Below, one piece after another: positions 1 to 29,251 of a stretch of DNA of 29,251 nt. The notes under the pieces are model-generated. The model saw nothing but the letters and a program-made list of their open reading frames with translations. It ran no database searches and had not been told where the DNA came from. The DNA comes from Deltaproteobacteria bacterium. Its GTDB lineage: Bacteria; JAUYMQ01. The translations under genes and the position numbers were made by a program. The stretch's first letter is position 1, and each line of letters starts with the position of its first letter. The stretch covers positions 1 to 29,251 of the forward strand of contig JAUYMQ010000387.1 in the NCBI GenBank assembly GCA_030698575.1, in the 5' to 3' direction.

Positions 1-267
1 GCCGCGCTCGCGGCCGCCGCGCTGGCCGCGGCGCGAATGATCGCTCCGGCGGCGCTGCGCCCCTTGCTCCGCGCGGGGGTGGCGGGCATCGCCGCGCTCG
101 CCCTCGGCGGCGCGATCTGGTTCGCCTCCATCTCGCGCTACGAGGATCTCGGCCAGTGGCGGCGCTGGCAAGCGCGTTTCATCCCGCTCGTCTGGATTGA
201 CGCCCTCCACGATCTGGGACGACCCGCCTCGGTCCTCTGGGACGGCGAAGTGATGCGCCCCCGCTGA
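1..267 (+). CDS. C-terminal part of a membrane protein (5' end outside window)
   Basis: The reading frame is open from the first base and ends at TGA 265-267, so this is the last 88 residues of a longer protein. The visible part is very rich in Ala and Leu. A hydrophobic segment near residues 22-41 (LLRAGVAGIAALALGGAIWF region) looks like a final transmembrane helix. It is followed by a soluble tail of about 45 residues containing WRRWQARF and ending in VMRPR. No catalytic motif is visible and I do not recognise the family. It reads toward uvrC, 64 bases away, and may or may not be co-transcribed with it. The frame is confident; the function is unknown. Confidence 0.6.
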   Translation, partial: AALAAAALAAARMIAPAALRPLLRAGVAGIAALALGGAIWFASISRYEDLGQWRRWQARFIPLVWIDALHDLGRPASVLWDGEVMRPR

Positions 268-285
268 AGCGCGGTCATGAGCGAA

Positions 286-317
286 CCCCTGGGCAAACCC
301 CAGGGCGAGCCCCTGGG
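286..317 (+). repeat. Three CCCCTGGG/CCCCAGGG elements before uvrC
   Basis: CCCCTGGG (286-293), CCCCAGGG (298-305) and CCCCTGGG (310-317) lie in the short gap before uvrC. The middle copy is the reverse complement of the other two except at the central position, so it can pair with either neighbour. This gives two mutually exclusive hairpins with 4-base loops. There is no T-run, so it is not a normal intrinsic terminator. It ends 14 bases before the uvrC ATG, where it could affect ribosome access. Confidence 0.45.
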
Positions 318-331
318 ATATACTTCCGGCC

Positions 332-2299
332 ATGTCTCCCCAAAAGACTCCCGAGACGAGCCCCGGCAGGCACCTCCAGGAGAAGCTCCGGAGCCTGCCG
401 GACGGCCCCGGTGTCTATCTCATGAAGGACGTCGAGGCGCGCGTGATCTACGTGGGGAAGGCCAAGAGCCTCCGGAGCCGCGTGCGCAGCTACTTCGCCG
501 AGGCCGTGGGCGATACGCGGGCGACGGTGCGCTTCCTGGTCAAGAGGGTCGCCGACGTCGAGTGGATCGTGACCGCGACGGAGAAGGACGCGCTGATCCT
601 CGAGAACACCCTCATCAAGCGCCACCACCCCCGCTACAACGTCAAGCTGCGCGACGCCAAGACCTACATCGGGCTCCGGCTCAATGTGCAGGACCCCTTC
701 CCCCGCCTCACCACGACGAGGCGCATGCGCGAGGACGGTTCGCTCTACTTCGGGCCCTACACCTCGAGCCAGTCCATGCGCGAGACGGTCTATCTCATCC
801 ACAAGATATTTCCGCTGCGAAGCTGCTCGGACCCGGTCTTCCGGCAGTACCGGCGGGCCGGGCGCCCCTGCATCGAATTCCAGATGAAGCGCTGCCTCGC
901 GCCCTGCTGCGACTACGTCGACAAGCCGCGCTACGACGAGCTGGTGCGCGGCGTCGCGCTGTTCCTGCGCGGCCAGAGCCGGGAGCTTCTCAGGGATCTC
1001 GAGCGGCAGATGAAGGCCGCCGCGGAGGGAGAGGCCTATGAGCGCGCGGCCGATCTCAGGGATCGGATCGGCGCCGTCGAGGCGACCATCGAGCGCCAGC
1101 GGATGGTCTCGGAGAAGGAGATCGATCGCGATATTTTCGGCTTCGCGCGCGAGGAAAATCAGGCCGAGGTCCAGGTGCTCTTCGTCCGGCAGGGGAAGCT
1201 CATCGGGGGGCTCAACTATCCGCTGCGGGGCGTCCACCTGGACGATGCCGAACTTCTCTCGTCGTTCCTCTCGCAGTACTACGCCCGCGACCGCGTGGTG
1301 CCGGCCGAGGTGCTGCTGCCCATGCCGCTGGAGGGGCAGGGGGCGGTCGGGGAGCTTCTGACCGAACGCGTGGGGCGCCGGGTGCGGGTGACCGCGCCGC
1401 GGCGCGGTGAGCCGGCGGCGCTGGTCCGGATGGCCGGCGAGAACGCCCGCGCCGCGCTCGACAAGCGGCTGGCCAGCCGCGAAGCCATCGAGCTTGCGCT
1501 GGACGAGCTCCGGGACCGCCTCAGGCTCCGCGGGCGGCCTGACCGCATCGAGTGCTACGACATCAGCAACCTGCAGGGAAAGATGGCGGTCGGCTCCTGC
1601 GTGGCCTTCCACGAGGGACGCCCGGACGTCTCGCGCTACAAGAAATTCCGGATCAAGGGGCTGGACAGCCCGGACGACTACCGGATGATGAAGGAGGTCC
1701 TGGCCCGCCGGTTCCGCCGCGCCGGCGGGGACGGTGATCTGCCCGACCTGATCCTGCTCGACGGCGGGCGGGGCCAGCTCAACATCGCCCTCGAGGTGCT
1801 GCGCGAGCTGCAAATCGACGGGGTCGGCGTGGCGACGGTGGCGAAGTATGCGCCCGATGCCGAGGTCGGCGCCCGGGCCAAGGCGCGGACGTCGGAGAAG
1901 GTTTACATCCCCGACCTGAAGGAGCCCGTTGGCTTCCCCGCAAACTCACCGGCCATGTTTCTCCTGCAGCGGCTTCGCGACGAATCGCATCGCTTCGCGA
2001 TCGCCTACCACAAGCTGCTGCGGCGCCGCCTCACGCTGCTCTCGGCCCTCGAGGACATTCCGGGGATCGGGAAGGGGCGCCGCCGCCTCCTGCTGCGGCG
2101 TTTCGGAAGCTTGCGAAGAGTTCGCGATGCAAGCGCGACTGAACTCTGCGAGGTGCCGGGGATCACGCCGACAACGGCGCGGGCGATTCAGGATCGCCTT
2201 CGGGAGCCCACGGCGGCCCCGGAGGGGCGTTCCGAAACCGAGACTTCCGGGCAAGATGGCGCGCTTCCCGGAAACGAATGGGAGGGCGAGAATGGCTGA
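332..2299 (+). CDS. uvrC: UvrABC system protein C (excinuclease subunit)
   Basis: UvrC makes the dual incisions around DNA lesions in nucleotide excision repair after UvrA/UvrB recognition. The 655 residues carry the usual domain order. The GIY-YIG nuclease is at about 25-105 (GVY 27-29, IYVGKAK 39-45). A Cys-rich region follows, with C165, C180, C188 and C192 resembling the iron-sulfur cysteines reported for E. coli UvrC. The UVR helix pair is near 225-260 and contains ERAADLRDRI. The RNase H-like nuclease has ECYDISN, LILLDGG and RDESHRFA, which contain the expected catalytic Asp and His residues. Tandem helix-hairpin-helix motifs lie near 575-625 (DIPGIGKG, EVPGITP). The length is slightly above typical because of a short tail rich in Glu, Gly and Asn. 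The ATG at 332 places the GIY domain normally, but its ribosome site is weak. The gene looks intact. Confidence 0.97.
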   Translation: MSPQKTPETSPGRHLQEKLRSLPDGPGVYLMKDVEARVIYVGKAKSLRSRVRSYFAEAVGDTRATVRFLVKRVADVEWIVTATEKDALILENTLIKRHHPRYNVKLRDAKTYIGLRLNVQDPFPRLTTTRRMREDGSLYFGPYTSSQSMRETVYLIHKIFPLRSCSDPVFRQYRRAGRPCIEFQMKRCLAPCCDYVDKPRYDELVRGVALFLRGQSRELLRDLERQMKAAAEGEAYERAADLRDRIGAVEATIERQRMVSEKEIDRDIFGFAREENQAEVQVLFVRQGKLIGGLNYPLRGVHLDDAELLSSFLSQYYARDRVVPAEVLLPMPLEGQGAVGELLTERVGRRVRVTAPRRGEPAALVRMAGENARAALDKRLASREAIELALDELRDRLRLRGRPDRIECYDISNLQGKMAVGSCVAFHEGRPDVSRYKKFRIKGLDSPDDYRMMKEVLARRFRRAGGDGDLPDLILLDGGRGQLNIALEVLRELQIDGVGVATVAKYAPDAEVGARAKARTSEKVYIPDLKEPVGFPANSPAMFLLQRLRDESHRFAIAYHKLLRRRLTLLSALEDIPGIGKGRRRLLLRRFGSLRRVRDASATELCEVPGITPTTARAIQDRLREPTAAPEGRSETETSGQDGALPGNEWEGENG

Positions 2300-2339
2300 A
2301 ACAGTGCTGGAATCTTCGGATTCACGCCGGAGGAAAGGA

Positions 2340-2387
2340 TTTTCCCAGATCGGAAGGGAATGCTCTAAATTGAGAAAAGTTTTTCCC
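2340..2387 (+). promoter_or_regulatory. Putative enhancer: two inverted-repeat activator sites
   Basis: Site 1 is TTTTCCC (2340-2346) followed by GGGAA (2356-2360). Site 2 is GAGAAAAGTTTTTCCC (2372-2387), an imperfect palindrome of GRGAAAA, a 2-base spacer and TTTTCCC. They lie about 95-140 bases upstream of the sigma-54 promoter at 2479, a usual distance for enhancer sites of NtrC-type activators. The same pair, with the same 2-base spacer in site 2, occurs upstream of the PEP-CTERM operon at 11083. The binding protein is not in the window. PrsR, the response regulator of PEP-CTERM systems, is the natural candidate by inference. Confidence 0.55.
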
Positions 2388-2478
2388 AGGAATAAATGCT
2401 GACCGGGGAGGCAGCGGAATCGGCCTGGGTAACATGCTGAGATTACTAGATGTTTTTTAACCGATGAGAAGCGCAAGG

Positions 2479-2497
2479 TTGGCACGGAATCTGCTTT
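2479..2497 (+). promoter_or_regulatory. Sigma-54 (RpoN) -24/-12 promoter
   Basis: TTGGCACGGAATCTGCTTT matches the sigma-54 consensus (YTGGCACG-N4-TTGCW) with GG at 2481-2482 and GC at 2493-2494, exactly 12 bases apart. The -24 element is perfect; the -12 element has CTGC in place of TTGC. The predicted transcript start is near 2506, about 100 bases before the PEP-CTERM start codon. Sigma-54 promoters need an ATP-driven activator, consistent with the two inverted-repeat sites upstream. Confidence 0.75.
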
Positions 2498-2591
2498 GTA
2501 TTGGGCTGACCTCGGCAGAAGTGGCACTTGGAGGGCCGGGGTCGTTTGCGCTCAGTCTTTAAGAAACACCCCCCCCCGACGGCCGGTGGGG

Positions 2592-2607
2592 CATCCCTGG
2601 AGGGATG
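2592..2607 (+). promoter_or_regulatory. Hairpin hiding the ribosome site and start codon
   Basis: CATCCC (2592-2597), loop TGGA, GGGATG (2602-2607) form a perfect 6-bp stem. It contains the Shine-Dalgarno-like GGAGG (2599-2603) and the ATG at 2605. A second ATG at 2608 lies just outside it, with better spacing (4 bases) from GGAGG. The structure could slow translation initiation of the PEP-CTERM gene. Confidence 0.4.
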
Positions 2608-3423
2608 ATGCATCCGCAGTCCGCCACGGTGCGGCGGCGTCCATACCGCAAGCTGGCACTCGGCCTCTTATCAGCGGCAATCTTCGCGCTCCTGTTGCTG
2701 CCAGGCCAGGCGGATGCGCGGCTCTTTACCGTAATGGACCCATCCAACCCCAACCCGGCAGGCAGCACGGTCTATTTCAGCGATACTCTCGGGGGTACGA
2801 CCGGTTGTGACAATATTACGACAATCTGTAGCGGGCTGGTCGGGACAATCAACCCGGTGCTTTCAATTTCGGGGACCGTCGGGGACTACGTCGGTGCGGC
2901 GCCCAATTTTACCAACGACTTCTTCATCTTTGACTTGACGATTACCTCGGGCAGTTTGGACGCGCTCTCCGTCACGCTTCTGAGTGGCGCGACCACTTTT
3001 GGCGATCCGCTGACGACGGGGTACTTCGCCGACGCAGGCAAGCAGGCTCCCAACGGGAATGTGGTGCTATGGGGGAACCAGGAGATCCTGAACGAGCCGA
3101 ACTGCCAAAATATATTCGACCCATTCTGCGGTGGCACGAGTTCGTACAGCTTCAATCTGGATGGCGTGCAGCCTGGCTCCCAAGGCGTACCGGCGGGGTA
3201 TGTCCAAACGGGCGAGACGACGGTCCGCCTCTTTGCTGTGTTCGGCTCCCCCACTTCGCTTCTCGAGTACGACGCGGTGAGCTTCAGTCTCAGCCCAGTA
3301 GGTGGCGCAGACTTTACGGTTCAGGCCGAGATTATCCCCGAGCCGGGCACGATTCTCCTGCTCGGGTCGGGCTTGGTCGCCCTGGGGCTGGGTGAGAGAA
3401 GGCGGCGGCGCGGCCGCGGCTAA
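2605..3423 (+). CDS. PEP-CTERM sorting domain protein (sigma-54 controlled)
   Basis: This 272-residue exported protein has an N-terminal signal peptide (Arg-rich start, hydrophobic core about 18-33, cleavage probably near ADA 36-38). The body is rich in Gly, Thr, Ser and Asn, as is typical of low-complexity surface proteins. The C-terminus is a textbook PEP-CTERM signal: IPEPGT, a hydrophobic stretch ending in LVALGLG, then a run of arginines. Such proteins are cleaved and anchored or released by an exosortase at the inner membrane. The start is either ATG 2605 or ATG 2608; the second has better spacing from GGAGG. The gene is monocistronic between a sigma-54 promoter and a terminator at 3474-3495. 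The body of the protein has no recognised enzymatic motif, so its role in the matrix is unknown. Confidence 0.9.
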   Translation: MMHPQSATVRRRPYRKLALGLLSAAIFALLLLPGQADARLFTVMDPSNPNPAGSTVYFSDTLGGTTGCDNITTICSGLVGTINPVLSISGTVGDYVGAAPNFTNDFFIFDLTITSGSLDALSVTLLSGATTFGDPLTTGYFADAGKQAPNGNVVLWGNQEILNEPNCQNIFDPFCGGTSSYSFNLDGVQPGSQGVPAGYVQTGETTVRLFAVFGSPTSLLEYDAVSFSLSPVGGADFTVQAEIIPEPGTILLLGSGLVALGLGERRRRRGRG

Positions 3424-3473
3424 ATGACAAGGGCCGCGCTTTTCATGGACTTGTCGGGGGCCGGGCTCACTCT

Positions 3474-3495
3474 AACGGGCTTGGCCCGTTTTTTT
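3474..3495 (+). terminator. Rho-independent terminator
   Basis: AACGGGC (3474-3480), loop TTG, GCCCGTT (3484-3490), then a run of T to 3495. This is a perfect 7-bp GC-rich stem with a T-tract, about 50 bases after the PEP-CTERM stop codon. It ends that transcript. Confidence 0.88.
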
Positions 3496-3585
3496 GGAGG
3501 CGATTTCATTTTTTTTGACACCCCCGACCCCTCGAAGCCACCTCCCCAAGTGGCAGAGGGGGCATGGGGATTCCCTCAGTCTAGC

Positions 3586-3600
3586 CGCCCCGAAAGGGCG
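3586..3600 (+). promoter_or_regulatory. GAAA-loop hairpin just upstream of a ribosome site
   Basis: CGCCC (3586-3590) and GGGCG (3596-3600) pair around CGAAA. The hairpin ends four bases before the strong GGAGG at 3604-3608 and the ATG at 3614. It may stabilise the message or influence initiation. No known riboswitch consensus is visible in the rest of the leader. Confidence 0.35.
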
Positions 3601-3613
3601 TTTGGAGGAAAAA

Positions 3614-4690
3614 ATGCCTAAGACAAGCCACCTCGCGATTGCGCTGGCAGCGCTGCTGGCCTTCGCCGGGATGGCCGGGGTGGCCCAAGCCCAGGTCGGG
3701 CTGGGCGGCCTCGCCACCGGCCAGTGCGTGGACCAGGAGCCCAACGGCTTCCCGGGTGTTATCGATGCGCCCGCGTTCATCGTCACCAAGACCTACGACG
3801 TCTTCGGGCCGAACGACCCGAACAACCCGGCGCCTCTCGCGGGCAACAACACCTACGTTTACACGTTGATCTACACGGGAAGCAGCTGCACGCCCCTCGG
3901 TGCGGCTCCGGCGGTCATCCGGTTCGAGATAATCATGGACACGACCTTTGCCACGGGCGCGGGCTACATCGCCTCATCGTCGGGCGTGGCCCCGGTCGCC
4001 ACGACGATCGGCGCCGCGGCGGTGTCCTGGGATTTTCGGGATCCCCTCAATCCAGGGGTGAGTCCGGGGCTCCGATTCACCTGTCCCGCCGGGCCGGGTG
4101 AGGTGAGCAAGCAGATCTACATCCAGGCCGCGCTGCTGCCGGGACTCGTGAGCGAGAACGCGGTCTCGGTCGACGGACAGCTCTCGCTCGATGCCCCTGG
4201 CACCTGCGTGGGTCCCTTCGTGGAGCCCCAGATGGAAGACGGTGACGCCATGCCCTGCACCATCGGCTGGTGGAAGAACCGCTACGACGAGAAGAAGGGC
4301 ACGACGCAGTACTTCCCCGATCCGGACTTCGACCAGGTCGTGACGGCGGCGGTGGCGCTCTGCCAGCCGGTGTTCACCGACGAGGCCGATCTGCTCACGC
4401 AGCTCTCCAGCAAGGGGAAGCGGTCGATCCTGATCCGCGGCGAGCAGCAATTGGCCGCGTGGTGCCTCAACATGGCGGCGGGCGATCTGTTCCCGAACAA
4501 CCTGAAGTGCAAGCTGTTCGACGGGAACTGGATCATCCACAACGCCTGCGGCGACAACCTGACGGTTGGCGACGCGCTCACCCAGGCCATCTCGGACATC
4601 ACGTCGGGTAACGAGGACCTTCAGCACGACGCGCATGATTGCGCCGATGACGTGAACAACGGCATCAGCGTCATCAACAGTATGCCGTAA
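3614..4690 (+). CDS. Secreted Cys-rich protein with a GWWKN motif, function unknown
   Basis: This 358-residue protein has a clear signal peptide with cleavage after AQA (24-26). The ATG at 3614 is preceded by GGAGGAAAAA and sits directly before the signal peptide. Residues about 30-200 are Thr/Ala/Pro-rich and look like a beta-sandwich. The C-terminal half begins with CTIGWWKNR (W219, W220, K221, N222) and carries several cysteines (AWC, KCK, NAC, HDC), suggesting disulfide bonds outside the cell. A similar Gly-aromatic-Trp-Lys-Asn motif occurs in other secreted bacterial proteins, but I cannot attach a function. There is no PEP-CTERM or other C-terminal anchor, so it is probably released. 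It follows the terminator of the PEP-CTERM gene and must have its own promoter, which I could not define. Confidence 0.8.
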   Translation: MPKTSHLAIALAALLAFAGMAGVAQAQVGLGGLATGQCVDQEPNGFPGVIDAPAFIVTKTYDVFGPNDPNNPAPLAGNNTYVYTLIYTGSSCTPLGAAPAVIRFEIIMDTTFATGAGYIASSSGVAPVATTIGAAAVSWDFRDPLNPGVSPGLRFTCPAGPGEVSKQIYIQAALLPGLVSENAVSVDGQLSLDAPGTCVGPFVEPQMEDGDAMPCTIGWWKNRYDEKKGTTQYFPDPDFDQVVTAAVALCQPVFTDEADLLTQLSSKGKRSILIRGEQQLAAWCLNMAAGDLFPNNLKCKLFDGNWIIHNACGDNLTVGDALTQAISDITSGNEDLQHDAHDCADDVNNGISVINSMP

Positions 4691-4740
4691 CCAGATCGCT
4701 CGCGGGGCTGTCCGTCCGCGAACGAAAGCAAGACCGGCGG

Positions 4741-4766
4741 CTGCCGGCCTCGAAAGGGGCCGGCAG
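4741..4766 (+). terminator. Strong hairpin after the GWWKN gene, possible terminator
   Basis: CTGCCGGCC (4741-4749) pairs perfectly with GGCCGGCAG (4758-4766) over 9 bp around an 8-base loop. Only TTGCC follows, not a T-run, so termination would be weak or Rho-assisted. It lies between the GWWKN gene and the next gene. Confidence 0.4.
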
Positions 4767-4802
4767 TTGCCATTTCGGCTCTCTTGGGGTAACGGTGGAG
4801 CC

Positions 4803-5456
4803 ATGAAAAATCCCGTCACCCTCCTGATCCTGGCGCTGCTGATTGCCGGGGCGCTCGCCATCTTCCTTCTGAACCGCGAGCGGACGACTCCGCCGGTTAC
4901 GGATGAAACCGTGGAGGTGCCCGAGGTGGCTCCAGGCCCGCCTGAGGCCCCGGTTCCGGCCGGGTCGGCGGTGCCGGTGGTGCCCGAAGGTGGGGTTGAA
5001 GAGGGAGAGCCGGACCTGCAGGAGGCCCCGCCCGACGCGGGTGCGGAGAGCGCCCCGTTACCGCGCGGCTATCCGCGGAGCCAGGTTCCGCATCGCGTGG
5101 CCAAGGTATGGGGGCGCAACGACGATGGCAGCGCCAAGCGCGTCGTCGGGATGACCATCGTCGTCGATCCCTCTGCCTCCGCCGCCGAGCTGAGCGAGCT
5201 GGCCGATGACGTTCTGAAAGCCAACTGCGACGCTCCGAGGATGAGCGTCCGGATCTACGATTCCGAGGAGGCGCTCGACCCCGAGGCGCACAAGAACCAC
5301 GATCCGCTGATCGCGGAGCACACCATCGGGCAGATCTGGGTGAACCCGACCGAAAGCCGGCATGCCCCCAAGGTGAGGGTGAAGGTTCGGGGGAAGGATG
5401 TCCTTGTCGGTGCGGAAGCGATGCCGACCGGCGACGCCTGCGACCCTGCGTCCTGA
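4803..5456 (+). CDS. Small membrane-anchored protein with Pro/Glu/Val-rich linker, unknown
   Basis: This 217-residue protein starts at ATG 4803 behind GGTGGAG. It has a short cytoplasmic end (MKNP), one transmembrane helix (about 5-22), a linker of about 70 residues rich in Pro, Val, Glu and Ala (about 28-95), and a compact polar domain (about 100-210). That domain has an alternating strand/helix look (VVGMTIVVDPS, SELADDVLK, MSVRIYDSEEA, GQIWVNP). This is the layout of an inner-membrane-anchored periplasmic domain held off the membrane by a flexible linker. No lipobox or catalytic motif is seen and I do not recognise the family. It converges with the metalloprotease gene, leaving 18 bases between the two stop codons. 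Confidence 0.75.
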   Translation: MKNPVTLLILALLIAGALAIFLLNRERTTPPVTDETVEVPEVAPGPPEAPVPAGSAVPVVPEGGVEEGEPDLQEAPPDAGAESAPLPRGYPRSQVPHRVAKVWGRNDDGSAKRVVGMTIVVDPSASAAELSELADDVLKANCDAPRMSVRIYDSEEALDPEAHKNHDPLIAEHTIGQIWVNPTESRHAPKVRVKVRGKDVLVGAEAMPTGDACDPAS

Positions 5457-5474
5457 ACCCCTGGCCGGGCGTCG

Positions 5475-7490
5475 CTAGGCGCGCTTTCGCCTGCGCAGAG
5501 CCAGCCCCATGACGAGGACCAGGAGCGACAGCGTCAGGCCGCCGAGCGAGAGCGCCGGGATTTCGGGCAGGCTGTGGTTCAGACCGGGGTCGTTGACTGC
5601 GTAGGCGTCGATCGTGCCGGTCGTCGTCATCGTAGGGCCGTTTGTCCAGGCCGAGATGTACAGACTCGACAGGGTCGCGTCGCCGTTGATCACCGCGGCG
5701 ACCGCGGCGGCCACCTGGGCCGCCGTCATGCCGGGGGTAGTGACAATCTGCAGCATGACGCCGCTGATGGTGAAATCCACCGTTCCGCCCTCGGCAGATC
5801 CGTAGAAGGTCCAGTTCTCGGTAGGGGGCGCGCCGCAGTCGATGGTGCAACTGAGCTGCGTTTCCGCGCCTTCGCAGGCCAGATCGCCGCAGCAGTAGGG
5901 GGTGCTCGGCACGGTCGTGCACTGGTAACCCATGGTGCTGCAGCGGGTGTCGGTGCAGGGGACCGGATATTGCCCGCCGCCGTCACCGCAGCAGAAGCGC
6001 GATCCCGTGCTGCCGGTCTGCTTCCCGTTGCAGTCCATGGCGCATGAAACACAGTCCTCCCCGTCTCCCGCTTCGCAGATCAGATTGCCGCAGGTAGCCC
6101 CTCCGCCCGAGATACAGTCGCTCCCGCAGTTGTTGCAGTTCTCCAGCGGCTCGCAGGCCGCGTTCCCGCAGATCGGCGGCTCGCAGGGACCGATGTCCGT
6201 CATGTCGGCTTCTGTGAACATGTGCGGGTTGTGGAGCTTGTCACACTCGGCGGCGTTCAGGCCGTTGTTGCTCCCCGTGTTGCTGGCGTACATGATGTAC
6301 TGGCTGCCCGCGTTGTGGTTGAGGCCGGTGTTGTGGCCGTACTCGTGCGTCCAGAGGATGGCCTCGGTCGTCAGGGTCGTCTTGCGCACGAGCATCATGA
6401 AGTTGCCGCTGACCCCCGAGCACCCGATGATGTTCGTCCCGGGCGCCCCGCAGAAGTTGATGATGCGGACGACCTTGGCCCGGGCGGTGTCGACCAGCTG
6501 CACCGCGATCTGCTCGTTCAGGTCGTCGATGATGTCGAGCCCGTCGCCCGGCGTGCCAAAGGTTCCCCCCGTGCCCTTGCGGGCGAGCTTGTTGCAGCAC
6601 GCCACATCCGCCGCGAAATCCGAGACTCCAATGAGCACGTTCGCCGCGGCGAAGACCTGGTCGAGGCGCGTGTTCGTCATGGGATCGTTGTGGTCGACGT
6701 GATTGACGTAGTCCAGGTTGTGTTCATGCGCGGTCGGGGCGGTATCGGAAACCGCGCTGCTGGCACTGGCGATGGGCTCGCCGGGGGGGCCTGCCGGAGC
6801 GTCTTCGGGGCGCTCGAGAGACTGCAGCAGCTCCAGCGCCTGCTCCGCCGCCCGCTCGAGGGCTCGGCCTCGCGGAACAGGCGTCACGGCGCCGTCGGCG
6901 ATCTCCGTGATGCGGGCGCGGGCGCCTTCCTGGCGGGAGTAAGCGAGTCCCCGGAGCGCCATCTCCAGCAGATCATCCCGAAGCGCTTCCGGCCGCGATC
7001 CCCTCACGGCGGCCTGCGCGAGGACGCCACCGCCCCCCCCGTCCGCCGTCATGGTCAGCAATGCCTGGAACGCGGCGACGTGCCCCCGCGAGGCGATGTG
7101 CCCCAGCGCCTGAGGCGCGAGCAGGAGGGCGCGGTCTTCCTCGGGGATGCTGACGGAAGCGGGCGGATCGCGCAGGAGCGCGAGCAGGGCCTGCGTGGCG
7201 CGAGGCCCCCCCAGATAGGTCAGGAAGGCCACGACGTTGTCGCGCCGGGGAAACTCAGGATCGGCGAGAAGCTCGATGAGCGCCGGCACACCCGCCGGAC
7301 CGACTTCGGCTTGGGCAATCTCGGTGGTCATGCCGTGGATATAGTCCCGGAGAGCGGCCTCCCTCACGGCTTCGTCCGAAGCGGAGGCCGGCACGGGCGC
7401 CATCGCGAAAAGGGCGACGATCAGGAGTATTTGGGCGAGAACGCGACCGAGAGTCCTGATCCCTCTCGGGGGTGAGAGTGAGCTGGGCAT
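5475..7490 (-). CDS. Secreted HEAT-repeat zinc metalloprotease with Cys-rich repeats and IPTL-like C-terminal anchor
   Basis: This 671-residue protein is predicted to be exported and anchored. From the ATG at 7490 it has a signal peptide (about 1-37, ending PASA). HEAT-like alpha repeats follow at about 60-215 (PALIELLADP, RATQALLALLRDP, AAFQALLTM). The zincin core has HEYGHNTGLNH at 382-392, which is the full metzincin HExxHxxGxxH zinc site, followed by a probable Met-turn (YIMY, about 398-401). Cys-rich repeats of the type CGN-x2-CE-x3-NC-x2-CGSDC lie at about 440-560. The last 30 residues are PEIPALSLGG, a hydrophobic helix and RRRKRA. That tail resembles the IPTL-CTERM/VPxLS sorting signals rather than PEP-CTERM. 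An upstream in-frame extension exists, but the ATG at 7490 gives a proper signal peptide and follows the candidate promoter at 7530-7559. Substrates are unknown. Confidence 0.87.
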   Translation of the reverse strand: MPSSLSPPRGIRTLGRVLAQILLIVALFAMAPVPASASDEAVREAALRDYIHGMTTEIAQAEVGPAGVPALIELLADPEFPRRDNVVAFLTYLGGPRATQALLALLRDPPASVSIPEEDRALLLAPQALGHIASRGHVAAFQALLTMTADGGGGGVLAQAAVRGSRPEALRDDLLEMALRGLAYSRQEGARARITEIADGAVTPVPRGRALERAAEQALELLQSLERPEDAPAGPPGEPIASASSAVSDTAPTAHEHNLDYVNHVDHNDPMTNTRLDQVFAAANVLIGVSDFAADVACCNKLARKGTGGTFGTPGDGLDIIDDLNEQIAVQLVDTARAKVVRIINFCGAPGTNIIGCSGVSGNFMMLVRKTTLTTEAILWTHEYGHNTGLNHNAGSQYIMYASNTGSNNGLNAAECDKLHNPHMFTEADMTDIGPCEPPICGNAACEPLENCNNCGSDCISGGGATCGNLICEAGDGEDCVSCAMDCNGKQTGSTGSRFCCGDGGGQYPVPCTDTRCSTMGYQCTTVPSTPYCCGDLACEGAETQLSCTIDCGAPPTENWTFYGSAEGGTVDFTISGVMLQIVTTPGMTAAQVAAAVAAVINGDATLSSLYISAWTNGPTMTTTGTIDAYAVNDPGLNHSLPEIPALSLGGLTLSLLVLVMGLALRRRKRA

Positions 7491-7529
7491 CGTGTGCTGA
7501 ACGTCTCCGCTAGCGGTGCCCCCGTTCCA

Positions 7530-7559
7530 ACTATTCATCATCACTTGGCTTTTAGTCAA
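7530..7559 (-). promoter_or_regulatory. Candidate sigma-70 promoter of the metalloprotease gene
   Basis: Read on the minus strand, TTGACT (7559-7554) is followed after 18 bases by AATAGT (7535-7530). This is a 5/6 match to -35 and a 4/6 match to -10, about 40 bases upstream of the chosen ATG at 7490. The -35 overlaps a CTTG/CAAG inverted repeat. The rest of the 7491-7693 gap shows no gene. Confidence 0.4.
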
Positions 7560-7693
7560 GCGAGCCGGACAGGGGACCACTGAGCGACCGGAAGCGTCGC
7601 CGGGCGCGTTAACCATTGGATGGCGTGCGAGGAAGCCGGGATTCTTGTCGAGATTCCGCGCCCGAAGCTTTAGCGGGAAGGTAAAGATGCAGT

Positions 7694-9235
7694 TTAGCCT
7701 TTCTTCACCGCGGTTTCCAGGGCGCGCAGCTCCGGCGTCGGCCCGAGAGGCGTGATCGCTCGCAGCCGGGCGAGCATTCTGAGCGCGGTCGGATAGTCTC
7801 CCGCCTCGGCCGCGACGAGCCCGGCGTTCGCGAGGGCTTCTGGAAAGTAGCTATCCGCCTCCAGCGCACGGTCGAAAGCCTCCCGCGCGCCAGTGCCGTC
7901 ACCGGCTTCGCGTCTGAGGATCCCCAGCGCGTTCCAGCCCGGGGCGAAGCCCCGGTGGTCGCGCATCACGCCCTCGAGCGTTTCGCGCGCGGCTGCGCTG
8001 TCGCCGCCTGCCTGCAGGGCCATGGCCAGCGCATAACCGGCGTCCCGCTGATCCGGCGCCTCGGCGAGGAGGGCGTGGAGCTTCTTGATGCCCTCCGCGG
8101 GCCGCTCGACGCGAAGAGCCTCCGCCGCGCGTCCGGCCAGACGTCTCAGCCGAAATCGCCTGGCCAGTTGCAACCCGGCCTCTTCCGCTTTTCGCTCGAG
8201 GCGATCTGCTTTCTCCTCGAGTCCACTTGCGCGGGCGAAGCGGCTTTCGATCCAGAGAGCGATCGTCGCCGCTCGCTCGTCGTCCCTGGCGCCCGCCACC
8301 GCAATTCGATTCAGGAGCGCCAGCGTGCCTTCCCCGGGGCGGATGCTGCGCCGCCGGGCGCCCTCCATTTCGAGCCAGGGAACGTCGTCGGTGAGCAGCC
8401 GTCCTCCTCCCAGTGCTTCCCGCGCAGCCGACGCGCTTGCGATGCGCCTGAAAGCGATCTCGCCGAATTCCTCTTCGAGGCCGAGTTCGCGCAGGATCTC
8501 CCCGAGCCCTTTTCCGCCGGCCTTCGTGATCGGCATGCCCTGAGGCGTTGTCACCGGGCCGTCACTGCCGATCAGGAGCAGATTCTCGGCGCCCCAGAAC
8601 ACTCCCCCGTTCTCGAAGATCGAGAAGAATGTCCGCGCAATCGCGGCGGTCTGGTCGGCGCCGATGCGCGCGATGAGCACCCATTGCGCGGCGATGCCGC
8701 CCCGGCTCAGCGCGCCGCGCACCCGGGCGAAGTACTCGCGCGAGTAGAGCCCGGTCGCGCCGACGGACCAGGGATGCAGCGTATTGGCGACGACGACATC
8801 GTAGGCGCCCTGGTGGAGAGCGAGGTAGGCGCGACCGTCGGCGTGAATGATCCGCACGCGCGGATCCCCCGAACAGGTGACGCCGTTGTTTTCCGGTTCG
8901 AAGAAACGGCCCGCCGAGATGACCGATCGCGCAATCTCCACGCAGTCGATCCGCTCGAGCGGGAATCGCGCGGCTGTCCCCAGGGTGATACCCGAGCCGA
9001 GGCCCACCTCGAGGAAGCTCCTGGCCCCGGGTTTCAGCGCCAGGGGAACCAGGGCCAGAAGCACTTCCGTCTCGAGAGCGTCCCAGGCGGTGCCCGCCTC
9101 CGGATCCCCGTCGACGATGAGATCGCGTCCCACCGGCGACCGCACTACCGCGACGCTCGCCTGCCGTCCATCGTCGACGTGAACGACCCGCCGGCCGGGG
9201 ATCGCGGTGGGTGGACGCAATGAAGGCGCCGCCAC
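7694..9235 (-). CDS. Spermidine-synthase-like domain with C-terminal TPR repeats (second half of a split gene)
   Basis: This 513-residue product is read from GTG 9235. Residues 15-200 match the spermidine synthase/Rossmann methyltransferase fold. FLEVGLGSG (74-82) is the nucleotide-binding loop, DCVEI (97-101) the acidic strand end, ADGRAYL (132-138) a second binding motif, and HPWSVGATGLYSREYF (154-169) resembles membrane-fused spermidine synthase relatives. The usual D-[ST]-[ST]-D-P active-site segment reads ANTLHPW instead, so true aminopropyl transfer is doubtful. Residues about 375-505 form three or four TPR repeats. It lies in the same frame as the membrane-domain gene just upstream (10477-9245), separated only by a TGA and three codons. 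It is therefore best seen as the second half of one fused protein. No good ribosome site precedes the GTG; expression would need reinitiation or readthrough. Confidence 0.8.
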   Translation of the reverse strand: MAAPSLRPPTAIPGRRVVHVDDGRQASVAVVRSPVGRDLIVDGDPEAGTAWDALETEVLLALVPLALKPGARSFLEVGLGSGITLGTAARFPLERIDCVEIARSVISAGRFFEPENNGVTCSGDPRVRIIHADGRAYLALHQGAYDVVVANTLHPWSVGATGLYSREYFARVRGALSRGGIAAQWVLIARIGADQTAAIARTFFSIFENGGVFWGAENLLLIGSDGPVTTPQGMPITKAGGKGLGEILRELGLEEEFGEIAFRRIASASAAREALGGGRLLTDDVPWLEMEGARRRSIRPGEGTLALLNRIAVAGARDDERAATIALWIESRFARASGLEEKADRLERKAEEAGLQLARRFRLRRLAGRAAEALRVERPAEGIKKLHALLAEAPDQRDAGYALAMALQAGGDSAAARETLEGVMRDHRGFAPGWNALGILRREAGDGTGAREAFDRALEADSYFPEALANAGLVAAEAGDYPTALRMLARLRAITPLGPTPELRALETAVKKG

Positions 9236-9244
9236 GAGCGCGAT

Positions 9245-10477
9245 TCACAGCACCACCAGCGCAGCGCGCCCCCATCCCTGGCGCGGTCGGACCGATCCCC
9301 GCAAGAGGAAGACGGCCCCGAGGAGGCCGTTCAGGCCGGCGCAGAACAGCAGACTCTTCAGTAGCCCCAGGGCGGGAAGGAGCAGAAAGGGGGCCAGGAG
9401 GGAGCCGGCGATGCCGCCCGCCGTGTTGAGCGCGCTGACAGTGCCGAAGGCTCTTCCCAGCGTCCCGAGATTTCCCACCGAGAGTCGCACCAGATAAGGA
9501 AAGGCGCCGCCCATGAAAATCGCCGGCGGAAAGACGGACAGCGCGATGAGCCCGCCCGTCCACCCCGAGAGTCCTGCCGCCGGAAGCGCGTAGTCGGGAA
9601 CGAACCAGATCAATTCCGCAGCGATGGCGAGGGCGGCGGCGCTCTCGATGAGGCCCAGTTCGAGCTCGGGCTGCGCCGTGCGGCCGGCGCGATGACCGAA
9701 GATCGCCGTTCCGAGTGCTAGGCCGGCGAGAAGGAGAGCGAGCACGCAGCCCCAGGCATAGAGCGTCGATCCGAGGAGCAGGGCGGCTGCGCGCGCCGCC
9801 AGGACCTCGTAGACGAGCGTTGCGATGCCCGCGGCGAAGGCGGCCGCGAGCGGCATCGTCGGAATTCGAAAAGGCGGTTCGCTGGAAGACGCGGGATGCT
9901 TCATCGGCCGCGCGAGAAAGAACGCGGCCGCGCCCAGCAACAGTGCCGTCACGCCGGCCGTGGAGAGAGTGGCGCGCAGCCCCCAGGCGGGGATGGCTGC
10001 AATCGCCACGCCGACTCCCAGCACCGCCCCGGCCGTGTTCGCGCCGACGATCCAGCCGACCCCGGCCGCCGTGCGCGCGATCTCGCGCACGCCCGCGCGC
10101 AGCAGCGCGGGCGCGGTTCCTCCCAGGAGAAACGCGACGGGAAAGAGGGCGGCGGCCGCGATCGCGAAGCGCGCGGGAGGAGGCAGGCCGAGCAGTGGAG
10201 ACGCGGCGAGCCACTGGAGCAGCGCGGGGGAGGCAGCTGCGAGCGCCCCGGCGGCGCCCTCGAGGATTCCAAACAAACGCAGCGGCGCGCGCACCCGATC
10301 GGCCCGAGCGCCGAAGTAGCGCGCGCCCGCCGCCAGCCCTCCGAAGAAGGCGACCAGCACGATCGAGATGGCTTCGATCTGGCTCCCGAGGAAGAGGGCG
10401 ACCTCTCGTGTCCAGACGACCTGATAGACGAGCGCCGTGACGCCCGAGAGAAAGGCAAAAAGGGTATAGGTCAGCAA
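9245..10477 (-). CDS. Polytopic membrane domain of a fused MFS/spermidine-synthase-type protein (first half of a split gene)
   Basis: This 410-residue protein is strongly hydrophobic, with roughly ten to twelve predicted helices. The opening (AFLSGVTALVYQVVWTREVALFLGS) is the standard start of the membrane domain in fused MFS/spermidine synthase proteins, which supports the TTG at 10477 as the start codon; an in-frame stop lies just upstream. GGTAPALLR, GANTAGAVLG and a second copy of the pattern (LVYEVLAARAAALLLGS) show the internal duplication of this family. It ends in RAALVVL, then TGA at 9247-9245. The next codons in the same frame read IALVAAPSL, so the stop cuts a transmembrane helix in half. 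The transported or modified substrate is unknown. Confidence 0.82.
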   Translation of the reverse strand: MLTYTLFAFLSGVTALVYQVVWTREVALFLGSQIEAISIVLVAFFGGLAAGARYFGARADRVRAPLRLFGILEGAAGALAAASPALLQWLAASPLLGLPPPARFAIAAAALFPVAFLLGGTAPALLRAGVREIARTAAGVGWIVGANTAGAVLGVGVAIAAIPAWGLRATLSTAGVTALLLGAAAFFLARPMKHPASSSEPPFRIPTMPLAAAFAAGIATLVYEVLAARAAALLLGSTLYAWGCVLALLLAGLALGTAIFGHRAGRTAQPELELGLIESAAALAIAAELIWFVPDYALPAAGLSGWTGGLIALSVFPPAIFMGGAFPYLVRLSVGNLGTLGRAFGTVSALNTAGGIAGSLLAPFLLLPALGLLKSLLFCAGLNGLLGAVFLLRGSVRPRQGWGRAALVVL

Positions 10478-10711
10478 CGAAGATTCGTCCTTCCGTCAGG
10501 GCCCGGCGCTGGAAAGGCGGCGGAGAGATGAACTTTACAGGGAGGAGGGCGCCGCCGGAATGGGGACCCTTCGGAAAGGGTCTTCCGGGGCTCTGGCGGC
10601 GAGCGGATTCGACCCTCGGGACGACCTGAGAGCCACACTCTCAAATGTTGCTCACACCGATGAATCCCGCTCAGATTCCGCCGTTTTCGGCCTCCCGAGC
10701 GGACGACCGGC

Positions 10712-10760
10712 TTTTCCCAAAAAGGGGAAAAAACTTCAGAATCGGGGAAAACTTTTTCCC
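10712..10760 (+). promoter_or_regulatory. Putative enhancer: two inverted-repeat activator sites
   Basis: Site 1 is TTTTCCC (10712-10718), 6 bases, GGGAAAA (10725-10731), a perfect inverted repeat. Site 2 is GGGAAAACTTTTTCCC (10745-10760), GGGAAAA and TTTTCCC with a 2-base spacer. The centres are about 31 bases apart, near three helical turns. The arrangement repeats that at 2340-2387. It lies about 115-165 bases upstream of the sigma-54-like promoter. Because it sits between divergent genes, it cannot be the terminator of either. Confidence 0.6.
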
Positions 10761-10875
10761 CTCCCCCCGACGGGTGACCGGGCGGGTCCTGGGGGCGGCT
10801 GCCGGCCGGAGAAAAAACCCGCACAATTTCAAAGCCTTCCGGGAGCCTCTAAAAAACCCCGAGATTCCGGACTTT

Positions 10876-10891
10876 TTGCACGTTTCTTGCA
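10876..10891 (+). promoter_or_regulatory. Sigma-54-like -24/-12 promoter with one -24 mismatch
   Basis: TTTGCACGTTTCTTGCA matches YTGGCACG-N4-TTGCW at every conserved position except the first G of the -24 GG pair, which is T. Spacing to the -12 GC (10889-10890) is correct. The predicted start is near 10902, upstream of the three-gene PEP-CTERM operon. The mismatch should weaken it, but the paired enhancer sites support it. Confidence 0.6.
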
Positions 10892-11082
10892 TCACATGGC
10901 AGTGGTTGGAAGGATGTGTCGGGGGCGACCATCCACTCGAGTCCATTCGCGTCTGCTTCGCAAACGGCCCGTGTCGCGGCTTTCGCAATACAAGTGTAAC
11001 CGCCCCTACTTGGAATCCACGAGTTTACCGCCGGTGCCTTTCCCTTGGGGTGCCTGCGGTGGCGGGGAGACGCGGAGGAATC

Positions 11083-11931
11083 ATGTATTCGGTTGGGTGG
11101 AGGGTGATCATCGCGGCAGGGTTATTCATCGCGGTGATGGCCGGCGGTCCCGGAACAGCCAGGGCTGCTTCGTACTACGGGCTCCAGACGGGTGACGTCG
11201 TACAGTCGCTCACCTACGACTCGAGCCTCACAGGGGTGAGCTACAACAGCACCACGGGCGTGCTGACGGCGACCGGTTTTGCAACGAGCCTCCTGGTTGC
11301 GGTACCGACGACAAAGATCCTGACCGAGATCAACGGCGGGATGTTCGTTTTCGACATGGATTTTGTGAGCGAGTCGATCACGCCGCTCGGTGGCACCCTG
11401 TACAACTATTCGGCGACGTTTGCCGGGGTGGCGGGAACTACAGACATCCGGCTCTACGCGCCGAACTGCCCCGGGGCAGGTTGTGGCGCGGGCATTGGAA
11501 CGGCGGACCCGGAGAGTGACGGCTACGATGCCGAGCAGGACGGCCGCCTGATGCTGAGCGGTGATTTCGGCGCGACGCCTATCACGCTCAGCTCGACGAT
11601 CGACACGAGCCTGTCGGCGCAGACCTTCTCGCTGACCGGGCTCTTCACGACGACCGGCGGGGATGCCCAGTTCATCCAGGCTTACGGGCCGTCGGGCTCC
11701 CTCTCGTTCGTGAGCGGCGGGATCGACAATTTCGCCCCGAGCCTCGTGCCGGGGCTGCTGAACCCGCCGGGTGACACGCAGGTGTTTGATTCGAGCTTCA
11801 CGGCTCACGTGACGGGGTCGGTGATACCGCTTGGAGCATCCGCTTTTCAGCCGATCCCCGAACCCTCGAGCATGGCGCTCCTGGGGCTCGGGCTCGGGTG
11901 GCTCGCACGCCGCAGGCTGCGAAGAAAATAG
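11083..11931 (+). CDS. PEP-CTERM sorting domain protein
   Basis: This 282-residue exported protein starts at ATG 11083 behind a strong GGAGGAATC ribosome site. The frame is open far upstream, but this start gives a proper signal peptide (about 1-28, core VIIAAGLFIAVMAG, cleavage near ARA/AAS). The mature part is rich in Thr, Ser, Gly and Tyr, with a beta-strand character. It holds two cysteines in CPGAGC. The end is IPEPSSMALLGLGLGWLARRRLRRK, a canonical PEP-CTERM signal for exosortase processing (shown here only to mark the class). It is the first gene of a three-gene operon under the sigma-54-like promoter. It is not closely related to the two following paralogs. No enzymatic motif is visible. 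Confidence 0.9.
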   Translation: MYSVGWRVIIAAGLFIAVMAGGPGTARAASYYGLQTGDVVQSLTYDSSLTGVSYNSTTGVLTATGFATSLLVAVPTTKILTEINGGMFVFDMDFVSESITPLGGTLYNYSATFAGVAGTTDIRLYAPNCPGAGCGAGIGTADPESDGYDAEQDGRLMLSGDFGATPITLSSTIDTSLSAQTFSLTGLFTTTGGDAQFIQAYGPSGSLSFVSGGIDNFAPSLVPGLLNPPGDTQVFDSSFTAHVTGSVIPLGASAFQPIPEPSSMALLGLGLGWLARRRLRRK

Positions 11932-11952
11932 CTCCCTTCGCAACGAAGGGAG
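11932..11952 (+). other. Intercistronic hairpin between PEP-CTERM genes
   Basis: CTCCCTTCG (11932-11940), loop CAA, CGAAGGGAG (11944-11952) form a perfect 9-bp stem starting right after the stop codon. No T-run follows, so it is not a normal terminator. It may protect or process the upstream message. Confidence 0.6.
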
Positions 11953-11982
11953 TGCAAGAGCGTCATTAAAAAGGAGCTGGGG

Positions 11983-12702
11983 ATGGGGAGCTTCAATATG
12001 AGACGCGTTCTGTTATTCGTGATGTGCCTGGGAGTGGCGATGCTGGCGGCGCCCGAGGGCGCCTGGGCTGATTTCGTCGATATTCGCGCTTCGGACGTGA
12101 CCACCAGCTTCACGAGCGGCGTGAACATTTTCACGACCTCAACCGGAGGGGAGGCGACAACGGTCTCTCCGAGCCCCGCGTCGCTTACCGGGAAATCGCT
12201 CCACATCGACATGGTGATGAGCGGATCCGAGACGGCGAACACGACGGGCACGCGGTTCGTGGGCACCACTGACGGCCTTGCCGACGTCCGGATCACCGAC
12301 GGCGCAACGCTGCTGCTGGCCCTCGACATCAGTTTCATCGACGTCACCTCGGCCTCCGGCAACTTCGGCATCTTCACGGTCGTGAACTTCGGCTCTCACG
12401 ATCTCAGCTTCGGCACGAACAAGCTGACGGTGGTAGGCGGGACGCTTGCGGACGATTTCGGCGGCGTGGGAAGCTTGGCGAACCTCTTCATGAACATGAC
12501 TTTCGTGCGCACCTACGTGCCCGGAACGGTGTTCTCCTCCAGCTTCTCAACCACAGCTGCGACCTTCGACCTCTACATCGACCCGCCGCCCGCCGCCAAT
12601 CCCGAGCCCTCCAGCCTCGCCCTGATGGGCGGCGGACTAGCCCTGCTGGCGCGCAGGAAGCTGCGCAAGAAGCTGCGCAAGAAGGGTTCAGTAAAGCACT
12701 GA
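11983..12702 (+). CDS. PEP-CTERM sorting domain protein (paralog A)
   Basis: This 239-residue exported protein starts at ATG 11983 with AAGGAG six bases upstream; ATG 11998 is an alternative. The signal peptide has the core VLLFVMCLGVAMLAA and ends near AWA. The mature region begins DIRASDVTTSFTSG and contains GKSLHIDMVMSGSE, GTRFVGTTDG and SFIDVTSASGNFG. These blocks recur in the next gene at about half identity, so the two are a tandem duplication. The C-terminus has NPEPSSLALMGGGLALLARR followed by an unusually long Lys/Arg tail with a repeated LRKK unit. It is the second gene of the operon. The protein is probably a beta-rich surface or matrix component; its exact role is unknown. Confidence 0.9.
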   Translation: MGSFNMRRVLLFVMCLGVAMLAAPEGAWADFVDIRASDVTTSFTSGVNIFTTSTGGEATTVSPSPASLTGKSLHIDMVMSGSETANTTGTRFVGTTDGLADVRITDGATLLLALDISFIDVTSASGNFGIFTVVNFGSHDLSFGTNKLTVVGGTLADDFGGVGSLANLFMNMTFVRTYVPGTVFSSSFSTTAATFDLYIDPPPAANPEPSSLALMGGGLALLARRKLRKKLRKKGSVKH

Positions 12703-12731
12703 AGCCGTAAATAGCAGTAAAGAAGTCCTTG

Positions 12732-12747
12732 GTGACCGGGTGGTCAC
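12732..12747 (+). other. Intercistronic hairpin before the third PEP-CTERM gene
   Basis: GTGACC (12732-12737), loop GGGT, GGTCAC (12742-12747) pair perfectly. It lies in the 64-base gap between paralogs A and B, just before the GGGGAG ribosome site of the latter. Confidence 0.4.
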
Positions 12748-12766
12748 AACGGGGAGTCGGGGCTCC

Positions 12767-13450
12767 ATGAGGAGTCGCGTCCTTTGCGTTCTGGGCTTCG
12801 TAGGCGCCATCCTCGCGCCCGCCAGTTCCACCGCATCCATTATCCTGATCCATGGCACCGACGTGACGAGCAACTTCACGGTCGGGTCGCCGGGTATTTT
12901 CAATACTGCCACCGGCGGGGACGGCCTCACGATCAGCCCGCCGACGCCGTCTATTCTTGCCGGCAAGTCGCTCCACATCGAAATGCAAATGCAAGGCGGC
13001 GAGACGGCCGGCACGGTCGGGACGCGGTTCGTAGGCACCCCGGACAGCCTTCCGGACCTCTAGATCTGGGATGGCAGCGGTCCGCTTCTGACGCTGAACA
13101 TCAACTTCATCGATGTCACGTCGATCGCGAATCAGTTTTCCCTCATCAGCCTTATCAATTTCGGGAGTTTCGACCCGCAGTTCGGCACAAACGAAATGGT
13201 GATCACGGGTGGGAGCCTCGCCAGCAGCTTCGGTGGCGTGGGAACGAAGGTAAGCGGGATGTTTCACGTGACCATCGTCGCATCGCTCGTCCCGGAACAG
13301 TTCTTCTCGAACAGCTTCAACACCTCATCGGCGACTTATAATCTGTACGTCCAGCCGCCGGTCCCAGAACCTTCGACGCTGGCGCTCCTGGGAGCCGGCC
13401 TCATGGGCCTCGCTCTTCGGGGCAGGAAACAGCGGGGGCGGAGCGCCTAG
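12767..13450 (+). pseudogene. PEP-CTERM paralog B interrupted by an in-frame TAG
   Basis: From ATG 12767 (GGGGAG upstream) the frame codes for a signal peptide (VLCVLGFVGAILAPASSTA) and the same blocks as paralog A: GTDVTSNFTVG, GKSLHIEMQMQGGE, GTRFVGTPDS. At 13061-13063 a TAG stops translation after residue 98. The same frame then continues undamaged to 13450 through NINFIDVTS, NFGSFDPQFGTNE and GGVG to a perfect PEP-CTERM tail (VPEPSTLALLGAG, helix, RGRKQRGR). Without the TAG the product would have about 227 residues. The aligned position in paralog A is Arg in ADVRITDG. One nonsense change (for example CAG to TAG) would explain it. The upstream fragment would be secreted without an anchor. 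Recent pseudogene, readthrough or sequence error are all possible. Confidence 0.8.
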
Positions 13451-13477
13451 AAGCGGATGGCAATTGCGGCACGGCGC

Positions 13478-13522
13478 GGGAGGCGGTCGGAGCTCGCTGC
13501 GAGCCCCGGGCCTCCCTTTTTT
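13478..13522 (+). terminator. Rho-independent terminator of the PEP-CTERM operon
   Basis: GGGAGGC (13478-13484) pairs with GCCTCCC (13510-13516), followed immediately by six T (13517-13522). Inside is a second stem GCTCG/CGAGC. It lies 28 bases after the last PEP-CTERM stop codon and separates that operon from the dockerin/cohesin operon. Confidence 0.8.
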
Positions 13523-13556
13523 GTGGCCGCAAGGCGCCCCAGGGGAGTGAAAAACG

Positions 13557-13569
13557 GTATTATGAATAC
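13557..13569 (+). promoter_or_regulatory. Palindrome GTATT-ATG-AATAC, possible operator/-10 region
   Basis: A perfect 5-bp inverted repeat with a 3-base centre lies 57 bases upstream of the dockerin gene, in an otherwise GC-rich stretch. TATTAT inside it (13559-13564) matches 5/6 of a -10 box, but no -35 box is visible 16-18 bases upstream. It could be an operator over a weak promoter for the dockerin/cohesin operon. Confidence 0.3.
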
Positions 13570-13625
13570 GGAGGGTCCTTCTGGGGGGGGAGTTTCCGGG
13601 CCCTGGACTGGAATGGAACCGCGCA

Positions 13626-15464
13626 ATGTTTGCGAACTTCAGGGTTGGAACGGATCGGGGCGTCCGGCCGCGACCCCCTCGACTTGGTGTGGCAGCGCTC
13701 ACGATCGCCCTGCTGCTTCTGGGCGGGGCCGGGCCGGCGTGGCCCCAGGTCCTGGGAGACCTGAACGGTGACGGCGTCATCGACGCTGTTGACGTCGGCT
13801 TGCTGGTTACCGTCTACGCCACAGACTCCGCTGATCCGGGTTACGACGCCGGCGGAGATCTGAATAGCGACGGGTTGATCAACTTCCAGGATCTGGCGAT
13901 CCTGTCAGGCAACGCGGGGCAGACCCCCACGGCCGTGGCGCCGGCGACTGTTTTCCTCACCGCGAACGACATTCCCGACGAATTCAACGACGTGCTGGCC
14001 GTTCCGGAGAGCGGTTTCTCCCTCGACTTCCGCATTGCCAACCCTCCGGGCGCGCCGCTCATCGATCTTCCGTCGCTCAGCGTCATGGCAACGCAACCCG
14101 CCGGACTCCTCTCGGCCGGCGCCGAGCTTGCGCCGCTCTTCACCAAAACCCCCTCGGGCGGATCCTGGCGCGTGAGCGCCGTCGAAGCGTTTCCGCCAGT
14201 GAACGTGTTCTTCTCCTTCTCGATCCAGAACCAGAAAGGGGATGTCTTCTCGATCCCCTCCTACGGCCTGGCTTCCCGTGAATGGAAGATCACCCCGCCC
14301 GTCGGCGCCGGACAGAAGGTCTTCCTCGATTTCGATCAGGACCGCGATGCCGTGGGCGGGAACGACTTCGACGAGGATCTGAGAGCCTTCGGGCTGGGCT
14401 CGCTGGTTTTTCCTTCGCTGAGCGCCCTTGTCCGGACAGACGTTGTCGTGCGCATCCTCGAGATCATCCGGTCCTTCTACGGGCAGGATCCCGCCGGAAC
14501 TTTCCTTCCCGATTCGGCGACGGTGGCTTTCAGCGATCTCTTCACGCTGGGCGCGACGCGAATATGCGTGGGCGGCGAGGACCCCCTGGGGGGAACGGCA
14601 TTCGGTCTCACCCCCTTCGACATGAACAACGCGGCCACGGGCTCCGACACCTGTTTCATAGGATCACCCTGGGGCGTGTTTCCGCGGGAGTTCCTCTTCT
14701 TCCAGGCGAACTCGAACTTCCAGGCCGTCTTCAATCCCCTGCGGGCTTCGGCCGGCGGCACGCCGGTAGGGGAGGATCCGCTGGACGCCACCGTGCTCGC
14801 GTCCGGCTTCGATCCGGGCTCGGCCCTGCCGGCCGAACTGGCGCGGTGGAACACGATCAACGCGGGGGTAGAGACCTTTGCGCGCTTCGCCGGGGTGATC
14901 GCGGCGCATGAAAACGGACACACGCTCGGCCTCACGGCCGCCACCGCGGCCCCGGCGGGCCTCTGGGGCGACGGTGCATTTCACAACATGACATCGATGG
15001 GCGGCACACCCGCGGAAAACTGGATGATGAACAGCGGCGGCTCTTTCAACTACGAGGAGATCGTGGGGGAGGCGGGTGAACCGCTGCCGCGCTTCCGGGA
15101 TCTCAGTGATGCCTATCTGCGCAACGAACTGATGCTCAAGAGCGGCATCACGGGCCCTCTGCAGCCCGCCCCGACCCTGACGAACGTCCTGCCCAATCCG
15201 GCGATCTACAGCGCGGGGACAGTCAATATCACCGTCTTCGGTTCCGGGTTCTTCGGGACGCCGGACGTGCTCCTGCTCAAGGACGGGTTCCCGCCGCGCG
15301 TCGTGCAGAACGTTCTGCTCGGCATGCCCCCCACCTGCCCGGTGGGGACGTGCATCACCGGCACGCTGGTCCAATTCCAGGTCGGGACCGGGCTGTTCGA
15401 CGTGCTCGTCGAAACCCCGGACGATCAGTCGGTGGTCATCGAGGACCATCTGACGGTCCAGTAG
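13626..15464 (+). CDS. Secreted dockerin-domain zincin-like protein with C-terminal IPT/TIG-like domain
   Basis: This 612-residue protein has an export signal (hydrophobic core about 20-36 after an Arg-rich start). Residues 43-98 form a type I dockerin-like domain with two calcium-binding repeats: DLNGDGVIDAVD (45-56) and DLNSDGLINFQD (78-89), each with the D-x-N-x-D-G-x-[IN] pattern. A long middle region ends in HENGHTLGL (428-436), which has the zincin HExxH plus the metzincin Gly. The expected third zinc ligand at position 438 is Ala; a later His (FHNM) or another residue would have to serve. NWMMNSGG looks like a Met-turn. The last 95 residues (LTNVLPNPAIYSAG onward) resemble an IPT/TIG immunoglobulin-like domain. 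No C-terminal anchor is present. It is the first gene of an operon that also encodes a cohesin, so it is a natural docking partner. The ribosome site is weak. Confidence 0.82.
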   Translation: MFANFRVGTDRGVRPRPPRLGVAALTIALLLLGGAGPAWPQVLGDLNGDGVIDAVDVGLLVTVYATDSADPGYDAGGDLNSDGLINFQDLAILSGNAGQTPTAVAPATVFLTANDIPDEFNDVLAVPESGFSLDFRIANPPGAPLIDLPSLSVMATQPAGLLSAGAELAPLFTKTPSGGSWRVSAVEAFPPVNVFFSFSIQNQKGDVFSIPSYGLASREWKITPPVGAGQKVFLDFDQDRDAVGGNDFDEDLRAFGLGSLVFPSLSALVRTDVVVRILEIIRSFYGQDPAGTFLPDSATVAFSDLFTLGATRICVGGEDPLGGTAFGLTPFDMNNAATGSDTCFIGSPWGVFPREFLFFQANSNFQAVFNPLRASAGGTPVGEDPLDATVLASGFDPGSALPAELARWNTINAGVETFARFAGVIAAHENGHTLGLTAATAAPAGLWGDGAFHNMTSMGGTPAENWMMNSGGSFNYEEIVGEAGEPLPRFRDLSDAYLRNELMLKSGITGPLQPAPTLTNVLPNPAIYSAGTVNITVFGSGFFGTPDVLLLKDGFPPRVVQNVLLGMPPTCPVGTCITGTLVQFQVGTGLFDVLVETPDDQSVVIEDHLTVQ

Positions 15465-15508
15465 CATCGTATTCCGCGGGAGGCCGCGGTTGGAGAAAGG
15501 CTCGAGAA

Positions 15509-16243
15509 ATGGTTCGGCATGCAGCGACAGCGAGAGGCGCGCACGGCGGATGGGACGGGGCTGCACGCGCGTTTCGTCTGACGGCCCTCGTGGTCCTCGT
15601 GGTGCTGCTCGCCGCTTTCGCCCCCCGCGGCTCGGAGTCCATCGGCTATCTGGCCGAGACCTCGGCGCTCGTGGTCCTGGGCACCGTGCACGAAGCGCCG
15701 GGTAAGAGCCCGGCCGCGGCGTCCACGGGGACCGTCCTCGCGCTGAAGATCGAACGGGTGCTCAAGGGCAGGGCGCCGAAGGGACCGCTCGTGATCTGGA
15801 TTCCCTCCCACGAGAATCCGTCCGCTCTCGAGGCGGGACAGCGCGCCATCCTGTTCCTTTCGCCCGTGCCCGATCTCCCCTTCTACAGGCGCGCGGGCGT
15901 GGCCGGCAGGCGGCTCTGGCGAATCGACGGTGCTGCGGCCGGCGTGCTCGATCCCGCGCTGGAGGCGCCGGTGAAGGAAATGGTCGTGGCGCTCCGTTCG
16001 GGGGAGAATTCGGACGTGCTGAACACTCTCGTTCATCAGGCGGGAAATTCAGCGCCGCGCGTTCAGGAAGATGCCATCGCCGATCTCGAGCGCCGCTGCC
16101 AGGCCGGCTGCGCGCTTGATGCCGCCGGGAGAGCCAGGCTCCGTGCCCTCGGCCTGGCGGCGCCCGCGGGGTCGGCTCTCCGAAAGCAGTTCCTGCGGGC
16201 CGCGGGAGAGAATTCGGGCCGGCCCGCCGCGGGGGGGCCGTGA
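15509..16243 (+). CDS. Secreted protein of unknown function between dockerin and cohesin genes
   Basis: This 244-residue protein starts at ATG 15509 with GAAAGG about 8 bases upstream. A signal peptide or N-terminal helix spans about 22-42 (LTALVVLVVLLAAFAP). The following domain (about 48-150) has a beta-barrel-like pattern: ALVVLGTVHEAP, TVLALKIERVLKG, PLVIWIPS and QRAILFLSP. This 'GTV ... V-LKG ... G-x-x-x-LFL' pattern is seen in many secreted bacterial proteins of unknown role. The C-terminal third is Ala/Arg-rich and helical. The gene lies 44 bases after the dockerin gene, and its TGA overlaps the cohesin gene ATG (TGATG at 16241-16245), so the three are one translationally linked operon. 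Accessory or inhibitor roles for the protease are possible but only a guess. Confidence 0.75.
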   Translation: MVRHAATARGAHGGWDGAARAFRLTALVVLVVLLAAFAPRGSESIGYLAETSALVVLGTVHEAPGKSPAAASTGTVLALKIERVLKGRAPKGPLVIWIPSHENPSALEAGQRAILFLSPVPDLPFYRRAGVAGRRLWRIDGAAAGVLDPALEAPVKEMVVALRSGENSDVLNTLVHQAGNSAPRVQEDAIADLERRCQAGCALDAAGRARLRALGLAAPAGSALRKQFLRAAGENSGRPAAGGP

Positions 16244-17295
16244 TGGCGCGACGGCATCGCCTGTCGGCGGGAATGCTTGCGCTCTTTCTTGCTGCGCCGC
16301 TGTGGGCTTCTCTACCTGCGCGGACGGTGCAGGCACAGGTCACGCTCGAGTTCTTCCCCAATCCGGCGGCCTTCTTTTTCGCCAACGGCGTCCTCGTCAC
16401 GATGTACGTGCAGGTCAACACGACTTCCCCGATCCAGGCCTACGACGTGGACGTGACTTACGACCCCACGATTCTGAAAGCCCTCGTGGTATCGGGTCTG
16501 GATCTCTTCGACGGCGACGATGCGCTCGTTCGTCCGGCCGAGGTCGACAACCTTTCGGGCGAGGTGCGGGGCATCGTCGATTCGAACCTGGGCCCGCCGG
16601 TGGGCCCGGGCCAGCTCTACGTGGCGAGCGTCGTCTTTCGCGTTCTGAAACCGGGATCCCTCATGCTCGGCTTCAACGCCTTCACGCCGACCAGGGGCTT
16701 CGCAGACGCCGCGGGCAACGCGCTTTCCGGCCAGGCAGTTCAGACCGCCGTTACGATTCACTCGCTGGCCGACATGGATCTCGACGGATTGTCGTCGCAG
16801 TACGAGCAGATCATCACGCAGACAAATCCGATGCTGCGCGACAGCGACGGCGACGGAACTTCGGACGGAATGGAGGATAACGACGGCGACGGTGTCACGA
16901 ACGCCGCGGAGTACACCAAGGGGACCTTTGCCAACACGCAGGATACCGATGCCGACGGGTTCCTCGACGGCGCGGACAACTGCCCGCACACCTACAACCC
17001 GTCCCAGGCGGACATCGATGCCGATAACAGGGGGAACGCCTGCGATCCGGACAACGACAACGATCTGCTCGACGACGTGGATGAGCCGGCGCTGGGTCTG
17101 GATCCATCGGACCCCGACACCGACGATGATGGTTTTCCCGATGGCGTGGAGATCGCCAGGGGGACCGATCCGCTCGATCCGGACTCGTTTCCGCTGGATG
17201 CGCCCGCCATGGGGCCGCTGGGAAGCGCCCTTCTGGTGATCTTGCTCGCCGCGCTCGCATCCCGTAGGATCCGCCAATCTTCGCGCCCGTCCTGA
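16243..17295 (+). CDS. Cohesin-domain surface protein with thrombospondin-3-type repeats and C-terminal anchor
   Basis: This 350-residue protein has a signal peptide cleaved near VQA (29-31). Residues about 33-172 look like a cohesin: VTLEFFPNP, VTMYVQVNTTSPIQAYDVDVTYDPTILKAL, SGEVRGIVDSN, LYVASVVFRVLKPG and LGFNAFTPT follow the cohesin strand order and its conserved Y-D-P. Residues about 177-316 are Asp/Asn-rich calcium-binding thrombospondin type 3 repeats (DSDGDGTSDG, DNDGDGVTN, DTDADGFLDGADNCP, DTDDDGFPDG). The last 32 residues have APAMGPLG, a hydrophobic helix and RRIRQ. This is a three-part sorting signal similar in layout to PEP-/IPTL-CTERM but with a different motif. The ATG overlaps the previous stop codon; a GTG immediately before is an alternative. 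Cohesins bind dockerins, and a dockerin protein is encoded in the same operon, so this looks like a surface receptor. Confidence 0.85.
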   Translation: MARRHRLSAGMLALFLAAPLWASLPARTVQAQVTLEFFPNPAAFFFANGVLVTMYVQVNTTSPIQAYDVDVTYDPTILKALVVSGLDLFDGDDALVRPAEVDNLSGEVRGIVDSNLGPPVGPGQLYVASVVFRVLKPGSLMLGFNAFTPTRGFADAAGNALSGQAVQTAVTIHSLADMDLDGLSSQYEQIITQTNPMLRDSDGDGTSDGMEDNDGDGVTNAAEYTKGTFANTQDTDADGFLDGADNCPHTYNPSQADIDADNRGNACDPDNDNDLLDDVDEPALGLDPSDPDTDDDGFPDGVEIARGTDPLDPDSFPLDAPAMGPLGSALLVILLAALASRRIRQSSRPS

Positions 17296-17355
17296 GCGCG
17301 CCCCTGAATCACCCCGCCCCCTGATTGCCAGCCCCGCCCGGGCCTCGTCGGAACC

Positions 17356-19950
17356 ATGGTCCGACAGACCCTCGCACTCAGCACGGCCGCGCTCCTGGCG
17401 GGCATCGCCGCCGGTGATGCAGCGCCCTTTCTCTCGCTTCCCGGACTGATCGGCGCGCCGCTCTGCGGGCTGCTGGCGCTTCGGCTCCGCCGCCCCGCCA
17501 GCGTTCTCGGCGCGCTGATACTCGGTGCCTTCCTGGCAGGCGCGGCGTTTCCCGCCCGATGGACTGCGCCACTGCCCGCCTCTGATCTCGCGCGCATCCT
17601 TTGTGAGACGCCTTTTGAATGCGGCGCGCCCGTCGACGCGGCCATCGAGGGCGAACTTGCCGGCACGCCGGTCAGTGACAACGGCGGCGCGCGCCTTCTC
17701 GTGGACGTAAAAGAGATCGCACTTCCGGCGGGCCACCGGAGGGCAAGCGGTCGTCTGATCGTCTATCTGGCCGGCGAGGTTCCCTCGAAGCGCGCGGGAG
17801 ATCGGTTGCGGTTTCGCGCGAAGCTTCGGGAGCCGCGGCGTTACCACAACCCCGGCAGCGCCGACCGGCCGCGCGCGCTCGCGCGCAAGGGCATCCGGCG
17901 AGTGGCCTTCGTCGAATCGCCGGAAGCCCTCGTCTGGCTCGCCGGACGGGATTGGCGGCCGTCCCCGCTGGCGGGGGCACGCCGCGCCCTGCGCGCGCTT
18001 CTTCGCAGGGAGGGCGGGAGCGCCTCGCCGCTGCTCGGTGCGCTCCTCCTGGGGGAGCGAGGCGAGCTCTCGCCTGCGCTGCGTGAGTCCTACGCGCGCG
18101 CCGGCGTGGCGCACGTGCTTGCCGTCTCGGGGCTGCACGTTGCCCTGGTTGCGCTGTCGGCCGGCGCCCTGACCCGACGGCTATTGAAAGGCGCGCCCGG
18201 GCTGGCGGCCGGGGGCGGCGCGGCCCGGGGCGGAATCGTCGTGGGACTGGCTGCCGCCTGGGGCTATGCGTTCCTGGCCGGGGCTGCCGATCCGGCGATG
18301 CGGGCGGCCCTCATGGCATCGGCGCTCGCCGGAGGCGCGCTGCTTCTCCGGCGTGCTGACGCCTGGCACGCCCTCTGGCTTGCCGCGGGCTGCCTGGCGG
18401 TCGCCGACCCTGCGCGCGTCTTCGAGGCGGGTGTACAGCTCTCCTTCGCGTCGGTCGGCGGGCTTCTCTGGTGCTGGCGCGCGGGGGCGCTCCCGGGGAG
18501 ACGCCCCCCGGGAGCCTGGCGGCGAGCGGGCAGGTGGCTAGCGGGCATGGCGTTTGCCTCGATCGTTGCGACGCTGGCGACACTTCCTATCCAGGCCAAC
18601 GTGTTCGGCAGGGTCTCCCTGGTGGCGCCGCTCGCAAACCTGGTCGTCCTGCCGCTCCTTGGCGGGCTGGTGTTGCCGCTCCTGCTCCTGGCGGCGGCCT
18701 GCCATCCGGTCTGGACGGGCGCCGCGGCGCTCCTCGTCCGCGCGGCCGCACATCTCGCTAACGCCGCCTCCGCCGCGGCGACGTGGTTCGGCGCCGCTCC
18801 CTGGTCCACCTTTTCCCTCCCTCCTTTCACGCACATCGATACCGCCGCCTTCTATCTTGTGGCGGCCGCGATCCCGCTCCTGCTCCGGGGCGGCGGGCGC
18901 GGCGCTCGCGCGCTTCTCGGCGCGGGCCTGGTGACGAGCCTGGGCGCCGCGGCCCTGCATGCGTGGAACCTGCAGCCGCCTTCTGCACTATGTGCGCGCT
19001 TCTTCGATGTCGGGCAGGGCGATGCGGCGCTCATCGAGACGCCGGAGGGAGCAAGGATGCTGGTCGATGCGGGTCCCGCCTTCACGCTTCCGGGCGGCAG
19101 GCGGTTCGATGCGGGCGAGCGTGTCCTGGGCCCCGCGCTGCGCGCCGGTTGGATTCGCAGACTCGACGTCCTCGCTGTGACGCATCCCGACGCCGATCAC
19201 GCCGGCGGCGCCCGGGCAGTGCTCGAGGGGTTCCGCGTGGGGGAGGTATGGATACCGGCGGGCGCCGAGCAGGCGGGGGGGATTGCATCGCTGCTGGCAG
19301 CGGCACGCCGGCAGCACGTTCCCGTGCACGCCCTCGCGCGCGGCGACCTGCGGCGCCTTGCCGGCGGCACGCGAGTGGAGGTGCTCGGGCCGCCGCGTGA
19401 ACGTTCTCGTCGAAATGCGCCATCGGGTGAGCTCCCGCGGCGCGGGGGCTGGAACGATCGCTCGCTCGTGTTGAGAGTGAACTCGGGTGGTGCCCGGCTG
19501 CTGCTTGCCGGGGACATCGAGTTTGACGGCGAGCAAGAGCTCATCCGGGCCGGAGGCGATCTCCGCGCGGACGTGTTGAAGGTGCCCCACCACGGGAGCG
19601 ATACATCCTCCCACGCCGAGTTTCTGGCGGCCGTCCGGCCCCGGGTCGCCGTCATCTCGGCCGGCGCCTGGAACCGCTTCGGGTTTCCGGCGCCCGGCGC
19701 ATTCCGTCGCCTGGAGAGGGCGGGCGCCCGCGTTTTCCGGACCGACCGCCACGGCGCGATCACGGTCACCCTCGGCGCAGGCAGGCCTGGCGGGGCCGAT
19801 TTCTGTCACCCGGGAGCAGGGGAAATTTTCGTTCAACGGCAGCGGTCGATCAGCCGTAAAGGAAGGAGAACAGGCGTATTGTTCAATTGCGCCCCGCCTG
19901 CGGGCGAGGCACGGCGAGGGGGAAAAACCCCTGAGGGAGGAGGCTCGTGA
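17356..19950 (+). CDS. comEC: ComEC/Rec2 DNA-uptake channel protein
   Basis: ComEC is the inner-membrane channel for single-stranded DNA uptake in natural transformation. The 864 residues show N-terminal helices, an OB-like soluble region (about 95-195), then the competence domain with the family motif HVLAVSGLHVAL starting at H253. The C-terminal metallo-beta-lactamase-type domain has DVGQGDA (551-557), THPDADH (609-614/615 region), a GD in LLLAGDIE, and VPHHGSD (H745, H746), the usual metal-ligand set. After the domain end (AITVTLGAG) there is an extra tail of about 55 polar residues rich in Arg and Gly that I do not recognise. The ATG at 17356 lies 60 bases after the cohesin gene. The stop overlaps the next start by four bases (GTGA), so the diguanylate cyclase is translationally coupled. 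The gene appears intact. Confidence 0.94.
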   Translation: MVRQTLALSTAALLAGIAAGDAAPFLSLPGLIGAPLCGLLALRLRRPASVLGALILGAFLAGAAFPARWTAPLPASDLARILCETPFECGAPVDAAIEGELAGTPVSDNGGARLLVDVKEIALPAGHRRASGRLIVYLAGEVPSKRAGDRLRFRAKLREPRRYHNPGSADRPRALARKGIRRVAFVESPEALVWLAGRDWRPSPLAGARRALRALLRREGGSASPLLGALLLGERGELSPALRESYARAGVAHVLAVSGLHVALVALSAGALTRRLLKGAPGLAAGGGAARGGIVVGLAAAWGYAFLAGAADPAMRAALMASALAGGALLLRRADAWHALWLAAGCLAVADPARVFEAGVQLSFASVGGLLWCWRAGALPGRRPPGAWRRAGRWLAGMAFASIVATLATLPIQANVFGRVSLVAPLANLVVLPLLGGLVLPLLLLAAACHPVWTGAAALLVRAAAHLANAASAAATWFGAAPWSTFSLPPFTHIDTAAFYLVAAAIPLLLRGGGRGARALLGAGLVTSLGAAALHAWNLQPPSALCARFFDVGQGDAALIETPEGARMLVDAGPAFTLPGGRRFDAGERVLGPALRAGWIRRLDVLAVTHPDADHAGGARAVLEGFRVGEVWIPAGAEQAGGIASLLAAARRQHVPVHALARGDLRRLAGGTRVEVLGPPRERSRRNAPSGELPRRGGWNDRSLVLRVNSGGARLLLAGDIEFDGEQELIRAGGDLRADVLKVPHHGSDTSSHAEFLAAVRPRVAVISAGAWNRFGFPAPGAFRRLERAGARVFRTDRHGAITVTLGAGRPGGADFCHPGAGEIFVQRQRSISRKGRRTGVLFNCAPPAGEARRGGKTPEGGGS

Positions 19951-21419
19951 GCGGGCCCGATCGCAAAAGGTCCGCCCCCGTGGAGACGCGGGGGGAGGGG
20001 CTCGAGGAGGTCTCGGGCAAGGGCGCCCGTGCCCTCATCGCGAGCGCCGACGAGCGCGCCGCCGAGGGGCTATCGCGCCTGCTGCGGGCCCTCGGCTGGA
20101 CGCCGATCGTGGCCGAGTGCGACGATGCGGCGCTGCGCGCCGTCGAACGATCCCAGCCGACGGTCGTGATCGCCCGCTTCGAGAAACAGGAGCTGACGCT
20201 CGCTGAACGGCTGCGATCGCTCTATCCGCTCATGCCCGTCGTGGCGGTGCTGCCCAAGCCGAATTTCGATCAAGCTGCGATGGCCTACGAGGCGGGCGCG
20301 ACGGTCTGCATCGGGGATCCCGTAACCGAGCCGGCGCTGCGGGGCGCCCTTCGGCGCGCGGAGCGCCGCCTGCGCCAGGTGGCGGCGGAACGGGTCGAGT
20401 CGTTGCGGCTGGTCGATTCGGCACGCGCCCTCAATGCCTCGCTCCTGTTCTCCGACATCTACCCGCTCACTCTCGACACCATGATGCGCGAGACCGGCAG
20501 CAATGCAGCCGTCGGCATCTTCGCCGATGCCGAGCGCGGGGTGCTGGGTCTTCGCGCGATGCGGGGGATGTCGGCCGAGATGGCCGAGCACCTTGCGCAC
20601 CGGCTCACGCCCATGCTCGAGGGGCGGCTCTCCTCGAACGCCCGGCCCATCGACGACACGATCGACCCGGACCTCTGGACGTCTTTGAGCGACGTCCTCA
20701 AGGGCGAGATCGATGAGCCGCCCCGGCTCCTTCTCGTGCCGGTCCCGCGCGCATCCCGAGGCCGCGAGGCGTCGACCTCGCCCAACATCGGGGCGGTGCT
20801 GCTTCTCCGCCACGCGCCCGCGGCGCCCTTTTCCCAGGACCTGCGCGAGCGGGCGGCCTTCCTCGCCGTGCAGGCGGGCATCGCCGTCCAGAACGGCGCG
20901 CTCTACGCCGCCGCCGAGGAGCGCGCCTATCTCGACCCGCTCACCGGCCTCTACAACACCCGCTACCTCTACGCGACACTCGAGCAGGAGATTACCCGCT
21001 CGACCCGCTACGGGCACGAACTCTCGGTGCTCTTTCTCGACCTCGATCACTTCAAGCTGGTCAATGACCGCCACAACCACCTGGTCGGAAGCGCGGTGCT
21101 CGTCGAGACGGCTCACCTGATCGAACGGAAGATCCGCCAGGTGGACGGCGCGGTCCGCTACGGCGGCGATGAGTTCGTGATCATCCTCATCGAGACGACC
21201 CATGCCGGCGCACTGAACGTCGCGGAACGGATTCGCGAGAGCGTCGGAGAGCATGTCTTCCAGGAAGCGGCCGGACTATCGATACGGGTCACCTGCTCGA
21301 TCGGCGTTGCCTCGCTGCCGGTCCACGGCAAGCAGGCGCGGGAGCTTATCGAGGCGGCCGACCTCGCCATGTACCGCGCCAAGAGCCAGCGGAATCTCGT
21401 CCGCTCGGCCAGCGACTGA
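19947..21419 (+). CDS. GGDEF diguanylate cyclase with degenerate receiver and GAF-like domain
   Basis: This 490-residue protein should make cyclic di-GMP from two GTP. Residues about 27-145 resemble a response-regulator receiver fold, but the phospho-acceptor position reads VVIARFEKQ with no Asp, so it is probably not phosphorylated. Residues about 150-315 look like a GAF sensor domain. The GGDEF domain (about 325-485) has DPLTGLYN, FLDLDHFKLVND, the active-site GGDEF (406-410) and SIGVA. RQVD at 397-400 lies exactly five residues before GGDEF, an intact inhibitory I-site for product feedback. Two usually conserved spots differ: NDRHNH replaces ND-x2-GH, and LVGS replaces GD. The GTG start at 19947 follows a strong GGAGG and overlaps the comEC stop. 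Cyclic di-GMP commonly controls matrix and biofilm, which may matter for the surface genes nearby, but no direct link is shown. Confidence 0.92.
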   Translation: MSGPDRKRSAPVETRGEGLEEVSGKGARALIASADERAAEGLSRLLRALGWTPIVAECDDAALRAVERSQPTVVIARFEKQELTLAERLRSLYPLMPVVAVLPKPNFDQAAMAYEAGATVCIGDPVTEPALRGALRRAERRLRQVAAERVESLRLVDSARALNASLLFSDIYPLTLDTMMRETGSNAAVGIFADAERGVLGLRAMRGMSAEMAEHLAHRLTPMLEGRLSSNARPIDDTIDPDLWTSLSDVLKGEIDEPPRLLLVPVPRASRGREASTSPNIGAVLLLRHAPAAPFSQDLRERAAFLAVQAGIAVQNGALYAAAEERAYLDPLTGLYNTRYLYATLEQEITRSTRYGHELSVLFLDLDHFKLVNDRHNHLVGSAVLVETAHLIERKIRQVDGAVRYGGDEFVIILIETTHAGALNVAERIRESVGEHVFQEAAGLSIRVTCSIGVASLPVHGKQARELIEAADLAMYRAKSQRNLVRSASD

Positions 21420-21460
21420 GACCCCTCGCCCGTCGCGCGCCGCGGCGCGCCAAAGCTACG

Positions 21461-21489
21461 TTGACAGCCCCTCGGACCTCTGCTAGGTT
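21461..21489 (+). promoter_or_regulatory. Sigma-70 promoter of hisS
   Basis: TTGACA (21461-21466, perfect -35), a 17-base spacer, TAGGTT (21484-21489, 3/6 of the -10). The transcript would start near 21496, about 70 bases before the hisS ATG. The region after it is AT-rich (TGATTTAATAGG). No T-box or other leader structure is recognisable. Confidence 0.6.
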
Positions 21490-21564
21490 TCTGATTTAAT
21501 AGGGTTTTTCGTCCCGCCGGGCCGTCCACAGGAACCCTCCCGCTTTCCAGGCTGGAACGCCGCC

Positions 21565-22842
21565 ATGACGGTAAAGTCGGTCAAGGGTTTTCGTGACACG
21601 CTTCCCGGCGAATCAAACGTCTGGCGCCGTGTCGAAGAGCGGATCAGGGGCGCGTTCCACACCTGGGGCTTTCAGGAAATCCTCCTGCCCTTCCTCGAGC
21701 GCACCGAGCTGTTCGCCCGCTCTCTCGGCGAGACCACCGAAGTCGTCGAGAAGCAGATGTACTCTTTCCAGGATCTCCGCGGCGAATCGCTCTCGCTTCG
21801 TCCCGAGGGAACGGCCTCGGCCGTCCGCGCCTACATCGAGAACCATCTCGATCAAGGCGATCCCATCGTGCGGCTGTTCTACACAGGCCCCATGTTCCGC
21901 TACGAGCGGCCGCAGAAAGGGCGATACCGCCAGTTCAACCAGATGGGGATAGAACTCATCGGCGACCCCTCTCCCGAAGCTGACGCCGAGGTGCTCTCGC
22001 TCCTCGACTACCTGCTTGCCCACGTCGGCGTGACCGACGTGACCCTCGCCATCAACAACCTCGGGCACGCGGGTTGCCGTCCAGCCTATCTCGATGCGCT
22101 TCGCGGCTATCTTGCATCCAGCCGGGAGGACCTCTGCGCGGACTGCCTCCGGAAGGCCGAGCAAAATCCCATGCGCGTGCTCGACTGCAAGGTCGAGGCG
22201 TGCATCGCGGTGGCCGCCGGCGCTCCCTCGATTCTCGATCACGTTTGCGCGGAGTGCCGGGCGCACTTCGAGGCCGTGCGGGCGCTCCTCGATCTGAACG
22301 GCGTGAAGTATGTGGTCGATCCCCGCATCGTGCGCGGTCTCGACTACTACGTGCGCACGGCCTTCGAGGCGACCTCCTCGCGGCTGGGGGCGCAGAACGC
22401 CGTTGCGGCCGGCGGGCGGTACGACGGACTGGTGAAGGCGCTGGGCGGCCCTGACGTCCCGGGGCTTGGCTTCGCGATCGGCATGGAGCGCCTCCTTGCG
22501 CTTCTGCCCGAAGACGCCGACGTTCCCTCCGACCGCCCGAGCGTCGCGATGGTGGGGGCCGGAAGCAACGAGGCTCGGCAGGCGGCCTTTCTGCTGGCGG
22601 ATCGGCTGCGCCGGAGCGGCGTCGCGGTGGGCTGGGGCGGTGGGCGAAGCCTCAAATCGCAGCTCCGCCGGGCGGACAAGGCGGGCGCGAGTTATGTCAT
22701 CATCCTCGGCGATGAGGAGCTGGAGAAAGACGAAGTGGTGCTCCGGGACATGCGGCACCAGTCCCAGGAACGCGTTCCCCGCGCGCGCGTGGGCGACATT
22801 CTGTTGAGAAGGCTCGGGCTGGACGAAACAGTAAAGGGTTAG
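21565..22842 (+). CDS. hisS: Histidine--tRNA ligase
   Basis: Charges tRNA-His with histidine in the cytoplasm. The 425 residues have the normal class II layout. The start VKGFRDTLP is typical of bacterial HisRS. Motif 1 lies around [10 protein letters not shown]. Motif 2 is [22 protein letters not shown]. The histidine-binding stretch [12 protein letters not shown] is present, and motif 3 is [11 protein letters not shown]. The C-terminal anticodon-binding domain (about 325-425) has [27 protein letters not shown] and [11 protein letters not shown] cysteine-containing insertion ([18 protein letters not shown]) resembles the CPxCR-like insert of many HisRS enzymes. The start ATG at 21565 fits the family and lies behind the predicted sigma-70 promoter. 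aspS follows after 44 bases, a pairing common in Gram-negative bacteria, so the two are probably co-transcribed. Confidence 0.97.
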
Positions 22843-22886
22843 GCGGGACGCTTCTGTTCCCGGGGCGTGCCCATAGAGGAACTCTC

Positions 22887-24695
22887 GTGTCGGAACCGCT
22901 GGGCGATCTTACGAGAACACACAGTTGCGGCGCGCTCCGGAAGGAAGACGTCGGCCGCGAGGTATGCCTGCTCGGCTGGGTCGGCCGGCGCCGCGATCAC
23001 GGCGGCATCGTCTTCGTCGATCTGCGCGATCGGGAGGGGCTCGTTCAGGTGGTTTTCCGCCCCGAGACCCAGCCCGAGGCGCACGCGAAGGCCGGGCGGC
23101 TGCGCAACGAGTTCGTGATCGGGCTGCGCGGCCGGGTGGCCGCACGCTCGCCCGAAACCGTCAATTCCGATCTCCCCACGGGCGAGGTGGAGGTCGAGGT
23201 CGAGACGCTGGCCATCCTGAACGAGTCACGCCCCGTTCCCTTCGAGATCGAGGACGGCGTCACCGCCGACGAGAGCGTTCGCCTCCGGTACCGCTACCTC
23301 GATCTCCGCCGGCCGGAGGCGCAGGGGCGACTCATCCAGCGCCACCGGCTCACGCAATCGGTCAGGCGGTATTTCGACGAGCAGGGGTTCATCGAGATCG
23401 AAACGCCCACCCTCACAAAGAGCACGCCGGAGGGGGCGCGGGATTTCCTCGTTCCGAGCCGGCTCACGCCGGGGAGCTTCTACGCGCTCCCCCAGTCGCC
23501 GCAGCTGTTCAAGCAACTCCTGATGGTCAGCGGCTTCGAGCGCTATTTCCAGATCGTCAAATGCTTCCGCGACGAAGATTTCCGCGCCGACCGGCAGCCG
23601 GAGTTCACCCAGATCGACATCGAGATGAGCTTCGTCCGGCCCGAGGACATCTACGGGATGATGGAGGGGATGATCGGGGCGATCTGGCGCGACGTGCTGG
23701 GAATGGATCTGAAGTTTCCGTTCGGGCGCCTCGCATATAAAGAAGCGATAGAACGCTACGGGGTCGACAATCCGGACAGGCGCTTCGGGCTGGAGCTGGC
23801 CGATCTTACTGGTGCGCTGGGCGGGAGCGAGTTCAAGGTCTTCGGCGACGCCATTCGCGCGGGCGGAATAGTGAAAGGGCTCCGGCTGCCCGGCGGCGGC
23901 GGGCTCAGCCGGAAGGATCTCGATGAGCTGCCCGAGTTCGTCAAGCCGTTCGGCGCCCGTGGGGTGGCCTGGGTGCGGCTTCAGGCGGAAGGCTGGCAGT
24001 CGCCCATCGCGAAGTTCATCGGGCCGGAGGAGAAGCAGGCGATCGAGTCGGCTCTCGGCGGAAAGCAGGGCGACATCCTGCTCTTCGTGGCCGACTCGCC
24101 CCGGGTCGTGAACGACTCGCTCGGGAGGCTCAGGCTTCACCTGGGGCAGAAGCTCGGGCTCATCGAAGCGGGCAGGTTCGAGTTCGTCTGGATCACCGAC
24201 TTCCCGCTGCTGGCCTACGATCACAACGAGAAGCGCGACGTGGCGGTGCACCACCCCTTCACCTCCCCGCGGGAAGAGGACGTGCCGCTTCTCGATAGCG
24301 ACAGGGGCGCCGTTCGCGCGGCGGCCTACGATCTGGTGCTGAACGGCACCGAGATTGGAGGCGGCAGCATCCGGAATCACAGGCGGGACGTGCAGCAGAA
24401 GATCTTCGCGATCCTGGGGCTGTCCGAGGAGGAGGCAAAGTCCAAGTTCGGGTTCCTGCTTGATGCGCTCTCCTATGGCGCGCCCCCCCACGGCGGCATC
24501 GCCTTCGGGCTCGACCGGCTCGCCATGATCATCTCCGGATCAACTTCGATTCGCGACGTCATTGCGTTTCCGAAGACGCAAAAGGGGGTCGATCTCATGA
24601 CCGAGGCGCCGAGCCGGGTCGATCCGGCGCAGCTCCGGGAGATTGGCATCCGCCTGGCCGGGAAACCGGACGGCGGGACAAAGGAGCCCGGATGA
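22887..24695 (+). CDS. aspS: Aspartate--tRNA ligase, probably non-discriminating (Asp/Asn)
   Basis: This 602-residue class IIb synthetase starts at GTG 22887 with AGAGGA six bases upstream. It has the N-terminal anticodon-binding OB domain (about 15-115), the catalytic core with [56 protein letters not shown] (motif 2) and [13 protein letters not shown] (motif 3). The bacterial GAD insertion lies at about 290-420. In the OB domain the segment reads RRRDHGGI. E. coli-type discriminating enzymes have Leu at the His position, while non-discriminating enzymes that also charge tRNA-Asn have His. A second reported determinant, Gly near position 81-83, appears to be Glu here (SPETVN). The call of relaxed specificity is therefore moderate and would imply a GatCAB amidotransferase elsewhere. 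Confidence 0.96.
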
Positions 24696-24708
24696 TGGAG
24701 GCGCCGCC

Positions 24709-26388
24709 ATGAGCTGGCCAGTCCCCGATCGAACAATTGTCGAGAAGCCCTTCGACGTGGTGATCATCGGCGGCGGCGTGAACGGCACGGGGGTCGCCCG
24801 CGACTGCGCGATGCGCGGCCTGCGCACGCTGCTGCTGGAGAAGAACGACTTCTCGAGCGGGACCAGCTGGGCGTCGAGCGGCATGATCCACGGCGGCCTG
24901 CGCTACCTCGGCTACGACAGGAACACCACGCGGATCAGCTGCGAGGACTCCGGTTACATCCAGGGCATAGCGCCCCACCTCATCTTCCGCATTCCCTTCC
25001 TCCACCCGGTTTTCAAGGGCGATCGCTACGGCCTCGAGCTGATGGAGATCGTCATGAAGGCCTACGACAGCTTCCGCGAGCTCAAGGGCGGCAAGGAGCA
25101 CACGCGCCTCACCCGCGACGAGGCCGTCGCCCTCGAGCCCGGGCTCAACCCCGACGTCGCAGGCGCGCTCACCTGGGACGAGTGGGGCATCGACGTTCCC
25201 CGGTTGTGCTTCGCGAACGCCCTGGCGGCGAGAGAGGAAGGCGCGGTCATCATGAACCACGCCGAGGTCATCGATCTCCGGCTCGACGGCCAGGGAAACG
25301 TGACCGGCCTCAGCGCGCGCCACCTGCTCTCGAAGGAGACCTTCAGCGTCGAGGCGAAGATTACGGTGAACTGCGCCGGGCCCTGGGTGCCGCGGGTGGC
25401 CCAGATGGCGGGCGTCGTAGTGCCGCTCAGGCTCGGGAAGGGCATTCACGTGGTCTACGACCGGCGAATCTCGAACATGGCGATCACCGCGCAGGCGATC
25501 GACGGGCGCGGCATCTTCCTTTCGCCCCACGAGAACGTCAGCTGGATCGGCACCACCGACGACGATTACTACGGCGACGTGGATGATCTCGCGGCGACAA
25601 ACGACGAGGTCGAGTATCTCGTCGAGGGAATGACGCGTGTATTTCCGAAGATTCGCGACTACCGGCGCAGCCGGGTGACGGTGGGGCTCAGGCCGACGCT
25701 CTACGACTGGGGCAAGTACGAGGACGACCTATCGCGCCGGTACGAGGTGGTGGATCACGATGCGCGCGACGGTGTGGCCGGCTTCGTCACGCTGGCCGGC
25801 GGAAAGCTCGCCGCCTACCGGCTCATGGCCCAGGACACGACCGATCTTGTCGCGAAAAAGCTCGGCGTCGAGGCTTCCTGCCGGACCCACACGGAGCCAC
25901 TGCCGGGGGCGCACGGTTACGCCGACACGCCGCGGATCGCCGAGACGGCCGGGATCCCGCTCTTCACCGCCGAGCGCACCGCGTTCCGGCACGGGGATCG
26001 CACCGGGCGCGTGCTCGCTTCGATCGAGAAGCACCCTCGCTGGTCGCGCGAGGTCTGCGTATGCGAACAGGTCACCGAGGCCGAGGTTCGCCACTGCGTC
26101 CGGACGGAGCTGGCCAGCACCATCTCGGATCTCTGGTTCCGCGCCCGGCTCGGCATGGGTTCCTGCCACGGGATGGGCTGCGCGCCGCGAGCCGCGCAGA
26201 TACTGGCCGAGGAGCACAATCTCGGGCCGCGCGATGCGCACGAGGAGGTTGCGCGGTTTCTCGAGCAGCGGTGGCGCGACAAGGTTCCCGCCCTCGACGG
26301 CCTCGAGCTGGCCCAGGAAGAGCTGGCGCGCGGGGTCTATCTCGGCGCCTATGGCTACGACGAGTTCCGCGAGGACGACGGACATTGA
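24709..26388 (+). CDS. glpA: Anaerobic-type glycerol-3-phosphate dehydrogenase, subunit A
   Basis: The FAD subunit that oxidises sn-glycerol 3-phosphate to dihydroxyacetone phosphate and passes electrons to GlpB/GlpC and quinone. It has 559 residues from ATG 24709, with GGAGG seven bases upstream. The FAD-binding motif DVVIIGGGVNGTGVARD is near residue 12, followed by the GlpA/GlpD signature GTSWASSGMIHGGLRYL and the substrate-domain motif SWIGTTDDDYYGDVDDL. The C-terminal BFD-like [2Fe-2S] region, which separates GlpA from GlpD, has C450-V-C452 and C486-HGMG-C491. The gene starts 13 bases after the aspS stop, and glpB follows after 28 bases, so it may be read together with hisS-aspS. No separate promoter was seen in the short gap. 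Confidence 0.93.
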   Translation: MSWPVPDRTIVEKPFDVVIIGGGVNGTGVARDCAMRGLRTLLLEKNDFSSGTSWASSGMIHGGLRYLGYDRNTTRISCEDSGYIQGIAPHLIFRIPFLHPVFKGDRYGLELMEIVMKAYDSFRELKGGKEHTRLTRDEAVALEPGLNPDVAGALTWDEWGIDVPRLCFANALAAREEGAVIMNHAEVIDLRLDGQGNVTGLSARHLLSKETFSVEAKITVNCAGPWVPRVAQMAGVVVPLRLGKGIHVVYDRRISNMAITAQAIDGRGIFLSPHENVSWIGTTDDDYYGDVDDLAATNDEVEYLVEGMTRVFPKIRDYRRSRVTVGLRPTLYDWGKYEDDLSRRYEVVDHDARDGVAGFVTLAGGKLAAYRLMAQDTTDLVAKKLGVEASCRTHTEPLPGAHGYADTPRIAETAGIPLFTAERTAFRHGDRTGRVLASIEKHPRWSREVCVCEQVTEAEVRHCVRTELASTISDLWFRARLGMGSCHGMGCAPRAAQILAEEHNLGPRDAHEEVARFLEQRWRDKVPALDGLELAQEELARGVYLGAYGYDEFREDDGH

Positions 26389-26416
26389 TTGAAACCGGCA
26401 CCAGGGAGCATGCGAT

Positions 26417-27802
26417 TTGAAGGTGCGATCCGACATCGTGGTGATCGGCGGCGGGCTCGCGGGCATCACGGCGGCGATGCGCGCGGCGAGCCTGGGGCGC
26501 GAGGTCACGGTGATCCGGAAGGCCTACGGCGCCACCGCCGTCGGCTGCGGCGCCTTCGACGTGCTCGGCACCCACGGCGGCGATCTGCTCCACAGCGCCT
26601 TCGACCTCCGCAAGGGCGCGCAGTACGCGCCGCCGCATGATCTATTCCGCCTCATCACGCGCCGTCCGGCCCACCCCTACGCGCTCTTCGTCGAGCAGGA
26701 CGAAGGCTCGGAGAAAGCCGTCTGGAAATCCTTCCGCCCGCGCTTCGACGTGGCCGCCTCATTCATCCTCGACCGCCTCGCCAAGGCGGGTTACGAGCTC
26801 GAGGGAAGCGCCGAGGCGATCACCCCGCACCCGACGGCGATGGGCACGCTGCGCTGGACGAACTTCGCGCCTGTGTCGATCCACCGGGGCAACGTCAACG
26901 GTTGGCGCAAGGGAGGCGTCGTTTTCGTCGGCATCGACGGCGTGGACACTTTCGACACCGCCTTCGCGAGCCGGAGCTTGTCGGCCCTCCTCGCGGAGCA
27001 GGGCAGCGCCGACGCCGGCAGCTTCGACGCGCGGACGGTGACGCTTCCCTGGGGGCGCAAGCAAGGCGGCATGACGCCCGCGGAGGTGGCGCGCGAGCTG
27101 GACGATCCCGAGCGGCGGGAGAGCTTCGTCGCGGCGGTCGAGAGCGAGCTTGCCGGCCAGGACGCCGATCATCTGGTCATGGCCCCCGTGCTTGGAATCG
27201 ATTCACACGCCGAGACGCTCCATCTGCTCGAGAAGCGCACGGGGGCGCGGGTCTGCGAGCCGATCATTCCCGCGCCGCATGCGATCCACGGCCTCCGGCT
27301 TCAGAAGGCGCTTGATCGTGCTCTCGAGTCGGCCGGCGTGCGGCTGGTCCAGGCGCATGTTGCGGGCTTCGACGCCGCGGGATCGGTTATCAGGATGCTT
27401 CGAGGAGAGGGTGACGATGGCCCGTTCGAAGCCGAGGCCCGACGCTTCGTGCTGGCCACCGGACGTTTCTTCGGCGGCGGGCTCGTGAGCCAGAACGGAA
27501 TGAGAGAGACCGTTTTCAACCTGCCCATCTACCACGGCGGCCGGCCCGTCCGCGAGCGGCCGCCCTTCGCCCTCCTGCGCGAACGTTACTGGTCGCGGCA
27601 GCCGGCCTTTGAAGCGGGGCTGCGCGCGGGGCGCGATCTCCGTCCGGTCGACGGGACGGGGCGGGTCGCCTACGCGAACCTGCACGCCGCCGGCTCGATC
27701 TTGGGCGGTTTTGATCTTGCCGCCGACGGCACGGGCCAGGGCGTCGACGCGCTCACCGGTTACGAGGCGGGCTCGCTTGCCGCGAAGGACGTACAGGCGT
27801 GA
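26417..27802 (+). CDS. glpB: Anaerobic-type glycerol-3-phosphate dehydrogenase, subunit B
   Basis: A 461-residue flavoprotein subunit that partners GlpA. The N-terminal dinucleotide-binding motif is DIVVIGGGLAGITAAMRAASLG, followed by AYGATAVGCGAFDVLG. The C-terminal part has FVLATGRFFGGGL and NLHAAGSILGGFDLAADGTGQGVDALTGYEAG, which are GlpB-like. The start is a TTG at 26417 with AGGGAG eight bases upstream; GTG at 26423 is the alternative. Nearby ATG codons are in other frames. The stop overlaps the GTG start of the ferredoxin-like gene (GTGA at 27799-27802), which shows translational coupling. Length and order follow a glpABC operon. The gene looks intact. Confidence 0.88.
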   Translation: MKVRSDIVVIGGGLAGITAAMRAASLGREVTVIRKAYGATAVGCGAFDVLGTHGGDLLHSAFDLRKGAQYAPPHDLFRLITRRPAHPYALFVEQDEGSEKAVWKSFRPRFDVAASFILDRLAKAGYELEGSAEAITPHPTAMGTLRWTNFAPVSIHRGNVNGWRKGGVVFVGIDGVDTFDTAFASRSLSALLAEQGSADAGSFDARTVTLPWGRKQGGMTPAEVARELDDPERRESFVAAVESELAGQDADHLVMAPVLGIDSHAETLHLLEKRTGARVCEPIIPAPHAIHGLRLQKALDRALESAGVRLVQAHVAGFDAAGSVIRMLRGEGDDGPFEAEARRFVLATGRFFGGGLVSQNGMRETVFNLPIYHGGRPVRERPPFALLRERYWSRQPAFEAGLRAGRDLRPVDGTGRVAYANLHAAGSILGGFDLAADGTGQGVDALTGYEAGSLAAKDVQA

Positions 27803-28245
27803 ACCGAAAGAGATTTCTGACCTACGCATTCCTGGCGAAGTACTACTTCGGCCACCATCTCGGCCGGCTTCTGCCGTCGCGCCGGAAGCCGGGCGGCGGG
27901 CTGGACAAGTTCCTCGAGAACTACCGCGCCGATCGCATTCAGGCGTTGACCCCCGAGGAGCGCGCCGCGTTGCCCGACATGCAGTCTTGCGTCAGCTGCG
28001 GCCTGTGCACGAGCAGTTGCGTTCTCACCGCACCTCCGGGCAACCTGACCGAGACGCCCCCGATCGACCCGCGCGCGGTGGCTGTTTCGTACTCGCGCGC
28101 GATCCCGGAATTCTGGTCGCTGCGCGGCGTCGTCGAGCGCTGCAAGGGGTGCGGGCTCTGCGAGGAAGTCTGCCCGACCGACACGCCGCTCTTGAGGATG
28201 GTCCGCTTCATCGACGACAAGAGCCGGGAGTCCGCCCCGGCCTGA
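27799..28245 (+). CDS. Short GlpC-like 2x[4Fe-4S] ferredoxin-type protein
   Basis: A 148-residue protein with two cluster motifs: C64-x2-C67-x2-C70-x3-C74 and C115-x2-C118-x2-C121-x3-C125-P. These are the hallmark of electron-transfer subunits such as GlpC and HdrC. Classical GlpC is about 400 residues because it continues into two CCG (Cys-Cys-Gly) domains. Those are absent here, so this resembles the N-terminal third of GlpC or an HdrC-type protein. Its position, overlapping glpB by four bases, says it carries electrons from GlpAB. The N-terminal stretch (FLTYAFLAKYYFGHHLGRLL) is partly hydrophobic and could touch the membrane. The GTG start at 27799 is supported by the overlap. A separate quinone-reacting partner would be needed. 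Confidence 0.82.
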   Translation: MNRKRFLTYAFLAKYYFGHHLGRLLPSRRKPGGGLDKFLENYRADRIQALTPEERAALPDMQSCVSCGLCTSSCVLTAPPGNLTETPPIDPRAVAVSYSRAIPEFWSLRGVVERCKGCGLCEEVCPTDTPLLRMVRFIDDKSRESAPA

Positions 28246-28273
28246 GAGTTCCGCCGCTCCGGAGAAAGCCCCG

Positions 28274-29251
28274 ATGCCTGGAACGCCCCTTGCCCCCAGC
28301 CCGCCCGCCCGCCTCGAGGCCCTGAAGACACTCTTTCCGCCCGAACGAATCTCGGTCACCACGCCCGATCGCATCGCCTACGCGCGCGACCTGTGGCCCA
28401 TGGGGCAGTTCTGGGCGCGGAAGGGCGAGTTCCCCCATCCGCCCGACGCGATCGTCTGGCCTGAAACCCTCGACGAGATTTCGGCGCTTCTGCGTCTGGC
28501 GAACGCCGAGCGCTTTCCCGTGATTCCGATGGGTGCCGGCTCGGGCGTGTGCGGCGGGACGATCGCCATGCAGGGCGGCGTGATCCTCGATCTGAAGCGG
28601 ATGAAGCGTGTGCGCGAGCTCGACGAGGCGTCGCTGCTGGTCACGGCCGAGGCGGGGATCATCGGGCAGCATCTGGAAGAGTGGCTGAACGGTCGCGGCT
28701 ACACCCTCGGGCACTTTCCGTCGAGCATCTACTGCTCGAGCTTCGGCGGCTGGCTCGCCACACGGAGCGCCGGGCAGCTTTCGACCAAGTACGGGAAGAT
28801 CGAGGACATGGTGATGGGGCTCGAAGGGGTGCTCCCTGATGGGTCTCGCTTTTCCTCCAAAGTAACGCCGCGCACAGCCGCCGGCCCCCGCTTCGATCAA
28901 TTTTTTATAGGGAGCGAGGGGACGCTCGGGGTCATCACGGCGGGGACCTGTCGGGTGCGGCCGGTGGCCGAGGCGCGGCACTTCGCGGGTTACGTTTACC
29001 CCGACGTGTCCACCGGACTCCGGGCCATTCGCATGCTCATGCGCGCGGGGCTCGACCCGGCCGCAGTTCGCCTCTACGACGAGATGGACACCACGATGAC
29101 CATGACGGCGCTCGGCCTCGACGTGTCGGGGTGCCTGCTGATTCTCGTCTTCGAGGACGTCCAGGCGCTGATCGACGCGAAGACCAGCCTCGCCGATCGC
29201 ATCTGCCGCGAGCAAGAGGGCTGCCAGCCGATGGGCCCCGGCCCGGGCGAG
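28274..29251 (+). CDS. FAD-linked oxidase, alkyl-DHAP synthase-like (3' end outside window)
   Basis: The frame runs from ATG 28274 (GGAGAAAG 7 bases upstream) to the window edge, giving 326 residues with no stop. It has the PCMH/VAO-type FAD-binding domain: PDAIVWPETLDEISALLRLAN, VIPMGAGSGVCGG, GVILDLKRMKRV, GHFPSS and FFIGSEGTLGVIT. The segment SFGGWLATRSAGQLSTKYGKIEDMVMGLE is very close in pattern to alkyldihydroxyacetonephosphate synthase and its bacterial relatives, as is PAAVRLYDEMDT. Glycolate/D-lactate oxidase subunit D is the main alternative. Directly after glpA-glpB, whose product is DHAP, an ether-lipid or DHAP-linked role is attractive but inferred. The C-terminal active-site histidines lie beyond the window. 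Confidence 0.82.
   Translation, partial: MPGTPLAPSPPARLEALKTLFPPERISVTTPDRIAYARDLWPMGQFWARKGEFPHPPDAIVWPETLDEISALLRLANAERFPVIPMGAGSGVCGGTIAMQGGVILDLKRMKRVRELDEASLLVTAEAGIIGQHLEEWLNGRGYTLGHFPSSIYCSSFGGWLATRSAGQLSTKYGKIEDMVMGLEGVLPDGSRFSSKVTPRTAAGPRFDQFFIGSEGTLGVITAGTCRVRPVAEARHFAGYVYPDVSTGLRAIRMLMRAGLDPAAVRLYDEMDTTMTMTALGLDVSGCLLILVFEDVQALIDAKTSLADRICREQEGCQPMGPGPGE

Follow-up and report, generated by a model that had tools for sequence, protein, structure and literature searches.

Many genomes encode cohesins and dockerins outside cellulosomes, most of which have no assigned partner. In the genome of one deltaproteobacterium, a dockerin-bearing protein and a cohesin-bearing protein are encoded two genes apart on the same strand. 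The question that this locus raises is whether the two proteins are made for each other, the cohesin protein serving as a surface receptor for its neighbour. A preliminary description of the sequence had proposed such an arrangement, and its parts are considered here in turn. The window referred to below is the whole stretch of DNA that was analysed, 29,251 nucleotides long.

The three-gene locus

The locus consists of three neighbouring genes on the plus strand, P1 (13626-15464), P2 (15509-16243), and P3 (16243-17295). Their codon-position G+C pattern is like that of the adjoining genes. The features of the locus are the following.

13626-15464, plus strand: P1, with signal peptide, dockerin, uncharacterised region, zincin-motif domain, and IPT/TIG-like end (open reading frame, Pfam, codon G+C pattern)
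13752-13904, plus strand: dockerin type I domain, P1 residues 43-93, with two calcium loops (PF00404; 2y3n_B)
14907-14921, plus strand: HENGH zinc-protease motif, P1 residues 428-432 (sequence; weak MMP-8 match)
15165-15260, plus strand: start of the IPT/TIG-like C-terminal region of P1 (weak; NCBIfam NF058597, E 0.014, below cut-off)
15509-16243, plus strand: P2, exported or membrane-bound orphan protein of 244 amino acids (sequence)
16241-16245, plus strand: TGATG overlap of the P2 stop and the P3 start, translational coupling (sequence)
16243-17295, plus strand: P3, with signal peptide, cohesin, thrombospondin type 3 (TSP3) repeats, and hydrophobic tail (open reading frame, Pfam)
16336-16734, plus strand: cohesin domain of P3 (profiles and fold)
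16765-17187, plus strand: TSP3 calcium repeats, putative stalk (PF18884, 26.7 bits, cut-off 25)
17200-17292, plus strand: C-terminal tail of P3, PAMGPLGSALLVILLAALASRRIRQSSRPS (similar tails on other proteins of the genome)

P1 and P2 are separated by 44 bases, and a GGAG-type site precedes P2, which starts at the ATG at 15509. The coupling of P2 to P3 through a TGATG overlap, noted in the preliminary description, is present at 16241-16245. Because the gene for ComEC lies on the same strand and begins only 60 bases downstream of the trio, the operon may run on into it. Between 13300 and 17500, no sigma-70-type promoter was found, and terminator-like sites are not commoner than in shuffled sequences.

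The other genes of the window encode UvrC, PEP-CTERM proteins, a divergent metalloprotease, spermidine-synthase-like proteins, a GGDEF protein, two tRNA synthetases, and FAD oxidoreductases. The surroundings had been described as free of glycoside hydrolases and of any cellulosome scaffold. This agrees with the window genes scanned, none of which is a glycoside hydrolase, and with a genome search that yields one cohesin and in which no multi-cohesin scaffoldin was detected.

The middle gene is an orphan. P2 has no Pfam family above cut-off, no match among PDB sequences or plasmids, and no convincing relative in 386 diverse genomes, where the weak matches (E 0.002-0.006) give poor alignments and appear to be chance hits. 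It had been called a secreted protein of unknown kind. The absence of a family stands, but its N-terminus could be either a signal peptide or a membrane anchor. A reading of P2 as a TIMP-like protease inhibitor, suggested by a sequence pattern, found no backing from any tool and was dropped.

The plug, the socket, and the tail

The dockerin of P1 scores 26.7 bits against PF00404 in the protein scan, above the cut-off of 22.9, and 31.3 bits in the genome scan. Its best solved relative is a dockerin of Bacteroides cellulosolvens (2y3n_B, E 4.5e-9 in a phmmer search of PDB sequences). A type I dockerin is defined by two F-hand repeats with calcium ligands at loop positions 1, 3, 5, 9, and 12, and these ligands are kept in both loops of P1, DLNGDGVIDAVD and DLNSDGLINFQD. 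The dockerin-like domain that had been placed at residues 43-98 is thus recovered by the Pfam profile at residues 43-93. Its position directly after the signal peptide is unusual; dockerins in related loci are mostly C-terminal, and one locus (L207) has an N-terminal one.

P1 is likely a zincin-type protein, as predicted from the HENGH motif, in line with the zincin-like secreted protein of the preliminary description. MMP-8 in the PDB matches residues 389-455 weakly (E 0.12). The full metzincin pattern HExxHxxGxxH/D, with its third ligand at +10, is absent from P1 (HENGHTLGLTA), and His 456 might stand in as third zinc ligand. A structure prediction of whole P1 from its single sequence was useless (mean pLDDT 31.5). 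No relatives of the protease part were found in the 386 genomes, in a collection of contigs, or among plasmids. No C-terminal anchor of its own was seen on P1.

The cohesin of P3 required other means than its Pfam profile. Against PF00963 it reaches 15.3 bits in the protein scan and 16.6 in the genome scan, missing the curated cut-off of 24.1. The profile search put forward for the preliminary cohesin call therefore failed, though that cut-off is a curator's threshold and not a structural feature, and on that test alone the domain is a divergent candidate. The call is rescued by a profile of other bacterial cohesins from which the window was excluded, and by fold. The window-free profile gives 40.8 bits (E 7.3e-11) over positions 11-110. 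A family profile of nine sequences that includes the P3 cohesin likewise matches solved cohesins (best E 1.5e-22), the other members dominating the profile.

A model of the domain from a five-sequence alignment is of middling confidence (mean pLDDT 57.5, pTM 0.54). Its structural matches are nearly all solved cohesins: these fill its top 37 Foldseek rows and make up all of the 28 PDB entries that match it in VIA-align at Z 8.0-9.8. The four helper sequences in the alignment are themselves cohesins, which biases the model towards that fold; the window-free profile is free of this bias. Judged by that profile and by the predicted fold, the P3 domain is a divergent cohesin.

The tail of P3 consists of PAMGPLG, then a hydrophobic stretch, then arginines. 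Since two other proteins of the genome end alike, the metalloprotease encoded at 5475-7616 and, on another contig, a TSP3 protein (L057 on C135 of G000), this type of tail seems to serve the genome as a signal for sorting or anchoring. IPTL-CTERM matches the tails of these two proteins, but below cut-off, and no CTERM model (IPTL-CTERM, MYXO-CTERM, PEP-CTERM) matches the P3 tail at E <= 1. Of the earlier picture of a cohesin-like domain with a membrane-sorting tail, the cohesin and a hydrophobic-arginine tail are retained, but the tail matches no curated sorting model. Two exosortase genes are present in the genome. Within the window, the metalloprotease at 5475-7616 has its own P3-like tail, while P1 has a dockerin and no tail.

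Copy number, adjacency, and rival explanations

Evidence for a pairing can be provided by the number of candidate partners in the source genome. A search of the whole genome (4.13 Mb, 92% complete) gives a single cohesin at E <= 1. The only dockerin that it finds above cut-off is that of P1, and the two lie two genes apart. The chance that two unrelated single genes would fall so close together on the same strand is about 1 in 2,000, assuming an estimated total of roughly 3,900 genes.

Weaker dockerin-like stretches elsewhere in the genome soften this argument slightly. One contig (C407) has an open frame of 784 amino acids with TSP3 repeats and a degenerate dockerin-like repeat at its end. 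Another (C259) encodes a two-repeat dockerin with a PEP-CTERM tail. Both are below the Pfam cut-off. C259 has a G+C content of 0.586 versus about 0.66 in the other contigs read, and it may be a contaminant; the bin is rated 4.6% contaminated. The genomes searched include no second genome of the source phylum, and no relatives of the whole trio were found.

A second kind of evidence is the position of dockerin genes next to cohesin genes in other bacteria. Cohesins are present in 92 of the 386 genomes, and every open frame in 80 cohesin neighbourhoods from 57 genomes was scored with cohesin and dockerin profiles. A dockerin shares the open frame with ten of these cohesins, and for 13 cohesins in 10 genomes one lies in a same-strand frame within 500 bases. 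Where a separate dockerin lies within 6 kb, the nearest one shares the strand of the cohesin in 16 cases and is on the opposite strand in two. At the threshold used, 55 of the 80 loci have no nearby dockerin.

With gene calls made by a simple greedy rule, dockerins occur on 11 of 103 same-strand next-door genes versus 6 of 438 other genes (odds ratio 8.6, p = 3e-5). Counting one locus per genome, the figures are 5/72 versus 3/293 (odds ratio 7.2, p = 0.009), and without the uncultured genus g86 they are 7/86 versus 6/366 (p = 0.005). This is moderate support for pairing, consistent and not overwhelming.

The clearest parallels are found in g86 (genomes G226 and G085). Of its 13 dockerin genes, 8 directly adjoin a short gene for a lipobox protein with a single cohesin (L167, L168, L182, L183, L203, L205, L209, and L210). 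Among the dockerin partners are a subtilase in L203 and, in L210, a metallopeptidase of the M4/M36 type, besides RCC1, VWA, or PKD proteins. A genome from another family of the same phylum (G356) has the same arrangement (L162). A narrower query of the contig collection with related cohesins matched only G226's own genome (JAQUKH01, bacterium isolate STD1_102), which is not independent replication. Side-by-side genes that appear to encode an anchored cohesin and a secreted dockerin protein thus recur, with another kind of anchor.

These observations bear on three other explanations. The dockerin and the cohesin could both be real without being mutual partners: the cohesin would serve in adhesion or as part of a matrix, the dockerin would be stabilised by calcium and have a different partner, and the two genes would be neighbours as members of a surface-protein cluster. 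The many cohesins with no dockerin nearby fit this, as do the other weak dockerin-like stretches in the genome and a window rich in surface proteins, including several PEP-CTERM genes and a second metalloprotease. The same-strand enrichment of next-door genes in unrelated genomes argues the other way, however, and so does the presence of the genome's one cohesin and one above-cut-off dockerin at this same locus, which makes the explanation unlikely, if still worth serious attention.

P3 might instead be a hub whose cohesin takes several dockerin proteins, P1 being one client in a minimal proteolytic complex resembling a cellulosome. The further clients would be the proteins on C407 and C259, but with both dockerins short of the Pfam cut-off, and one of them possibly from a contaminant, such a hub is improbable. 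It is more improbable still, to the point of being hard to credit, that the P3 domain belongs to some other beta-sandwich type, a carbohydrate-binding module for instance, and has a superficial likeness to cohesins. A PF00963 score below cut-off and a model with a pLDDT of only 57.5, built with helpers that are themselves cohesins, would allow for it; the window-free match (E 7e-11 over positions 11-110) and the top-ranked structure matches, all of them cohesins, oppose it.

Proposed docking and related systems

The preferred reading, to which a probability of about 0.62 is given, is a one-to-one docking of P1 on P3, with P3 as its dedicated surface receptor. After export, P3 would stay in the membrane through its C-terminal tail. 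The TSP3 repeats would bind calcium and keep the N-terminal cohesin off the membrane. P1 would be exported without an anchor, and the dockerin at the N-terminus of the mature protein would plug into the cohesin in a calcium-dependent manner, so that the zincin-type domain would work at the cell surface. P2 would be co-expressed, perhaps as an accessory.

Docking is supported because no other cohesin and no other above-cut-off dockerin was detected in the genome, no anchor was seen on P1, P3 has a membrane-type tail, and adjacency is enriched elsewhere. For the earlier proposal that P1 is held by an anchored P3 cohesin, this means that the modules are real and suitably placed, while binding between the two proteins is read from their neighbourhood. 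The domains, the gene order, the near single-copy status, and the neighbour enrichment are observed; calcium dependence, anchoring, the stalk role, protease activity, and the role of P2 are likewise inferences.

The closest published idea is the planctosome, a hypothetical model for the Nemodlikiaceae, a group of freshwater Planctomycetes, in which TSP3 repeats, cohesins, and zinc peptidases occur in large multi-part proteins (PMC6461901). Common to both proposals are a surface-tethered protein with TSP3 repeats and cohesin, a zinc endopeptidase brought in by a cohesin-dockerin contact, and no role in cellulose degradation (PMC6461901). P3 has TSP3 repeats together with a cohesin by its domains, and is predicted to be anchored. 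The planctosome anchor, however, is a protein of 2,210 amino acids with lamin-tail and P-domains, and an adaptor carries both dockerin and cohesin (PMC6461901). P3 is a single-cohesin protein of 350 amino acids with a hydrophobic tail; Pfam finds neither lamin-tail nor P-domains on it. There is no adaptor, the genome search giving one cohesin, and the partner is encoded two genes away.

Another related system is that of Candidatus Stygibacter (Cloacimonadota), in which dockerin peptidases and a giant scaffoldin make up a cellulosome-like peptidase complex (PMC8542988). The likeness would lie in secreted dockerin peptidases and a surface-held cohesin protein (PMC8542988). The scaffoldin there has 3,755 amino acids and tandem cohesins, and C-terminal dockerins are found on several enzymes, whereas the trio has one cohesin and one N-terminal dockerin.

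Archaeal cohesin-dockerin pairs also bind outside cellulosomes (PMC9705933, PMC9012536), and ANME archaea and their partners carry many cohesin and dockerin modules (PMC9012536, PMC10553843). An example is the pair of Archaeoglobus fulgidus (2xdh), likewise non-cellulosomal, whose binding has been used experimentally (PMC9705933). The same structure is among the fold matches of the P3 cohesin model, at Z 8.0. The A. fulgidus pair is not known to carry a zincin or TSP3 repeats.

The pairs of g86 and G356 resemble the trio in that a gene for a membrane-anchored single cohesin adjoins one for a secreted dockerin protein, in some cases a peptidase. They differ in their N-terminal lipobox anchor and usually C-terminal dockerin, and no TSP3 repeats were noted in them. 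With the clostridial cellulosome, only the types of module are shared. The trio is a smaller, one-socket version of known arrangements and not a cellulosome.

It can be suggested, tentatively and with rather less confidence than the docking itself, that uncultured bacteria generally use dedicated operons of this kind, in which one anchored single-cohesin protein is matched with one secreted dockerin protein, for surface display in place of covalent anchors. The trio would then be its TSP3-stalked, tail-anchored form. A like pairing of genes is found in unrelated bacteria outside the classical cellulose-degrading systems. Where socket and plug are encoded side by side, adjacency yields concrete predictions of partners. 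If confirmed, such pairs would give the cell a modular, calcium-dependent way to keep secreted proteases, among other proteins, at its surface, and would offer protein engineering new orthogonal pairs.

Metalloprotease, spermidine-synthase-like and PEP-CTERM genes of the window

5475-7616, - strand: second secreted metalloprotease, with the canonical motif HEYGHNTGLNH
7694-10477, - strand: adjacent pair of spermidine-synthase-like genes
11983-12702: neighbouring PEP-CTERM gene
12740-13448, + strand: PEP-CTERM gene with an internal stop (in-frame TAG at 13061-13063)

The metalloprotease contains HEAT-like repeats, and its C-terminal tail is similar to that of the cohesin protein P3. One member of the adjacent pair is an MFS-type membrane protein, and the other carries a synthase domain with TPR repeats.

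Because the first part of the interrupted PEP-CTERM gene, upstream of the dockerin protein P1, is 49% identical to its neighbour at 11983-12702, the two look like a tandem duplication in which the second copy is broken. The alternative is a sequencing error.

Further dockerin-like proteins in the same genome bin

The protein encoded on contig C407 (977-3331) is secreted and beta-propeller-like. It has TSP3 repeats, and its C-terminus is dockerin-like but degenerate.

Contig C259 encodes a planctomycete-like dockerin of two repeats with a PEP-CTERM tail. The G+C content of this contig is lower (0.586), and it is possibly a contaminant of the bin.

Cohesins in other genomes

Secretin-like proteins with a C-terminal cohesin are found in the phylum of genomes G226 and G356.

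Locus L163, 4426-6384: secretin-like protein, C-terminal cohesin
Locus L244, 4009-5964: secretin-like protein, C-terminal cohesin

A standalone cohesin gene directly follows the secretin-like gene in L163. Locus L124 (5917-7866), read at its cohesin end only, probably encodes a further such protein.

In genome G039, loci L066, L073, L074 and L075 encode proteins that combine cohesin and dockerin in a single polypeptide, with a sorting-type domain after them at the C-terminus. Such proteins may represent a chain-forming or self-docking design.
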